Assembly: GCF_000016425.1 (NCBI RefSeq)
Contig: NC_009380.1
Span: 1 to 64,000, forward strand
From: Salinispora tropica CNB-440
GTDB taxonomy: Bacteria; Actinomycetota; Actinomycetes; Mycobacteriales; Micromonosporaceae
Length of the DNA: 64,000 nucleotides
Direction: 5' to 3'
Part shown: positions 1 through 64,000 of the stretch, piece after piece
How the letters are laid out: every line of letters starts with the position of its first letter
Position numbering within the stretch: the first letter of the stretch is position 1
Notes under the pieces: generated by a model
Database searches by the model: none
Seen by the model: only the letters and a program-made list of their open reading frames with translations
Told to the model about the DNA's origin: nothing
Translations under genes and position numbers: made by a program

Positions 1-4
1 TTCA

Positions 5-55
5 GGTCGTGTCACGATCCGGGTCGTGTCATGATCCGAACCATGTCATGATCCG
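5..55. repeat. 17-bp tandem repeat, three copies
   Basis: Three consecutive copies of a 17-bp unit start at about 5, 22 and 39, with the shared core TGTCA(C/T)GATCCG. Copies two and three contain the palindrome TCATGA. The spacing is exactly 17 bp and changes are few, so this is a real tandem array. It lies near the window edge and may continue to the left. Function is unknown; a regulator-binding array is one possibility. Confidence 0.75.
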
Positions 56-493
56 GAACACCTTCGCGGCGCCCCCGATCAACGCTGCCCGACGCTGCGG
101 ACAGCAAGCATCCACCACCCTAGCAGAGGGTGAGAGAGCAGCCGCTCCAGCGTACGCAGGGGCACAACGAGCGTCAACGCTCCCACCTGCCGGCCCGGCG
201 CCGGCTGTTCCGACGTTTCCGCTGCTGCCGCCGACGGTCGGCGCACGTCCGCTGTTGATGGCGTCCGGACATCGCTGTTACCGTGCCCGATTGCGGTGAA
301 GGGCTGTTGGCCCGGATCGCGGTGAGTGGCTGTCGGAAGCCCGGGGCCAGTCCGGCTGTGGGTCGCTGCCGGCAGGCAAGACCGAATCGGGCGGTGGATC
401 GTTCGGCAAGGTGACCCGCTTCAGCGCCCGCCCGTACCGGGGGGAGGTCTGACCCACATTCCGTGGGCGGCCACAATCGGTACCCACACAGGC

Positions 494-513
494 TGTGGAT
501 AACTTGTGGACAA
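494..513. promoter_or_regulatory. Two DnaA boxes in dnaA promoter region
   Basis: TGTGGATAA at 494-502 and TGTGGACAA at 505-513 are the reverse complements of the actinobacterial DnaA boxes TTATCCACA and TTGTCCACA. They lie 112-131 bp upstream of the dnaA start. DnaA boxes at this position are known to mediate dnaA autoregulation in other bacteria; that role here is inferred. Confidence 0.8.
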
Positions 514-624
514 GAACCGGTCGGCCAGCCGGGGTGGGAAGCGCCGCGTGAACGCGGCGGGCCCGGGACGGCCGACGGGGAGGACGGCGGCGTCCGGGAA
601 CAGAGGCGAGGGGGTGGCACGACG

Positions 625-2388
625 GTGACGGATACAACCGACCTCGCCGCGGTGTGGACGGCAACGACCGACGAGTTGGCCGACGAGATCGTCTCTGCCC
701 AGCAGCGGGCCTATCTGCGACTGACCCGCCTCCGCGCCATCGTCGAGGACACCGCGCTCGTCTCCGTCCCGGACGCCTTCACCCGAGATGTCATCGAGTC
801 CCGGCTCCGCCCGGCGATCACCGAGGCCCTCACCCGCCGGCTGGGGCGCCCCATCCAGGTGGCGGTCACGGTGCGAGCACCGGAAGACGCCCCCGGCCGC
901 CCGGCCGGCACCATCTACCACAGCGCCCCGAGCCCGGAGACCGGCGCGTTGCCCGGCGACACCACCGACCGCGCCGCGGGAGGGGGCCCGGACGACGGCG
1001 TGGACCACAGGTTCCCGCTGATCCCCGGGCAGGCCCAACCGGAGCGCCGCACTGCGGCGCCCGCTGGTTCGTACGGCGAGCAGACGACGCCGATGTCCCG
1101 GGACAGCCAGGAGCCGTTGTTCAGCTCCGCCTTCGCCGGGCCGCCCCGAGGCGAGCGTCACGATGTTGACGAGCAGGCCCGGCTGGGCCCACCGGTGACC
1201 GAACGCCCGTTCGAGGCCCACTACCGAGCAGAGGGGGCGGACCAGCACGGGGGGCGGGCCCTGCCCCGGGAACTCGGCACCGACAGCGGGCCGGGGAGGG
1301 TGGACCACCGACCGGGTGGCCGCGAGGACCGTCGGCCACCGGCACCCGCCGACGGCGGCGGCAACCGGCTCAACCCGAAGTACATGTTCGAGACGTTCGT
1401 TATCGGTTCGTCGAACCGATTCGCCCACGCGGCTTCGGTGGCGGTCGCCGAGTCACCGGCGAAGGCGTACAACCCGCTGTTCATCTACGGCAGCTCAGGG
1501 CTGGGCAAGACGCACTTGCTGCACGCGATCGGCCACTACGCCACGACGCTCGGCAACGCCAACTCGGTCCGGTACGTCTCGACCGAGGAGTTCACCAACG
1601 ACTTCATCAACTCGCTGCGCGACGACAAGACCAGCGCCTTCCAGCGCCGGTACCGGGACGTCGACATCCTCCTGATCGACGACATCCAGTTCCTGGAGAA
1701 CCGGGAGCGGACGCAGGAGGAGTTCTTCCACACCTTCAACACACTGCACAACGCCAACAAGCAGATCGTGATCACCTCCGACCGGTCGCCGAAGCAGCTG
1801 GCGACTCTGGAGGACCGGCTGCGGACCCGGTTCGAATGGGGCCTACTCGCCGACATCCAGCCGCCAGACCTGGAGACCCGGATCGCGATCCTCCAGAAGA
1901 AAGCCGCCCAGGAACGGCTGTTCGCCCCGCCGGACGTACTGGAGTTCATTGCGTCCCGAGTGTCGAACTCCATCCGAGAACTTGAGGGTGCGCTGATCCG
2001 GGTCACCGCGTTCGCCAGCCTCACCCGGTCATCGGTGGAGTTGTCGCTGGCCGAGGAGGTGCTGCGGGACTTCATTCCGGACGGCACCGGGCCAGAGATC
2101 ACCGCCGACCAGATCATGGTTGCCACCGCCGACTACTTCGGGGTGAGTCTGGAGGACCTGCGCGGGCACTCCCGCTCGCGGGTGCTCGTCAACGCCCGCC
2201 AGGTCGCCATGTACCTGTGCCGGGAGCTCACCGACCTGTCGCTGCCCCGAATCGGACAGGCGTTCGGGGGCCGCGACCACACCACGGTCATGCACGCCGA
2301 CCGCAAGATCCGTCAGCAGATGGCCGAGCGCCGGTCGCTCTACAACCAGATCGCCGAGCTGACCAACCGGATCAAGCAGAACACCTGA
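625..2388 (+). CDS. dnaA: Chromosomal replication initiator protein DnaA
   Basis: DnaA binds boxes in oriC, oligomerises with ATP and opens the duplex. The 587-residue product shows the usual four domains: an N-terminal helicase-interaction domain (about 1-90), a long variable acidic/proline-rich linker (about 95-250), the AAA+ domain with Walker A GSSGLGKT at 289-296 and Walker B LLIDD near 350, and the C-terminal DNA-binding domain with signature GGRDHTTV near 548. The open frame extends upstream to 463, but GTG at 625 is preceded by a purine-rich ribosome site at about 603-613 and begins the conserved N-terminus, so I use it. The long linker is normal for high-GC actinomycetes. It stands alone upstream of oriC. 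Confidence 0.97.
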
Positions 2389-2526
2389 GCCGTACGCCGC
2401 ACCGCTGAACCGGCGCCGCAGTGGCGTACGCGGTGCTCCACACCCCACCGGACCGGAAAGAGGGGCGCCGGATCGGGGTGGTGGGCCGGATGCGGGTGTC
2501 TGGTCGTCGCCAAGAAGTCCCGCTCG

Positions 2527-2982
2527 TTGTCCACAGCTCCGTTGCGTCGGTGGAGAACACCAGGCCATCAACCCTCTCGTTATCCACAGGTTGTGGATAA
2601 CCCTGGGGGTAGCCCTGTGGATGCTTGGGGAAAACGGTGTCGTTGTCCACCGAGGGCGGGCCGGGTGTGGACAAGTTGTTGAAGGTTCTGGGGATAACCC
2701 GGGTCGAGACGCGAGAGACGATCCACAGGCCTGGGGATGAAGTCCGTGGATAACCGGTGGATAACCGGTGGACAACGGTGGACAGGCTGGGGGTAACTCC
2801 GGCCTGTGGATGGCAGCCCGGGTTTTCCCCCGGCTTCTCCACAGGTAACCCACCGGTGGGTTACCGGTCTGACCTGCGTCAACGCAAGTTCTCCACAGTT
2901 TGCACAGGTGCGACGAAGACGATGAGTTAGATCTCTAAAGACAACAAAAACCAATCATCACCGTTGGACTTCCTGTGGATCG
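2527..2982. other. oriC, DnaA-box-rich replication origin
   Basis: The 762-bp dnaA-dnaN spacer holds a dense DnaA-box cluster. Exact boxes: TTGTCCACA at 2527 (+), TTATCCACA at 2580 (+), TGTGGATAA at 2592 (-), TGTGGACAA at 2666 (-). Near matches: 2616, 2643, 2689, 2745, 2756, 2767, 2777, 2805, 2835, 2889 and 2974. Boxes from 2745 to 2785 are spaced 11 bp apart in one orientation, about one helical turn. A short AT-rich segment at about 2922-2965 follows the array and may be the unwinding element. The dnaA-dnaN location and box density are typical of actinobacterial oriC. Confidence 0.95.
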
Positions 2983-3150
2983 GGCTGTAGACCGCCGCTG
3001 CCGGTCAGCCGCACCTGGACACGCGTGGGGTCGGGCGCACCGCCGATGCCCACGCGCCCTAAGGTGCCAGGGGAACCGGCACGCCCCGGCGGGTCGGCAG
3101 GCAGCGGTCGGCATGAGAGAGTTGGCGCTGACGTTGACGCGGAGGCATTG

Positions 3151-4284
3151 ATGAAGTTCCGAGTAGAGCGCGACGCGCTCGCCGAGGCCGTGGCCTGGAC
3201 CGCGAAAAGCCTGCCGAACCGGCCGTCGGTGCCGGTGCTCGCCGGTGTGCTGCTGCGGGTCACCGACGGCAACCTGCAGGTCTCCGGCTTCGACTACGAG
3301 GTCTCCAGCCAGGTGACCGTCGAGGTGCAGGGGGACGCCGACGGCGCCACCCTGGTCTCCGGCCGGCTCCTCGCCGAGATCACCAAGGCGCTGCCGGCGA
3401 AACCGGTCGACATCGCGGCGGTCGGCGCTCATCTCGAACTCGTCTGCGGCAGCGCCCGCTTCACTCTGCCCACCATGCCGGTCGAGGACTACCCCACCCT
3501 CCCGGAGATGCCGGTCAGCGCTGGCACCATCGACGCCGCCGCGTTCGCCGCCGCCGTTGCCCAGGTAGCCGTGGCAGCCGGCCGGGACGAGACCCTGCCG
3601 ATGATGACCGGCGTCCGGCTGGAGCTCTCCGGCGGCACGTTGGCCATGCTCGCCACCGATCGCTACCGCCTCGCCCTGCGCGAGATCGAGTGGAACCCGG
3701 AAGACCCGGAGATCAGCCTCAACGCGCTGGTACCGGCCCGCACGCTGCATGACACCGCCAAGGCCCTGGGGCCGCTCGGCGGTCAGGTAACCATGGCGCT
3801 CTCCCAGGGAGCGGCGGGTGAGGGCATGATCGGTTTTGTCGGCGGCCCCCGCCGCACCACCAGCCGACTGCTTGACGGCGCCAACTACCCGCCGGTGCGC
3901 TCCCTCTTCCCCGCCACCCAGAACGCGCAGGCCCAGGTCCCGGTCAGCGCGCTCATCGAGGTCGTCAAGCGGGTCGCGCTCGTCGCCGAACGCACCACTC
4001 CGGTGCTGCTGAGCTTCAGCGACGACGGACTGGTGGTCGAGGCCGGTGGCACCGAGGAGGCGCGCGCCAGCGAGGCGATGGAGGCCACCTTCAGCGGTGA
4101 TCCGCTGACCATCGGCTTCAACCCCCAGTACCTGATCGACGGTCTCTCGAACATGGGGACCCAGTTCGCCGTTCTGTCGTTCGTCGACGCCTTCAAGCCG
4201 GCGGTGATTTCTCCCGTCGGCGAGGATGGCGAGGTCGTGCCCGGGTATCGCTACCTCATCATGCCGATCCGCGTTTCCCGCTGA
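3151..4284 (+). CDS. dnaN: DNA polymerase III sliding clamp (beta subunit)
   Basis: The 377-residue product is the ring-shaped clamp that tethers polymerase III to DNA. It begins MKFRVERDALAEAVAW and shows the three repeated clamp domains, ending with the conserved VIMP-like C-terminus (LIMPIRVSR). ATG at 3151 has a GCGGAGG ribosome site about 6 bp upstream and starts the conserved N-terminus; the frame is open further upstream but without family similarity. It sits directly right of oriC and is followed 40 bp later by the gnd-like gene, as in other actinomycetes. Confidence 0.97.
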   Translation: MKFRVERDALAEAVAWTAKSLPNRPSVPVLAGVLLRVTDGNLQVSGFDYEVSSQVTVEVQGDADGATLVSGRLLAEITKALPAKPVDIAAVGAHLELVCGSARFTLPTMPVEDYPTLPEMPVSAGTIDAAAFAAAVAQVAVAAGRDETLPMMTGVRLELSGGTLAMLATDRYRLALREIEWNPEDPEISLNALVPARTLHDTAKALGPLGGQVTMALSQGAAGEGMIGFVGGPRRTTSRLLDGANYPPVRSLFPATQNAQAQVPVSALIEVVKRVALVAERTTPVLLSFSDDGLVVEAGGTEEARASEAMEATFSGDPLTIGFNPQYLIDGLSNMGTQFAVLSFVDAFKPAVISPVGEDGEVVPGYRYLIMPIRVSR

Positions 4285-4324
4285 TCGCACCCGAGACGAA
4301 CCACGACGCACGGAGGTAAGGACA

Positions 4325-5197
4325 ATGCAGCTCGGCCTGGTAGGGCTCGGCCGCATGGGCGGCAACATGCGTGAGCGGCTGCGCGCCGCTGGGCATGAGG
4401 TGATCGGGTACGACAACCAGGCCGAGCTGAGCGACGTCGCGAGCCTGGCGGAGATGGCGAAGAAGCTGGACGCGCCCCGCGCAGTGTGGGTCATGGTCCC
4501 TGCCGCCGTCACCGACGAGACCATCACCAAGCTGGCGGAGGTGCTCGACACCGGCGACATCATCGTTGACGGCGGAAACTCGCGGTTCAGCGACGATGCC
4601 CCGCGCGCCGAGCGGCTGAACGAGCGCGGCATTGGGTACGTCGATGCCGGGGTTTCCGGGGGCGTTTGGGGCCGACAGAACGGGTACGCCCTCATGGTCG
4701 GCGGTGCCAAGGAACACGTTGACCGACTGATGCCGATCTTCGAGGCGCTCAAGCCGGCCGGAGAATTCGGCTTCGTGCACGCCGGGCCGGTCGGTGCCGG
4801 ACACTACGCCAAGATGGTGCACAACGGCGTCGAGTACGGTCTCATGCACGCCTACGCCGAGGGCTACGAACTGCTCGCCAAGTCCGAGCTGGTCACCGAT
4901 GTCCCCGGCGTCTTCAAGTCGTGGCGGGAGGGCACGGTCGTCCGCTCCTGGCTGCTCGACCTCCTCGACCGTGCTCTCGACGAGGACCCGAAGCTGGCCG
5001 AGCTGAGCCCCTACACGGAGGACACCGGCGAGGGTCGGTGGACCGTGGACGAGGCGGTCCGACTCGCTGTTCCGATGAACGTCATCGCCGCCGCGCTCTT
5101 CGCCCGTTTCGCCTCCCGCCAGGACGACTCGCCCGCGATGAAGGCCGTCGCCGCGCTGCGCCAGCAGTTCGGCGGGCACGCCGTTCGCAAGCGCTGA
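4325..5197 (+). CDS. gnd: 6-phosphogluconate dehydrogenase, decarboxylating (short form)
   Basis: Converts 6-phosphogluconate to ribulose 5-phosphate with reduction of NAD(P) in the pentose phosphate pathway. The 290-residue product has the Rossmann dinucleotide motif GLGRMGGNM at residues 5-13, the substrate loop VDGGNSRF near 79-86, and the catalytic helix [14 protein letters not shown] near 160. Length fits the short GndA/YqeC-type enzyme rather than the 470-residue classical form. ATG at 4325 follows GGAGGTAAG at about 4311-4319. Its place between dnaN and recF is a conserved feature of actinomycete origins. Confidence 0.93.
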
Positions 5198-5213
5198 CCG
5201 GCCCCCACCGCCC

Positions 5214-6347
5214 GTGTACGTTCGCCGGCTGGAACTCGTCGACTTCCGCTCGTACGAGCGGGTCGGCGTGGACCTCGAACCAGGGGCGAACGTCCTGGTC
5301 GGTCCGAACGGGGTCGGCAAGACCAACCTGATCGAGGCGCTCGGCTACGTGGCGACCCTGGACTCCCACCGGGTCGCCACTGACGCCCCGCTGGTCCGGA
5401 TGGGTGCCGCCGCGGGGATCATTCGCTGCGCCGTGGTGCATGAGGGCCGGGAGCTACTGGTCGAGTTGGAGATCGTTCCGGGGCGGGCCAACCGGGCCCG
5501 GCTCGGTCGGTCCCCGGCCCGGCGGGCCCGGGACGTCCTCGGTGCCCTGCGGCTGGTGCTCTTTGCCCCAGAGGACCTGGAACTGGTCCGGGGCGACCCG
5601 GCGCAGCGGCGCCGCTACCTCGACGATCTGCTGGTGCTCCGACAGCCCCGGTACGCCGGGGTGCGGACCGACTACGAGCGGGTGGTCCGGCAGCGGAACG
5701 CCCTGCTGCGCACCGCGTACCTGGCGCGCAAGACCGGTGGCACCCGCGGCGGCGACCTCTCCACGCTCGCGGTCTGGGACGACCACCTCGCGCGGCACGG
5801 CGCCGAGTTGCTCGCGGGTCGGCTCGACCTCGTCGCCGCGCTCGCCCCCCACGTCAACCGGGCGTACGACGCGGTGGCCGCGGGTGCGGGCGCCGCTGGC
5901 ATCGCCTACCGGTCGTCGGTCGAGCTGGCCAGTTCGACCGCGGACCGGGCGGACCTGACCGCGGCGCTGAGCGACGCGCTCGCCGCCGGCCGCACAGCCG
6001 AGATCGAGCGGGGGACCACCCTGGTCGGCCCGCACCGGGACGAGCTCACCCTGACTCTGGGGCCACTGCCCGCGAAGGGGTACGCCAGCCACGGCGAGTC
6101 CTGGTCGTTCGCGCTGGCACTCCGGCTCGCCGGGTACGACCTGCTGCGCGCTGACGGGATCGAGCCGGTGTTGGTGCTGGATGACGTCTTCGCCGAACTG
6201 GACACCGGCCGGCGGGATCGCCTCGCCGAGTTGGTCGGTGACGCGAGCCAACTCCTGGTGACCTGCGCGGTGGAGGAGGATCTCCCCGCGCGTCTGCGCG
6301 GAGCGCGATTCGTTGTCCGCGAGGGAGAGGTACAGCGTGTCGGATGA
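5214..6347 (+). CDS. recF: DNA replication and repair protein RecF
   Basis: RecF loads RecA at single-strand gaps and acts in recombinational repair. The 377-residue product is an SMC-like ATPase: Walker [15 protein letters not shown] near residues 30-43, and a C-terminal Walker [12 protein letters not shown] near 320. The GTG start at 5214 directly begins the conserved [14 protein letters not shown]. It starts 17 bp after gnd and overlaps the next gene by 11 bp, so gnd, recF and the DUF721 gene are likely co-transcribed. Confidence 0.95.
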
Positions 6348-6933
6348 GGTGGTGCCCGCCGCCGGACCCCGCGGGGGGTCGGCGACCGGCGCGGACGGGT
6401 CTGCCCCGGCGGCTACTGGCGGGGCCGAAGAACCGGCCGGGCCGCAACTCGCACGGGCCGTGCTGGATGCGGCGAAGGCTCGGCGTCAGGCGGCGCAGCC
6501 GCAACGGCGCAGCCGCAACGGTGGGGCGAGCGGTGGGGGGCGACGGCCGCGGGGCTACTCCGGCCCGGGGCCGGATCCGCGCGACCCGCAGCCGCTCGGC
6601 GCGGTACTGGACCGGCTGGTGAAGGCCCGGGGCTGGCAACAACCGGCGGCCGAAGCGACGGTCTTTGGCGCCTGGGAACGGGTGGTCGGCCCGGACGTGG
6701 CCCAGCACAGCCGGCCGGTAAAGCTGGACGGTGGTGAGCTGACCGTGGAGGCACGCTCGACCGCCTGGGCCACCCAGCTCCGGCTGCTCGCCGGCTCGCT
6801 GCTGCAACAGATCGCCCGCGAGGTGGGCCACAACGTCGTACGCCGACTACACATCCACGGTCCGGCCGCGCCGTCCTGGTCGCGTGGCCCTCGTCGGGTG
6901 CGGGGCCGCGGCCCCCGGGACACCTACGGCTGA
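6337..6933 (+). CDS. DUF721 / DciA-like protein
   Basis: The 198-residue product has a low-complexity Arg/Gly/Ala-rich N-terminus (1-85) and a C-terminal DUF721 domain (about 88-180) with the [13 protein letters not shown] and [13 protein letters not shown] segments typical of the family. DciA-type DUF721 proteins act as ancestral loaders of the DnaB helicase; assignment of that role here is by family. The gene lies directly after recF, as in mycobacteria and streptomycetes. GTG at 6337 has a GGGAGAGG ribosome site at 6323-6330 and overlaps the recF end by 11 bp. Confidence 0.85.
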
Positions 6934-7505
6934 ACGGCCCGGCGGGGTGCCACCGACTCGGCGTAGACCGCGAAGCCCCGCTCGGCGCAGCGGCGGTAGA
7001 ACGCGGCGAGTACGCTCAGCTCCGCGCAGGTGAAGGTCCACTGCGGCGGATCCCCGCTTTCGTCGCGGAGCCGGTCCAGCCGGCTGTCCAGCCAGCGCAG
7101 CTGCTGTTCGGCCAGGCGTCCGTCGCCGAGTAACGCGCGGAGCACCTCGCTGACGGTGTCGAAGGTGACCGCCTCCCCGACTGCTCGATGCCGGGCCACG
7201 AACCGCTCGACTCCGTCGGCGATCCACCCGCAGCCGTCCGGGTCGATCACCGGGTCCTCGTCTTCCGCCGAGTGATCTGTGGCGTAGAGCACATTCTCCA
7301 AGCCGAGGATCAGATCGACCAGTTCGGTGTACGCGGTCGCCCGGACCGTGCCGGTCTTGGCGATCAGTTCGGCGAGCGCGGCCGTCGGCGCGGAGATCTG
7401 CGGCATGTCGACGATCTCGCCGAAGTCCACGAACTCGGCCGGCGCGACCGGGTCGTAGAAGCGGCCGGTCCGCGGCCAGTTCACCACGACGTTATCCAGC
7501 CCCAT
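6924..7505 (-). CDS. Conserved hypothetical protein
   Basis: I do not recognise a named domain in this 193-residue acidic, soluble protein (start MGLDNVVVNWPRTGRFYDP). It has no membrane segment or signal peptide. It is rich in Glu/Asp and ends with a cysteine-containing stretch (FTCAELSVLAAFYRRCAERG). Coding quality is good and the frame is free of breaks. It is transcribed convergently to the DUF721 gene and overlaps its 3' end by 10 bp, so the two transcripts are antisense at their ends. A GAGGTGACACC ribosome site precedes the ATG on the minus strand. Confidence 0.75.
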   Translation of the reverse strand: MGLDNVVVNWPRTGRFYDPVAPAEFVDFGEIVDMPQISAPTAALAELIAKTGTVRATAYTELVDLILGLENVLYATDHSAEDEDPVIDPDGCGWIADGVERFVARHRAVGEAVTFDTVSEVLRALLGDGRLAEQQLRWLDSRLDRLRDESGDPPQWTFTCAELSVLAAFYRRCAERGFAVYAESVAPRRAVQP

Positions 7506-8000
7506 CTGGTGTCACCTCTCAAGCCATGTCCGTACGAACGGGTCGATCGTCCGGTTCCAGCCGGCAAAGATCAAGCCGGTGTTCATCGCGGCATGGGACA
7601 CACCGGACCTCGGGGTCGCCGCCGGCTGGTGCGAGCCTACGGCCGGCTCGGTGCGCGTGGGGGGAGTCGTGGACGGAGCAGTCGGCCGGCTATGAAGGTC
7701 TCAGCCGCCGCGGAAGGGGTGCCGAGTGGTGGTTCTGTCGTCGACGCCCAGTAGGATTGGCCGGAGACGAAGACCCGGTGCGGAGCGATGAAACCCGGGG
7801 CCGGCCCGGGCCCGAGATCATCGTCCCACATCAGGTCGAGCCGATCGCGATCCGCGGGCAACCGCGGCGGCCGGCGCGTTCGACCCCCAGCCCGGATGAC
7901 TCTCCGGTGCCGGTCCGCGCGCCCGACGTCGCGTCCTGTCCGCCGAACCCCGCGACCGGTCGTGCCAAATGGCGTGGCCGACGCGAGAAAGTGGCCGAGG
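7506..8000. other. Gene-free leader region of gyrB
   Basis: About 495 bp between the divergent hypothetical gene and gyrB. I see no convincing gene. It must hold the promoters for both. A TAGGAT hexamer at 7752-7757 resembles a -10 element and would give a gyrB leader of roughly 240 nt, but no matching -35 stands out. Confidence 0.5.
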
Positions 8001-9947
8001 GTGGCAGCGCAGGACAAGCAGGAGTACGGCGCCGAGTCGATCACCGTCCTCGAAGGGCTGGAGGCGGTCCGCAAGCGCCCCGGTATGTACATCGGGTCCA
8101 CCGGCGAACGCGGTCTGCACCACCTGGTGTGGGAGGTCGTGGACAACGCGGTGGATGAGGCGCTGGCCGGGCACTGCGACACCATTGACGTGGTGCTGCT
8201 CGCCGACGGCGGGGTTCGGGTCACTGATAACGGCCGTGGTTTCCCGGTCGACCCGCATCCGAAGCTCAAGAAGCCGGGCGTCGAGGTGGCACTGACCGTG
8301 CTGCACGCCGGCGGAAAGTTCGACGGCAAGGCGTACGCCGTCTCCGGTGGCCTGCACGGCGTCGGGGTGTCGGTCGTGAACGCCCTCTCCACCCGGATGG
8401 CCGTCGAGATCCAGAAGGACGGCTACGTCTGGCGGCAGTCGTACACGGACTCGAAGCCGACGCCGTTGGAGAAGGGTGAGTCGACCGACGCCACCGGCTC
8501 GGCGGTCTCCTTCTGGCCCGATCCCAGGGTCTTCGAGACGGTTGCCTTCGACTTCCAGACCATCTACCGCCGGCTCCAGGAGATGGCCTTCCTCAACCGC
8601 GGTCTCACCATCCACTTCCTCGACGAGCGAGTCGACGAGGGCGACGATGGCAAGATGCGGGAGGTCACCTTCTGCTACCAGGGTGGCATCGCCGACTTCG
8701 TCCGGCACCTCAACGCTTCGAAGACCTCGATTCACAAGTCGGTGGTCGAGTTCGGCACCGAGGAAGACGGCATGTCGGTCGAGATCGCCATGCAGTGGAA
8801 CGAGTCGTATGGCGAGTCGGTCTACACCTTCGCCAACAACATCAACACGCATGAGGGCGGCACCCACGAGGAAGGCTTCCGATCGGCGCTGACCAGTGTC
8901 ATCAACCGGTACGGTGCGGAGAAGCGGCTGCTCAAGAGTGACGAGAAGCTCTCGGGGGAGGATATCCGGGAGGGACTGGCGGCGATCATCTCGGTGAAGC
9001 TGACCAACCCGCAGTTCGAGGGGCAGACCAAGACCAAGCTGGGCAACACGCCGGTCAAGAGTTTCGTGCAGCGGGTCTGCAACGAGTGGCTGGTTGACTG
9101 GCTGGACCGTAACCCGGCCGAGGCGAAGGTCATCATCACCAAGGCATCCCAGGCGGCACGTGCCCGGGTCGCCGCCCAGCAGGCCCGTAAGTTGGCCCGC
9201 CGTAAGTCGCTGCTGGAGTCCGGCTCGATGCCGGGTAAGTTGGCCGACTGCCAGTCGACCGATCCCCGCGAGTGCGAGGTCTTCATCGTTGAGGGCGACT
9301 CGGCGGGCGGCTCCGCCAAGCAGGGACGCGACCCGCGGACGCAGGCGATCCTGCCGATCCGCGGCAAGATCCTCAATGTGGAGAAGGCGCGGATCGACCG
9401 GGTCCTGAAGAACAACGAGGTCCAGGCGCTGATCACCGCGCTCGGCACCGGCATCCACGACGACTTCGACATCGAGAAGCTGCGGTACCACAAGATTGTG
9501 TTGATGGCCGACGCGGATGTCGACGGTCAGCACATCCAGACGTTGTTGCTGACTCTGCTCTTCCGCTTCATGCGACCACTGGTCGAGTTGGGGCACGTCT
9601 ACCTGGCCGCCCCGCCGCTCTACAAGATCAAGTGGAATCGGAAGGGGGACGATGCGCAGTACGCTTACTCCGACCGAGAGCGGGATGGGTTGATCGCCCT
9701 GCGGCAGCAGAAGAAGCCCAACGCCAAGCCGGACGACATCCAGCGGTTCAAGGGGCTCGGCGAGATGAACTATCCCGAGCTTTGGGAGACCACGATGAAC
9801 CCGGCTACGCGTACCCTGCGGCAGGTCACGCTCGACGACGCGGCGACCGCGGACGAGCTGTTCAGCGTGCTGATGGGGGAGGATGTCGAGGCTCGTCGCT
9901 CGTTTATCCAGCGTAATGCCAAGGACGTGCGGTTCCTGGACATCTGA
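8001..9947 (+). CDS. gyrB: DNA gyrase subunit B
   Basis: ATPase subunit of gyrase, which introduces negative supercoils with GyrA. The 648-residue product has the GHKL ATPase features [12 protein letters not shown] near 50 and [15 protein letters not shown] near 115, then the transducer domain, and the TOPRIM domain with [14 protein letters not shown] near 431 and DADVDGQHI near 507. GTG at 8001 begins [13 protein letters not shown]; another in-frame GTG at 7974 is possible, and neither has a strong ribosome site, so the start is uncertain by nine codons. It is followed by gyrA after 131 bp. Confidence 0.96.
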
Positions 9948-9989
9948 GCCACTCGGGTCCGGCCGGCCCATCGTCGACGCGACCCTGGC

Positions 9990-10041
9990 GAATCCACAGG
10001 GTTATCCACAGCCAGGCCGGTTTCCACAGCGGTTATCCACA
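9990..10041. promoter_or_regulatory. DnaA-box cluster between gyrB and gyrA
   Basis: Two exact TTATCCACA boxes at 10002-10010 and 10033-10041, both on the plus strand, plus two degenerate TCCACA boxes at 9990-9998 and 10020-10028. The four elements share one orientation inside 52 bp and sit 38-89 bp upstream of the gyrA start. They look like the boxes in oriC. A role in controlling gyrA or in titrating DnaA is inferred. Confidence 0.75.
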
Positions 10042-10078
10042 GCACAAAAGCGACTCTGAGTCTGATAAGGGTTAACAA

Positions 10079-12598
10079 GTGACCGATACCCCCGAGTCCA
10101 CACCGAACGAGCCCGACGTCCCCGAGACCGCCGGCGCCGTCGTGGCGCACGACCGGATCGAGCCGGTCGGGCTCGAGGTGGAGATGCAGCGTTCCTACCT
10201 CGACTACGCCATGAGCGTGATCGTCGGGCGGGCGCTGCCGGACGTCCGGGACGGGCTGAAGCCGGTCCACCGCAAGATCCTCTACGCGATGTTCGACTCG
10301 GGGTACCGGCCCGACCGGGGGTACGTGAAGTGCTCTCGGGTGGTCGGCGATGTGATGGGCCAGTTCCATCCGCACGGCGACTCGGCGATCTACGACGCCC
10401 TGGTCCGGATGGCCCAGCCCTGGGCGCTGCGCTACCCGCTGGTGGATGGCAACGGCAACTTCGGGTCGCCGGGCAACGATCCGGCCGCGGCGATGCGGTA
10501 CACCGAGTGCAAGCTCGAACCGCTGGCGATGGAGATGCTGCGGGACATCGACGAGGACACCGTCGACCTGCAGGACAACTACGACGGGCGGGCCAAGGAG
10601 CCCACGATCCTGCCGTCCCGGATCCCCAACCTACTGGTCAACGGCTCCGAAGGCATCGCGGTCGGAATGGCCACCAAGATCCCACCGCACAACCTGCGGG
10701 AGATCGGCGCGGCGGTGCAGTGGTGCCTGGAGCACCCGGAGGCCGACGAGGCGAGCACTCTGGAAGCCCTTCTGGGGATCGTCAAGGGTCCGGACTTCCC
10801 GACCCACGGCCTGATCGTCGGCCGGGCGGGGATCCAGGACGCGTACCGCACCGGTCGCGGCTCGATCCGGATGCGCGCCGTGGTCGAGGTCGAGGAGGAC
10901 AAGCGGGGCCGGCCAGCGCTGGTGGTCAGCGAGCTGCCGTACCAGGTGAACCCCGACAACCTGGCCGAGCGGATCGCTGAGCTGATCAAGGAGGGGAAGC
11001 TCGCCGGAATCGCCGACATCCGGGACGAGTCCTCCGGCCGGACCGGCATGCGGCTGGTGCTGGTGCTCAAGCGCGACGCGGTCGCCAAGGTGGTGCTGAA
11101 CAACCTCTACAAGCACACCCAGCTTCAGGAGACCTTCGGCGCGAACATGCTGGCGCTGGTGGACGGCGTGCCGCGCACGCTCAACCTGGCCCAGTTCATC
11201 CGCTACTACGTCGCTCACCAGATCGAGGTGATCCGCCGGCGGACGGCGTTCCGGCTGCGTAAGGCCGAGGAACGGGCGCACATCCTGCGCGGTCTGGCCA
11301 AGGCGCTGGACGCCCTCGACGAGGTGATCGCGCTGATCCGGCGCTCGCCGACGGTGGATGACGCGCGGCAGGGTCTGATCCGGTTGCTGGAGATCGACGA
11401 GATCCAGGCCACCGCGATCCTGGACATGCAGCTGCGGCGGCTGGCCGCGCTGGAACGGCAGCGGATTCTCGACGACCTGGCGAAGCTCGAGCTGGAGATC
11501 GCCGACTTCAAGGACATTCTGGCGAAGCCGGAGCGGCAGCGGCGGATCGTCTCGGAGGAGCTGGGTGAGATCGTCGCGAAGTGGGGCGACGACCGGCGTA
11601 CCCAGATCATTCCGTTCGACGGCGAGGTCTCGATGGAGGACCTGATCGCCCGCGAGGACATCGTCGTCACCATTACCCGAACCGGGTACGCGAAGCGCAC
11701 CAAGGTGGACGCGTACCGCTCGCAGCGGCGGGGCGGTAAGGGGGTCAGCGGCGCCTCGCTGCGGCAGGACGACATCGTCAGCCATTTCTTCGTGTGCTCG
11801 ACGCACGACTGGATTTTGTTCTTCACCAACAAGGGTCGGGTGTACCGGGCCAAGGCGTATGAGCTCCCGGAAGCCAGTAGGGTGGCCAAGGGCCAACACG
11901 TGGCCAATCTGCTCGCCTTCCAACCAGACGAGCAGATCGCACAGATCATCGAGATTTCCGACTACCAGGTCGCCCCCTACCTGGTTCTGGCCACAAAGAA
12001 CGGAGTGGTAAAGAAGACGAGGCTCGAGGAGTTCGACTCCAACCGGTCCGGCGGCATCATCGCGATCAACCTGCGCGAGGACGACGAACTGGTCGGTGCC
12101 GCCCTGGTGGCGCCGGAGCAGGATCTCCTGCTGGTGTCGAAGAACGCCTTGGCGATCCGGTTCAACGCCACCGACGAGGCGCTGCGGCCGATGGGGCGGG
12201 CTACCTCGGGTGTGATCGGGATGCGGTTCAGCGAGGACGACGAGTTGCTCGCGATGGAGGTCGTCCGGCACGGCCTGGACGTCCTGGTGGCTACCAACGG
12301 CGGCTACGCGAAACGTACTCCGATTGAGGAATACCCGGTCCAGGGCCGGGGAGGTAAGGGCGTGCTGACTGCGAAGATCACCGAGCGGCGCGGTGGTCTG
12401 GTCGGTGCTGTGGTGATCGACCCGGACGACGAGCTCTTCGCTATCACCAGTAACGGTGGTGTCATTCGGACTCCGGTGAAGCCTGTACGCCGTACGCGCG
12501 ACCGGAACACAATGGGGGTCAAGCTGATGGACCTTCCGGATGGCGTAACCATCGTGGCGATTGCTCGCAATGCCGACGAGCCTGACGAACAGGACTAG
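10079..12598 (+). CDS. gyrA: DNA gyrase subunit A
   Basis: Breakage-reunion subunit of gyrase. The 839-residue product has the winged-helix domain with catalytic tyrosine in AMRYTE (Tyr141) and the quinolone-resistance region [15 protein letters not shown], where Ser102 aligns with E. coli Ser83; mycobacteria usually have Ala here. The C-terminal half carries the six beta-pinwheel blades, with the GyrA box QRRGGKG near 550. GTG at 10079 follows TAAGGG at 10065-10070. DnaA boxes lie just upstream. The DUF3566 gene follows after 4 bp and is likely co-transcribed. Confidence 0.97.
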
Positions 12599-12602
12599 TT
12601 GC

Positions 12603-13529
12603 ATGACGGAGACACAGGCGAAGTCGGGGAACGCGGGTAACTCGGCTAACCCAGTCGACGAGGACGGCGCCACGAGCGGTGCCCCAGCCGCCGGGCGGGC
12701 GGCAGTGGGCCGGGCCACCGTCCCCGCCGACGTGCCGGCCCCGAAGTTCACGAGGGCTCCGGGGATGGCCCCGCCGCCGGACAAGCCGGCCGAGGAGCCG
12801 GAACCCGGCGAGGAACCGGCTGAGGCCACGAAGGCCGAGACACCGCGGACCAGTGGTGCCGCCGCTGAGACGACCTCCGCGGCCACCCAGCCGTCGACCT
12901 CCGGTGGTGCTGGGCAGACCAGCACGGCCGCCGGGAGCACTGCTGCCGCCCTGGGTGGTGCGAACGGCCTCCCCCGATTCGGTGACACCGGGAGCCAGCC
13001 GCGGGTCACCGGGACCGCTCGCCCCCAGCCGAACTCCGCTGGCCGGCCTCAGGGCGGTAGTCTCCCGCCGGGAATCAGTGGGGTGGCGGCCGTCGGGGCG
13101 GCGCGGGTCGGTGAGGCGGTACGCGCGGCGCGTACCGCGGTCAGCTCTGCCGCGTCTCGCGGGCCGCGCCGGGCCCGGCTGAACCTGCGGCGGATCGACC
13201 CATGGTCGGTGATGAAGTTCGCCTTCGCCGTTTCGGTGGTGCTCTTCATCGTCGTCGTGGTCGCGACCTCGGTGCTGTATCTGGCGCTGGACGCGATGGG
13301 CGTGTTCGCCAGCGTCAACGACAGCCTGAGTGATCTGGTCAACGCGGGCGGCGGCCAGAACACCAACGGCTTCCAGATCACCGCCCGCGGCGTGATCCTG
13401 AGTTCCGCGTTGATCGGCCTGGTCAACGTCGTGCTGTTCACGGCGCTGGCAACGCTGGGCGCATTCGTCTACAACGTCTGCGCCGACCTGGTGGGCGGTG
13501 TCGAGCTGACGCTCGCCGAGCGCGACTGA
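12603..13529 (+). CDS. DUF3566 membrane protein
   Basis: The 308-residue product has a long Ala/Pro/Gly/Thr-rich disordered N-terminal half (1-170) and a C-terminal DUF3566 domain with two membrane segments, about 204-228 (AFAVSVVLFIVVVVATSVLY) and 270-295. Function is not established; the family is nearly always found directly downstream of gyrA in actinobacteria. ATG at 12603 lies 4 bp after the gyrA stop. A perfect 14-bp terminator hairpin follows at 13539. Confidence 0.88.
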   Translation: MTETQAKSGNAGNSANPVDEDGATSGAPAAGRAAVGRATVPADVPAPKFTRAPGMAPPPDKPAEEPEPGEEPAEATKAETPRTSGAAAETTSAATQPSTSGGAGQTSTAAGSTAAALGGANGLPRFGDTGSQPRVTGTARPQPNSAGRPQGGSLPPGISGVAAVGAARVGEAVRAARTAVSSAASRGPRRARLNLRRIDPWSVMKFAFAVSVVLFIVVVVATSVLYLALDAMGVFASVNDSLSDLVNAGGGQNTNGFQITARGVILSSALIGLVNVVLFTALATLGAFVYNVCADLVGGVELTLAERD

Positions 13530-13538
13530 GCACGTCAG

Positions 13539-13574
13539 CGGTACCCGGGTCGTCGGCCGGCGACCCGGGTACCG
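13539..13574 (+). terminator. Terminator of gyrA-DUF3566 unit
   Basis: Perfect 14-bp inverted repeat (CGGTACCCGGGTCG and its complement) with an 8-nt loop, 10 bp after the DUF3566 stop. No U-run follows, as is common in high-GC actinomycetes. It separates the operon from tRNA-Ile. Confidence 0.75.
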
Positions 13575-13653
13575 CACCTGTCGCGGAACGCCCGGGGTCA
13601 CCCCCGATTTGGGGGCGGCCGGGCCGATGGGTTAACCTTGCTCGTCGCAACAC

Positions 13654-13727
13654 GGGGCTATAGCTCAGTCGGTTAGAGCGCAGAGCTGATAACTCTGAGG
13701 TCGCTGGTTCGATTCCAGCTAGCCCCA
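13654..13727 (+). tRNA. tRNA-Ile (GAT)
   Basis: 74-nt cloverleaf. Acceptor GGGGCTA (13654-13660) pairs with TAGCCCC (13720-13726), discriminator A at 13727. Anticodon stem CAGAG/CTCTG encloses loop CTGATAA with anticodon GAT at 13688-13690; the T-arm is GCTGG-TTCGATT-CCAGC. CCA is not encoded. tRNA-Ile downstream of gyrA is a standard actinobacterial arrangement. Confidence 0.97.
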
Positions 13728-13950
13728 CCTCACACCCGATCCTCACATCTTCGAGGATCGAGCGTTCTAAGCACCGATTCCTCCGCTCGTCAGGGGACGG
13801 TAGCCAGGCGGACGATTCAGTTCAGGAATTCAGGGCCGTCGGCCTCTCTTTGTCCTGGCAGTGGACGTGTCGTACCCCGTCCCTAGTCTGGCGTCGTCCG
13901 TTGCTCCCGGCCCCGGTTTCCGCCGGTCGGTTTGCTTTCGAGGAGGTCCG

Positions 13951-14319
13951 GTGCTCAACCACCTCGGCATTCAGGTGTGCGATCTCGACGCCAGTCTTGC
14001 CTTTTACGATGCTGTCCTGGCCCCACTTGATGGGCATCGCCTGATGGAGTTCCCGGAGGCGGTCGGCTATGGCAGCAGCACTCCCGACTTCTGGCTCAGC
14101 CCGCTGAGTGGCGCGCCCGGGGGAGTCGAGTCGCACATCGCCTTCACCGCGCCCGACCGGGCTGCCGTGCAGGCGTTCCACGACGCCGCAGTGGCGCTCG
14201 GGGCGGAGGTGCTCCATGCGCCCCGGGTCTGGCCGGAATATCACCCGACATACTTCGGTGCTTTCGTCCGCGATCCGGATGGAAACAACGTCGAGGCGGT
14301 CTGCCATCGGCCAGAGTGA
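13951..14319 (+). CDS. VOC family (glyoxalase/dioxygenase-like) protein
   Basis: The 122-residue product is a single vicinal-oxygen-chelate module. It starts VLNHLGIQVCDLDASLAFYDAV, with metal-ligand His at residue 4, a middle SHIAFTAPDRAAV block with His near 62, and the C-terminal FVRDPDGNNVEAV with the usual Glu ligand. Such proteins bind a divalent metal and act in glyoxalase, dioxygenase or drug-binding roles; the substrate cannot be told. GTG at 13951 follows a strong GAGGAGGT ribosome site at 13940-13947. It lies alone between the two tRNA genes. Confidence 0.88.
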   Translation: MLNHLGIQVCDLDASLAFYDAVLAPLDGHRLMEFPEAVGYGSSTPDFWLSPLSGAPGGVESHIAFTAPDRAAVQAFHDAAVALGAEVLHAPRVWPEYHPTYFGAFVRDPDGNNVEAVCHRPE

Positions 14320-14461
14320 TCGCTCCGCGGTGCCGGTTGGGCGGGATGCGGTGATGAGTCCCGGGCCACTGCGTCTGCGGGCCCGTTTACCGGGCCTTGC
14401 TTCTGGCTGATACGGTCCTGGGGTAGGTCCGACGGCACGTCGAGCGTGAGGGGTTGCCCTA

Positions 14462-14590
14462 ATGTTCAAGAAGCTGCTGATCCTCGTCGGTATCGTCGGT
14501 GTGGCGGCCATCGTGGCCAAGCGAGTCAAGGAAACCAACGACGAGCGGGCCCTTTGGCACGAGGCCACCACCGCGCCCGACCTGCGCTGA
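14462..14590 (+). CDS. DLW-39-type small membrane peptide
   Basis: A 42-residue peptide: MFKKLLILVGIVGVAAIVAK, then a basic and acidic tail with RVKETNDERALWHEAT and ending DLR. One membrane helix (about 4-19) with a positively charged N-terminus. It fits the actinobacterial DLW-39 family, small proteins of unknown function conserved in this gene neighbourhood; the W-x-EAT segment is the match. GAGGGG lies about 10 bp upstream of the ATG. It is too short for most gene finders and is 38 bp upstream of tRNA-Ala. Confidence 0.8.
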   Translation: MFKKLLILVGIVGVAAIVAKRVKETNDERALWHEATTAPDLR

Positions 14591-14628
14591 TTCGCACGGA
14601 TCAGCGCTCGGCGGCACGGACCACTTCC

Positions 14629-14701
14629 GGGGCCCTAGCTCAACTGGCAGAGCACTGCCTTTGCAAGGCAGGGGTTAGGGGTTCAAGTCCCCTGGGCTCC
14701 A
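14629..14701 (+). tRNA. tRNA-Ala (TGC)
   Basis: 73-nt cloverleaf. Acceptor GGGGCCC (14629-14635) pairs with GGGCTCC with one G-U pair, discriminator A at 14701. Anticodon stem CTGCC/GGCAG encloses loop TTTGCAA with anticodon TGC at 14662-14664; the T-arm is AGGGG-TTCAAGT-CCCCT. CCA is not encoded. Confidence 0.97.
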
Positions 14702-14728
14702 CCGATCGCACCAAGCGCGACTTCTGAC

Positions 14729-14757
14729 GTGCCCCCGTCCGTTCTGGGCGGGGGCAC
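14729..14757 (+). terminator. Terminator after tRNA-Ala
   Basis: 12-bp stem (GTGCCCCCGTCC with GGGCGGGGGCAC, one G-U pair) and a 5-nt GTTCT loop, followed by TGTTGTGT. It lies 28 bp after tRNA-Ala and is the best intrinsic terminator in this part of the window. Confidence 0.8.
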
Positions 14758-14927
14758 TGTTGTGTCGGTGGGGGTCGCGAACACGGGTGCGACTCCCCGG
14801 TTGGTGAGTTGGACTTTGGCGATGAGGGCCTCGATGGTGGCTATGCGCTCGGTACCGCTGTCCTGATGGTGCTGAGGTGGTCGCGGGATGCGGGGGGGCG
14901 GGCCGTGGCGTCACGGAGGGGTGCACT

Positions 14928-15371
14928 GTGCCGAGCTGTCTCCGTTCCCGAGTCTCTGCCTACGTGCTCGTCCTGCCGATGGCCTTCCTGCCCGGCTGTG
15001 GGGAGGATGCCCCAGGGCGGAGCGTGGAGGCGAACGGAGTCATCACGTTCGGCGCACCGGACGCCGATGGAGGCCGAGACGCCGAGATCATCGGTGAGCC
15101 TGTGGTGGGCAGGGGCCAGTGCCTGGCAGTGCAGACCGCGGAGAATCAGAGACTGGTCGTCGTGTGGCCGGCCGGAAGCGAACTGAAGACCGGAGGTGGC
15201 ACCACCGGGGTCGAGGTGCCCGGCGCCGGCACTGTCCAGGTTGGCTCCTCTTTCACTGCGTCTGGCGGCTACGCCACCCCACCGCTCGGTGACGGCATGC
15301 CGATCATTCCCGAGACCTGCGCCAGCGGCACCGAGGAAGTCGCAGTCATCGACGACGTTCGCCGCCAGTAG
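14928..15371 (+). CDS. Putative secreted lipoprotein
   Basis: A 147-residue protein with a lipoprotein signal: charged start VPSCLRSRVS, hydrophobic stretch AYVLVLPMAF, and lipobox LPGC near residues 21-24. The mature part is small, Gly/Val-rich and hydrophilic, and I do not recognise a domain. It contains GECLAV-like and PETCASGTEE-like segments with two cysteines that could form a disulfide. GTG at 14928 follows GGAGGGG at 14915-14921, which fixes this start over longer in-frame options. Probably membrane-anchored outside the cell; function unknown. Confidence 0.7.
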   Translation: MPSCLRSRVSAYVLVLPMAFLPGCGEDAPGRSVEANGVITFGAPDADGGRDAEIIGEPVVGRGQCLAVQTAENQRLVVVWPAGSELKTGGGTTGVEVPGAGTVQVGSSFTASGGYATPPLGDGMPIIPETCASGTEEVAVIDDVRRQ

Positions 15372-15518
15372 CACTCTCAGCCCCGGGGTGACGCAGGGTC
15401 TCGCCCACCGCGGTGAGCCCGTATCACCGTGGAGCCCAGCACAGCGGGTTCTCAACACAACGGCTTGGGAACGTGGCGACTTCGGTGTTAGATGGTTGGG
15501 TGTGATCGAGGTAGTTAG

Positions 15519-16367
15519 ATGGTGATACGCGCCATCCCCGGTCTGTCGGGCAACGAGTTGTGGCAGGTACGGGTCTTCGTGGGGCCCGACGCCATGGGAA
15601 ACGTCACCGGCGTGGTGACGGTGGGATCGGGCACGCGGCCCGACGACATGGCGGCCGGTGCGCGCCTGCTCGGCTACCCCGAGACGGCGTTCGTACGCCA
15701 GGACGCTGGCTCCGTGCACGTCACCAGCTACTCGCCCTACGAGCGGCTGCGGTTGTGCACCCAGACGCTGCTCGCCACCGAGCACGTGCTGCGGTCCCGG
15801 CGGACCTCCGGCGCGAAGCTGCTGGCCGGCACAGACGTGGGTGAGGTGCCGGTGCGCCGGTACGAGGACATGGCGTACGTCGTCCTCACCGGCGAACGTA
15901 CCCGTGTCCGGGCAGCCCATTCCCGGCTACCGCTCGACGGCGTCGTCCACGACGACGCGCTCGTCGTGGACACCGGCCGCTCCCGCAGCTACGTCAACCT
16001 GTCGGCGGACACATTGGAGGCGGTCTGGTTGGATCCCGCCGCCGTGCTGAGCTACTGCGCTGCGGAGGGCGTCAGCGGGATCTGTCTGGTCGCCCGCCTC
16101 GACAACGCGGTCCGGCTGCGCGTGTTCACCACCTCCCTGGCCGGCGCGGAGGATGTGGCCACCGGAGGGGCTGCCGGCGGTCTGCCGGCATTTCTCGCGG
16201 CTACCGGCGGTGGCTCCCGGCGGCCGGTTCTGGTCCGGCAGGGACACGGGACCGCCCTGACCCGGGGCGAGCTGCACGTGCGTCCGCTCGATGGTGCGGA
16301 GGTCGCCGTCGGGGGGCGGGTGGTCGCGGTGTCGACGGGGCGACTGGACCCGTGCCGTCTACCGTGA
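15519..16367 (+). CDS. PhzF-family epimerase/isomerase-like protein
   Basis: The 282-residue product resembles the PhzF/diaminopimelate-epimerase fold with two similar halves. The first half has VRVFVGPDAMGNVTGVV (residues 17-33) and the PETAFV segment near 54, where PhzF enzymes carry the catalytic Glu. The second half has VRLRVFTT and EDVATGGAAG near 210, matching the EDPATGSAAG signature, and a closing PVLVRQGHGTALTRGE. PhzF proteins isomerise small acids; the substrate is unknown and there is no phenazine pathway nearby. ATG at 15519 or GTG at 15522 could start it. Confidence 0.8.
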   Translation: MVIRAIPGLSGNELWQVRVFVGPDAMGNVTGVVTVGSGTRPDDMAAGARLLGYPETAFVRQDAGSVHVTSYSPYERLRLCTQTLLATEHVLRSRRTSGAKLLAGTDVGEVPVRRYEDMAYVVLTGERTRVRAAHSRLPLDGVVHDDALVVDTGRSRSYVNLSADTLEAVWLDPAAVLSYCAAEGVSGICLVARLDNAVRLRVFTTSLAGAEDVATGGAAGGLPAFLAATGGGSRRPVLVRQGHGTALTRGELHVRPLDGAEVAVGGRVVAVSTGRLDPCRLP

Positions 16368-16501
16368 CCCGGTAGGCAGCCGGGCGCACGCCTCAGGTGG
16401 CCGCGCCGCCGTCACCGACGAGACCATCACCAAGCTGTGGCGCCAGGGTTCATGGACGCCGCGCCGTGCGGCGCGGCGGCGTAGCTTGTCCCGGGTCTCG
16501 G

Positions 16502-19114
16502 TCAGCCGAGTGTGATCTCCGGCGTCAACGGTGTGTCGGCCTCGGCGGTGTCGACCTCCCGCACCACCCCCGCTGCCCGGACATCCCGGCTGACCAGAGC
16601 GAAGGCGGCGAGGTCGCTCGCGCGCCCGCGCAGGGTGAGCTGGGCTACCGGCGCCCGCATCGACTGCTTCGCCTCGGACTTCGCCCGACGGATGGCGGCG
16701 AGCACGTCGGAGGCGAGCCCGAGTAAATCCGTTCCGGCCTCGCCGGAGCCACTGGCCTCGGTGGAGCGGTTGGCCTCGGCGGAAACATCGGGGCCGACGA
16801 GCTCCTGCCCGGTCGGCCACGCCGCCCGGTGCACCGAGCCCTCCTGCCACCACGACCAGGCTTCCTCGGTGACGAACGGCAGCATCGGCGCGAAGAGTCG
16901 CAGCAGCGTGTGCAGCGCCAGTGCGAGCGCGGCGTGGGCCGAACGGACGGCGCGGTCGTCCGGTTCCCCGTACGCGCGTTCCTTGACCAGCTCCAGGTAG
17001 TCGTCACAGAACGACCAGAAGAACTGCTCGGTGCACTCGAGGGACCGGGTGTAGTCGTGCTGGGTGAACCCGGTGGTGGCGGAGTCCACGACGGAGGCTA
17101 GGCGGGCCAGCATCGACCGGTCGAGTGGTTCGGTCACGTGCGCCATGTGGGGTGCCAGGAGCGTCGGGGAGCCGAATCGCAGCACGAATGTGGTGGCATT
17201 AAGGATCTTGATGGCGAGTCGACGGCCGATCTTCATCTGACCGGTGTCGAAGGCCGTGTCGGTGCCCGGCCGGCCGCTGACCGCCCAGTACCGGACGGCG
17301 TCGGACCCGTACTTCTCCAGGAGAGCCATCGGCGTGACCGTGTTTCCCTTGGACTTCGACATCTTCTTGCGGTCCGGGTCCAGGATCCAGCCCGACAGCA
17401 GCACGGTGGTCCAGGGCAGGCAGTTGAACTCCTGGTGCGACCGGAGCACGGTGGCGAACAGCCAGGTCCGGATGATCTCGTGCGCCTGCGGACGGAGGTC
17501 CATCGGGAAGACCCGGGCGAAGAGATCATCGTCGACCGTCCACCCGCCGGCGATCTCCGGGGTGAGCGAGGAGGTGGCCCAGGTGTCCATCACATCCGGG
17601 TCCGCCATGAAACCGCCCGGCTGGTTGCGCTGGCTCTCCTGGTAGCCGGTCGGGGCGTCACTGCTGGGGTCGACCGGCAGCGCCACGTCGTCCGGCAGGA
17701 TGGGGTGCGCGTAGTCGGGCTCGCCCGAGTCGTCGAGTGGGTACCAGACCGGGATCGGCACACCAAAGAAGCGTTGTCGACTGATGACCCAGTCCCCAGA
17801 GAGGCCCTCGACCCAGTTTTCGTACCGGCTGCGCATGAACTCGGGGGACCAGGTCAGCTCGCGCCCGCGGTGGACCAGAGCGGACCGCAGCTCGGTGTCC
17901 CGACCACCGTTGCGGACGTACCACTGTCGGGTGGTGATGATCTCGAGTGGCTTGTCGCCCTTCTCGTAGAACTTGACCGTCTGGGTGGTGGGGCGTGGCG
18001 CTATCTCGAGATCCCCGGCGGCGCGCAGCAGCTCCACCACCTTCGCCTTCGCGGAGAACGCGGTCAGGCCGGCGAGCGTCTGGTACGCCGCCACCGCGTC
18101 GGCGTTGACGATCCCGGGTGGTGGCTCGGGGAGCAGGCGGCCGTCGCGACCCATCACCGGCCGGGTCGGCAGGGCCAACTCCCGCCACCACAGCACGTCC
18201 GTCAGGTCACCGAAGGTGCAGATCATCGCGATGCCGGAGCCCTTGTCCGGCTGAGCCAGCGGATGCGCCCTGATCGGCACCGGGACACCGAAGAGCGGCG
18301 AGACGGCGGTGCTGCCGAGCAGATGTTGGTACCGCTCGTCATCCGGGTGGGCGACGAGCGCGACGCAGGCCGGCAGCAGCTCCGGCCGGGTGGTCTCGAC
18401 GTAGATCTTGTCTCCGGTCGCCGAGTGGAAGGCGAGCCGGTAGTAGGTGCCCTGGCGCTCGCGATCCTCCAGCTCGGCCTGTGCGACGGCCGTACGGAAG
18501 GTGACGTCCCAGAGGGTCGGGGCGTCCGCCAGGTACGCCTCGCCCCGTGCCAGGTTGCGGAGGAAGGCCCGCTGGGAGATCGCCCGACTTCGGTCGTCGA
18601 TCGTCGCGTACGTCAGGGACCAGTCGACGGAGAGGCCCAGGTGCCGCCACAGGGCCTCGAACGCCTGCTCGTCAAGCTCCGTGAGGTTCCTGCACAGCTC
18701 GACGAAGTTGCGCCGGGAGATCGGCTGTGGCCGACTTGGTGGCTCGGCCGGTGGCGTGTAGCCGGGGTCGTACGGCAGGGAGGGGTCGCACCGCACCCCG
18801 TAGTAATTCTGCACCCGCCGTTCGGTGGGCAGGCCGTTGTCGTCCCACCCCATCGGGTAGAACACCGCCCGCCCCCGCATCCGCTGGAACCTCGCGATGG
18901 CATCGGAGTGGGTGTAGGAGAAGACGTGACCGACGTGCAGCGCCCCGCTGACCGTCGGCGGCGGGGTGTCGACCGAGTAGACCTCGCTCCGGGTTACCGA
19001 GCGGTCGAAGCGATAGGTGCCGTTCTGCTCCCATACCCGAGACCAGACCTTCTCGATGCCCTCGAGGGACGCCTTGGCCGGCACGGCTATTCGCTTCCTG
19101 GTGTTCTCGGTCAC
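16502..19114 (-). CDS. valS: Valyl-tRNA synthetase, archaeal-like type
   Basis: Charges tRNA-Val with valine. The 870-residue class I synthetase has a HIGH-type motif ALHVGH at residues 58-63, an editing (CP1) domain, and KKMSKSKGNT near 578. It carries GWDDNGLPTERRVQNYYGVR instead of the bacterial GTDHAGIATQ block after the HIGH motif, and lacks the C-terminal coiled coil of common bacterial ValRS, so it belongs to the archaeal/alpha-proteobacterial lineage. Many actinomycetes have a canonical valS beside folC; this may be a second copy. It is divergent from the threonylcarbamoyl-AMP synthase gene with an 89-bp spacer, too short for a T-box. Confidence 0.88.
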   Translation of the reverse strand: MTENTRKRIAVPAKASLEGIEKVWSRVWEQNGTYRFDRSVTRSEVYSVDTPPPTVSGALHVGHVFSYTHSDAIARFQRMRGRAVFYPMGWDDNGLPTERRVQNYYGVRCDPSLPYDPGYTPPAEPPSRPQPISRRNFVELCRNLTELDEQAFEALWRHLGLSVDWSLTYATIDDRSRAISQRAFLRNLARGEAYLADAPTLWDVTFRTAVAQAELEDRERQGTYYRLAFHSATGDKIYVETTRPELLPACVALVAHPDDERYQHLLGSTAVSPLFGVPVPIRAHPLAQPDKGSGIAMICTFGDLTDVLWWRELALPTRPVMGRDGRLLPEPPPGIVNADAVAAYQTLAGLTAFSAKAKVVELLRAAGDLEIAPRPTTQTVKFYEKGDKPLEIITTRQWYVRNGGRDTELRSALVHRGRELTWSPEFMRSRYENWVEGLSGDWVISRQRFFGVPIPVWYPLDDSGEPDYAHPILPDDVALPVDPSSDAPTGYQESQRNQPGGFMADPDVMDTWATSSLTPEIAGGWTVDDDLFARVFPMDLRPQAHEIIRTWLFATVLRSHQEFNCLPWTTVLLSGWILDPDRKKMSKSKGNTVTPMALLEKYGSDAVRYWAVSGRPGTDTAFDTGQMKIGRRLAIKILNATTFVLRFGSPTLLAPHMAHVTEPLDRSMLARLASVVDSATTGFTQHDYTRSLECTEQFFWSFCDDYLELVKERAYGEPDDRAVRSAHAALALALHTLLRLFAPMLPFVTEEAWSWWQEGSVHRAAWPTGQELVGPDVSAEANRSTEASGSGEAGTDLLGLASDVLAAIRRAKSEAKQSMRAPVAQLTLRGRASDLAAFALVSRDVRAAGVVREVDTAEADTPLTPEITLG

Positions 19115-19203
19115 GGTCGGACTATATGACGATGGTCCATTGAATTTTCCACGTTGATCGGGTCGGCGACGGGTGAGCGGGTCCGGCAGGCTAGCGTCGG
19201 GGC

Positions 19204-20175
19204 GTGAGTACGCCGCGAGTACTGCCCGCTGACAGGGGTGTCGCCGAAGCCGCCGCCGTCCTGCGGGCCGGCGGTCTGGTGGCCCTGCCCACCGAAACGG
19301 TGTACGGCCTGGGCGCGAACGCGCTGGACGCCCCGGCGGTGGCCCGGATCTTCGCAGCCAAGGCGCGGCCGAGCTTTGATCCGCTGATCAGTCACCTGGC
19401 CGAGGCGGCGGAGCTGGAAAAGCTGGTAGGTACGGTGCCGGCGGCGGTGGCGGAGCTGGCCGAGCGATTCTGGCCCGGGCCGCTGACGCTGATCGTGGAC
19501 CGGCCGGCGGTGATTCCGCCGATCGTCACCTCCGGGCTGGAGACGATGGCGGTGCGGGTGCCGGACCATGCGGCGACGCGCGGGTTGATCGCGGCGGCGG
19601 GGGTGCCGGTGGCGGCACCGAGCGCGAACCGGTTCGGTCAACTCAGCCCGACGCGGGCCGAGCACGTCGTGGCGGGGCTGGGGGCGGCGGTCGACGTGGT
19701 GCTCGACGGTGGGCCGACCCGGTGTGGGATCGAGTCGACGATCGTGGACGCGCGAGGAGACCGTCCAGTGGTGCTGCGGTTAGGTGCGCTGCCGGTGGAG
19801 TTGCTTCAGGAGGCGGTCGGTCCGGTACTGGTCCGGGCGGGCAGTTCGGGGCAGCCGGTGGCGCCGGGGACGCTGGCCGCGCACTACGCCCCGCGTACGC
19901 GACTGCGGTTGGCCACCGATACCGATCCGGCGGACGGCGGTGTTTCCCGGCAGGGGTTCCTGGGCTTCCGCGGCTGTCCGGCGGGGGACTGGGCGGCGGT
20001 GGAGGTGCTGTCCAGCAAGGGCGACCTGACCGAGGCAGCGGCCCGGTTGTTCGACGCGCTGCATCGACTGGACGGGGCCGGTGTCGACGAGATCCTGGTT
20101 GAGTCGGTGCCCGAGGTGGGGGTTGGCCGGGCGATCAACGACCGGTTGCGCCGCGCCGCCGCTACCTGGACGTAG
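19204..20175 (+). CDS. L-threonylcarbamoyladenylate synthase (Sua5 type)
   Basis: Makes threonylcarbamoyl-AMP from Thr, bicarbonate and ATP for t6A modification of tRNA reading ANN codons. The 323-residue product has an N-terminal YrdC domain (about 10-205) with LPTETVYGLGANA, the KARPSFDPL(I)SHL substrate loop, FWPGPLTL and APSANRFGQLSPT, followed by a C-terminal Sua5 domain (about 215-320) with PGTLAAHYAP. The two-domain form identifies Sua5 rather than TsaC. Start GTG at 19204. It is divergent from valS and convergent with the P-type ATPase gene. Actinobacteria often have another copy near prfA/hemK. Confidence 0.92.
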   Translation: MSTPRVLPADRGVAEAAAVLRAGGLVALPTETVYGLGANALDAPAVARIFAAKARPSFDPLISHLAEAAELEKLVGTVPAAVAELAERFWPGPLTLIVDRPAVIPPIVTSGLETMAVRVPDHAATRGLIAAAGVPVAAPSANRFGQLSPTRAEHVVAGLGAAVDVVLDGGPTRCGIESTIVDARGDRPVVLRLGALPVELLQEAVGPVLVRAGSSGQPVAPGTLAAHYAPRTRLRLATDTDPADGGVSRQGFLGFRGCPAGDWAAVEVLSSKGDLTEAAARLFDALHRLDGAGVDEILVESVPEVGVGRAINDRLRRAAATWT

Positions 20176-20240
20176 CCGCGTGCCGGGGACGACCTTCGCC
20201 CCCCGGGGCGCACACCGCGACGACCGCCGTTCCCCTGGCG

Positions 20241-23200
20241 CTAGCTGCCGTGCCCCCAGTGGCGTAGGCGGTTGAGGAGGTCGTGCAGGTCCACCCCGGG
20301 GCGGGGCGGCGCTGGTAGCTGCTCCACCAGGCGGGCGACCGTGCCGTTGGCGAGGGCGGCGCCGGCCGCGGAGCCGGTGGCGATCGTCCAGCAGATCGGG
20401 CCGAGCGGGGTACAGCCGAAGAAGTGGCTGAGCCCGGGAGTCTGTACGACCAGTACGAGCACCCCCACCGAGCCGGCGGTGGAGAGCAGGACGCCGGGGG
20501 TGGTGCCGCCGGCCATCAGGGTCTGGCCGAGCTGGGTGCCGATCAGCGACACCAGGGCTACCGTGCCGGCCCGGCGTGGTGACGCCGCCACCCACTTGGA
20601 CAGCACCCAGCCGGCGGTGGCGCCGAGCGCGGTGGAGGTGGCGCGGACGCCGAGTTCCCGGTTGAGGGTGGCGCCGAGGGAGGTGTCAGGCCCTTCCCGG
20701 AGCAGGTTCTCGCTGTACTCCGGTGGGGGCGGCCGGACCGCCACGGCCAGCGCGGGGGCCAGATCGGTGAGCAGGTTGACGAGCAGCAGTTGTCGGCCGT
20801 TGAGCGCGGAGCGGCCGTCGACGGCGGCGGTGACGATGCTGAACGCGATCTCGCCGAGGTTGCCGCCGAACAGGATGCTCAGCGCGTGCCGGACCGACGA
20901 CCACATCGCCCGTCCTTCGGCGAGGGTGGCGATGATGGTCTCCAGTCGGTCGTCCATGACCACCAGGTCTGCCGCCGCGCGAGCCGCGGGGGTGCCGCGC
21001 TGTCCGAGGGCGATGCCGACATCGGCGAGGCGGATGGCGGGTGCGTCGTTGGCGCCGTCGCCGGTCATCGCCACGGTGCGACCACAAGTCCGGAGCGCCT
21101 GGATTATCCGTACCTTGTGGGCTGGAGTGCACCGGGCCACGACGTCGGTGGTGACCAGGCGGGCTGCCAGCGCCTCGTCGTCGAGGTCCGCGAGGTCGTT
21201 GGCGGTCGCCACCCGCTGGCCGTCGCCGGGGCTGATCACCGAGGCGATCGCCTCGGCGGTGGCCGGATGGTCGCCGGTGATCATAATTGTGTGCACCCCC
21301 GCCTTGCGGATGCTCTCCACCGCCGGGGCGGCGCTTGCCCGGATCCCGTCGGCCAGCGCGAGGATGCCGACGAAGGTCAGGCCCTGGACATCGTCGTCGG
21401 CGATGGACTCCTCGACGACGACCCGTTCGGCGAGGGCCAGCACCCGCTGGCCGGCCCCGGCGTGCCGGAGCAATTCCTGCTGGACCGCCTTCCGAGTCGC
21501 GTCGTCCAACGGCACCACCCCGGCCTCGGTCCGCCGGTTCCGGCAGCGGGGCAGGACGGTCTCCGGGGCGCCCTTGACGCTGAGGACCAGGCGGTCGCCG
21601 CAGGTGCCGACGGTGGCGTGGTAGCCGCGGGACGGCTCGAAGGGAAGCCCTCCGGCGGGACGCCAATCTCCGGCGCCGGTCTGCTCCACCGTGTTGGTCT
21701 CCCGGGCCGCCCGGCGGATCGCCCGGTCGGCCTGCTCGGGAAGCTGTTCCGGGTCGTCGGCGTCTGGAGCGGCACGCAGCGCGACCGCGAGGACCATGCG
21801 GAGGTGCTCGTCGAGCTGGTCAACGGCGGCGAACCGCGCACCGTCGCCGACTCCGGAGAGCACCAGCCGCCCCTCGGTCAGGGTTCCGGTCTTGTCGAAG
21901 CAGAGCACGTCGACGCGCCCCAACGCCTCGATCGTGCGGGGGTTACGCACCAGGGCACCGCGTTCGGCGAGCCGCCGGGCCGCTGCCAGCTGCGCGGCGC
22001 TGACGAGGAACGGCAACCCCTCGGGCACCGACGCGACGGCCAGGTTCGCGGCGGTCGAGGCGGTCTCGGCCAGCGGTATGCCGCGAGCGACGCCGGCCCC
22101 GGCGACCGCGACGGCGGATCCGAGCGCGAGCGGTATCGCCGAGTCGGTGAGTCCGCCGAGTCGCGCTTCGACGCCGCCGCTGGGCCGGGTTTGCCGAGCG
22201 AGGCTGAGGCTGCGCCCTGCTTCCGTGTCGGTACCGGTGGCGACGACCACGCCCCGGCCGTGACCGGCGGCGACGGTGGTGCCCTCGTACAGCATCGAAC
22301 GGCGCTCGGCGATGTCGGTCGCGGCCACCGGTTGGTCGGTCTTGCCGACCGGCAACGACTCGCCGGTGAGCGAGGACTCGTCTGCTTCCAGCCCCGTGGC
22401 CTCGAGGACCCGGCAGTCGGCTGGTACGGCGTCACCTGCTTCCAGGATGATCACATCTCCGGGGACCAGGTCGTGGGCGGGTAGCTGCTGCTCGGTGCCG
22501 CCCCGCCGGACCCGGGCGGTGACCGCGGTACGGGACAGCAACTCGGCCAGCGACCGCTCGGTGTTGCGTTGGTGCACCGCGCCGACCAGGGCGGAGCCGC
22601 CTACCACCCCGCTGACCAGGGCGGCGTCAACCAGCGAGCCGAACGACGCGGATAGCACCGCCCCGGCGGCCAGGACCGGGGTCAACGGGTTGGCTAGCTC
22701 GTCCAGGAAGGCGCGGAGCAGGGTCGGGGTGGGAACGCCGTCGGCGATCCGGCTGGAGCGTCGGCGGCCGGCGTCCACCGGATCCAACCCGTCGAAGCCA
22801 CTGCCCAACTCGTCGAGGACGGTCCCCACCGGCATCAGGTGCCACGGGACCGCCGTCCGTTCGGCGGGGGTCTCCATGGGGTTGGGCAGGTGGTGGGCCC
22901 GCCACACGCCGTGGGCGAAGGCCAGTGCCGCCGTCCCGTTGACCGAGGCCAAGGCCCGTTCCGGGAGCTGTTCCCGGGCAGCGGTGAGTGCAGCCAGCGC
23001 CCCGAGACCGGCGCCCCCGAGCCCAAGCCGAATGTTCTGGGTCGTCATCCGGCGGGCCACCCCAGCCGCCTCGACCACCAGTGCTGACACCTGGAGGTCG
23101 GTGCCGACGAGCAGGTGTGCCCCCCAGGGCGGCAGCTCCTCGTCGGTGGTCACGCCGAGGCCACAGTCGGCTGCCGCGAGCGCCCGCCGGTCATCGGAGA

Positions 23201-24707
23201 GCAGCATCACGACCGCGCCGTCGCGTTGCAGCTGGCGCACGGTCTCGGGGAGCCGGGCACCGCCGGCGAGGACGGTGTCCGCGAAGTCGTACCGGCCCGG
23301 GTCGTCGTCCGTCACGACCAGCCGCAACCCGGCGCGCCGGGCAGCGGCCGGCAGGAGGTCCACGCCCGGGGCCGGCTCGGTCTCGACCCGCAGCAGCGCG
23401 ACGAGCCGACCGTCGTGTGCCAGGCCGAGGAGCCGGCCGCCGGATGCGCGAAGCCGGTCACTGTGTGAGGTGTCGCCCGGGTCAGGTGCGTCGAGGAGGT
23501 CCAGCGGGCCGAGGCCCCAGCCAGCGCTGTGCTGGACCGCCGCCGGCTGATCCGGGTCGAACAAGGCAAACGCTCGGGCGGCCACCTCACCCAGCTCCGC
23601 GTCGCCCAGGGGGGCCAGGTCGGTGAGGAGGCCGCGGTTGGAGCCGAGGATCGTGGCGTCCAGCACCAGCGTGTCGATCCGGTCGAGTTCGCGGAGTGCG
23701 CGGCGGTCCATGGCGACGACGCCGCGTCGTGCGAGCAGGCTACCGAGCTGGGCGGCATACCCCTCGCGGCCGGAGCCGCTGGCCTTCGGGAGCGCGGAGA
23801 GGCCGAGCGCGGCGGCTCGCTTCGCACCGGCCACCGGGGTCGCGGCGGCGGCTGCTGCCGCGCCGGCGTGGAGCATCTGGATGACGTACTTCTCGGCCGG
23901 TCCATCCGGTTTCGGGCAGGGCCGTTCGGTCGGCAGGACGGGGGCCGCGGCCCGGCCCGGGGCGCCGGCGAGTCGGGGCTCGGCCGTTGTCCACGCGGCG
24001 AGTTGGGCCCGCGCCTCGCCCCACTGCACCACCCGCTGGATGCCGTCGAGGACGATTCCGGTCCAGCCGCCCGCAAGGCCCTGCGCCACCGCCTCGGCCA
24101 GCGGGAAGAGGAGGTCGGCGCGGGGGTCGGCGCGCACTCCCCGGTCGGCGAGGGCGTGCAGCCTCGGGTGCAGGTCGACCGCGTTGAGGAGGCCGGCGAC
24201 CTCACCAGGCACCGGGGTGAAGGGCAGGATCCGGGTGGCGGCGGAAATCGTCAGACCGAGCGCATCGGAGGCGAGGGCGCCGAGCGTACGGGGGGTGCGG
24301 GGTCCTTCCTCCGGCGGATGCGGCGGTGGGATCTCGGGATCCGGTTCGTGCGGGCTGATGCGTTCGGCGCGGGCCACGGTGACGATCAGATCGCGCAGCC
24401 TCGGCTCGGGGGAGCCGACGGCGACCACCACCCGCCCGGAGGGGGCGTTCACCCGCGCCCAGTTCACGCCGGGGACGCGTTCCAGCGCCGCTTCGACCTG
24501 CCGGGCGAGCCGCTCCCCGCCGTCCTGACAGACACCGTGCACCTCGATGTGGTGTCGGCCGTAGCGGGACCAGACCCGGCGGCGGGTCAGACCGGTGAGC
24601 CGCGCGGCTCGGGCAGCGGCGGATCCGAGGTTCCGGGCCGCCTGCCCCATCAGCTCTGGCACGGCAGGCGCGCGTACGCTGCCAGCGACGCGGCCCAGCG
24701 GGATCAT
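20241..24707 (-). CDS. Giant cation-translocating P-type ATPase, CtpI-like
   Basis: A 1488-residue integral membrane pump. The C-terminal half is a complete P-type ATPase core: actuator motif TGES near 780, membrane motif SVPEGLP in place of the CPC of heavy-metal pumps, phosphorylation site DKTGTLTEG near 935, and hinge GDGANDAPA near 1215. The N-terminal 650 residues are an extension with an HMA-like ferredoxin fold at about 50-100 that lacks the usual CxxC, and a second degenerate ATPase-like region. Size and layout match mycobacterial CtpI. PEGL suggests Ca/Mg/Mn-type or other hard cations rather than Cu/Zn. Substrate is unknown. ATG at 24707 is my choice; the upstream frame is not supported. 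Confidence 0.88.
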   Translation of the reverse strand: MIPLGRVAGSVRAPAVPELMGQAARNLGSAAARAARLTGLTRRRVWSRYGRHHIEVHGVCQDGGERLARQVEAALERVPGVNWARVNAPSGRVVVAVGSPEPRLRDLIVTVARAERISPHEPDPEIPPPHPPEEGPRTPRTLGALASDALGLTISAATRILPFTPVPGEVAGLLNAVDLHPRLHALADRGVRADPRADLLFPLAEAVAQGLAGGWTGIVLDGIQRVVQWGEARAQLAAWTTAEPRLAGAPGRAAAPVLPTERPCPKPDGPAEKYVIQMLHAGAAAAAAATPVAGAKRAAALGLSALPKASGSGREGYAAQLGSLLARRGVVAMDRRALRELDRIDTLVLDATILGSNRGLLTDLAPLGDAELGEVAARAFALFDPDQPAAVQHSAGWGLGPLDLLDAPDPGDTSHSDRLRASGGRLLGLAHDGRLVALLRVETEPAPGVDLLPAAARRAGLRLVVTDDDPGRYDFADTVLAGGARLPETVRQLQRDGAVVMLLSDDRRALAAADCGLGVTTDEELPPWGAHLLVGTDLQVSALVVEAAGVARRMTTQNIRLGLGGAGLGALAALTAAREQLPERALASVNGTAALAFAHGVWRAHHLPNPMETPAERTAVPWHLMPVGTVLDELGSGFDGLDPVDAGRRRSSRIADGVPTPTLLRAFLDELANPLTPVLAAGAVLSASFGSLVDAALVSGVVGGSALVGAVHQRNTERSLAELLSRTAVTARVRRGGTEQQLPAHDLVPGDVIILEAGDAVPADCRVLEATGLEADESSLTGESLPVGKTDQPVAATDIAERRSMLYEGTTVAAGHGRGVVVATGTDTEAGRSLSLARQTRPSGGVEARLGGLTDSAIPLALGSAVAVAGAGVARGIPLAETASTAANLAVASVPEGLPFLVSAAQLAAARRLAERGALVRNPRTIEALGRVDVLCFDKTGTLTEGRLVLSGVGDGARFAAVDQLDEHLRMVLAVALRAAPDADDPEQLPEQADRAIRRAARETNTVEQTGAGDWRPAGGLPFEPSRGYHATVGTCGDRLVLSVKGAPETVLPRCRNRRTEAGVVPLDDATRKAVQQELLRHAGAGQRVLALAERVVVEESIADDDVQGLTFVGILALADGIRASAAPAVESIRKAGVHTIMITGDHPATAEAIASVISPGDGQRVATANDLADLDDEALAARLVTTDVVARCTPAHKVRIIQALRTCGRTVAMTGDGANDAPAIRLADVGIALGQRGTPAARAAADLVVMDDRLETIIATLAEGRAMWSSVRHALSILFGGNLGEIAFSIVTAAVDGRSALNGRQLLLVNLLTDLAPALAVAVRPPPPEYSENLLREGPDTSLGATLNRELGVRATSTALGATAGWVLSKWVAASPRRAGTVALVSLIGTQLGQTLMAGGTTPGVLLSTAGSVGVLVLVVQTPGLSHFFGCTPLGPICWTIATGSAAGAALANGTVARLVEQLPAPPRPGVDLHDLLNRLRHWGHGS

Positions 24708-24923
24708 CGAGGCGTACGGCGGGACTCGTGTCGGTCCGTTCCCCCGGTGTCGCGCTTCCCGTACGCCATCCCGCCTCCCACGCCATGTGTCCCGGCGGTC
24801 TGACTTCCCGCCCGGCCGTCCGTTATGCCCCTGAACAGCGGTGAAGTTCTAGCGGCCCGGCCGGTATAGAGGGCGGCGACGGTGGAAAACCACGGCGGTC
24901 ACCGCCGTTTCTGGGAGGTCGAG

Positions 24924-25184
24924 ATGAGCATGTTGACCCGGGATCTCAGTGGGAGTCGGGACATGATCCGGACGTTCACCCACCGAGTGGAGGTACCGGT
25001 ACTGGGGGAGATGGCCATCCCGCCGCCGGACAAACTGGCGTACTACGCGGGCGTGGGTCTGCTCACCCTGTTGCAGGTCATCGAGTGGCCGGTGGCGTTG
25101 GTGGTGACCGCTGGTCACGTGCTCGCCGACCAGCATCTGTCTGGGCTGGCCAAGGGACTCGGGGAGGCGTTGGAGACCGCCTGA
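24924..25184 (+). CDS. Small conserved membrane protein
   Basis: An 86-residue protein starting MSMLTRDLSG with a hydrophobic C-terminal part: LAYYAGVGLLTLLQVI, then EWPVALVVTAGHVLA, likely one re-entrant or two short membrane segments. The preceding VEVPVLGEMAIPPPDKL block looks conserved. I do not know its function. ATG at 24924 has a GGGAGGTCGAG ribosome site; the frame is open 14 codons upstream without a better one. It is divergent from the CtpI-like gene with a 216-bp spacer, so the two may share control. Confidence 0.75.
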   Translation: MSMLTRDLSGSRDMIRTFTHRVEVPVLGEMAIPPPDKLAYYAGVGLLTLLQVIEWPVALVVTAGHVLADQHLSGLAKGLGEALETA

Positions 25185-25314
25185 TCCCCTGGTGGGCGCA
25201 TCCTGCGGCCTTTGGCTCTCCCGGCCGGGGTGGGGTGGTGGGCGCTGGACACGTACGGGGGAACCCGTCTGCGGCCAACGCCCCACCCGGTTCGGACGGA
25301 CCTACGGTGGCCTC

Positions 25315-25509
25315 ATGTTCACCCTGGTCACCACCGTGATTCTGTACGTCGGAGGTTTCGTCTTCCTGTACGGAGTGATCCGCCTCGCGATCCGGCACGC
25401 CCTGGAGGAGGCGGAGGTACGTCGGGTCCAGGCCCAGCGGGCCGAGGAGTTGGCCGCCCATCGTGATCGGACCCTGCTGGAGGGGAAGGGCTATCTCACC
25501 GGGGGCTGA
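25315..25509 (+). CDS. Small single-span membrane protein
   Basis: A 64-residue protein: an N-terminal membrane helix (FTLVTTVILYVGGFVFLYGV, about 2-21) then an amphipathic charged helix rich in Arg/Glu/Ala that could form a short coiled coil, ending GKGYLTGG. No known domain. ATG at 25315 is the first plausible start after the preceding gene; the ribosome site (ACGGTGG) is weak. It follows the 86-residue membrane protein by 130 bp in the same direction. Confidence 0.65.
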   Translation: MFTLVTTVILYVGGFVFLYGVIRLAIRHALEEAEVRRVQAQRAEELAAHRDRTLLEGKGYLTGG

Positions 25510-25555
25510 CGTGGTGGTGGCGTCCGCGCTACCAGACAGATGTGGTCATCAATGG

Positions 25556-25571
25556 TGTTGCACGTGAAACA
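25556..25571. other. parS-like centromere site
   Basis: TGTTGCACGTGAAACA matches the 16-bp bacterial ParB-binding parS consensus TGTTTCACGTGAAACA at 15 of 16 positions; only the fifth base differs. It lies between a small membrane protein gene and the DsbA-like gene, about 22.7 kb from oriC, where parS sites are expected. parA and parB themselves are not in this window. Confidence 0.75.
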
Positions 25572-25584
25572 TCAGGACGGTCGA

Positions 25585-26220
25585 TCAGACTTCGGTTGCC
25601 ACGTGCCGGCGGGCCTCAGTCAGGGCGGCGAGCAGGGTCGGTGAATCCTGTGCGCCGGTCACGGCGTACCTGCCGGCGAGAACGAAGGTCGGCACGCTCG
25701 TGATGCCGAGCTCCCGTGCGGCGGCCAGCCTGGTGTGGACCTCGGCTACCTGCCCGTTGGATTCGAGGAGGGCGTGGGCTGCCGCGGCGTCCAGGCCGAC
25801 CTTGCCCGCGATCGTGGCGAGAGCCGGTCGGGAGCCGATGTCGACGCCGTCGTGGAAGTGGGCCCGGTGTAGCGCCTCGACCGTCTCGGCTGCCCGGTCT
25901 CGCTCGGTCGCCCAGGCGACCAACCGATGCGCGTCGAAGGTGTTCGCGGCGAGCGCACGGTCGAAGTCGAAATCGATACCGTCCCCGGCGGCGGCCCGAG
26001 TGACCTGGTCCGCCATCTGCCGTGCGCGCTCCCGGCCGCCGAACTTCACGCCCAGCGCGTCCAGCAGCGGCAGCGGCTCGGGCACCGGAGCCGGGTCGAG
26101 CTGGAACGGTCGGTAGCTGACCGTCACGGCGCCGTCGTAGGACGCGAGCGCCCGCTCTAGTCGGCGCTTGCCGAGGTAGCACCAGGGGCAGACCAGGTCG
26201 GCGTAGACTTCGATCTCCAT
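25585..26220 (-). CDS. DsbA-family oxidoreductase (FrnE-like)
   Basis: The 211-residue product is a thioredoxin-fold protein with active-site CPWC at residues 11-14 in the context VYADLVCPWCYLGKRR, an inserted helical domain (about 40-145), and the cis-Pro loop ITSVPTFVL near 177. This fits FrnE/DsbA-family dithiol-disulfide isomerases, which act in the cytoplasm since no signal peptide is seen. It starts with ATG at 26220, 20 bp after sufE, so the two are probably one transcript. No strong ribosome site is visible; translation may be coupled to sufE. A parS-like site lies just past its stop. Confidence 0.87.
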   Translation of the reverse strand: MEIEVYADLVCPWCYLGKRRLERALASYDGAVTVSYRPFQLDPAPVPEPLPLLDALGVKFGGRERARQMADQVTRAAAGDGIDFDFDRALAANTFDAHRLVAWATERDRAAETVEALHRAHFHDGVDIGSRPALATIAGKVGLDAAAAHALLESNGQVAEVHTRLAAARELGITSVPTFVLAGRYAVTGAQDSPTLLAALTEARRHVATEV

Positions 26221-26240
26221 AACCGGAGGCAACCGGGGGA

Positions 26241-26669
26241 TCAGCCTGTCTGTTCCCGGACCTGACGCTTGAGCCGGGCCAGGACTGCGGTGCCGCCCCG
26301 GATCCGTAGCGGACTGACCGCCTGGGCCAGCCCCATCCGCTGGTACAGGTCGTCGGGGACCGCCAGGACCTGCGCTGGCCGAGCTCCGGCGAGCCCTTCG
26401 GCGAGAATGCCCGCGAAGGCGCGGGTTGTGGCGGCTTCGGGTGGGCAGTCGAAGACGGCTTCGACGCTGCCCTCCGGAGTGACGCGTGCTCGTAGGAAGA
26501 GTGCCGTCTGGCACTCCGGGACCTGCTCCATCTCTGCGCGGTCGGGGTGTCCGGACGACAACGGCCCGATGGCGTCGGCGTACTCCAGTAGCAGCTCCAG
26601 CACGATGTCACGGGGCGCCGTGGTGAACTCGTCCACGATCTCGGCCAGCCGGGGAGGCATCTCGGGCAT
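26241..26669 (-). CDS. SufE-family cysteine desulfuration protein
   Basis: The 142-residue product fits SufE, which takes sulfur from a cysteine desulfurase and stimulates Fe-S cluster or sulfur transfer. It shows the N-terminal EIVDEFTTAPRDIVLELLLEY helix, the active-site loop with a single Cys in QVPECQTALFLR near residue 53, and a C-terminal helical half with GLAGARPAQVL and SPLRIRGG. In many actinomycetes sufE follows a thiosulfate sulfurtransferase gene, which is absent here. It is the first gene of a two-gene unit with the DsbA-like gene. Confidence 0.85.
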   Translation of the reverse strand: MPEMPPRLAEIVDEFTTAPRDIVLELLLEYADAIGPLSSGHPDRAEMEQVPECQTALFLRARVTPEGSVEAVFDCPPEAATTRAFAGILAEGLAGARPAQVLAVPDDLYQRMGLAQAVSPLRIRGGTAVLARLKRQVREQTG

Positions 26670-26712
26670 CCCGCCAGGCTACCGTCGTCCGGAGCTCGGA
26701 TCGGGTGGTGTG

Positions 26713-26830
26713 GTGGCGGAGCGCGCCCAGCTCAGTGGCGGAGCGCGCTCACGGGACGGTGGCGGAGCGCTCCCAGCTCACGGTGACGGGGCGCGCCCGA
26801 CTCACGGCGTCGGGGCGCGCCCGACTCACG
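26713..26830. repeat. About 24-bp degenerate tandem repeat, five copies
   Basis: Units begin at 26713, 26735, 26759, 26783 and 26807 with lengths 22, 24, 24, 24 and 24 bp. The shared core is GGCGGAGCGC(G/T)CCC...CTCACG, drifting to GACGGGGCGCGCCCGACTCACG in the last two. The last copy overlaps the end of the CBS-domain gene, so the array sits between two 5'-to-5' opposed... same-strand genes and may contribute to that gene's terminal residues. Confidence 0.7.
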
Positions 26831-27251
26831 GCGTCGGGACCTGCCCGCTGAGCTGGCCGAGCGTCGACTGGGGGTCGAGCCGCAGGGCGAGGTCGCCGAG
26901 GGAGACGATGCCGACCAGCCTTCGCTCGCTGTCGCAGACCAGTACTCGCCGTACGCCCCGTTCCCGCATGAGGGCCGCGGCCTCGCCCGTGGTGCAGTTC
27001 TGTTCGATCATCACCACCTCACGGGTGATGATCGAGTCAATGGTGGTTCGGGCCGGGTCCCTTCGCTGGGCGACGGCCCGGACCACGATGTCCCGGTCGG
27101 TGAGTACCCCGGCCAGCGTGGCGCCGTCGGTGGCGACCACGTCCCCGATGTCGGCCTCCTTCATCACCCGTGCGACCTCATCCAGAGTGGTCTCCACCGG
27201 CAGGTAGATGACCTGCTTCGTCATCACGTCGCTGATCCGGAAACTGGTCAT
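26826..27251 (-). CDS. CBS-domain pair protein
   Basis: The 141-residue cytosolic protein is made of two CBS motifs (about 8-60 and 72-125), including GDVVATDGATLAGVLTDRD and GVRRVLVCDSERRLVGIVS. CBS pairs bind adenine nucleotides and act as energy or redox sensors; standalone proteins of this size are common in actinobacteria, some linked to stress and dormancy. ATG at 27251 has a clear AAGGAG ribosome site on the minus strand; the frame is open 16 codons upstream. The stop codon lies inside a tandem repeat. Confidence 0.88.
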   Translation of the reverse strand: MTSFRISDVMTKQVIYLPVETTLDEVARVMKEADIGDVVATDGATLAGVLTDRDIVVRAVAQRRDPARTTIDSIITREVVMIEQNCTTGEAAALMRERGVRRVLVCDSERRLVGIVSLGDLALRLDPQSTLGQLSGQVPTP

Positions 27252-27500
27252 GGCACTCCTTCGGAAGCGATCCAGCCTGATCGGGACGCGGTTCCCCATT
27301 CCACTCGTACCACACCTCCCTCGCTGTTCACCTCCTCGGCCGGAGGCCGTCTGGCTCCCCGTCGCCTCGATGCTCCCTGGCCCCGACCCCCCGGGGGCAC
27401 CAGTAGAAGCACTATTGGTGAGAAACTGTCGCTCCTCAGATGGGGCTCGCCGCTACCGGAGGCGGAGAAGACGAACCCCTTCCTCACGATGGAGGGTGTA

Positions 27501-28268
27501 GTGGGCTGGCGCAGTTTCGTGGCGGTCGGGGACAGCTTCACCGAGGGCCTGAACGATGCGTACCCGGACGGCGGCTTTCGCGGCTGGGCCGACCTGGTGG
27601 CCACCCGGCTCGCCGTGGAGGCCGGGCCGGAGTTCCGGTACGCGAACCTTGCTATTCGCGGCCGGCTCTTTCCCCGGGTGGTGGACGAGCAGGTTCCCGC
27701 CGCGCTGGCGATGCAGCCGGATCTGATCAGTTTCGCGGCAGGTGGGAACGACATGCTGCGGCGAAGCTTCGACCCGGACGACCTGATCGCGCGCTTCAAC
27801 GAGGTGGTGGGGCGGCTGCGTGCGGGCGGGGCCGACGTGGTTCTGTTCCGATTCGCCGATGTCATGGCCCGCCTGCCCGGTCAGCGGCTGGTCGCCCCCC
27901 GAGTGCAGGTACTCAACCAGGCGGTTGGTGACACGGCGGAACGGCACGGCGCGATTCTGGTCGATCTGTACGAAGACGACACCTATCTAAACCCGATGAT
28001 GTGGAGCACTGATCGGCTGCATCTCTCCTCAGCCGGGCACCGGCGGGTGGCCGCCCAGGTGCTGACCGCGTTGGGGGTCAGCTGTGCCGACGAGTGGTTG
28101 TTGGTCCCCGAGCGTCCGCTGCCCAAGCCGTGGCTGGCGGCCCGTACCGACGACCTCCGTTGGGCCACCCACCACCTGGCGCCCTGGCTTACGCGTCGGC
28201 TCACGGGTCGCAGCTCCGGTGACACGGTCACGGCCAAACGCCCCGCCCTGACCCCGTTGACGGACTGA
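27501..28268 (+). CDS. SGNH/GDSL hydrolase
   Basis: The 255-residue product is a GDSL-type esterase/lipase. Block I is FVAVGDSFTEG with nucleophile Ser near residue 12, block III is FAAGGNDM near 80, and block V is DRLHLSSAGH near 170 with catalytic Asp and His. No signal peptide is seen, so it may act in the cytoplasm on acyl esters. GTG at 27501 has GGAGGG at 27491-27496 just upstream; an in-frame ATG at 27489 is the alternative. It is followed by a strong hairpin at 28344. Confidence 0.9.
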   Translation: MGWRSFVAVGDSFTEGLNDAYPDGGFRGWADLVATRLAVEAGPEFRYANLAIRGRLFPRVVDEQVPAALAMQPDLISFAAGGNDMLRRSFDPDDLIARFNEVVGRLRAGGADVVLFRFADVMARLPGQRLVAPRVQVLNQAVGDTAERHGAILVDLYEDDTYLNPMMWSTDRLHLSSAGHRRVAAQVLTALGVSCADEWLLVPERPLPKPWLAARTDDLRWATHHLAPWLTRRLTGRSSGDTVTAKRPALTPLTD

Positions 28269-28343
28269 CCGGCCCCGAGCCGCTCAGCCACGGTAGAGCG
28301 CAGGCGCCGCTCGGAGCGGCCCACCGCGCCTGACTTCTGCCCC

Positions 28344-28375
28344 GGCCGTGCCTCGGGGGAACCCGAGGTACGGCC
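28344..28375 (+). terminator. Terminator after SGNH hydrolase gene
   Basis: 14-bp stem with one G-U pair and a GGAA tetraloop (28358-28361). It lies 75 bp after the SGNH stop and just upstream of the TetR gene. No U-run. Confidence 0.65.
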
Positions 28376-28406
28376 CCGGCCTCTGCACGCGGTGGAGTCT
28401 GCGGAC

Positions 28407-28412
28407 TACGCT
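28407..28412 (+). promoter_or_regulatory. Probable -10 element for leaderless TetR mRNA
   Basis: TACGCT fits the actinobacterial -10 pattern TANNNT and ends 6 bp before the GTG at 28419, the distance expected when transcription begins at the start codon. No ribosome site precedes that GTG. Confidence 0.5.
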
Positions 28413-28418
28413 CTCCCC

Positions 28419-29039
28419 GTGACGGTGCAACAGTCGCGCAAGGCGGCGAACGGCGATATGGGCAGCGGCCGGCGTCGGTCTCGCAAGGACGAGATCCTGG
28501 GGATCGCGGTCGGGCTGTTCGCCGCCCGGGGCTACCACGGCGTGTCGATGGATGACATTGGCGCCGCCGCCGGGGTGACCGGTCCGGCGCTCTACCACCA
28601 CTTCGCCGGCAAGGAGGCGATGCTGGTCGCCGCGTTGATCCCGGTCAGCGAAGGGCTGCTCGCCGGCGGTCGGGAGCGGGCCGCCGCCCACCCCGACGAT
28701 CCCCGCGCCGCGTTGGAGTCACTGATCGAATTCCATGTCGACTTCGCGCTGGCCCAACCGGCGGTGATCGCTCTGCACCTGCACGAGCTGGACCGGCTGC
28801 CCGAACAGCCGCGTCGCCGCATCCGCCGGCTCCAGCGGCTGTACGTCGAGGAGTGGGTCAGTGTGCTGACCGCGTCGCACCCGGGCCTGTCCGACAACGA
28901 GGCGCGGGTGCTGGCCCACGCCGCCTTCGGTCTGATGAACTCGACCCCGTTCCTCGGCGGTGAGGTGGACCGGCAACGCCGGGCCGAGTTGCTCCGGGGC
29001 GCGACGCTGGCTGCTCTGTTGGCACCGACAGCACGTTGA
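28419..29039 (+). CDS. TetR-family transcriptional regulator
   Basis: The 206-residue repressor has the TetR helix-turn-helix (about 22-67) with RKDEILGIAVGLFAARGYHG and AGVTGPALYHHFAGKEAML, and a C-terminal ligand domain. It lies just upstream of the biotin carboxylase and acyl-CoA genes; TetR regulators at the head of such leucine/acyl-CoA clusters often respond to acyl-CoAs, which I infer here. GTG at 28419 lacks a ribosome site but has a TANNNT box six bases upstream, suggesting a leaderless mRNA; the frame is open to 28392. Confidence 0.88.
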   Translation: MTVQQSRKAANGDMGSGRRRSRKDEILGIAVGLFAARGYHGVSMDDIGAAAGVTGPALYHHFAGKEAMLVAALIPVSEGLLAGGRERAAAHPDDPRAALESLIEFHVDFALAQPAVIALHLHELDRLPEQPRRRIRRLQRLYVEEWVSVLTASHPGLSDNEARVLAHAAFGLMNSTPFLGGEVDRQRRAELLRGATLAALLAPTAR

Positions 29040-29095
29040 GTACTGGGCCCGGGCCCGAGGCCGCCCCAGGCTTGACCGAGGGGGCCGTGCCACAC

Positions 29096-29109
29096 ACTGA
29101 CTCGTCAGT
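29096..29109. promoter_or_regulatory. Palindromic operator candidate upstream of biotin carboxylase
   Basis: ACTGAC-TC-GTCAGT, a perfect 6-bp inverted repeat with 2-bp centre, lies 56 bp after the TetR stop and 57 bp before the biotin carboxylase start. It has the size and place of a TetR operator. Confidence 0.5.
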
Positions 29110-29165
29110 AACCGGGGTGGCGTGGTTCCCTAGCTTCCGTTCGACCCTGGGACGCTGGAGGAAAC

Positions 29166-30503
<1,338 letters not shown>

Positions 30504-30548
30504 CGTCGTATCCCCTCGCGGCGTGGACCCCCATCCGGCGCCGGGGGT

Positions 30549-30600
30549 CTGGCCCCGGGGTTGAGGTGCTGGCCCCGGGGGCGAGGTGCTGGCCCCGGGC
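30549..30600. repeat. 20-bp GC-rich tandem repeat, 2.6 copies
   Basis: Units at 30549-30568 and 30569-30588 read CTGGCCCCGGGG then (TT/GC)GAGGTG, with a partial third from 30589. It lies in the 235-bp gap between biotin carboxylase and HMG-CoA lyase genes. The GGCCCCGGGGCC-like core can fold. Confidence 0.75.
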
Positions 30601-30738
30601 CAGGGGCGCCGATCCCCGGGTCGGTTGGTTCGTCGCCGTACCGCGCCGACTGTCGTGGTTACATGATCGACTTTCACCTGGCGGTGGGGGTGACATGCTG
30701 GGGGAGTCGGACCAGTAGCGCGTCACAGTGAGGTGACC

Positions 30739-31659
30739 ATGGGTAATATGCCGGGATTTGTGTCTATTCGGGAGGTCGGGCCGCGCGACGGGCTCCAGAA
30801 CGAGGAACCGATTCCGACCGAGGCAAAGGTGCGGCTGCTCGATGCGCTCTCCCGGACCGGGGTGGGGCGGATCGAAGCGGTGTCCTTCGTGCACCCGAAG
30901 GCGATTCCGCAGATGGCCGACGCCGACGAGGTGTGGCGGCGGGCGGAGCAGACCGAAGGGGTGCGCTATTCGGCACTGGTGCCGAACACGCGGGGTGCCC
31001 ACCGCGCGTTGGCTGCCGGGTTCACCGAGATCGAGGTGGTGGTCTCCGCCAGCGACACGCACAACCGGCGCAACGTCAATCGCTCCACCGAGGAGTCGCT
31101 GGACGACATCGCCGAGCTGGTCGAGCTGCTTCACCACGCCGGTGCTCGGGCGGAGGTCATCATCGCGACCAGCTTCGGCTGCCCCTACGAGGGGGACATT
31201 GACCCCGTTCGGGTGGCCGGAATCGTGGACCGGGTGGTGCGCGATGGCGCCGACCGGGTGGCGTTTGGCGACACCACCGGCATGGCGACGCCGCGCCGGG
31301 TCCGCGAGTTGGTGACGGCCGTACGCGATCGCGACGCCCACCTGCCGCTGCTGCTGCACTTCCACAACACCCGGGGTGCCGCGTTGGCAAACCTGTTGAC
31401 CGCCATCGAGCTGGGGGTGACCGAGTTCGACGCGAGCGTCGGCGGTCTGGGCGGCTGCCCGTACGCGCCCGGGGCCAGCGGGAACCTGGCCACCGAGGAG
31501 GCCGTGCACCTGCTGCATGACATGGGTGTCGACACCGGCATTGACCTGGCTGCCCTGATCGAGGTCGCCGAACTGGCCGAGGAGCTTGTCGGTCGAAGCC
31601 TGCCCAGCGGCGTGCTCCGGGCTGGCCCGCGGACCCGGCTGACTGCCCTGCCCGGCTGA
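30739..31659 (+). CDS. Hydroxymethylglutaryl-CoA lyase
   Basis: Cleaves HMG-CoA to acetoacetate and acetyl-CoA, the last step of leucine breakdown. The 306-residue TIM-barrel product shows the metal and catalytic strand IREVGPRDGLQNE at 10-22, SASDTHNRRN near 102, HFHNTRG near 205, and the HMG-CoA lyase signature GGLGGCPYAPGASGN near 233, with catalytic Cys. ATG at 30739 follows GTGAGG; an in-frame GTG two codons earlier is possible. It lies between biotin carboxylase and carboxyltransferase genes, which supports leucine catabolism. Confidence 0.93.
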   Translation: MGNMPGFVSIREVGPRDGLQNEEPIPTEAKVRLLDALSRTGVGRIEAVSFVHPKAIPQMADADEVWRRAEQTEGVRYSALVPNTRGAHRALAAGFTEIEVVVSASDTHNRRNVNRSTEESLDDIAELVELLHHAGARAEVIIATSFGCPYEGDIDPVRVAGIVDRVVRDGADRVAFGDTTGMATPRRVRELVTAVRDRDAHLPLLLHFHNTRGAALANLLTAIELGVTEFDASVGGLGGCPYAPGASGNLATEEAVHLLHDMGVDTGIDLAALIEVAELAEELVGRSLPSGVLRAGPRTRLTALPG

Positions 31660-31686
31660 CTGCCCCGCCGGCAGTCCCCGTGCCTA

Positions 31687-31738
31687 GCGGACCCCGGACC
31701 GGCTGCCCCTTGCCGGCCGAGCGAGTGTCCGGGTCCGC
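31687..31738 (+). terminator. Hairpin after HMG-CoA lyase gene
   Basis: Imperfect inverted repeat: GCGGACCC-c-GGAC at 31687-31699 pairs with GTCC-GGGTCCGC at about 31727-31738, one bulged C and a long G/C-rich loop. It may end or attenuate transcription before the carboxyltransferase gene. Confidence 0.4.
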
Positions 31739-31780
31739 GGCGGTGCGGGCGGGCACATGGTGGGCGTGATGCGCTACCCT

Positions 31781-31790
31781 AACGATCGTT
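31781..31790. promoter_or_regulatory. AACGATCGTT operator candidate
   Basis: A perfect 10-bp palindrome 66 bp upstream of the carboxyltransferase start, in a locally AT-richer segment. AACGNNCGTT motifs are typical of some TetR regulators of acyl-CoA genes. It differs from the palindrome at 29096. Confidence 0.5.
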
Positions 31791-31856
31791 CAGTATGGTT
31801 CGGTTGCGTGCGCGAGTGCGCGCCGGACTGGGAGCGGCGGCACAGGAGGAGTCGGC

Positions 31857-33389
31857 GTGACGCTCGACGGTGAGGCGCTGGAGCAGCTACGCAAGCGGGC
31901 CCGGGCTGGTGGCGCAGACAAGTACCACGCGGCGAATGCCGCGAAGGGCAAGCTCTTTGCCCGGGAGCGGGTCGCGTTCCTGGTCGACGAGGGTTCGTTC
32001 GTCGAGGATGGGCTCTACGCCAACGCGCTGGCCGAGGGCCTGCCCGCCGACGGGGTGATCACCGGAACCGCCACCATCGATGGCCGTCCGGTCTGCGTGA
32101 TGGCCAACGACTCCACGGTCAAGGCCGGCAGCTGGGGAGCCCGGACCGTTGAAAAGATCATCCGGATCATCGAGCGTGCCTACACGACCAAGGTTCCGAT
32201 GGTCTACCTGGTCGACTCGGCCGGTGCGCGGATCACCGATCAGGTCGATCTGTTCCCCGGCCGGCGTGGCGCCGGAAAGATCTTTTGGAACCAGGTCCGG
32301 GCGTCTGGCTCGATCCCCCAGGTCTGCGCGCTCTTCGGACCGAGCGCGGCCGGTGGGGCGTACATCCCGGCTTTCTGTGACGTGGTCGCCATGGTCGAGG
32401 GAAACGCCAGCATGTACCTGGGCTCGGACCGCATGGTCGAGATGGTCACCGGAGAGCAGACGACGCTGGAGGCGATGGGCGGGGCCCGGGTGCACTGCGC
32501 GGAGTCCGGCGTCGGCCACTTCCTCTGCCGGAGCGAGGCCGACGCGCTCGACGTCGTGCGGCGCTACCTGTCGTACCTGCCGACAAACTGGACCGAGCAG
32601 CCGCCCGCGGTGCCCGCCGTCGAAGCCCCGGCGAAGGTCGATCTGGCCGCGCTGGTGCCGGCCAGCGAGCGGCAGGCGTTCGACATGCGCCGTTACGCGA
32701 AGGGGCTACTCGACCAGGGGAGCTTCTTTGAGATCCAGGCGCTGTGGGCCAAGGAGCTGACCATCGGCTTCGGCCGGCTCAACGGCGAGGTCGTTGGCGT
32801 CGTCGGCAACAATTCGATGTTCAAGGGGGGCGTGCTCTTCGTCGACTCGGCCGACAAGGCGACGCGGTTCGTGCAGCTCTGTGACGCCTTCAACGTGCCG
32901 TTGCTGTTCCTCTCCGACGTGCCCGGGTTCATGGTCGGCAGCACGGTGGAGAAGCAGGGCATCATCCGGCATGGCGCCAAAATGATCACTGCGATCTCCG
33001 AGGCGACCGTGCCCAAGATCTGCGTGGTGGTGCGCAAGGCCTACGGCGCCGGCCTCTACGCGATGGCCGGCCCCGGGTTCGAGCCGGACGCCACGATCGC
33101 CCTGCCGACCGCGAAGATCGCCGTTATGGGTGCGGAGGCGGCGGTAAACGCGGTCTACGCCAACAAGATCGCGGCTATCGGGGACGAGAGCGAACGGGCC
33201 GCCTTCGTCGCCGCTCGGCGCGAGGAGTACGAGCAGGACATTGACATCGTCCGGCTCGCCAGCGAGCTGGTGATCGACGCGATCGTGGAACCACCCGAGC
33301 TGCGCGGTGAGCTGATTCGCCGGTTCGCCGCCGCCCGCGACAAGGATCGCCACTTCGCCACCCGCCGGCACGGCGTCACCCCCGTCTGA
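31857..33389 (+). CDS. Acyl-CoA carboxylase carboxyltransferase (beta) subunit
   Basis: Transfers the carboxyl group from biotin to an acyl-CoA. The 510-residue product has both crotonase-like halves: the first with CVMANDSTVKAGSWGARTVEK and DSAGARITDQ, the second with FLSDVPGFMVGS and VVVRKAYGAGLYAMAGPGFEP. The GSWG/GARI-type loops and context point to methylcrotonyl-CoA carboxylase beta (LiuB/AccD1 type) rather than propionyl-CoA specificity, but this is inference. GTG at 31857 follows CAGGAGGA. Downstream acyl-CoA dehydrogenase starts 62 bp later, probably in the same transcript. Confidence 0.93.
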   Translation: MTLDGEALEQLRKRARAGGADKYHAANAAKGKLFARERVAFLVDEGSFVEDGLYANALAEGLPADGVITGTATIDGRPVCVMANDSTVKAGSWGARTVEKIIRIIERAYTTKVPMVYLVDSAGARITDQVDLFPGRRGAGKIFWNQVRASGSIPQVCALFGPSAAGGAYIPAFCDVVAMVEGNASMYLGSDRMVEMVTGEQTTLEAMGGARVHCAESGVGHFLCRSEADALDVVRRYLSYLPTNWTEQPPAVPAVEAPAKVDLAALVPASERQAFDMRRYAKGLLDQGSFFEIQALWAKELTIGFGRLNGEVVGVVGNNSMFKGGVLFVDSADKATRFVQLCDAFNVPLLFLSDVPGFMVGSTVEKQGIIRHGAKMITAISEATVPKICVVVRKAYGAGLYAMAGPGFEPDATIALPTAKIAVMGAEAAVNAVYANKIAAIGDESERAAFVAARREEYEQDIDIVRLASELVIDAIVEPPELRGELIRRFAAARDKDRHFATRRHGVTPV

Positions 33390-33451
33390 CCCGGCCGCCC
33401 CGGCATCACGAGTGCCGGGTGGCCCTTCTCTCCCCGCACCAGGAGGAACCC

Positions 33452-34606
33452 ATGGACTTTCGGCTCACCGAGGAGCACGAGGCACTGCGGACGAGTGTTC
33501 GCGACCTCGCCCGCGAGGTGGTAGCTCCGGTCATCGCCGATCACTACGAGCGGCACAGCTTCCCGTACGACGTCATTCACCAGATGGGGAAGATGGGCCT
33601 GTTCGGCCTCCCCTTTCCGGAGGAGCACGGCGGAATGGGGGGTGACTACTTCGCGCTCTGCCTCGCGCTGGAGGAACTGGCCCGGATCGACTCCAGCGTG
33701 GCGATCACGCTCGAGGCGGCCGTCTCGCTCGGCGCGATGCCCATCTACCGGTTCGGTACGGATGAGCAGCGGGCACGGTGGCTGCCGCGGTTGCTCAACG
33801 GCAGGGCACTGGCCGCGTTCGGGTTGACCGAGCCGGGCTTCGGCTCGGACGCCGGGGGGACCCAGACCCGGGCGGTACTCGACGAGTCGACGGAAGAATG
33901 GGTGATCAACGGGTCGAAGGCGTTCATCACCAACTCCGGAACCGACATCACCGATCTGGTCACCGTCGCGGCGGTCACCGGTACGCGGCCGGACGGCTCG
34001 AAGGAGCTGTCCACGATCATCGTCCCGACCGGAACCCCGGGCTTCACGGTGGCGCCGGGGTACTCCAAGGTGGGTTGGACGGCCTCCGACACACACGAGC
34101 TGACCTTCGATGACTGCCGGGTGCCGGCGGGGAACCTGCTCGGCGAGCGGGGCCGAGGCTTCGCGCAGTTCCTGCGGATTCTCGACGAGGGGCGGATCGC
34201 GATCGCCGCGCTCGCCGTCGGCCTGGCCCAGGGCTGTGTCGACGAGTCGGTCCGGTACGCGAAGGAACGGCACGCCTTCGGCCGTCCGATCGGGGCCAAC
34301 CAGGCGATTCAATTCAAGATCGCGGATATGGAGCTGCGGGTGCACACCGCTCGGCTGGCGTATTACGACGCCGCGGCGCGGATGCTCGCCGGAGAACCGT
34401 TCAAGCGCCAGGCGGCCATCGCCAAGCTGCACGCCAGCACCATCGCGGTCGACAACGCCCGGGACGCCACCCAGATCCACGGCGGATACGGCTTCATGAA
34501 CGAGTTTCCGGTGGCCCGCTTCTGGCGGGACGCCAAGATTCTGGAGATCGGTGAGGGTACCTCCGAGGTGCAGCGCATGATCATTGCTCGGGAGCTGGGA
34601 CTGTAG
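33452..34606 (+). CDS. Acyl-CoA dehydrogenase
   Basis: FAD enzyme that makes 2-enoyl-CoA from a short or branched acyl-CoA. The 384-residue product begins MDFRLTEEHEALRTSVRDLA, with AFGLTEPGFGSDAGG and FITNSGTDITDLV in the middle domain and IHGGYGFMNEFPVARFWRD in the C-terminal helical domain. The C-terminal motif is GEGTSEVQ, with the Glu used by short-chain dehydrogenases; isovaleryl-CoA dehydrogenases have Ala there and a Glu elsewhere. It therefore looks AcdH/short-chain type. ATG at 33452 follows AGGAGG at 33441. It closes the catabolic cluster. Confidence 0.92.
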   Translation: MDFRLTEEHEALRTSVRDLAREVVAPVIADHYERHSFPYDVIHQMGKMGLFGLPFPEEHGGMGGDYFALCLALEELARIDSSVAITLEAAVSLGAMPIYRFGTDEQRARWLPRLLNGRALAAFGLTEPGFGSDAGGTQTRAVLDESTEEWVINGSKAFITNSGTDITDLVTVAAVTGTRPDGSKELSTIIVPTGTPGFTVAPGYSKVGWTASDTHELTFDDCRVPAGNLLGERGRGFAQFLRILDEGRIAIAALAVGLAQGCVDESVRYAKERHAFGRPIGANQAIQFKIADMELRVHTARLAYYDAAARMLAGEPFKRQAAIAKLHASTIAVDNARDATQIHGGYGFMNEFPVARFWRDAKILEIGEGTSEVQRMIIARELGL

Positions 34607-34681
34607 CCGGGACCGGACGCTGGGGTGGCGGAACTGTGCGGCGGCACCGCTGTCGGGTATCGGCAGTGGCGCGTCGGTAGG

Positions 34682-34722
34682 ACGACGATGGCCTGTTGGC
34701 GATCGTCGTTGATCCGTACCCT
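34682..34722 (+). promoter_or_regulatory. Promoter with overlapping inverted repeat
   Basis: TACCCT at 34717-34722 fits a TANNNT -10 element 8 bp before the ATG at 34731, suggesting leaderless transcription of the XRE-NB-ARC-TPR gene. A TTGGCG -35-like hexamer lies at 34696. An 8-bp inverted repeat ACGACGAT (34682-34689) and ATCGTCGT (34702-34709) brackets the -35, a natural operator position, perhaps for the regulator itself. Confidence 0.45.
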
Positions 34723-34730
34723 TCCTGGCC

Positions 34731-37298
34731 ATGAACCCGGATGATGACCATTCGCGGTGGTCAGGCGGACAGATGGGGCTGCCCGACCTGCTCCGTGGAC
34801 ACCGGCTCACCGCTGGCCTGACTCAGGCCGAACTGGCGGGCCGGGCCGGCATCGGTGTCCGGACCGTTCGGGACGTGGAGCGCGGCCGTTCGTCGCGGCC
34901 CCAGCGGACGACCGTCGAACTGCTCGCGACCGCCCTTGGGCTGGTCGGGGCAGCGCGGTCTACCTTCGTCGCGGCCGCCCGACACGTGCCGACGCCCCGA
35001 TACCCGGAGTCAGAGTCACTGCTCCACGTCGGCCCGGACGGCATGGTAAGGCCGACCACGCTGCCCCCGGCCCCCGAGCTGATCGGTCGGGAGCGTGACG
35101 TGGCCGAGCTGGTCGGGATGCTCACCAGCGAGGTGACCGCCCGGCTGGTGAGCCTGGTCGGGTTGGCTGGTGTTGGCAAGACGGCACTGGCGCTGTCGGC
35201 GTCCCACGCGGCCGCCGGGCACTTCCCGGGTGGTGTGGCCGGGGTCCTCACCGGGGAGGGAACGGATGTTGCGGAGCTGCTTGCCGCCTCGGCGGCGGTC
35301 TTCGGGGCGGCGCGTCTCCCCGAGCTTGCCACCCGCCTCGCCGGTCAACCGGCACTGCTGCTTGTGGACGCGGTGGAGCGGGCTCCCGGCACAGTCGCCG
35401 AAGCTGTGCACCAGCTCGCGACCGTGGTGCCGTCCCTACGGGTACTCGTCACCGGCCGGCATCCGGTCGGGCTGCGCGGTGAGCGAGTCCGACCCGTAGC
35501 CCCGCTCGACACGCCGTCGCCGGACCGCGACGAGGCTGGTCCGGTGGTCCTCGCCCGGTTTCCGGCGGTGGCGCTGTTCATCGCCCGACTCAAGCTGGTA
35601 CGACCGAACCCGCCGACGGCGGCGGAGCTGCCGGCGCTGGCCCGGCTGGTCCGCCGCCTCGGTGGCCTTCCGCTGGCCATCGAGCTGATGGCGGCGCGGG
35701 GGCGCATCCTCGACCTCAACGAGTTGCTTGACCGGTATGGCGATCGGGTTCTCGACCTGGCCACCTTCTCCGGCGCAGCCGAGCGGCCGGGCTGGAGCGC
35801 GGCTGATCCGGGCCCGACGCAGCGAACGCCCGCGGCGGTCGTCGAGACGCTGCGGGACGCCGTTGCGACCAGCTATCTCCTGCTCACACTCCAGGAGCGG
35901 GCTGCCCTGCGACGGCTCGCCACCTTCGGGAACCGCTGGTCGGTCAAGCTGGCCGAGGAGATGCTCGGAGTCGGCGCCGAACCGGCGGGAACGCTGCTGG
36001 TCGTCGACCCGGTTGCGCTGTTGGACCGACTCCGGGAGCTGGGCCTACTCAGCATTCGGGGGGTGGGGCCGTTCCGGTTCCGGCTGCTCGACGCCGTCCG
36101 GGAGTTCGCTGTCGAGCAGGCTGCCGGCGCGGGTGAGCTCACCGTGGCCCGGCGTCACCATGCGCGGGTCATGGCCAGGCTGGTCGCCGAGACGGCCCCG
36201 TACCTGGTCGGGGCGGACCTGACCGCGGCGGTGCACCGGCTGGACGACGTGGGCGGGGACATCAGCTCCGCACTCGCGCATGCCGCTGTCGACGAACCGG
36301 TGACCGCCCTGGGCCTGGCGGCCGGGCTCGTCCGGTGGTGGCGCTTTCGGGGGCGGGACGTCGCCGGCCGGCAGTGGCTGCGCCGGTTGCTGGCGGATCC
36401 GCGTACCGCTGACGTCGCCCCCGTTCAGCGGGCGTGGGCGTTGCTGGGTGTGGCCCGGCTGGCTGCGGAGCACGGCGCGGGGGCGGAGGAACTGCCGGCC
36501 GCCCGCGCCGCACTCGCCGCCTTGCAGTCGGCCGGTGACGTTGCGGGTGAGCTGGAGGCCCGTACCGTTCTGGGTAGGTTGTTCACCGGCACCGGCGACC
36601 ACGATGAGGCGCGGGGGCAGGCCGAGGCGGTACTGGCGCTGGCCACCCGGCACGGGCGGATCCGGGACATGACGGTGGCGCAGAACAACCTGGCCTGGCA
36701 TGGGATCCGGGTCGGTGACCTCGCCACCGCCCGGCGCCGGCTGGCTGCCGCCGATCGACTGGCGGCCCAGTGCGGGGAGCAGCGGTTACGCGTACTCGCG
36801 ATGGCCAATCTCGCCGAGGTCACGCGTCTTGAGGGCCGGTACGACGTCGCGGTCGACCAGGGGCGGAGGACGCTGGCGGCGTTGACTGCGCTGGGCGACC
36901 CGGGGCACCATCGGCGGGTGCTGGGCACGGTCGGGTTGGCGTTGGCGCTGGACGATCGCGTGGCGGAGGCGGCGGAGGTGCTGGCCGAGCTGCGACCGGG
37001 TGGGCCGGCGGCGGGTCTGAGCTGGATGCCAGCGGACGGGATCTGTGGGTTGATCGAAGGCACGTTGGCGTTGCGCCGGGGCGATCGGGAGCTGGCGGCC
37101 GAGTGGTTCGCTGTCGCTGCCGAGGCGGGGGCCAACGGTCAGGACCGCCGTGACCTGGTGGAGGCGCTGGTGGGGCTGGCCGCCAGCACGGCGGATCCGT
37201 CCGTGTTGGATCGGCTGGATGAGATCTGCCGGGTCAGTGGGATCCGCCTGTTGCCGCCGGAGGTGGAGGCATTGGCTGCGGTGGCCCGCCGGCCGTGA
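34731..37298 (+). CDS. XRE-NB-ARC-TPR signalling ATPase regulator
   Basis: An 855-residue cytosolic protein. Residues 15-80 are an XRE-type helix-turn-helix (LTQAELAGRAGIGVRTVRDVERG). Residues about 120-400 are an NB-ARC/STAND NTPase with Walker A LVGLAGVGKTALA, Walker B PALLLVDAV and the GLPLAIEL sensor block. A winged-helix segment follows (about 430-510), then TPR-like helical repeats to the end. This is the plan of AfsR/MalT-type switch regulators without the SARP domain; the TPRs would sense a ligand or partner. The signal and targets are unknown. ATG at 34731 is the first Met; no ribosome site, but a -10-like box lies 8 bp upstream. Confidence 0.85.
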   Translation: MNPDDDHSRWSGGQMGLPDLLRGHRLTAGLTQAELAGRAGIGVRTVRDVERGRSSRPQRTTVELLATALGLVGAARSTFVAAARHVPTPRYPESESLLHVGPDGMVRPTTLPPAPELIGRERDVAELVGMLTSEVTARLVSLVGLAGVGKTALALSASHAAAGHFPGGVAGVLTGEGTDVAELLAASAAVFGAARLPELATRLAGQPALLLVDAVERAPGTVAEAVHQLATVVPSLRVLVTGRHPVGLRGERVRPVAPLDTPSPDRDEAGPVVLARFPAVALFIARLKLVRPNPPTAAELPALARLVRRLGGLPLAIELMAARGRILDLNELLDRYGDRVLDLATFSGAAERPGWSAADPGPTQRTPAAVVETLRDAVATSYLLLTLQERAALRRLATFGNRWSVKLAEEMLGVGAEPAGTLLVVDPVALLDRLRELGLLSIRGVGPFRFRLLDAVREFAVEQAAGAGELTVARRHHARVMARLVAETAPYLVGADLTAAVHRLDDVGGDISSALAHAAVDEPVTALGLAAGLVRWWRFRGRDVAGRQWLRRLLADPRTADVAPVQRAWALLGVARLAAEHGAGAEELPAARAALAALQSAGDVAGELEARTVLGRLFTGTGDHDEARGQAEAVLALATRHGRIRDMTVAQNNLAWHGIRVGDLATARRRLAAADRLAAQCGEQRLRVLAMANLAEVTRLEGRYDVAVDQGRRTLAALTALGDPGHHRRVLGTVGLALALDDRVAEAAEVLAELRPGGPAAGLSWMPADGICGLIEGTLALRRGDRELAAEWFAVAAEAGANGQDRRDLVEALVGLAASTADPSVLDRLDEICRVSGIRLLPPEVEALAAVARRP

Positions 37299-37564
37299 CC
37301 CACCTGGCGGCCGGGTTGGGGGTGGGCCGGGTGCCCGGGTCCCGGGAGTGGCGCGAGCGAGAACCCCCTCTGTTACCCCTCGCTCGTCGCCCGCGCCATC
37401 TCCCCCGGGTGCATCCCCCGTTGACCGGAGCTTAGTGGCCGGCGAATCGCTAGCTGCCCGATTTGCACGATAATAGTCCTGCTATCTGGCAGTTCTGCCG
37501 CTCTTTCTGCCGGTGGTCTCCTCTGCCGACGGCACCCGGCCAAGCCGGGCCATCCACGGCGGTG

Positions 37565-38062
37565 TCAGCGGCTGTCCGGGGCTGGTTCTGGGTCGGTGGC
37601 GCCGGCAGTAGCGCCGGGGTGGACCGCGTCTCGCACCCGACGTAGCCCATCGAGGAGTCGGGCCAGTGACTCCGGGTCGAGCTGCCCGGTGAACCACTCT
37701 TCAATGATTCGTAGGTGACCTGGGAGTACGGCGTCGAGCCGCTTGCAGCCGGAGTCGGTGGCCACCGCGAACGAGCTGCGTCGGTCGGCGGGGCAGGCGC
37801 GCCGGGTGAGGAGGCCGTCGCGTTCCATCCGGTCGACCACGCGGGTCACCCCGCTGGTGGAGAGGGAGGTCTGTGCGGCTAGGTCGGTCATCCGAAGCCG
37901 GTTGTCAGGTGAGCGGACGAGCCGGGTGAGCACCTCGAACTCCACCGGGGAGAGGCCGTGCTGTTCGAACTGGGCGGTGAACCGGGCCGACAGCCCGGCG
38001 TGCGCCTCGACGAGTAGGCCGACGGCGGTGATCCGGGGGTCGTTGAGCACACTCTGGTCCAC
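37565..38062 (-). CDS. MarR-family transcriptional regulator
   Basis: The 165-residue protein has the winged helix-turn-helix of MarR (about 45-105): LSPVEFEVLTRLVRSPDNRL, TDLAAQTSLSTSGVTRVVDR and the wing with RRACPADRRSS, which includes a Cys beside the wing. GTG at 38062 has no ribosome site, but TACGAT on the minus strand (38069-38074) lies six bases upstream, so I prefer a leaderless start to the longer frame reaching 38266. It is divergent from the glutamate-cysteine ligase homologue with a 224-bp spacer and probably controls it. Confidence 0.85.
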   Translation of the reverse strand: MDQSVLNDPRITAVGLLVEAHAGLSARFTAQFEQHGLSPVEFEVLTRLVRSPDNRLRMTDLAAQTSLSTSGVTRVVDRMERDGLLTRRACPADRRSSFAVATDSGCKRLDAVLPGHLRIIEEWFTGQLDPESLARLLDGLRRVRDAVHPGATAGATDPEPAPDSR

Positions 38063-38068
38063 CCGCAG

Positions 38069-38137
38069 ATCGTACCAGTATTTGATCAACGAGATATTGC
38101 TGTAAGTGTATCTGCTCAGGATGCTGTTTACCGAGCA
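38069..38137 (-). promoter_or_regulatory. marR promoter and operator candidates
   Basis: TACGAT (minus strand, 38069-38074) is a -10 element placed for a leaderless GTG start. TTGATCAA at 38082-38089 is a perfect 8-bp palindrome just upstream. TGCTC (38113) and GAGCA (38133) form a wider inverted repeat in the spacer to the divergent gene. The spacer is clearly less GC-rich than its surroundings. Confidence 0.45.
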
Positions 38138-38286
38138 AGCATTGTGCGGAAGGTGCACGTGAACAGGGTTTGGCGGGTTCGTGCGCGACCGGCTCTGGCC
38201 CACCGCGTTGGGCACTCTTACCGTAAATGGTTCACAATGCGCTGCGGAGCGGAATCGCTCCGTCACCTCGGGCGCCGGGAGGGCAC

Positions 38287-39765
38287 ATGGGCAGGGATGT
38301 CACGCGGGGCGCCTTCTCCCGGGAGGATCGGGTCCGCTACCGACGCAAGGTGCGTCGTTGCCTGGACGTCTTCGCCTTGATGTTGGACGACTTCGGGTTC
38401 GACGCCGACCGGCCGATGACCGGCTTGGAGATCGAGCTGAACCTGGTCGACTCCGCCGCCGAACCGGCGATGCGTAACGAGGAGATTCTCGCCGACATCG
38501 CCGACCCGCTCTTCCAGACCGAGCTGGGGCAGTTCAATCTCGAGCTGAACGCCGCGCCCCGGCTGATCGAGGGTACCGGGTTCACCGGCTACGAACAGGA
38601 CCTTCGCGGCAGTCTCGCCCGCGCCGACGAGTGGGCTGCCAGGTCCGACGCGAAGATTCTCCTGGTGGGAATCCTGCCCACACTGACCGAGGGGCACCTG
38701 GTTGTCGACAACCTTTCCGCTAACGAGCGCTATCGGGCCCTCAACGACCAGATCGTCGGAGCGCGTGGCGAGGACATCGAGCTCGACATCCGCGGGGTCG
38801 AGCGGTTGCAGACCCACACCGACTCGATCGCCCCCGAGTCGGCCTGCACCAGTCTGCAGTTCCACCTCCAGGTCTCGCCGGACAGCTTCGCCGACTACTG
38901 GAACGCCTCGCAGGCGATCGCCGCCGCCCAGGTGGCAACCGGGGCCAACTCCCCCTACCTGTATGGCCGACAACTCTGGGCGGAGACCCGGATCGCGTTG
39001 TTCCAACAAGCGACCGACACCAGGCCAGACGAGTTGAAGGCGCAGGGCGTCCGCCCTCGGGTCTGGTTCGGTGAGCGGTGGATTACCTCAATTTTTGACC
39101 TTTTCGAGGAGAACGTCCGCTATTTTCCGCCGCTGCTGCCGATCTGTGAGGAGGAGGACCCGGTGGAGGTGCTGCACGCCGGGGGTGTGCCGAAGCTCGG
39201 CGAACTGCGCCTGCACAACGGAACCGTCTACCGTTGGAACCGGCCGGTCTACGACATCACCGAGGGGCGCCCGCACCTACGGGTGGAAAACCGGGTCCTG
39301 CCGGCCGGCCCGACGGTGATCGACATGCTGGCCAACGCTGCCTTCTACTTCGGATCGGCGCGAGGGCTGGCGGAGGCAGACCGTCCGACCTGGAGTCAGT
39401 TGCCCTTCAGCTCAGCGGAGGAAAACTTCCATTCCGCCGCCCGCCGAGGCATGGACGCGGTGGTGTACTGGCCTCGGCTCGGTGAGGTGCCGGTCGCCGA
39501 GCTGGTCCTCGACGTCCTGCTGCCGCAGGCGGCGACCGGGCTGGACCGGTTCGGCGTGGCGCCCGGTGAGCGAGACCGGCTGCTCGGCGTCATCGAGCAG
39601 CGCTGCCGGACCCGGCGCAACGGCGCGGTATGGCAGGCGGAAACGGTGTGGGCGGCTGAGCGGCACCGGAAGCTCGACCGCCCGGCGGCGCTGCACCACA
39701 TGGTCCAGCGGTACGCCGAACTCCAGCGCAGCAACGAGCCGGTGCACACCTGGCCGGTCGAGTAG
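38287..39765 (+). CDS. Glutamate-cysteine ligase family protein
   Basis: The 492-residue product belongs to the glutamate-cysteine ligase/carboxylate-amine ligase family: TGLEIELNLVD with metal-binding Glu near residues 45-55, GQFNLELNAAP near 84, SLQFHLQVSP near 205, and GANSPYLYGRQLWAETR near 228. Such enzymes join glutamate, or a related acid, to cysteine or another amine with ATP. Actinomycetes of this type use mycothiol, not glutathione, so the product is unclear. ATG at 38287 follows GGGAGGG. The divergent MarR gene may regulate it. It is convergent with the next gene. Confidence 0.88.
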   Translation: MGRDVTRGAFSREDRVRYRRKVRRCLDVFALMLDDFGFDADRPMTGLEIELNLVDSAAEPAMRNEEILADIADPLFQTELGQFNLELNAAPRLIEGTGFTGYEQDLRGSLARADEWAARSDAKILLVGILPTLTEGHLVVDNLSANERYRALNDQIVGARGEDIELDIRGVERLQTHTDSIAPESACTSLQFHLQVSPDSFADYWNASQAIAAAQVATGANSPYLYGRQLWAETRIALFQQATDTRPDELKAQGVRPRVWFGERWITSIFDLFEENVRYFPPLLPICEEEDPVEVLHAGGVPKLGELRLHNGTVYRWNRPVYDITEGRPHLRVENRVLPAGPTVIDMLANAAFYFGSARGLAEADRPTWSQLPFSSAEENFHSAARRGMDAVVYWPRLGEVPVAELVLDVLLPQAATGLDRFGVAPGERDRLLGVIEQRCRTRRNGAVWQAETVWAAERHRKLDRPAALHHMVQRYAELQRSNEPVHTWPVE

Positions 39766-39798
39766 GCGACCGGTCCAGGGTGTTCCCCGGCACCGCTG

Positions 39799-41100
39799 TC
39801 AGCTGGTGCGGCGTGCGGATCGGGGCCGACGTGAGTCCGTCTCCTTCGGCTCCTGTGACCCGGGGCCGGCGTCCTCCGCTGCTGCATCGTCCACAGTGCG
39901 CTGTGCCGGCACCGCGGTGGTGGCCTCCGACTTCGCGGTTCGGGGCCGTCGGCTGCCTGACCCGCGCGTCCGGCCCCGAGTGGTGGGCGTCGCGACGGTC
40001 GAACCGTCCGACTGCGGGTCGGTCGGGGACTCTGCCGACTGGGGCGATTCGGCCGCGGGCTCCACCGGTCGGGGCGAAGCTGTCCGCGTCCGGCGGTCGG
40101 CCCGTTGGCCGAGCGCGGCGACCAGCGCCGAGCCGCCAAAGCCGATGATGACCGCGTACGGGGCGATGAGGTGCGCCGACGCCTGGCCGGGAGCGAGGTC
40201 GGCCAGTTCCGGCACGGCGAGCAGGTAGGCGACCGCGACGAGGAGCGGGCCGGCTGCGCCGGAGGCGGTGGCACCCACCAGCTGGTCGGGACGTCTGGCC
40301 GTGCCCCGGGCGACCAGTATGCCGATGAGAAGCGCGGAGCCGAGTGACAGCAGCGCGCCCGGCCAGTAGAACCAGTCGCGGAGCCACAGCTCGTTCCCGC
40401 CGGCACTGAGCTGCCAAATGCCGAGCTGGGCGGTACGGAGTCCCCGCCCCGCGACGACGCCGTCCACAACAGCCACCACGGCGAGTAGCCACAGCCAGCC
40501 GACGGTCGCCATCACGTTGGTGGCGGCGGCGCGGGAGTGTAGAGCCCACCCGGCCATGGCCAATCCGACCAGGACGCCCAGGGCGGCATATCCAGCGGCG
40601 ACGTCGCGGGGCGCGGCGACACCGGGTACCACGGCCACCCGAGCCGGTACGGCGGTCAACAGCACCGTGATCAGAGCGCCGAATCCAGCGGCTCCGACGA
40701 GCGCCAGCTTACCGAGCGCACCATCGGGTTCACTCGGCTCGGCCCGGCTCCGCTCTGCCGTCTCCCGGGTGGTCCCTGCGGCGGCGTCCGGGCCACTCGG
40801 GCTGGCGAGTGTCGCGTCCGTTATAGAAATTGTGCCGTCGCTGCCGGCCTGCTGGTGTTCCACAGCGCCACGACGACGGAGGTGTTGGGCGCAAACGGCA
40901 CCAGCCACAGTAGAAGTGGCGGCGATCCACGTTGCCCAGATCAGGCTGGCTGTCCAGGCGGTGACGGCGACACTCTCATCGGGCGGTGGGGCCCAGTTGA
41001 TGATGCCCAGGCCGTAGCCGAAGCCCAGCGCGGCGGCGCCGGCCCCGGCGGCGGTGCCAAGCGCGGTCATGATCGATATTGCCCAGCCGCGTCTCGCCAT
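39799..41100 (-). CDS. Multi-span membrane protein, unknown function
   Basis: A 433-residue integral membrane protein. Two N-terminal membrane segments (about 5-30 and 45-70) are followed by a polar Ser/Glu-rich loop (75-125), then about seven more hydrophobic segments (to near 345), and a charged Arg/Pro/Thr-rich cytoplasmic tail with low complexity. I do not recognise a family; similar proteins occur in other Micromonosporaceae as hypothetical. ATG at 41100 begins MARRGWAISIMTALG. It is convergent with the ligase gene and divergent from the PASTA protein gene. Confidence 0.75.
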   Translation of the reverse strand: MARRGWAISIMTALGTAAGAGAAALGFGYGLGIINWAPPPDESVAVTAWTASLIWATWIAATSTVAGAVCAQHLRRRGAVEHQQAGSDGTISITDATLASPSGPDAAAGTTRETAERSRAEPSEPDGALGKLALVGAAGFGALITVLLTAVPARVAVVPGVAAPRDVAAGYAALGVLVGLAMAGWALHSRAAATNVMATVGWLWLLAVVAVVDGVVAGRGLRTAQLGIWQLSAGGNELWLRDWFYWPGALLSLGSALLIGILVARGTARRPDQLVGATASGAAGPLLVAVAYLLAVPELADLAPGQASAHLIAPYAVIIGFGGSALVAALGQRADRRTRTASPRPVEPAAESPQSAESPTDPQSDGSTVATPTTRGRTRGSGSRRPRTAKSEATTAVPAQRTVDDAAAEDAGPGSQEPKETDSRRPRSARRTS

Positions 41101-41148
41101 GCCGGCGAGCGTAACGTCCTGTGGTCGATGCTGGGGGTACCAAGGCCG

Positions 41149-41168
41149 AATTATCACTCAGAGTAATT
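41149..41168. other. Short AT-rich inverted repeat in divergent spacer
   Basis: AATTA at 41149-41153 and TAATT at 41164-41168 form a small dyad in the 211-bp spacer between divergent genes. On the minus strand it includes a GATAAT-like -10 element for the membrane protein gene. Confidence 0.35.
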
Positions 41169-41311
41169 GAGGTGGGGTGGTCTGGTTGTCGGTGATCAAG
41201 GTAGCGCTCGCCGGGTAGGCGGTGACACGGACCGAGCCGCGGTGGACTGATTCCCGCCGCCCCACCTGCCGGCCGGCTAGGTTGTCGTCAGGCAGCGAGG
41301 GAGGGCGTGGG

Positions 41312-42034
41312 ATGAGTGACGACCGAAAGCCCGCCGCCGACGGGCCGGACGACGAGACCCGTCCGCTGCCCGCCGAACAGACCGGTCCGCGGCCTCCCGG
41401 CGATCAGACCGTGCCACTGCCTCCCACCGGAGGGCCGGGGCCATGGTCGGGGCGTGCGGGCGTGCCGCCACCGCGTCCGCCGGAGTACCAGGAGGCGACC
41501 GGATGGTACGCGGAGCCGAACGGGCGACGGTGGTGGTCACCGATCTTCTGGGGAGTGGTTGTCCTCCTGCTTGCCGTCTTCGGTGCCGGCCTGTGGCTGG
41601 CCCTTGCCGGCGACGACGAGCAGCTCGTCCCGGAGTCCTCGCCGTCGGCCACCACGCCGCAGGCATCCCCGACGCGAACGTCCGCCACACCAACGTCCCC
41701 CACGCGAACGTCCGCCACGCCAACGTCGGCCACGCCGACGTCGACTGAGCCGCCCACGCCGTCGGTGACGGAGGAGCCGGGTGAGGTCCCCATGCCCCCG
41801 GTGGTCAACCTGCCGCTGACGACAGCCCAGGCGATTCTGGACGAGGCCGGACTGGCGTACCGGATTCAGTTTCGGACCTCGGACCGGCCGTCGGGCACCG
41901 TGATCGGGACGACGCCGCGGGCAGGTGTACTGGTACCGGAGGGGACAGCCGTCGTATTGGTGGTGTCGAGGTCCGGACCGTCGCCGGAGCGATCCACGCC
42001 CACCCCGAGCCCCGAACCCACCCCCACCAGCTGA
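41312..42034 (+). CDS. Single-PASTA membrane-anchored protein
   Basis: A 240-residue protein: a Pro/Asp-rich cytoplasmic N-terminus (1-75), one membrane helix (FWGVVVLLLAVFGAGLWLAL, about 82-101), a Thr/Pro/Ser linker encoded by a 30-bp DNA repeat, and one extracellular PASTA domain (about 163-222: PMPPVVNLPLTTAQAILDEA ... GTVIGTTPRAGVLVPEGTAV). PASTA domains bind cell-wall peptidoglycan or lipid II. There is no kinase or transpeptidase domain, so it may be a wall-sensing or anchoring protein. ATG at 41312 follows GAGGGAGGG. It ends with a Pro/Thr/Ser tail. Confidence 0.82.
   Translation: MSDDRKPAADGPDDETRPLPAEQTGPRPPGDQTVPLPPTGGPGPWSGRAGVPPPRPPEYQEATGWYAEPNGRRWWSPIFWGVVVLLLAVFGAGLWLALAGDDEQLVPESSPSATTPQASPTRTSATPTSPTRTSATPTSATPTSTEPPTPSVTEEPGEVPMPPVVNLPLTTAQAILDEAGLAYRIQFRTSDRPSGTVIGTTPRAGVLVPEGTAVVLVVSRSGPSPERSTPTPSPEPTPTS
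41672..41745 (+). repeat. 30-bp coding tandem repeat
   Basis: Copies start at 41672, 41702 and 41732 (last partial), each near ACGCGAACGTCCGCCACG. They encode the repeated TRTSATPTS(P/A)-type linker of the PASTA protein, so copy number would set linker length. Confidence 0.8.
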
Positions 42035-42090
42035 CCGGGCGCTCACCCCCACCGGCTGACCGAGATCATCCCCACCGGTTGGCCCGGTGG

Positions 42091-42414
42091 TCACCACCTC
42101 CGGCGTCTGGTGCCGACGAGACCCAGCCCGGCGAGCGAGATGGTCAGGCCGAAGATCCCGGACCAGTACAGCGAGCGCCGAAGATCCTCCGATGTGTGTG
42201 AGCCAGGCGCCCGGGCGGTGGGACCGGATGCCGGAGCGTTCTCCTCCACCACCGTGATCTCTGGTGCGGGGACCGGAGTGGAGAGTTGGGTTGTGGAGAG
42301 GGCGGGTTGGCGTAACACGACCGTGAGAACGGTCGCGGCGCCGATGAACGCCAGCAGTCCGAAGGCGTACGCGATGCGGAAGCTGTGCCGCCGCACAGCG
42401 GGCTGATTGACCAT
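42091..42414 (-). CDS. Small two-span membrane protein
   Basis: A 107-residue protein with two membrane segments (about 14-34 AYAFGLLAFIGAATVLTVVL, and 82-101 SLYWSGIFGLTISLAGLGLV) separated by an extracellular Pro/Ala/Thr-rich loop, ending in a basic TRRRRW tail. No known domain. The frame is intact and starts with ATG at 42414. It is convergent with the PASTA protein gene. Confidence 0.65.
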   Translation of the reverse strand: MVNQPAVRRHSFRIAYAFGLLAFIGAATVLTVVLRQPALSTTQLSTPVPAPEITVVEENAPASGPTARAPGSHTSEDLRRSLYWSGIFGLTISLAGLGLVGTRRRRW

Positions 42415-42517
42415 GGCTATCCCAGGTTCAGGGTCCTGGCGGCGCGGGTGGAACTGCCGGGGTGGGCGTACCGATGATATCTCGCGGGTAAGCCCACCGA
42501 CGGCGGATCGCAGCAGT

Positions 42518-42862
42518 TCAGCCCACGCGGGCGGGGGTCCGTGCCAGCGGTCGGCGCTGTGTCCCCACGGTGTGCGGGTGGCGCTGCGGCGCGGCCTGGA
42601 TCTGGTCCAGCCCTTCCTGCTGTACGAAGATCGACCGCCGGCTGACCGCGTCCCCCGATGCGTTCAACTCGTAGCCGTCGAGCCAGAGCCAACCGTCGTA
42701 GGTCGGCCAGTCGAGGACCCGGATCACCCGGAAGGCGATGGGTCGGAGGAACTGGACACTCGCCGCGCGAGTCACGTGCAGTACGTCACCGGTGCGGGGA
42801 AGCACATGGGCTCCTGGGAGGAAGGGCCGGCGGTGGCGCCGGCGAGAGTTGTCGGGGGACAT
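42518..42862 (-). CDS. Conserved hypothetical protein
   Basis: A 114-residue basic protein. The core RVIRVLDWPTYDGWLWLDGY with flanking LHVTRAASVQFLRPIAF and RRSIFVQQEGL resembles a short conserved actinobacterial hypothetical family; function unknown. The ends are Arg/Pro-rich. ATG at 42862 begins MSPDNSRRRHRRPF; the frame stays open far upstream but that part has no coding character. No membrane segment. It is divergent from the XRE regulator gene. Confidence 0.65.
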   Translation of the reverse strand: MSPDNSRRRHRRPFLPGAHVLPRTGDVLHVTRAASVQFLRPIAFRVIRVLDWPTYDGWLWLDGYELNASGDAVSRRSIFVQQEGLDQIQAAPQRHPHTVGTQRRPLARTPARVG

Positions 42863-43226
42863 GTGTCGCCGGCCTCGGGGTGGTGCCCCGCCGACTGGCG
42901 TTGTCGTGGCTGACCGCGGGATTACCACGGTCTGAGAACGGAGGAGGACTCTGCGTGATCCGCCATAGGGAACAGGGTGCATCAGTGGCGTGCGACATGC
43001 AAGTTGCATGTCGGTAGTTGCCGATGGGTTGTCGGTCCAGATAGGTGCAATGCTTGAGCTGTTCGTATTCGGGCGGCACACTGAGGGCCGGGTTCGCTTG
43101 CCACCAACCGCCGCCGCGAGCCCGTCCACCGGCGCGCCCTCCCCGGCGCGACGGCCGAGCCGGGAAGTTGTCAAGGTGGAGGGGGCGGGGTGGCAATGAC
43201 CGCGAGATTGAGTCCGGGGTGGCACG
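42863..43226. other. Divergent regulatory spacer
   Basis: 364 bp without a gene between the hypothetical gene and the XRE regulator gene. It is less GC-rich in its middle and contains the perfect 21-bp palindrome at 42993-43013. Downstream of the palindrome TTGAGC at about 43055 could be a -35 element. Confidence 0.5.
42993..43013. promoter_or_regulatory. Perfect 21-bp palindrome, operator candidate
   Basis: CGACATGCAA-G-TTGCATGTCG: two perfect 10-bp arms with one central base. It lies 214 bp upstream of the XRE regulator start and 131 bp upstream of the divergent hypothetical gene. Symmetry and location suggest a dimeric regulator site. A related half-site GTGCAATGC occurs at about 43046. 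Confidence 0.7.
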
Positions 43227-44108
43227 GTGGCTGAGCGGCGAAGCCCGACCATCCGCCGACGGCGACTGGGCGCAGAGCTCCGCCGGCAGCGTGAGGCTGC
43301 GGGAATCACCATCGAGTCGGTCGCCGAGCAGCTCGAGTGCTCGGCCTCGAAGGTCTCCCGGATCGAGACTGGCCACACCACGGCGACGCCTCGCGATGTC
43401 CGCGACATGCTCCGGATCTACGGCGTGGTGGGTGTGGAGAGCGACGAGCTGGTACAGATCGCTCGCGAGGCCCGGCAGAAGGGGTGGTGGCACCCGTACA
43501 GCACGGTTTTGGTCGGGGCGTACGTCGGCCTGGAAGCAGCGGCAAGCTCCATTCGCGCCTACGAGCAGCAGGTCGTGCCGGGTCTACTGGAGACCGAGGA
43601 GTACGCGAGCGCCATGATCCGCGCTGCGCGGCCGGACTTCACCACAGAACAAGTCGCACAACGTGTCCGTGTCCGGTTGGGTCGTCAGTCGTTGCTGACT
43701 CAGGATGATTCAGTCGATCTGTGGGTGGTGCTCGATGAGGCAGTGGTGAGCCGACCGGTGGGTGGGGACACGGTGATGTGTGGTCAGCTCAAACGGCTGT
43801 TGGAAGTAGCCGAGCTACCGAACGTGACGTTGCAGATCCTGCCGTTCGAGGTTGGTGCGCATGCGGGCATGGACGGGACCTTCAGCATCCTGAGCTTCCC
43901 CGAACCCAGTGATCCGGATGTTGTGTACGCGGAGAATGCCACGGGTGGGCTCTTCCTGGAAAAGAGTGACGAACTGCAGAAGTACAGCTTCATCTTTGAT
44001 CACATCCGCGCGGCTGCCATTAGTCCTGAGGAGTCCATCGCACACATCGCGAAACTGGCAGAGGAGCCGTTGTGGAAATGGCGACCAAGGAGTTCCCCGT
44101 GGACCTGA
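43227..44108 (+). CDS. XRE regulator with DUF5753 (Scr1-type)
   Basis: The 293-residue protein has an N-terminal helix-turn-helix (about 14-65: LGAELRRQREAAGITIESVA, CSASKVSRIETG) and a C-terminal DUF5753 domain (about 95-275) with IRAYEQQVVPGLLETEEYA and LPFEVGAHAGMDGTFSILSF. This is the Scr1/WhiJ-like type that is paired with DUF397 proteins across actinomycetes and affects development or antibiotic production in streptomycetes. The DUF397 gene overlaps its 3' end by 31 bp. GTG at 43227 begins the coding region. Confidence 0.92.
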   Translation: MAERRSPTIRRRRLGAELRRQREAAGITIESVAEQLECSASKVSRIETGHTTATPRDVRDMLRIYGVVGVESDELVQIAREARQKGWWHPYSTVLVGAYVGLEAAASSIRAYEQQVVPGLLETEEYASAMIRAARPDFTTEQVAQRVRVRLGRQSLLTQDDSVDLWVVLDEAVVSRPVGGDTVMCGQLKRLLEVAELPNVTLQILPFEVGAHAGMDGTFSILSFPEPSDPDVVYAENATGGLFLEKSDELQKYSFIFDHIRAAAISPEESIAHIAKLAEEPLWKWRPRSSPWT

Positions 44109-44299
44109 CGCAGGGCACCTGGTTCAAGAGCTCGAAGAGCGGGCCGAACTGCGACAACTGCGTAGAGGTGGCGTACGTGCCGGGGGCGGTCGGCGTGCGG
44201 GACTCGAAGGACAGGTCCGGCCCGGCCCTGGTCTTCAGCCCAGGTGGCTGGCGTTCCTTCGTCACCGATGCGCGGGGCGGTACCTTCGACCCGCGCTGA
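44078..44299 (+). CDS. DUF397 protein
   Basis: A 73-residue DUF397 protein: WFKSSKSGPNCDNCVEVAYV near 17, VGVRDSKD near 44, and LVFSPGGWRSFV near 57. It is the usual small partner encoded after an XRE-DUF5753 gene; the pair has been described as toxin-antitoxin-like, with the DUF397 protein countering the regulator. ATG at 44078 has GAGGAG 9 bp upstream within the regulator gene. A perfect 16-bp terminator follows. Confidence 0.92.
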   Translation: MATKEFPVDLTQGTWFKSSKSGPNCDNCVEVAYVPGAVGVRDSKDRSGPALVFSPGGWRSFVTDARGGTFDPR

Positions 44300-44305
44300 C
44301 CTGTA

Positions 44306-44344
44306 CCGGTGTCCCCGTCCGGCCCGTTCGGACGGGGACACCGG
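44306..44344 (+). terminator. Strong hairpin terminator of XRE/DUF397 unit
   Basis: Perfect 16-bp stem (CCGGTGTCCCCGTCCG and complement) with a 7-nt loop, six bases after the DUF397 stop. No U-run. The most stable perfect hairpin I found in the window. Confidence 0.8.
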
Positions 44345-44560
44345 ATCGGTTGTTCCGCACAACGGCCAGTGGGTACTCCAACCCCGCGGGATCATCTGAC
44401 CTGTGTTCTCGGCAGCTTGAGGTGTCCGCTTTGAGCTCGTGTGACCTGGCTTTGCTCATGCCCCGTCGCCATAGCGGCTCCGTCTCGTTGAACCCGTCGG
44501 TACGGCACAGGTCAGTGACCCGCCGCGCCGATCGGCAACCGAAAGAAGTAGGCGAGACGG

Positions 44561-44965
44561 ATGACGACGATCGGGTCAGAGAACCTCACCAACGGTCCGG
44601 GCAAGCCGGAACGGTTCGGTGGCAAGTACCGCGGGACACGCCGGGATACGGTGCTCACCGAGGTGGTGTCGCCGGATGCCGAAGCCGGCGGGCGGCAGGA
44701 TGGTTCCACGCCTCAACGAACGGCTCCGCCCCACCCGTTGCCTTCGCTCGATTCGGATCCGTTGACCAGACCGGGTCTTTCGGCCGAGGGCTGGTCGTCT
44801 GGTCCTGTCGACTCACTGGTTGATCACCCGTTGCTGCGCGGTCTCTTGATGGAACTTCCACCAAAGGGCAGCGTTCCGCCGCCGGGTTGGCTGGATCGCT
44901 GGTTCGAGGCGACGCGGGCCATTCTCGAACTTCTCTACGTACAGGGCTCGGGGCGGTCCCGCTGA
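44561..44965 (+). CDS. Conserved hypothetical protein
   Basis: A 134-residue protein with a disordered N-terminal half (1-85) and a compact C-terminal part: LVDHPLLRGLLMELPPKG, then GWLDRWFEATRAILELLYVQ. The Leu/Trp-rich end looks like a conserved helical module of 45 residues. I know of no function. No membrane segment. ATG at 44561 follows GGCGAGACGG. It comes after the XRE/DUF397 terminator and is probably its own transcript. Confidence 0.65.
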   Translation: MTTIGSENLTNGPGKPERFGGKYRGTRRDTVLTEVVSPDAEAGGRQDGSTPQRTAPPHPLPSLDSDPLTRPGLSAEGWSSGPVDSLVDHPLLRGLLMELPPKGSVPPPGWLDRWFEATRAILELLYVQGSGRSR

Positions 44966-45229
44966 CCGTTGCTTTCACGCCGAGATGCTGGTCAGGCCGC
45001 ACGTCCGCGGTGTTGATCGGTGGTATCTCCGGCGGATTCGTCTTCTGGTAGCCGGATGTGCCCCGTCACCACATCGGTGATTTTCCGGGCATCCCACCCA
45101 TGGCCAGGGTTACTCGATGTGTTGATTTCTCATCTCCCCGCCGATTACCATCATTGATGGATTGGCATTTATCGATGGGCTCGCCGGGAGCCGGTGGACA
45201 TAGATGCCGTCCGGAGGGAGACAGAGGAG

Positions 45230-46789
45230 ATGGGTCTATCCCGAAGGTCCGTGTTCGTTGGACTAGCCACGATGGCCATGGTGGCGTCCGCGACCCCCGC
45301 CATGGCCGCTGAACCAGTTGGTGAGATCCGTAGTGCGGGGGGCGCTACGGCCGTAACCGACAGCTACATCGTGGTCTTCAAGGACAACGTGGTCAGCCGT
45401 GCCACGGTCGAGACGTCGGTTGATCGTTTGGTGGACCGGCACGGTGGCCAGGTAAGCCGGACGTACAGCACCGCGCTCCGCGGAGCCGAACTGCGGGTGG
45501 ATGCCGGTGCCGCCGCCCGAATCGCGGCCGACCCGGCGGTGGCGTACGTGGAGCAGAACCACCGGGTGTCGATCACCGACACCCAGACCAACCCCCCGTC
45601 CTGGGGTTTGGACCGAGTTGACCAGCGCGATCTGCCGCTGGACAACTCCTACACCTATCCGAACACCGCCAGTGACGTGAACATCTACATCCTCGACACC
45701 GGCATCCGCACCACCCACCAGGACTTCGGCGGCAGGGCCACCTGGGGCACCAACACCGCCGACAACAACGATACCGACTGCAACGGGCACGGCACGCACG
45801 TCGCCGGCACCGCTGCCGGCACGGCGCACGGCATCGCCAAGGAGGCCAACCTGGTGGCGGTGAAGGTGCTGGACTGCGCGGGCAACGGCACCTTCGCCGG
45901 GGTCGTGGCCGGCGTCGACTGGGTGACCGCGAACGCGGTCCAGCCCGCGGTGGCGAACATGAGCCTCGGTGGCGGTGCGAACAGCGCGCTGGACAACGCG
46001 GTGAGCAACTCGATCGACTCCGGTGTCACCTACGCGCTGGCGGCGGGCAACAGCAGCGCCAACGCCTGTAACTACTCACCGGCCCGTACCCCGGACGCGA
46101 TCACCGTCGGGTCTACGACCAGCACTGATGGACTGTCCTGGTTCTCCAACATCGGCACCTGTCTGGACATCTTCGCGCCGGGCTCGTCGATCACCGCGCC
46201 GTGGATCACCAGTGACACCAGCACGAACACGATCAGCGGCACGTCGATGGCATCGCCGCATGTCGCGGGTGCCGCGGCGTTGGTCCTGTCGGCCAACCCC
46301 TCGTACACCCCGCAGCAGATTCGGGACGAGCTAGTCGACAACGCCACCGACGGCGCGATCGGCTCCCCCGGCAGCGGCTCGCCGAACAAGCTCCTCTACG
46401 TCGGTGACGGCGGCACCACGCCTCCGCCGCCTCCGCCGCCGGGCTGCTCCGGCACCAACGACACCGACGTGGCGATCCCGGACGCCGGTTCCGCGGTGAC
46501 CAGCTCGATCACCATCGCCGGCTGCGACCGGGACGCCGCCGCCACCTCGACCGTGGCCGTGGACATTCCCCACACCTGGCGGGGTGACCTCGTCATCGAC
46601 CTGATCGCGCCGGACGGCTCGTCCTACCGGCTGAAGACCAACAACCTGTCCGACTCCGCCGACAACGTCAACGAGACCTACACGGTGAACCTCTCCAGCG
46701 AGGCAGCCGACGGCACCTGGCAGCTCCAGGTCCGCGATGTCTACCGCCAGGACACCGGCTACATCGACACCTGGACCCTGACGGTCTGA
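45230..46789 (+). CDS. Secreted subtilisin-like serine protease with P-domain
   Basis: A 519-residue secreted peptidase. The signal peptide has a twin-arginine-like SRRSVFVG then a hydrophobic stretch and AMA cleavage site near 30. An inhibitor-I9 propeptide follows (about 45-115). The S8 domain carries the catalytic triad: Asp in ILDTGI near 155, His in GHGTHVAG near 189, Ser in GTSMASPH near 340. A proline linker (TPPPPPPPG) leads to a C-terminal P/Homo B domain (about 408-519). ATG at 45230 gives the signal peptide directly; the frame is open 12 codons upstream. It is convergent with the glycosyltransferase gene. Confidence 0.93.
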   Translation: MGLSRRSVFVGLATMAMVASATPAMAAEPVGEIRSAGGATAVTDSYIVVFKDNVVSRATVETSVDRLVDRHGGQVSRTYSTALRGAELRVDAGAAARIAADPAVAYVEQNHRVSITDTQTNPPSWGLDRVDQRDLPLDNSYTYPNTASDVNIYILDTGIRTTHQDFGGRATWGTNTADNNDTDCNGHGTHVAGTAAGTAHGIAKEANLVAVKVLDCAGNGTFAGVVAGVDWVTANAVQPAVANMSLGGGANSALDNAVSNSIDSGVTYALAAGNSSANACNYSPARTPDAITVGSTTSTDGLSWFSNIGTCLDIFAPGSSITAPWITSDTSTNTISGTSMASPHVAGAAALVLSANPSYTPQQIRDELVDNATDGAIGSPGSGSPNKLLYVGDGGTTPPPPPPPGCSGTNDTDVAIPDAGSAVTSSITIAGCDRDAAATSTVAVDIPHTWRGDLVIDLIAPDGSSYRLKTNNLSDSADNVNETYTVNLSSEAADGTWQLQVRDVYRQDTGYIDTWTLTV

Positions 46790-46806
46790 TCCGGCTTCAC
46801 CGGGCA

Positions 46807-46839
46807 GGGCCCCTTTCCGGAGTATCCGGGAGGGGGCCC
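46807..46839. terminator. Bidirectional terminator
   Basis: GGGCCCC-TTT-CCGGA-GTA-TCCGG-GAG-GGGGCCC: 7-bp and 5-bp stems with a 3x3 internal loop, lying between the stops of the convergent protease and glycosyltransferase genes. Confidence 0.7.
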
Positions 46840-46859
46840 GTACCGTGCCGAGACCTTCC

Positions 46860-47666
46860 TCAGACCGCGAAGCCGGTGGGCTGGTCGGTGGCCGGCTCGG
46901 GCGGCTCCGCCTTCCACAGTCGGGTCTTCTGCGCGGCGAGCCGGGCCAGGTAGGCCGGGTTGAGGATCACGTAACGGCGCCAGAGGCGCTTCGGTTCCAG
47001 GCCGAGCCGCCAGAACCACTCCAGGCCGGCCCGCTGCATCCACGGGGGCGGCTGCCGCAGCAGACCCGCGTGGTAGTCGAAGGCCGCGCCGACCGCCATC
47101 AGCGGCATGTCCAGCAGCGGTCGCATGGCGTACGTGAAGATCTCCTGCCGGGGGCAGCCCAGCCCGACCAGGACGAGTCGGGCTCCGCTGGCCCTGATCC
47201 GGTCGGCGATCTCGACATCCTCACCGGGTAGCACCGGTCGGAACTTGGACGGCTCCACCCCGGCGAGCTTCAGCGCGGGAAACATTCGCTCCAACGCCGG
47301 CACCAGCTTCGCGAGTGTCTCCTCGGTGGACCCGTAGAGATAGACGGGAAGGCCCTCGTCGGCGAAGCGGGACAGCACGTGCAGGGTGAGCGTCGGGCCG
47401 TAGACCCGGTCACTCAGTCCTGCGTGGTGCAGCACGTTGAGCGCCCAGCGCACCGGCTGCCCGTCCGGAGTGACCACGTCGAACGAGTTCAACCGGGCGT
47501 TGTGTGCGGGGTCGAGCACACCGGTCATCACGCCGTGCACGGCCAGGGCGGTCAGCGCCAGCGGCTGCCGCTCGTGCGCCGCCGTCACGACCGCCTCGGT
47601 GGCGGTGGCGTAGTCGGTGACATCAACGAGGACGCCGAGCACGTTCCGCTTGCACCGTGGGGTCAT
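46860..47666 (-). CDS. WecG/TagA/CpsF-family glycosyltransferase
   Basis: The 268-residue product fits the WecG/TagA family, which adds a sugar (often N-acetylmannosamine or its uronate) to a lipid-linked intermediate in surface glycan synthesis. It has [14 protein letters not shown] near 65 (catalytic Asp block), [25 protein letters not shown], and [13 protein letters not shown] near 165. No signal peptide; it acts at the inner membrane face. ATG at 47666 overlaps the stop of the epimerase gene as ATGA, so I prefer it over an ATG five codons earlier. Confidence 0.9.
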
Positions 47667-48736
47667 GGCTGCGGAATCCACTTGTCGACGTTGGCCTCGT
47701 AGATCTCACGCATGATCATGGGCACGTCGTAGACCTGCTTCCAGTCCGGGTAGTCCGCGTGGAAGGCTTCGTTCGAGCCGATCCACCACTTGTGGTCGCC
47801 GATTCGGTTCGCCTCGACGTACTCGGAGTTCATCTCCTGTCCGGTGATCTGCTGGGCCAGGGCGAAGGCCTCGCGCATCGAGGTGTTGGAGTGCCGGCCA
47901 CCGCCCAGGTTGTAGACGGCGGCGGAGCGCGGGTTACGGAAGAACGACTCGAACGCCGAGACCACGTCCGAGCTGTGGATCGCGTCCCGGACCTGCTTGC
48001 CCTGATATCCGAAGATCTTGTATTTCCGGCGTTCCATGTTGGCCCGCATCACGTACCCGAGGAAGCCGTGCAACTCGGTGGCGGCGTGCGCGGGCCCGGT
48101 CAGGGTTCCACCCCGGAAGCAGGCCGTCCGCATGTCGAAGTAACGGCCGTACTCCTGCACCATCACGTCCGCCGCCACCTTGGAGGCGCCGAAGATCGAG
48201 TGCAGGCAGGCGTCGATCGACATGTCTTCCCGGATGCCCTGCTCGTACGGGTGCCCGGGCTCGATCTCCCACCGGGTCTCCAACTCGACCAGGGGCAGGC
48301 TGTTCGGCCGGTTTCCGTAGACCTTGTTGGTGGAGCAGTGGATGACCGGCGCCTCGATGCAGTGCTCGCGGACGTTCTGTAGCACGTTGAGGGTGCCGGC
48401 CGCGTTGACGTCGAAGTCGGTGAACGGGTCGCGGACGGCCCAGTCGTGCGACGGCTGTGCGGCGGTGTGGATCACCACAGCGGTGTTGCGGCCGTATCGG
48501 CGGAAGAGCTTCGCGAGCGCGTCCCGGTCGCGGATGTCAATGCTGTGGTGCGAGTAGGCGGCGCCCAGTTCCTCGGTCAGCCCCCGGACGTTCCAGGCGG
48601 TCGAGGCCTCCTCGCCGAAGAACTCCTGCCGCATGTCGTTGTCGATACCGACGACCTCGAGTCCGAGGCCGGCAAAATGTCGAACCGCTTCGGAGCCAAT
48701 CAGACCGCCCGATCCGGTCACGAATGCGACACTCAC
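47663..48736 (-). CDS. NAD-dependent sugar-nucleotide epimerase (CDP-tyvelose epimerase-like)
   Basis: A 357-residue extended short-chain dehydrogenase with Rossmann motif [12 protein letters not shown] at 7-18, the [15 protein letters not shown] segment that recalls CDP-paratose/tyvelose 2-epimerases, and the [10 protein letters not shown] block near 134. The usual YxxxK catalytic pair reads FGASK: Phe182 replaces Tyr and Lys186 is kept. It likely makes or converts an NDP-sugar used by the co-transcribed WecG-type glycosyltransferase. GTG at 48736 follows AGGAG on the minus strand. Confidence 0.87.
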
Positions 48737-48842
48737 ACGTCACTCCTGGTCCGTCGGAGTCAAGAACGATCGGAGCATAGCGTGACGTACGACGTGCCCC
48801 GAGACGGCGCGAGGGCCCCGCGACTGCGGAGCCCTCGTCTGG

Positions 48843-48925
48843 TGGGGAAGGGGGGAGTTGAACCCCCACGCCCTTTCGGGCACACGGACCTGAACCGTGC
48901 GCGTCTGCCATTCCGCCACTTCCCC
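48843..48925 (-). tRNA. tRNA-Leu (CAG)
   Basis: 83-nt class II cloverleaf on the minus strand. Acceptor GGGGAAG pairs with CTTCCCC, discriminator A. Anticodon loop TTCAGGT gives anticodon CAG (plus-strand 48890-48892). A long variable arm with a CCC-GAAA-GGG hairpin confirms Leu. CCA is not encoded. Confidence 0.97.
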
Positions 48926-49176
48926 GTGGCTTCAACCGGAGACACTTTGGTGTCCGGCCCCCAGCTGCATCGCCGGGCTCGGGACATTCTACGCGGCTCC
49001 TCGCACTTGCCACCAACGGTTACCCTCGTAGGACGGCCACCGTTTGTGGCGGACGAAAGACTAGCACGACGGAACCGGCCCGCCGAACGGGCCGGGATCA
49101 GCCTGGCCGAGCGGCGTGTGAGCTGCACGCTCCTCGGCCGGATACCATCATGTCCTCGGGACCCGAGGAGGAGCCG

Positions 49177-49938
49177 GTGAGCGTGCTGCAACGCTTCGAG
49201 AAGCGTCTGGAAGGCCTGGTCGAAGGGGCTTTCGCCAAGGTCTTCAAAGGGGTGGTCCACCCCGTGGAGATCCTCAACGCCATGCAGCGGGAGGCCGAGG
49301 CGCACAAGGCGATCCTGGCCGGTGGGCGCACGTTGGTGCCCAACCGCTACGTGATCGATCTCTCGCCATACGACCACAGTCGTCTGGCGCCGTACGCCGC
49401 CGCACTGGCCCAGGAGCTGGCCCAGTCGCAGGCGGAGTTCATCGGCGAGCAGGCGTGGACGGTCTACGGCGACGTGATCGTCGAGATCGAGCGGGGGGAG
49501 GGGCTCGACACCGGCATGTTCCGGGTCACCGCCGAGGTGTACACCGGCGGCGAGGTCGCCCCAGTGTCGGGGCCGGGCTACGACGCCGGTCCGCCGGCCT
49601 ACCCCGCCTACGAGCAGGGCGGTGGCTACGGCCAGCCGGCCGCTCAAGGTGGCGGCCACAACGTGCGGCTGGTCTCCGGCGACGGGCGGACCTACCCGCT
49701 TCAGCTGGGCACGACCGTGATCGGCCGCGGCGACCAGGCCACCCTGCGCCTACCCGATGTCGGCATCTCGCGGCGACACGCCCGGCTGGATTTCGACGGT
49801 GGGCAGGTCGTGCTGACCGATCTCGGGTCGACCAACGGCACCATGGTCAACGGTCAGCGGGTCTCCGCCGTCGCCCTGAACCCCGGCGACATGATCCAGC
49901 TCGGCACCACGACGCTGACCTTCCGCGTGGACGGCTGA
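49177..49938 (+). CDS. fhaA: FHA-domain protein FhaA
   Basis: The 253-residue cytoplasmic protein has an N-terminal DUF3662 domain (about 1-118, VSVLQRFEKRLEGLVEGAF), a Gly/Pro/Tyr-rich linker, and a C-terminal FHA domain (about 165-253) with IGRG, SRRHARL and DLGSTNGTMVNG, which binds phosphothreonine. In mycobacteria FhaA binds phosphorylated MviN and regulates peptidoglycan synthesis. GTG at 49177 follows GAGGAGGAG; an ATG nine codons earlier is less likely. First gene of the fhaAB-pstP-rodA-pbpA-pknAB operon. Confidence 0.95.
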   Translation: MSVLQRFEKRLEGLVEGAFAKVFKGVVHPVEILNAMQREAEAHKAILAGGRTLVPNRYVIDLSPYDHSRLAPYAAALAQELAQSQAEFIGEQAWTVYGDVIVEIERGEGLDTGMFRVTAEVYTGGEVAPVSGPGYDAGPPAYPAYEQGGGYGQPAAQGGGHNVRLVSGDGRTYPLQLGTTVIGRGDQATLRLPDVGISRRHARLDFDGGQVVLTDLGSTNGTMVNGQRVSAVALNPGDMIQLGTTTLTFRVDG

Positions 49939-49944
49939 CCCGCC

Positions 49945-50430
49945 TTGCCGGAACTCGTCATCACCGTTGCCCGGTTCGGGTTCCTGATCCTGTTGTGGAT
50001 TTTTGTCTTCACGGTGGTCGGGGTGATTCGCCGGGACCTCTTCGCAGGTGCCCGCTCTGGTCGGCTGGTGGCGGCCCCCCGGGGGGTCGGGGCCGTCCTC
50101 GGTCAGGGCGGAAAGCCGGCCCGGGCAAAGCGGGGAAGGGCAGCCCACCAGCTGGTGGTGACCGCCGGCCAGCTGGCCGGCACCCGTATCACACTCGGTG
50201 AAGCGCAGATCACCATCGGCCGGGCCGAGGATTCCACCCTCGTGATCACCGATGACTACGCCTCCGCACGACACGCCCGGCTCGTGCCCCGCGACGGGCA
50301 GTGGTTCGTCGAGGACCTCGGTTCGACTAACGGCACCTACCTGGATCGCGCTAAGGTCACCGGACCTACCCCCGTCCCCCTCGGCGTGCCGATCCGCATC
50401 GGGCGCACCTCACTCGAATTACGGCCATGA
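49945..50430 (+). CDS. fhaB: FHA-domain protein FhaB (FipA-like)
   Basis: A 161-residue protein with one N-terminal membrane helix (about 9-28, GFLILLWIFVFTVVGVIRR), a basic linker, and a C-terminal FHA domain (about 75-160) with IGRAEDSTL, SARHARL and DLGSTNGTYLD. FhaB/FipA links septation proteins to PknA/PknB signalling in mycobacteria. It starts with TTG at 49945, six bases after fhaA, and its stop overlaps the pstP start by 4 bp. Confidence 0.93.
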   Translation: MPELVITVARFGFLILLWIFVFTVVGVIRRDLFAGARSGRLVAAPRGVGAVLGQGGKPARAKRGRAAHQLVVTAGQLAGTRITLGEAQITIGRAEDSTLVITDDYASARHARLVPRDGQWFVEDLGSTNGTYLDRAKVTGPTPVPLGVPIRIGRTSLELRP

Positions 50431-51875
50431 CTCTGACCCTCCGCTATGCGGCCCACAGCGACCGCGGGCTGATCCGAGACGGTAACCAGGACTCCGTCTA
50501 TGCCGGGCCACGGCTGCTCGCCGTCGCCGACGGCATGGGCGGTATGGCCGCCGGTGACGTCGCCAGCAACATCGTCATCGGCGCCATGGCACCGCTGGAC
50601 GAGGACGTCCCGGGCAACGCCCTCGTGGATGCGCTTCGTTCGGCTGTCACCAACGCCACTCAACAGCTACGCGAGACGGTTGACGCCAACCCGCAGCTGG
50701 AGGGGATGGGGACGACGCTCACCGCGATCCTCTTCTCTGGCAGCAAGCTGGGCATGGTGCACATCGGCGACTCCCGTGCCTACCTGCTGCGCGCCAGCGA
50801 GTTCGCCCAGATAACCAAGGACGACACGTACGTCCAGATGCTTGTTGACGAGGGCCGGATCAGCGCCGAGGAGGCGAGTAGCCACCCCCAGCGGTCGCTG
50901 CTGACCCGGGCTCTCGACGGCCGGGACATCGACGCGGAGTACTCGGTCCGCCAGGTCCTCACCGGCGATCGATACCTGATCTGTAGCGACGGTCTCTCGG
51001 GCGTGGTGAGCGCGGAGACGATCGCGGAGACGATGCGGGAGTACGCCGACCCACAACAGTGCGTGGAGCGGCTGGTCCAGCTCGCACTGCGGGGTGGCGG
51101 ACCGGACAACATCACCGTGATCATCGCCGACGCGACGGACCAGGACATCGTCGAAGCGACCCCGATCGTCGGTGGCGCCGCCTCCCGGGACCGGGGTATG
51201 GCGACCTCCGCCGACGACTCCACCCCTGCGGCCCGCGCCTCGGCGCTCTCCGGATCGCCACCGGTGACGCCGGACGAGTCGACTGCCGCAGCCGACGAGG
51301 AGCCGGAGCGCCGTCGCCGTCGGCCGATCCGTCTCGTGGCGACGAGCCTCGCGCTGATCGTCCTTCTGGGCGGAGCGCTCTACGGTGGGTGGAGCTACAC
51401 CCAGCGGCAGTACTACGTCGGAGCTACGGGGGGCGGCCAGGTCGCGGTGTTCCGTGGCATCGAAGGTGAGATCGCCGGCATTGACCTCTCCGCCGTGCAC
51501 TCGACCAGCTCCGCCGAGCTGGACGACCTCACGCTTGCCGCGCAGGAGCGGGTCAAACAGGGCATCCCGGCCGAAAGTGAAGCGGATGCGGAGCGCCGGC
51601 TGGCCGAGCTGACCGCCGACACCCCGACCAACCCCAACCTGAAGCCGACCTGTCCCCCCAGCCCCAGCCCGAGCCCGAGCCCGCCAGTGGTGCCGAGCCC
51701 GACAGCGGAGCCCGGAGCGCCGACGCCGACCACCGAGCCGAGTGCGCCTCCGTCGATCTCCGCCACATCGAGCACACCGGCGACCGGCCTGCCGACCGAA
51801 CCGACCCTCTCGCCCGACGCCTTGCCCGCCATCCCGCCGGCCGTTGATCCGGCCGCCTGCCGGTCGCCCGAGTGA
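50427..51875 (+). CDS. pstP: PP2C-family Ser/Thr phosphatase PstP
   Basis: The 482-residue membrane protein dephosphorylates PknA/PknB and their targets. The cytoplasmic PP2C domain (about 1-235) has metal-binding motifs SDRGLIRDGNQDS, VADGMGGMAAG, HIGDSRAYL and GGPDNITVI. A membrane helix lies at about 300-322 (LVATSLALIVLLGGALYG), followed by an extracellular domain and a Pro/Ser/Thr-rich tail. The start overlaps fhaB by 4 bp (ATGA), so translation is likely coupled. Confidence 0.95.
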   Translation: MTLTLRYAAHSDRGLIRDGNQDSVYAGPRLLAVADGMGGMAAGDVASNIVIGAMAPLDEDVPGNALVDALRSAVTNATQQLRETVDANPQLEGMGTTLTAILFSGSKLGMVHIGDSRAYLLRASEFAQITKDDTYVQMLVDEGRISAEEASSHPQRSLLTRALDGRDIDAEYSVRQVLTGDRYLICSDGLSGVVSAETIAETMREYADPQQCVERLVQLALRGGGPDNITVIIADATDQDIVEATPIVGGAASRDRGMATSADDSTPAARASALSGSPPVTPDESTAAADEEPERRRRRPIRLVATSLALIVLLGGALYGGWSYTQRQYYVGATGGGQVAVFRGIEGEIAGIDLSAVHSTSSAELDDLTLAAQERVKQGIPAESEADAERRLAELTADTPTNPNLKPTCPPSPSPSPSPPVVPSPTAEPGAPTPTTEPSAPPSISATSSTPATGLPTEPTLSPDALPAIPPAVDPAACRSPE

Positions 51876-51903
51876 GCGCCGGCTCGATCCGTCAGGACGT
51901 TCA

Positions 51904-53394
51904 GTGACCGTAGCGGCCACGTCGACTTCCCCGCCCACCAACACGGGCGGGCAGAGCGGCGTGCGGCTGGCCCGGTCCCGGCGCAACGCCGAGCTGTCGC
52001 TGCTGCTGCTCGCCATGGTGCTGGTGGCCGCGTACGGGGCGATGGTCGAAGCCAGTGTGCTGGACACGGTTACGCCGAGCTTCTGGATACCGGCCGCCGC
52101 GCTCACCGCGGTCTTCCTCGGCCTGCACGTGGCGATCCGGTTCCTGGCCCCCTTCGCCGACCCGGCCCTGTTACCGGCGGTCGCCCTTCTCAACGGCCTC
52201 GGGGTCGGCTTTCTGCACCGGCTGGACCTGGCCCGCGCCACCCCGGCCGAGCGCGCCGAACTGGCGACCTTCGCCGGCACCGGCGGGCGTCAACTCGCCT
52301 GGACACTGATCTCGGTCGCCCTCGCTGCCGGGTTGCTTGCCATAGTCCGCGACCACCGCTCGATCTCCCGGTACGCGTACACCCTGGGTCTCGCCGGCAT
52401 CGTGCTGGTGATGATCCCGGCGGTGCTACCACGGAGCATTTCCGAGATCAACGGCGCGAAACTCTGGATTCGGGTCGGCGGTCTCTCCATCCAGCCCGGC
52501 GAGTTCGCCAAACTCGCGCTGCTCGCCTTCTTCGCGTACTACCTGGTCCGCAAGCGGGAGGTTCTCTCCCTGGCCAGCCGCCGGATTCTCGGTGTCGACC
52601 TCCCGCGGGGCCGGGACCTCGGGCCGGTCGTGGTGGTCTGGCTGATCAGCCTCCTGGTCCTGGTCTTCGAGAAGGACCTGGGCACCTCCCTGCTCTACTT
52701 CGGCATGTTCGTGGCAACGCTCTACATCGCCACCGAACGGGTGAGCTGGCTTCTCATCGGTCTGGTGCTCTTCTTCGGTGGCGCCTATCTCGCGTACGTG
52801 CTGGGCGACGCGATCGGCGGCCCGTTCGCCAACTTCTACCTGCGGGCCAACATCTGGCTGGACCCGTTCGCCGACCCGTACAACGACGGTTACCAACTGG
52901 TGCAGGGGCTGCTTGCCCTTGGTAGCGGTGGAATGTTCGGCGCCGGGCCCGGCGCCGGCCAGCCACTCAAGCTGCCCGAGGTGCAGAACGACTTCATCTT
53001 CGCCGGCCTCGGCGAGGAGATCGGTCTCTTTGGTCTCTCCGCCCTGCTGGTGGTCTACCTGCTCATCGTCGAGCGGGGGCTGCGTGCCGCGCTGGCGGTT
53101 CACGACTCGTTTGGCAAACTGCTCGCCGGTGGCCTGGCGTTCACCCTCGGGCTCCAGGTCTTCGTGATCGTTGGCGGGATCAGCGGGCTGATTCCGCTTA
53201 CCGGCCAGACCACGCCGTTCCTTTCCGCCGGTGGTTCGTCGCTGATGGCGAACTGGTTGCTCATCGCGATCCTGCTCCGCGTCTCCGATGCCGCCCGTCG
53301 GCCGGTGACCAGCGGGGGCCCTCCGTCGCCCCGATCGACGGGTGGACCGCCAGAGCAGCTACACGGTGCCCCCACGGAGGTGATCAGACCGTGA
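51904..53394 (+). CDS. rodA: SEDS peptidoglycan polymerase RodA/FtsW
   Basis: A 496-residue polytopic membrane protein of the SEDS family, about ten to twelve spans, which polymerises lipid II into glycan strands with its partner transpeptidase. Diagnostic stretches include KLWIRVGGLSIQPGEFAKLAL near 180, EKDLGTSLLYFG near 258, and GLIPLTGQTTPFLSAGGSS near 435. GTG at 51904 lies 28 bp after pstP. It overlaps pbpA by 4 bp, matching the usual SEDS-class B PBP pairing. Confidence 0.95.
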   Translation: MTVAATSTSPPTNTGGQSGVRLARSRRNAELSLLLLAMVLVAAYGAMVEASVLDTVTPSFWIPAAALTAVFLGLHVAIRFLAPFADPALLPAVALLNGLGVGFLHRLDLARATPAERAELATFAGTGGRQLAWTLISVALAAGLLAIVRDHRSISRYAYTLGLAGIVLVMIPAVLPRSISEINGAKLWIRVGGLSIQPGEFAKLALLAFFAYYLVRKREVLSLASRRILGVDLPRGRDLGPVVVVWLISLLVLVFEKDLGTSLLYFGMFVATLYIATERVSWLLIGLVLFFGGAYLAYVLGDAIGGPFANFYLRANIWLDPFADPYNDGYQLVQGLLALGSGGMFGAGPGAGQPLKLPEVQNDFIFAGLGEEIGLFGLSALLVVYLLIVERGLRAALAVHDSFGKLLAGGLAFTLGLQVFVIVGGISGLIPLTGQTTPFLSAGGSSLMANWLLIAILLRVSDAARRPVTSGGPPSPRSTGGPPEQLHGAPTEVIRP

Positions 53395-54896
53395 ACGCAC
53401 CACTGCGTCGGGTGGGTCTCGTCGTGATGGTCCTGTTCGGGCTTCTTTTCGCGAACCTGAACTGGATTCAGGCCTACAAGGCCGACGACTACCGCAACAG
53501 TGACTACAACGGCCGGGTCCAGGTCGCCGAATATGAGCGCAAGCGCGGCAACATCGAGGCCGGTGGTACGGCGCTCGCGGTCAGCAAGGCGACCGACGGG
53601 GAGCTGGAGTACCTGCGCACCTACCCGGGCGGGGAGAAGTACGCCCACGCGATCGGCTACAAGCCGGTCAACCTGGCCGACACCGGCATCGAGGAGGCGG
53701 AGAACGCCTTCCTGGCCGGCACCAGCGATCAGCTGATCGGTGACCGGCTGCGGGACCTGGTCACCGGCGACGAGACCGCTGGCGCGAATGTCCTGCTCAC
53801 CGTCTCCCAGCAGGCGCAGGACGTCGCGTACGAGCAGCTGGGGGAGAATCGCAAGGGGGTCACCAAGGGTGCGGCCATCGCGATCGACCCGCGTACCGGG
53901 GCGGTGCAGGCGCTGGTCTCCATGCCGAGCTTCAACCCGAACCCGTTGGCCAGCCACGACACCGACGAGGCCACGGCGGCCTACAACGAGTTACAGCAGA
54001 ACCCGGATGGGCCGCTGAAGAACCGGGCGCTCGGCGAGGTGCTCCCGCCGGGCTCCACCTTCAAGATCGTGACGGCTGCCGCCGCGCTGGAGAACGGTGT
54101 CACGACGGAGACGAAGATCCCTGCTGGGCCCAGCTGGACCCCGCCGACCTCCGGCGAGCCGATCGGGAACGCGGCCCCCTCCATCTGCCCGGAGGCAGAG
54201 GTCACCCTGATGAACGCGGTGACCGAGTCATGTAACACCGGCTTCGCCCAGCTCGGTGTGCGCCTCGGCGCGGACACCCTCAAGGAGAAGGCACGGCAGT
54301 TCGGTTTCGAGCAGGACGACCTGACCGTCGGCCGGCTCGGTGAGGACGGCGAACCGGTCGCGGCCAGTCGGACCGGCAGCATGGAGAACGCCGACGGCAG
54401 CGTTGACCCGGCTGCCCTCGCCCAGTCCTCCATCGGCCAGCGAAATGTGCGGATGACCCCGCTCCAGGGCGCCCTGATCGCCGCCACCGTCGCCAACGAT
54501 GGCAGCCAGATGCGGCCGTACCTGGTCAGTCAGATCCTCGGCGCTGATCGCACCACCAACTACTACACCGCCGAGCCCAGCGAGTTGCGCCAGCCGGTCA
54601 GTGACCAGGTCGCCGCCGACCTGCGGGAGATGATGGAGAGTGTCGTCCAGAACGGCACCGGCCGCAACGCCCGGATCAGCGGCTACACCGTCGGCGGCAA
54701 GACCGGCACGGCACAGGCTGGCCCGAACACGCCCCCCCACGGCTGGTTCATCGGCTTCGCGCTCGACAAGGACGGCAACCCGGTCTCCGCGGTCTGTGTC
54801 CTGCTGGAGGAGGCCGGCGACGGGGGCAGCGCCGAGGCCGCCCGGATCGGCGGGCAGATCATGCGGGCGGCGATCGCCTCTCCGGGGAGCCGCTGA
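53391..54896 (+). CDS. pbpA: Class B penicillin-binding protein PbpA
   Basis: The 501-residue transpeptidase crosslinks wall peptides and partners with RodA. One N-terminal membrane anchor (about 5-25), a dimerisation region, and a transpeptidase domain with active-site SxxK in PPGSTFKIVT near 222, SCN (TESCNTGFA) near 281 and KTG (VGGKTGTAQ) near 437. GTG at 53391 overlaps rodA by 4 bp. pknA starts two bases after the stop. Confidence 0.95.
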   Translation: MNAPLRRVGLVVMVLFGLLFANLNWIQAYKADDYRNSDYNGRVQVAEYERKRGNIEAGGTALAVSKATDGELEYLRTYPGGEKYAHAIGYKPVNLADTGIEEAENAFLAGTSDQLIGDRLRDLVTGDETAGANVLLTVSQQAQDVAYEQLGENRKGVTKGAAIAIDPRTGAVQALVSMPSFNPNPLASHDTDEATAAYNELQQNPDGPLKNRALGEVLPPGSTFKIVTAAAALENGVTTETKIPAGPSWTPPTSGEPIGNAAPSICPEAEVTLMNAVTESCNTGFAQLGVRLGADTLKEKARQFGFEQDDLTVGRLGEDGEPVAASRTGSMENADGSVDPAALAQSSIGQRNVRMTPLQGALIAATVANDGSQMRPYLVSQILGADRTTNYYTAEPSELRQPVSDQVAADLREMMESVVQNGTGRNARISGYTVGGKTGTAQAGPNTPPHGWFIGFALDKDGNPVSAVCVLLEEAGDGGSAEAARIGGQIMRAAIASPGSR

Positions 54897-54897
54897 C

Positions 54898-56286
54898 ATG
54901 CTCAGTTCCGGGGTGAAGCTCGGCAACCGTTACCGGCTCGACGAGCGGATCGCCAGCGGCGGCATGGGCGACGTCTGGCGCGGCACCGACGAGGTGCTCG
55001 GCCGGACGGTCGCCGTGAAGAGTCTCCTGCCGGCCCTGCTCGACGATCCTGACTTCGCCGAGCGGTTCCGGGGCGAGGCGCGCACGATGGCGACCATCAA
55101 CCACCCCGGTGTCGTTGACATCTACGACTTCGGCAGTGATCAGCAGATCGCCTTCCTCGTGATGGAGTACGTGGAGGGCGATGCGCTCTCGGCCACCCTG
55201 AACCGGGTCGGCCGGCTCACCTCCGCCCGAACGATGGCCCTGGTCGCCCAGGCCGCCGACGCGTTGCACGCCGCCCACCTGGAGGGCATCGTGCACCGAG
55301 ACGTGAAGCCCGGGAACCTCCTCGTCCGGCCGAACGGCACCCTGGTTCTCACCGACTTCGGTATCGCCCGATCCGACCTGGTGGCCCAGCTCACCGCCGC
55401 CGGCTCGGTGCTCGGCACCGCCTCGTACATCTCACCGGAGCAGGCGACCGGTGCGGTCGCCACCCCTTCCTCGGACGTGTACGCCCTCGGCGTGGTCGCC
55501 TACCAGTGCCTCTCCGGCCGACGGCCGTTCGAGGGCGACAACCCACTCGATATCGCCCTGCGGCATGTCCGGGATACGCCTCGGGCGTTGCCTGCCGACA
55601 TTCCATCGCAGGTGCGGGCGGTGGTCGAGCGGGCTATGGCGAAGGACCCGGCGGACCGCTGGCCGAGCGCGGCGGCGTTGGCCGGGGTGACCCGACAACT
55701 GAAGGCCCAGCTCTCCCAGGCCGCCCGGTCGGTTGGACAGGCCAGTCCGGTTTCGGCGGTGCCGGGTCGGGTCAGTCCGGTCTCGGCGGCGCCGGCCTCG
55801 CCGGCGCCCGGCCGGGCCAGCGTGGTCTCGGCGGTGCCCGTCGCGCCGGGTCGGGCCAGGGTGCCTTCACCGGCCACTGCCCTTCCACCACAGGTTTCCC
55901 GCTCGCCGGTGGCGCCGCAGCCCTTCCATCCGCCGGCCCCGCGACCGCAGGCCGGGTGGTCCCCGGTCGCCGCCGTGCCGCCGGCGTCAGCGCGACCCGG
56001 GCGCCCCCCGATGTCGGCTCCGCCGCCCCGCCCGTCCCGGTTCGGAAGAGGACTCCTCATCCTCCTCTTGGCCGTTCTGGTCGTGACCTGCTTTGGCATG
56101 GTTTCCTCCGTTTGGCACGAGGCGTATACCGGGTCCTCCGGCCGGCCGGTGCAGTCGACGGGAATGTCCGGCGAACTCCGGCATGACGGGCGCGACGATT
56201 CAGACCGAACGTCGTACCGTCAATTGCAACTGCCCTCGACGGGCGACGACGAGACGACGACGAGCGAAGGACGACAGACGCGATGA
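54898..56286 (+). CDS. pknA: Ser/Thr protein kinase PknA
   Basis: A 462-residue membrane kinase. The kinase domain (about 11-270) has GGMGDVWRG, VAVKSL, catalytic HRDVKPGN near 133 and DFGIA near 153. A long Pro/Ala/Val-rich linker (about 275-380) contains repeated PVSAVPGR-like segments encoded by degenerate DNA repeats. A membrane helix (about 384-405) and a short extracellular polar tail follow. No PASTA domain, as expected for PknA. ATG at 54898 comes directly after the pbpA stop, with GGGGAG upstream; the stop overlaps pknB. Confidence 0.95.
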   Translation: MLSSGVKLGNRYRLDERIASGGMGDVWRGTDEVLGRTVAVKSLLPALLDDPDFAERFRGEARTMATINHPGVVDIYDFGSDQQIAFLVMEYVEGDALSATLNRVGRLTSARTMALVAQAADALHAAHLEGIVHRDVKPGNLLVRPNGTLVLTDFGIARSDLVAQLTAAGSVLGTASYISPEQATGAVATPSSDVYALGVVAYQCLSGRRPFEGDNPLDIALRHVRDTPRALPADIPSQVRAVVERAMAKDPADRWPSAAALAGVTRQLKAQLSQAARSVGQASPVSAVPGRVSPVSAAPASPAPGRASVVSAVPVAPGRARVPSPATALPPQVSRSPVAPQPFHPPAPRPQAGWSPVAAVPPASARPGRPPMSAPPPRPSRFGRGLLILLLAVLVVTCFGMVSSVWHEAYTGSSGRPVQSTGMSGELRHDGRDDSDRTSYRQLQLPSTGDDETTTSEGRQTR

Positions 56287-58112
56287 CAGCGCAGGCCCGC
56301 CTGCTCGGTGGCCGCTACCAGGTCGGCGAGCTTATCGGCTACGGCGGCATGGCCGAGGTGCATCGCGGTCGTGACCTGCGACTGGGTCGGGATGTTGCGA
56401 TCAAGATGCTCCGGGCCGATCTGGCCCGGGACGCCACCTTCCAGATGCGGTTCCGACGGGAGGCGCAGAACGCCGCCTCCCTCAACCACCCGGCCATCGT
56501 CGCCGTCTACGACACCGGCGAGGAGCAGGCACCGACCGGTGAGACCCTGCCGTTCATCGTCATGGAGTTCGTCGGCGGACGGACCCTGAAGGAGGTGCTG
56601 GGCGGCGAGGGGCGGTTCCAGCCGCGCCGAGCGCTGGAAATCTGCGCCGACATGTGCGCGGCGCTGGAGTTCAGCCACCGGCACCAAATCATCCACCGGG
56701 ACATCAAGCCCGGCAACGTCATGCTCACCCAGACCGGCCAGGTCAAGGTGATGGACTTCGGGATCGCCCGGGCGTTGGCCAGCGGTGCGACCACGATGAC
56801 GCAGACCAGCGCCGTGATCGGCACCGCCCAGTACCTCTCACCCGAGCAGGCCCGCGGCGAGTCGGTGGACGCCCGCTCGGATGTCTACGCCGCCGGCTGT
56901 GTGCTCTTCGAGTTGCTCTGCGGGCACCCGCCGTTCGTTGGGGACAGCCCGGTCAGCGTCGCGTACCAGCATGTCCGGGAGGCACCACCGACGCCCAGCG
57001 ACCTCAACCCGGAGGTCCCCCCGGCCGTCGACGCGATCATCCTCAAGGCACTGTCGAAGAACCCGCTCAACCGCTACCAGAGCGCCGGCGAGATGCGGGC
57101 GGATCTGCTGCGTGCCGCTGCTGGACGGCCGGTCATGGCGACCCCGGTCCTGCGGGAGGAGGAGACCACCCAACTCGCCCCGGCCGGCGCCGGATACCCG
57201 GCCGGTGCGCCCGGTCCGCGTACCCAACAGATTCCGGCCCGGGTTGGCGACCCACGCCGGCGCCGGGCGTCGTCGTGGCTGATCGCCACCTTCGCCGCGC
57301 TCGGCGTACTCGCGGTGGTCGCGCTGGTGGTCGCCGAGCTCATGTCCTCGCCACCCGAAGAGAAGGCATCGGTCCCGCGGGTGACCGGGCTGACGGAGGC
57401 TGAGGCGATCGACAAGATCGAGCAGGCCAACCTGGCGGCGGAAGCCGGCCCGGCGATCCGCGACAACGACTGCAACAAGGGGGAGGTGACCAACCAGGAT
57501 CCAAGCCCGGGCGAAGAGCTGAATCCGGCCGACGTCGTCACGGTCTTCATCTGTGCGGGGCCGGCGACGGTGACGATCCCGGACACCCTGGTCGGTTCCA
57601 CCTTCGACAACGCGAAGCGGCAGCTGGAGAACGCGGGCTTCGAGGTCGATCGGGAGGAGGTCGACGACGCGGCGCCGAAGAACACCGTCCTAGGGGTGAC
57701 GCCGGATGAGGGCAGCCAGGCGGCGGAGGGGGAGGTGGTCACGTTGACCGTCTCCAAGGGCAACATCGGCACCGTACCGAACGTCGTGAACTCCTACGTC
57801 GACGATGCCGAGAGGGAGCTCGAGGACGCCGGCTACGAGGTCAACATCAAGGAGGGCCAGCCGGTGCCGCCGGGCGAGCAGGGCCGGGTGACGAACCAGA
57901 ACCCAAGCCCGAACACCCCGCTGCGGAAGGGCAAGACGGTGACCATCACCGTGACGGTGCTCGAGGAGCCGACCGACTCCCCGACGCCGGAGCCGAGCGA
58001 GTCGCCGACGTCGGAGCCGCCCGACGAGCCGCCGGACAACGGCGGTGAAGGTGGAGGTGGAGGTGGCCTCCCGCTCCCGACCACACCTCCGGCCCGTCTC
58101 CCGACGCGCTGA
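56283..58112 (+). CDS. pknB: Ser/Thr protein kinase PknB with PASTA domains
   Basis: A 609-residue membrane kinase that senses the cell wall. Kinase domain at about 12-275 with GYGGMAEVHRG, VAIKML, HRDIKPGN near 138 and DFGIA near 159, and activation-loop threonines in TTMTQTSAVIGT. Membrane helix at about 330-352. Three extracellular PASTA domains at about 363-425, 426-493 and 494-563, then a Pro/Glu/Gly-rich tail; mycobacterial PknB has four. ATG at 56283 overlaps pknA by 4 bp. Last gene of the operon, convergent with pabA. Confidence 0.95.
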   Translation: MTAQARLLGGRYQVGELIGYGGMAEVHRGRDLRLGRDVAIKMLRADLARDATFQMRFRREAQNAASLNHPAIVAVYDTGEEQAPTGETLPFIVMEFVGGRTLKEVLGGEGRFQPRRALEICADMCAALEFSHRHQIIHRDIKPGNVMLTQTGQVKVMDFGIARALASGATTMTQTSAVIGTAQYLSPEQARGESVDARSDVYAAGCVLFELLCGHPPFVGDSPVSVAYQHVREAPPTPSDLNPEVPPAVDAIILKALSKNPLNRYQSAGEMRADLLRAAAGRPVMATPVLREEETTQLAPAGAGYPAGAPGPRTQQIPARVGDPRRRRASSWLIATFAALGVLAVVALVVAELMSSPPEEKASVPRVTGLTEAEAIDKIEQANLAAEAGPAIRDNDCNKGEVTNQDPSPGEELNPADVVTVFICAGPATVTIPDTLVGSTFDNAKRQLENAGFEVDREEVDDAAPKNTVLGVTPDEGSQAAEGEVVTLTVSKGNIGTVPNVVNSYVDDAERELEDAGYEVNIKEGQPVPPGEQGRVTNQNPSPNTPLRKGKTVTITVTVLEEPTDSPTPEPSESPTSEPPDEPPDNGGEGGGGGGLPLPTTPPARLPTR

Positions 58113-58208
58113 CGGCCGGTACACCCCGCGTCGGAGCTGCGGCGCGGGCCGCAGACGGCAGGCGGGCGCGCGAGGACACCAGGCGTCGTTCGGTGCTGTG
58201 GTCGTCGG

Positions 58209-58859
58209 TCAGGTGGTGCTGAACGCGGTGCGCCGGCGTGCATCGACCTCGGCCGCCAACGCGGGGGCGCGCTCGAGCGCCTCCGGGAAACCGCAGGACG
58301 CCAACCAGTTCGCCAGCATGAGGTGCCCGCCCTCGGTCAGGACCGACTCCGGGTGAAACTGCACCCCCTCGATCGGCAACGTTCGGTGGCGCATCGCCAT
58401 CACCACGCCGGAGCCGGTCCAACCGGTGACCTCCAACTCGTCCGGCAACGTCTGCGGCACGAGAGTGAGCGAGTGGTAGCGGGTCGCGGTGAACACCTCC
58501 GGTAGGCCGGCCAGTACCCCCACGCCCTGGTGCCGGACCTCGGAGGTCTTGCCGTGCAGCAGTTCCGAGGCCTGGGCGACGGTGGCGCCGAACGCCTCAC
58601 CGAGCGCCTGGTGACCGAGGCAGACCCCGAAGAGGGGGACCACTCCGGCGTACTCCCGGATGACATCCAGGCAGACGCCGGCACGATCCGGACTACCCGG
58701 CCCGGGTGAGAGCAGGACGCCATCCGCGTTCGCCTGCCCGACCTCCGCGACGCTGATCTCGTCGTTGCGACGCACCTCGCAGTCGGCGCCGAGCTGACCC
58801 AGATACTGCACCAGGTTGAAGACGAACGAGTCGTAGTTGTCGATGACCAGGATGCGCAC
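58209..58859 (-). CDS. Aminodeoxychorismate/anthranilate synthase glutamine amidotransferase
   Basis: The 216-residue class I amidotransferase supplies ammonia for p-aminobenzoate (PabA) or anthranilate (TrpG) synthesis; one protein may serve both. It has VIDNYDSFVFNLVQYL, oxyanion loop LLSPGPGSP, nucleophile Cys in GVCLGHQALGEAFG near 77, and His-Glu in VQFHPESVLTEGG near 168. No component I gene is nearby; location next to pknB is conserved in actinomycetes. GTG at 58859 has GGAAGAG at good spacing; a GTG at 58868 overlapping the upstream gene is the alternative. Confidence 0.92.
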   Translation of the reverse strand: MRILVIDNYDSFVFNLVQYLGQLGADCEVRRNDEISVAEVGQANADGVLLSPGPGSPDRAGVCLDVIREYAGVVPLFGVCLGHQALGEAFGATVAQASELLHGKTSEVRHQGVGVLAGLPEVFTATRYHSLTLVPQTLPDELEVTGWTGSGVVMAMRHRTLPIEGVQFHPESVLTEGGHLMLANWLASCGFPEALERAPALAAEVDARRRTAFSTT

Positions 58860-58864
58860 GGGTG

Positions 58865-59155
58865 TCACTCTTCCGATGAGGGGGGCGTGTTGTTCTCGTC
58901 CGTGTCGTACGGCAGGTCGTGCCCGTCCTCGGTTGGTGCCGGCCCGTCGCCGGGCGGCGGGTAGCCGGGGACACCCGGGTCCCCGGGATCCCCCGTTTCC
59001 TGGGTGACCTGTACATCGTCGAAGGGGAGCAGCGGCTCAGCCCAGGGGAAGACGACGTACCAGAGCAGCGCGACCGTGGCCGTCGCCAACAGGACACTGC
59101 CGGCCAGCTTGCCAGGCAGCCCGAACGGCAACTTTCGCCAGATCCAGGCGTACAT
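58865..59155 (-). CDS. Small single-span membrane protein
   Basis: A 96-residue protein: MYAWIWRKLPFGLPGKL, a membrane helix (about 18-40, VLLATATVALLWYVVFPWAE), then an acidic, Pro/Gly/Asp-rich extracellular tail. Family unknown to me, but a protein of this type is often encoded between sortase E and pabA in actinomycetes. It starts 4 bp after the sortase stop, so it is probably co-translated with it. Confidence 0.8.
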   Translation of the reverse strand: MYAWIWRKLPFGLPGKLAGSVLLATATVALLWYVVFPWAEPLLPFDDVQVTQETGDPGDPGVPGYPPPGDGPAPTEDGHDLPYDTDENNTPPSSEE

Positions 59156-59159
59156 CTTC

Positions 59160-60725
59160 TCAGCCCCCCAGTTCCGCCGGGCGGCCCGCCGACTTGGCCT
59201 GCGTCCGGTCCAGCTTCGCGTGGATGATCAGGCGTTCGTAGTTGTCGAACTTCGGGTGGCAGGTGGTCAGGGTGAGCATCGCGTCGGTCGGCTCGGCGCC
59301 CGGCTCGCCGGGAACCGGTGCCACCACCGCCACCTCGCTCGGCTTGACGACGTGGTTGCGGGTGACGCGGTAGACGTGCCACTCGTCCCGATCCTCGGCA
59401 ACGATCACGTCGCCGTCGTCCAACTCGTCAAGTCGCCAGAAGGTGGCCCGGTTCCGGTGCCCGGCGATGGAGAAGTTGCCGAGCTGGCCGGGGAGGGCGC
59501 TCGTCGGGTAGTGGCCCGGAGCGTATCGGAGGTCCTTCTGGGTCACTCCCTCGACGACGATCCAGTTTTTGTCGAGCCGCGGGATGTACAGGCCGGCGAT
59601 CGGAATGCCCTGCACCGTCGGTGGCGCGGAGGCGGACGAGGAAGCGGCGGAGGGCGTCACAGTCGGGTCACCGGTTGGCCCCCACGCCTCGGCGAGCTGC
59701 TGGCTGAGGTCGTTCTGGTGGGCGTTGACGATCACCGACTTCCCCCAGATCTCGTACCCGGCGAAGAGGAGCACCACTATGCCGAAGGTGATGAGCACCT
59801 CACCGGCGGCGCGGACGCCGGTGCGGAGGCGGGACCGGAACGTCGGCCGGGTCAGCTCCGAGTAGACGCTCTTGTAGCCGAGGGCGGACTGCTCTGGGCG
59901 TAGCTTGACCACCCGCTCACCCCGGCGCGGCTGGGCCGGCTCGGGGGTGGCGGAGTCGGCCGTGGAGTCGGCGTCGCGGGGTGGCTGGGGCACGGCGCCC
60001 ATCAGGGCGGTGGAGTCGAGTGCCGGAGGCGTGTGGCTGGCCACCCGCGGGATGAGCGCGGTGGCCGCCGGATCGGCGGTGGGGCTGGTGCCCGGGGTGG
60101 CATCAGGGGCTGCACCGGCACCAGGGGCCGCGCCGGCACTCCGGGCTGGACTGGCATTCGGGGCGGGACTGGCATTCGGGGCTGCGGTCCGCAGCGGTGT
60201 CGTGGGGATGAGCGCGGTGGGGGCGTCAGCCGTCGATGAGGTGCCCTCCCACGCGGGCCGGCGTGGGTTGACCGGGCTCGGCGAGGGGGAAGGGGCGGCC
60301 GGTTCCGACGAGTGTGGCGGGGATGCGGGCCGAAGATTCCGGTGGGCTGCGGTCGGCGGGTCGAGTGGCCGGTCGGCCGCCGGCGGCGTGGGCGGGTACG
60401 CAGCGTCGAAGGCCGAGCCGGCTGGAGGGGTGGAGGCGGGAGCGGCCGCGTGCCACGGCGACTGAGTCGGTGGGCGCTGCGGCGTTCCGGTTGACCCCGG
60501 TGGCTGGCTCGGCGCGCCCGGCTGGGGCAGGGCGCCCGGTTGGCTCGGCGCGCCCGACTGGGGCAGTGCGCCCGGCTGGCTCGGCGGTTGGGGCGCGGGT
60601 CCGGGCGGGGACGACGGCTGCTCCGACTCGTGCCGGGGCTGCTGCCAGGGACGCTCCAGCCGCGGCAGGAACGCCGTCTGGTCGTCGTCCCGATCAGGTT
60701 GCCAGCTCTCCGATGCCCGGGTCAT
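59160..60725 (-). CDS. Class E sortase with long N-terminal extension
   Basis: A 521-residue membrane transpeptidase. The first 298 residues are a Pro/Ala/Ser/Gln-rich disordered cytoplasmic region with 12-residue repeats (QPGALPQ(S/P)GAPS). A membrane helix lies at about 302-322 and the sortase domain at about 365-510, with catalytic His in [10 protein letters not shown] near 421, Cys in TLTTCHPKF near 487 and Arg in YERLIIH near 496. Class E sortases anchor pilin-like or LAxTG proteins in high-GC Gram-positives; no substrate gene is visible here. ATG at 60725 overlaps the DUF881 stop (ATGA). Confidence 0.92.
60505..60586 (-). repeat. 36-bp coding tandem repeat in sortase gene
   Basis: Copies at 60505-60540 and 60541-60576 plus a partial third begin GGCTCGGCGCGCCCG and differ at few bases. 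They encode a 12-residue repeat in the disordered N-terminus. A second array with 18-bp period lies at about 60140-60180 (PNASPA repeats). Confidence 0.8.
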
Positions 60726-61525
60726 TCGGGCACCGTCGCCCAACGGAGTGCGGCGGAGCCATCGAACGCCGGTACTGACACGGTGGAGACCGTCTCCTTA
60801 TAGCCCAGCTTGTAGGTGTTCGCCAGGTCCCTGAACAACCGGACTCCCTCGGACTCGGCGAGTGCCCGCTGGAGGGCGGCGGGGTCGCCGATCGCTACGA
60901 TCTTGAATGGAGGGGAATACACCCGGCCATGGAGCAGCAGGGTGTTACCAACGCAGCGTACCGCGCTTGTGGCGAGCACGCGGACATCCATGATTGACAT
61001 CGCCTCCGCGCCGCCGGCCCAGAGGGCGTTCACCACGGCCTGTACGTCACCTTGGTGCACCACCAGGTCGTGGTTGGTAACGCCGGTGGGCAGGCTGCCG
61101 TCGTTGCGTCTCGGCGCGTCGTCGAGCTCCACGGTCACTCCGAGGCCGGTGAGGGCGGTGAATCCGGCCGGCTCCTGGCTGGCCGCCGCCCGCTCCTGCT
61201 GCTGCTGGATCGTCCCGTCGGAACCGGCGAGGGCGTTGGTGCGGGCCTCAACCGTCGCGCGGAGCTCTGCCGCCCGCTGCTCGCTGGCCGCTACCTCGGT
61301 GTGGCGGTCCTGGATGAGCTGGTTGAGCTGAGGGCGCCGGTCCTCGCGCAGGGTGGTGCCCCCGGCGGTGGTAGCGGTGGTGGTGAAGAGAAGTCCGGCC
61401 GCGGCGGCGATCAACGGTACGCCGACCGGCCAGCCGAGTCGGCGCTGCCGCGGGCGTTGGATGAGGGCGGCGACGACCCGCCGGAGTACCTTCCGCCAGG
61501 AGGCCGCGCCGGATGTGTATTCCAC
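60722..61525 (-). CDS. DUF881 (YlxW-like) membrane protein
   Basis: A 267-residue protein with an N-terminal membrane helix (about 36-56, [19 protein letters not shown]), a coiled-coil segment (about 65-115), and a C-terminal DUF881 domain with [31 protein letters not shown] and [22 protein letters not shown]881 proteins lie in division-gene neighbourhoods; role unknown. GTG at 61525 follows GAGGAGGG and is clearly better than upstream in-frame ATGs. First gene of a four-gene unit with sortase, small membrane protein and pabA, divergent from crgA. Confidence 0.9.
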
Positions 61526-61715
61526 GGGGTTTCCCTCCTCTCGTCGCGTACCAGCCCGCTCCGACGACCCCTCCGGGGTATTGGAGAAGACCCTTTCGTG
61601 GCCTGAACGGGTCTTCCGGACTACGCTAGCTGTCGAAACATTATTGGCCATGGACCGTCGCCCTCGCGCCCGGTTGTCAGGCCGGACGAGGTCGTCACCC
61701 CCTCTGGAGAGCGTC

Positions 61716-61979
61716 GTGCCCAAGTCTCAGGTCCGTAAGAAGAAGGTGTACACCCCGCCGACGGACGTGCGTCCGACGGCGACGGCGGCGACGCGCAAGC
61801 CTAGCCCGGTCTGGTTGCCGGCCACGGCGGTCACACTCATCGTCGCCGGCATCGGCTGGTTGGTGGTCTACTACCTCTCCGAGCAGGAGTATCCGGTCAT
61901 GTCGTGGGGTTACTGGAACCTCGCGGTGGGCTTCGGCGCAATGGTCGGCTCCCTGATCCTGCTCTCACGCTGGCGTTGA
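61716..61979 (+). CDS. crgA: Cell division protein CrgA
   Basis: An 87-residue protein with a basic N-terminus (VPKSQVRKKKVYTPP) and two membrane helices (about 33-54 and 68-85) joined by LSEQEYPVMSWGYWN. CrgA bridges FtsZ/FtsI-type division proteins and restrains septation in actinomycetes. GTG at 61716 follows GGAGA; the upstream open frame lacks similarity. It is divergent from the DUF881-sortase unit with a 190-bp spacer. Confidence 0.95.
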   Translation: MPKSQVRKKKVYTPPTDVRPTATAATRKPSPVWLPATAVTLIVAGIGWLVVYYLSEQEYPVMSWGYWNLAVGFGAMVGSLILLSRWR

Positions 61980-62286
61980 TCACGCGTTGATCTGCGCGCC
62001 GGCCGAAGCCGGTGCGCCAGCCCTGCCAGCTCGGTCGACTCCGCCCCAACCGGCGCTGCCGGGCGCGGCACCTTATGGTGTGGCGCAGGACGGCATCGTT
62101 CGGGATGCGAGATGCCTCACGTTACCGCCGGGTAACCTTGCGCGTAGGCTGCACTGCACGACCGGGCGAGGCAAGGTCAACGATCGGTCCGGGTCGAGGA
62201 CGTGGCAAGGCTGCGCCGAACATGTCCTGACCGAATGCCGATCGCCGAGCCGTTCGAGGCAGTAGTAGACCGGGAGGGCCGACTCG
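61980..62286. other. Gene-free spacer with inverted repeat
   Basis: About 307 bp with no convincing gene. An inverted repeat GTTACC-GCCG-GGTAAC lies at 62121-62136, roughly 150 bp before the oxidoreductase start, and could be an operator. Confidence 0.5.
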
Positions 62287-64000
62287 ATGGGCAGCGTCCA
62301 GATCGTCACCACGATCGTCGCGGCCGCCATCACCGCTGTGGCGGTGTGGCTCGCCGTGCGGGCAGTCATGAAGATGGTGGCCGTGATCCGGCTGGGCCAG
62401 CCGGACCCGGCCCGCTTCACCGACTGGGCCACGCGGACGAAGACGATGCTGGCGGAGACCGCGGGGCATACCCGGATGCTCCGCTGGAGTCTCGTGGGTG
62501 CCGCGCACTGGTTCGTGATGGTCGGGTTCATCGTGCTGTCACTGCTGGTGCTGGAGGCGTACTTCGAGGTCGTCTCCCCGACCGGCGGGCTCCCGCTGAT
62601 CGGGAGCTGGGCGGTCTACGGTCTCGTCACCGAAGCGCTCGGCGTCTTCGGCATCGCCAGCATCCTGGTGTTGATCGCGATCCGGGTGCGCAACCGCCCA
62701 ACCCGGCCCGGTGGAAGGTCCCGGTTCACCGGCTCGACCATGTGGCAGGGCTACTTCGTCGAGGCCGTCATTCTCGGCGTCCTGGTGATGGGCTTTCTCA
62801 TCCGGGGCTTCAAGGTCGCTACCGATCACTTCGAGTACCCGGTCTGGGCGACGCCGCTCAGCCACGCGGTCGGCGGCCTGCTGCCGGACTGGGAGGCCGG
62901 GGTCAGCATCGCCGCCGTCATCAAGATCGCGATTTCGATGGCCTGGCTGATCGTGATTTCGCTGAACGTGACCATGGGTGTCGCCTGGCACCGCTTCCTG
63001 GCCTTCCCCAACATCTTCTTCAAGCGCAACCCGGGTCGGCCCGGCTCTGGGCTCGGTGCCCTGCGGCCGATGACCAGTAACGGCGAACTCCTCGACTTCG
63101 AGGAGGCGGATCCGGAGAAGGACCAGTTCGGCGTCGCCCAGGTCGAGCAGTTCACCTGGAAGGGGCTGCTGGACTTCAGTACCTGCACCGAGTGCGGTCG
63201 CTGCCAGTCCCAGTGCCCGGCGTGGAACACCGGTAAGCCGCTGTCACCGAAGCTGTTGGTGCTCAGCCTTCGCGATCACGCCTACGCAAAGGCCCCGTAC
63301 CTACTGGCCGGCGGTGGCAAGGACCTGACCGGTGCAGAGAAGGCCGCCGACGGGCAGCTCGCCCATGTTGACGCGCTGGCGCTCGCCGAGGCGGAGAAGC
63401 CATTGATCGGCGGCGTCGAGGAGTCCGGTGTCATCGACCCGGACGTGCTCTGGTCCTGCACGACCTGCGGGGCCTGCGTCGAGCAGTGCCCGGTCGACAT
63501 CGAGCACGTCGATCACATTGTCGACATGCGCCGTTACCAGATGCTCATCGAGTCCAGCTTCCCCTCGGAGGCCGGGGTGATGCTGCGCAACCTGGAGAAC
63601 AAGGGCAACCCGTGGGGCGCCCCGCAGAACACCCGGGAGGACTGGACCAAGGGCCTCGACTTCGAGGTGCCGCGGGTCGGCGAGGTTGACGACTTCGAGT
63701 ACCTGTTCTGGGTTGGCTGCGCCGGAGCCTTCGAGGACCGGGCGAAGAAGACCACCCGGGCCGTCGCCACGTTGCTCCACGAGGCCGGCGTCTCCTTCGC
63801 CATCCTGGGCGAGGGGGAGACGTGCTCCGGCGATCCGGCCCGCCGGATCGGCAACGAGTTCGTCTTCCAGATGCTCGCGCAGCAGAACGTGGAGACGCTG
63901 AACGAGGCGTTTGACGGCCGAGAGAAGAGCCAACGCAAGATCGTCGCTACCTGTCCGCACTGCTTCAACACCCTGGGCAACGAGTACGGGCAACTCGGTG
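62287..64000 (+). CDS. Membrane-bound Fe-S oxidoreductase (CCG-domain), partial
   Basis: The first 571 residues of a protein cut by the window end. Residues 1-245 hold about six membrane segments of a heterodisulfide-reductase/nitrate-reductase gamma-like domain (e.g. AAHWFVMVGFIVLSLLVLEA). Then come two 4Fe-4S motifs, CTECGRCQSQCP near 300 and CTTCGACVEQCP near 390, followed by the first CCG-type segments with CSGDPARR near 515 and TCPHCFNTLGNEY near 558. It resembles the large actinobacterial Fe-S reductase of the Mycobacterium Rv0338c type; the electron partners are unknown. ATG at 62287 follows GGGAGG. Confidence 0.9.
   Translation, partial: MGSVQIVTTIVAAAITAVAVWLAVRAVMKMVAVIRLGQPDPARFTDWATRTKTMLAETAGHTRMLRWSLVGAAHWFVMVGFIVLSLLVLEAYFEVVSPTGGLPLIGSWAVYGLVTEALGVFGIASILVLIAIRVRNRPTRPGGRSRFTGSTMWQGYFVEAVILGVLVMGFLIRGFKVATDHFEYPVWATPLSHAVGGLLPDWEAGVSIAAVIKIAISMAWLIVISLNVTMGVAWHRFLAFPNIFFKRNPGRPGSGLGALRPMTSNGELLDFEEADPEKDQFGVAQVEQFTWKGLLDFSTCTECGRCQSQCPAWNTGKPLSPKLLVLSLRDHAYAKAPYLLAGGGKDLTGAEKAADGQLAHVDALALAEAEKPLIGGVEESGVIDPDVLWSCTTCGACVEQCPVDIEHVDHIVDMRRYQMLIESSFPSEAGVMLRNLENKGNPWGAPQNTREDWTKGLDFEVPRVGEVDDFEYLFWVGCAGAFEDRAKKTTRAVATLLHEAGVSFAILGEGETCSGDPARRIGNEFVFQMLAQQNVETLNEAFDGREKSQRKIVATCPHCFNTLGNEYGQLG

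Follow-up and report, generated by a model that had tools for sequence, protein, structure and literature searches.

Why do DnaA boxes lie between gyrB and gyrA in the marine bacterium Salinispora tropica CNB-440, and what might DnaA do there? The sequence-only reading of our window, the whole 64,000-nucleotide stretch analysed here, had described two exact and two degenerate boxes in a single orientation upstream of gyrA, 7 kb from oriC. Its counts and coordinates proved exact, with each degenerate box matching at 7/9 positions. The features on which the argument depends, all on the + strand, are the following.

463–2388, +: dnaA open reading frame, start unsettled, with a DnaA box-binding domain (Pfam PF08299, 2.6e-30)
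7752–7757, +: TAGGAT, a -10 candidate for the gyrB(A) operon, from consensus only
9948–10078, +: gyrB–gyrA spacer of 131 bp that lacks a TANNNT -10
9990–9998, +: degenerate DnaA box GAATCCACA (7/9), read from sequence as the upstream half of double box 1
10002–10010, +: exact DnaA box TTATCCACA, read from sequence as the downstream half of double box 1
10020–10028, +: degenerate DnaA box GTTTCCACA (7/9), read from sequence as the upstream half of double box 2
10033–10041, +: exact DnaA box TTATCCACA, read from sequence as the downstream half of double box 2
10050–10078, +: conserved leader ahead of the gyrA GTG, a short inverted repeat GACTCTGAGTC followed by a Shine–Dalgarno-like AAGGG
10079–12598, +: gyrA, 839 aa, GTG start (Pfam PF00521, PF03989)

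Pfam confirmed the identities of both gyrB, whose stop codon ends at 9947, and gyrA. The cluster stops 37 bp short of the gyrA start and is near oriC (the dnaA–dnaN spacer, about 2.4–3.0 kb) yet outside it, as an origin-proximal titration cluster would be. In the spacer each exact box follows a weak one, separated from it by 3 bp in the first pair and by 4 bp in the second, and 31 bp, approximately three helical turns, lie from one exact box to the other. The arrangement is reminiscent of a tandem of two double DnaA boxes. The short inverted repeat GACTCTGAGTC, at 10050–10060, stands directly before the Shine–Dalgarno-like stretch of gyrA; judged by eye, some relatives keep it or vary it with partial compensation and others do not.

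The boxes exceed what chance would supply. Matches with at most one mismatch number 15 in the window, most of them in or near oriC, against a mean of 2.38 and a maximum of 7 in 100 shuffles. The genome, a single contig of 5,183,331 bases, holds three exact TTATCCACA pairs with a gap of 10–40 bp in its 5.18 Mb and none of the reversed control pattern, whereas single TTRTCCACA boxes are less special, at 44 against 18 for the reversed pattern. At least two TTRTCCACA consensus boxes thus stand closer together than chance would place them, which is the mark of a DnaA-box cluster, and we consider it very likely that DnaA binds the boxes in this spacer.

The sequence-only reading had proposed looking for the boxes in related genomes, and would have been refuted by their absence from close relatives; that comparison found them kept, both across the genus and in a large share of the family. 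The exact TTATCCACA pair was present in 61/61 Salinispora genomes and its reversed control pattern in 0/61. This search admitted gaps of 8–38 bp, two genomes matching at a shorter gap as their middle box is also exact; direct inspection placed the pair between gyrB and gyrA in 44 of the 61 (37+2+5), the other 17 being assigned by sequence. In an alignment of 37 genus loci both exact boxes were invariant in all 18 of their columns (9/9 each), compared with 7/9 for the middle degenerate box and 5/9 for the first, at which the TCCACA core is nonetheless retained in 37/37 and 35/37 loci, respectively. Across the same 37 loci, 1 of the 42 columns of spacer upstream of the cluster was invariant, as were 22 of the 37 between the last box and the gyrA start and 29 of the first 60 of gyrA itself. 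The nearest named loci, from Salinispora vitiensis and S. mooreana, share 99% identity in the GyrA N-terminus, and the tree described below places them in one group with the window. Perfect double boxes (pairs of TTRTCCACA 2–4 bp apart) occur in varied places in 53/61 genus genomes. The coding region carries a variation of its own: GyrA of the window (10079–12598) has no insertion, while in 15/37 genus members the gyrA open frame extends to about 1260 aa and its match is interrupted at residue 142, the pattern expected of an intein, and several DnaB frames of the genus are also very long.

Beyond the genus, we sampled 150 Micromonosporaceae genomes and used 147, three without a gyrA match being excluded; in two of them the 130 bp preceding gyrA stood in for the spacer, and one spacer was empty. 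A forward TTRTCCACA was found in 91/147 spacers, against a mean of 0.12 under an order-1 Markov control, and a reverse box in one, a 91:1 ratio that does not represent 91 independent events given that forward orientation is partly inherited. At least two forward boxes were present in 68/147 spacers and a double box in 87/147, and 25 of the 42 genera sampled have at least one box in the spacer. The geometry recurs as well: of the 68 spacers, 60 have a 31-bp spacing between their last two exact boxes and three a 21-bp spacing, and the double boxes have gaps of 3 bp (63 cases) or 4 bp (52 cases) and never 2 bp. The distance from the last box to the gyrA start varies by genus, from -23 to -114. 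Together, these observations support a selected DnaA-box cluster, conserved across the sampled genus and much of the family.

Retention is nevertheless incomplete, with no forward box in 56/147 family genomes, including 3/7 from one genus (g56), two loci of which show visible box decay; the box-free spacers tend to be the shorter ones. Because these 56 genomes manage without a forward box, the site is dispensable, although conserved. The same absences are what could be said for a chance arrangement or a functionless relic, a reading we consider next to negligible against boxes whose exact copies are invariant over the 37 aligned loci and whose pair occurs in every genome of the genus. Among 80 named loci, 10 carry an exact box, every one of them from a Micromonosporaceae genus; the Virgisporangium locus, also of this family, has no exact box, and the 56 named Streptomyces loci have none either, 46 of these spacers being only 41–50 bp long. 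At the level of the order, an exact box was found in 3 of the 21 genomes that were used from a set of 24, two having given no match and one having been left out.

A GyrB/GyrA tree places this patchy distribution in context. It comprises 110 hand-picked rows from which most near-duplicates were excluded, each labelled positive if it has at least one exact or two near boxes. The label is carried by 58/79 rows of one well-supported clade and 3/31 elsewhere, and it requires 15 changes compared with a shuffled mean of 36.5, so it is clustered; with that many changes required, the tree does not show a single gain. The site looks old in this clade, and repeated loss is the likeliest reading of the patchy presence of boxes within it.

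If DnaA binds here, what would it act upon? The sequence-only reading had offered a DnaA-controlled gyrA promoter in the spacer, and an activated or repressed promoter of this kind could account for the placement of the last box 37 bp from the gyrA start and for the good conservation of those 37 bp. Consensus scans, which are not proof, point elsewhere. We found no sigma-70-like site in 9800–10200 and no TANNNT in the spacer of any of the 37 genus members, and the last 100 bp of gyrB are also free of TANNNT in 36/37, the exception having one at -216 and another at -151 relative to gyrA, inside gyrB in each case. Before gyrB, by contrast, a TA[AG]GAT (TARGAT) is found 239–249 bp ahead of the assumed and still unsettled gyrB start in 21/21 genus members examined. 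The proposed promoter is unsupported because the spacer is devoid of TANNNT while a -10-like sequence is conserved before gyrB. In the family, TANNNT follows the last box in 19/91 box-bearing spacers, a point in favour of a dedicated promoter, but its overall frequency in these spacers (27/91) falls below the approximately 57 expected from shuffles. Box-free spacers of at least 60 nt have TANNNT in just 3/24 cases, so its scarcity does not depend on the boxes. Also counting against a dedicated promoter, the conserved AAGGG before gyrA looks like a ribosome-binding site; an AAGG lies within 20 nt of the gyrA start in 68/91 box-bearing spacers.

Actinobacterial promoters are degenerate, and a consensus scan could miss a gyrA promoter; we found no Actinoplanes start-site literature covering gyrA. 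On balance, we judge a dedicated, DnaA-regulated promoter in the spacer improbable, and for the genus the simplest reading would be one gyrB–gyrA operon with the DnaA boxes inside it. Of the original interpretation, what stands is a selected and conserved DnaA-box cluster at gyrA, with titration as a candidate role; the DnaA-controlled promoter in the spacer is unsupported.

A position within a probably transcribed stretch, followed by a short inverted repeat, would also suit a sequence that functions at the RNA level or is recognised by a protein that is not DnaA. We regard this as very improbable. The repeat is the DnaA box consensus, present also in the organism's own oriC and dnaA leader, and the predicted RNA fold gives z = -1.30, with 19/200 shuffles as low. 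An Rfam search of 7400–10400 at E ≤0.1 returned a single match, at 7772–7838, a sub-threshold miRNA scoring 30.5 against a gathering score of 100.

The distribution of boxes elsewhere in the genome bears on a further possibility, namely that the cluster serves origin-proximal titration or buffering: it would bind DnaA, be duplicated early after initiation and thereby lower free DnaA, with gyrA an incidental neighbour. Taking the contig as closed, 13/15 exact copies of TTATCCACA and 11/29 copies of TTGTCCACA are within about 100 kb of oriC, and they form several clusters. Apart from oriC and the dnaA leader, these are found ahead of dnaB, in the interval separating murJ from a kinase-like gene, close to parB and beside a prepilin-peptidase-like gene. 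It is because boxes cluster near oriC that titration stays alive as a rival. The murJ/kinase-like site (5165541–5165592 of the genome) is a second TTATCCACA pair, 43 bp from start to start with a partly conserved middle, and a similar pair occurs in 40/61 genus genomes, the flanking genes being those examined in the S. tropica genome. Two exact boxes lie upstream of dnaB, at 5141686–5141759. In loci from 30 of 31 genus genomes, this upstream region has a box in 22/30, 21 of them at -219 to -228, and none in 8/30; the gyrA site is thus kept more often in the genus than the dnaB box. Three exact boxes at 5176423–5176534, about 0.4 kb past the 3' end of parB, surround the palindrome TGTTTCACGTGAAACA, which we take to be parS-like. 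At 5086633–5086693, four forward boxes fall within 61 bp at the called start of the prepilin-peptidase-like gene.

Origin-proximal DnaA-box clusters outside oriC have reportedly been described in B. subtilis and Streptomyces (Okumura, 2012; Smulczyk-Krawczyszyn, 2006). The Salinispora cluster shares with them the presence of boxes outside oriC, whereas their neighbouring genes reportedly differ and the Salinispora cluster stays at gyrA. Among the TTATCCACA pairs visible to our search pattern, the gyrA pair alone is present in all 61 genomes, and titration requires neither a fixed orientation relative to gyrA nor the retention of boxes in so many genera, although inheritance could explain both. 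We keep titration as the main rival, though it is less likely than not.

The reading that we prefer is a DnaA site inside the gyrB–gyrA operon, most likely hindering transcription into gyrA, and we place its probability a little below even. We infer both a single gyrB–gyrA transcript and the hindrance of RNA polymerase upon it. In this model, gyrB and gyrA would be transcribed as an operon from a promoter upstream of gyrB, through a spacer that presents what appear to be two tandem double DnaA boxes. DnaA, most likely in its ATP form, would occupy the boxes cooperatively from the same side of the helix, and the bound protein would impede RNA polymerase as it moves from gyrB into gyrA, such that high free DnaA would lower gyrA output. 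Gyrase supply, and hence supercoiling at the origin, would then be coupled to the level of the initiator. Counting against this reading are the usual 4-bp gap of the second double box, the variable distance between the last box and the gyrA start, the family members that lack a forward box, and the TANNNT present in 27/91 box-bearing family spacers. A more specific version, in which a regulated DnaA roadblock in the gyrBA operon of Micromonosporaceae shifts the GyrA:GyrB ratio with initiator level, is a tentative suggestion that may well prove wrong.

Comparison with characterised DnaA sites provides partial precedents for this arrangement. According to the accessible part of PMC11317965, E. 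coli DnaA favours double boxes 2–3 bp apart, one base added to a 3-bp gap strongly reduced binding, and at purH a 7/9 box is followed, 3 bp further on, by a perfect one. With the E. coli double boxes described there (purH, DARS1, nrdA, oriC), the gyrA spacer shares a weak box joined to a perfect TTATCCACA, a single orientation, the 3-bp gap of purH and a location near DNA-metabolism genes; it differs in having two tandem copies, the second mostly with a 4-bp gap. Under the strict E. coli rule (2–3 bp, same orientation), the first pair fits and the second, usually at 4 bp, does not. The same portion of PMC11317965 portrays E. coli DnaA as a roadblock for elongating polymerase and cites asnC and guaB as instances, which have in common with our site DnaA boxes in a probably transcribed stretch; the guaB site was unbound in the ChIP-seq of that study. 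The gyrA site differs from asnC and guaB in being a probable intra-operon spacer, at which a block is a prediction.

The sequence-only reading had also remarked that the gyrB–gyrA spacer was not familiar as a DnaA target, and we found no report of it among the papers listed by searches of a library in which few subscription journals are included. In the accessible part of PMC11317965, gyrA is not named among the 16 E. coli regions and the string 'gyr' is absent from the text. For M. tuberculosis and M. smegmatis, the mapped DnaA regions in the available part of PMC7738170 are oriC, rpmH–dnaA, the region upstream of dnaB, Rv0010c–Rv0011c and Rv3843c–RVnc0040. As in Salinispora, these are few sites in an actinobacterium, and the dnaB site has a Salinispora counterpart, but gyrA is not among the five. 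The box sequence differs as well: the accessible text of a review (PMC4285127) gives TTGTCCACA as the high-affinity box for both M. tuberculosis and S. coelicolor, whereas the exact gyrA boxes of S. tropica are TTATCCACA.

In the Salinispora group, gyrA joins dnaA and dnaB as replication genes carrying DnaA boxes. In B. subtilis, active gyrase reportedly reduces DnaA at oriC (Samadpour and Merrikh 2018, as cited in the accessible part of PMC10532879), and because of that report a feedback loop is conceivable in which this effect and a DnaA roadblock before gyrA, if it exists, would together connect supercoiling with initiation. How supercoiling and initiation are linked is an open question, and a DnaA site before gyrA would constitute the reverse arm of the B. 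subtilis gyrase effect. Such a site suggests that the replication-initiation machinery may directly tune the supply of gyrase.
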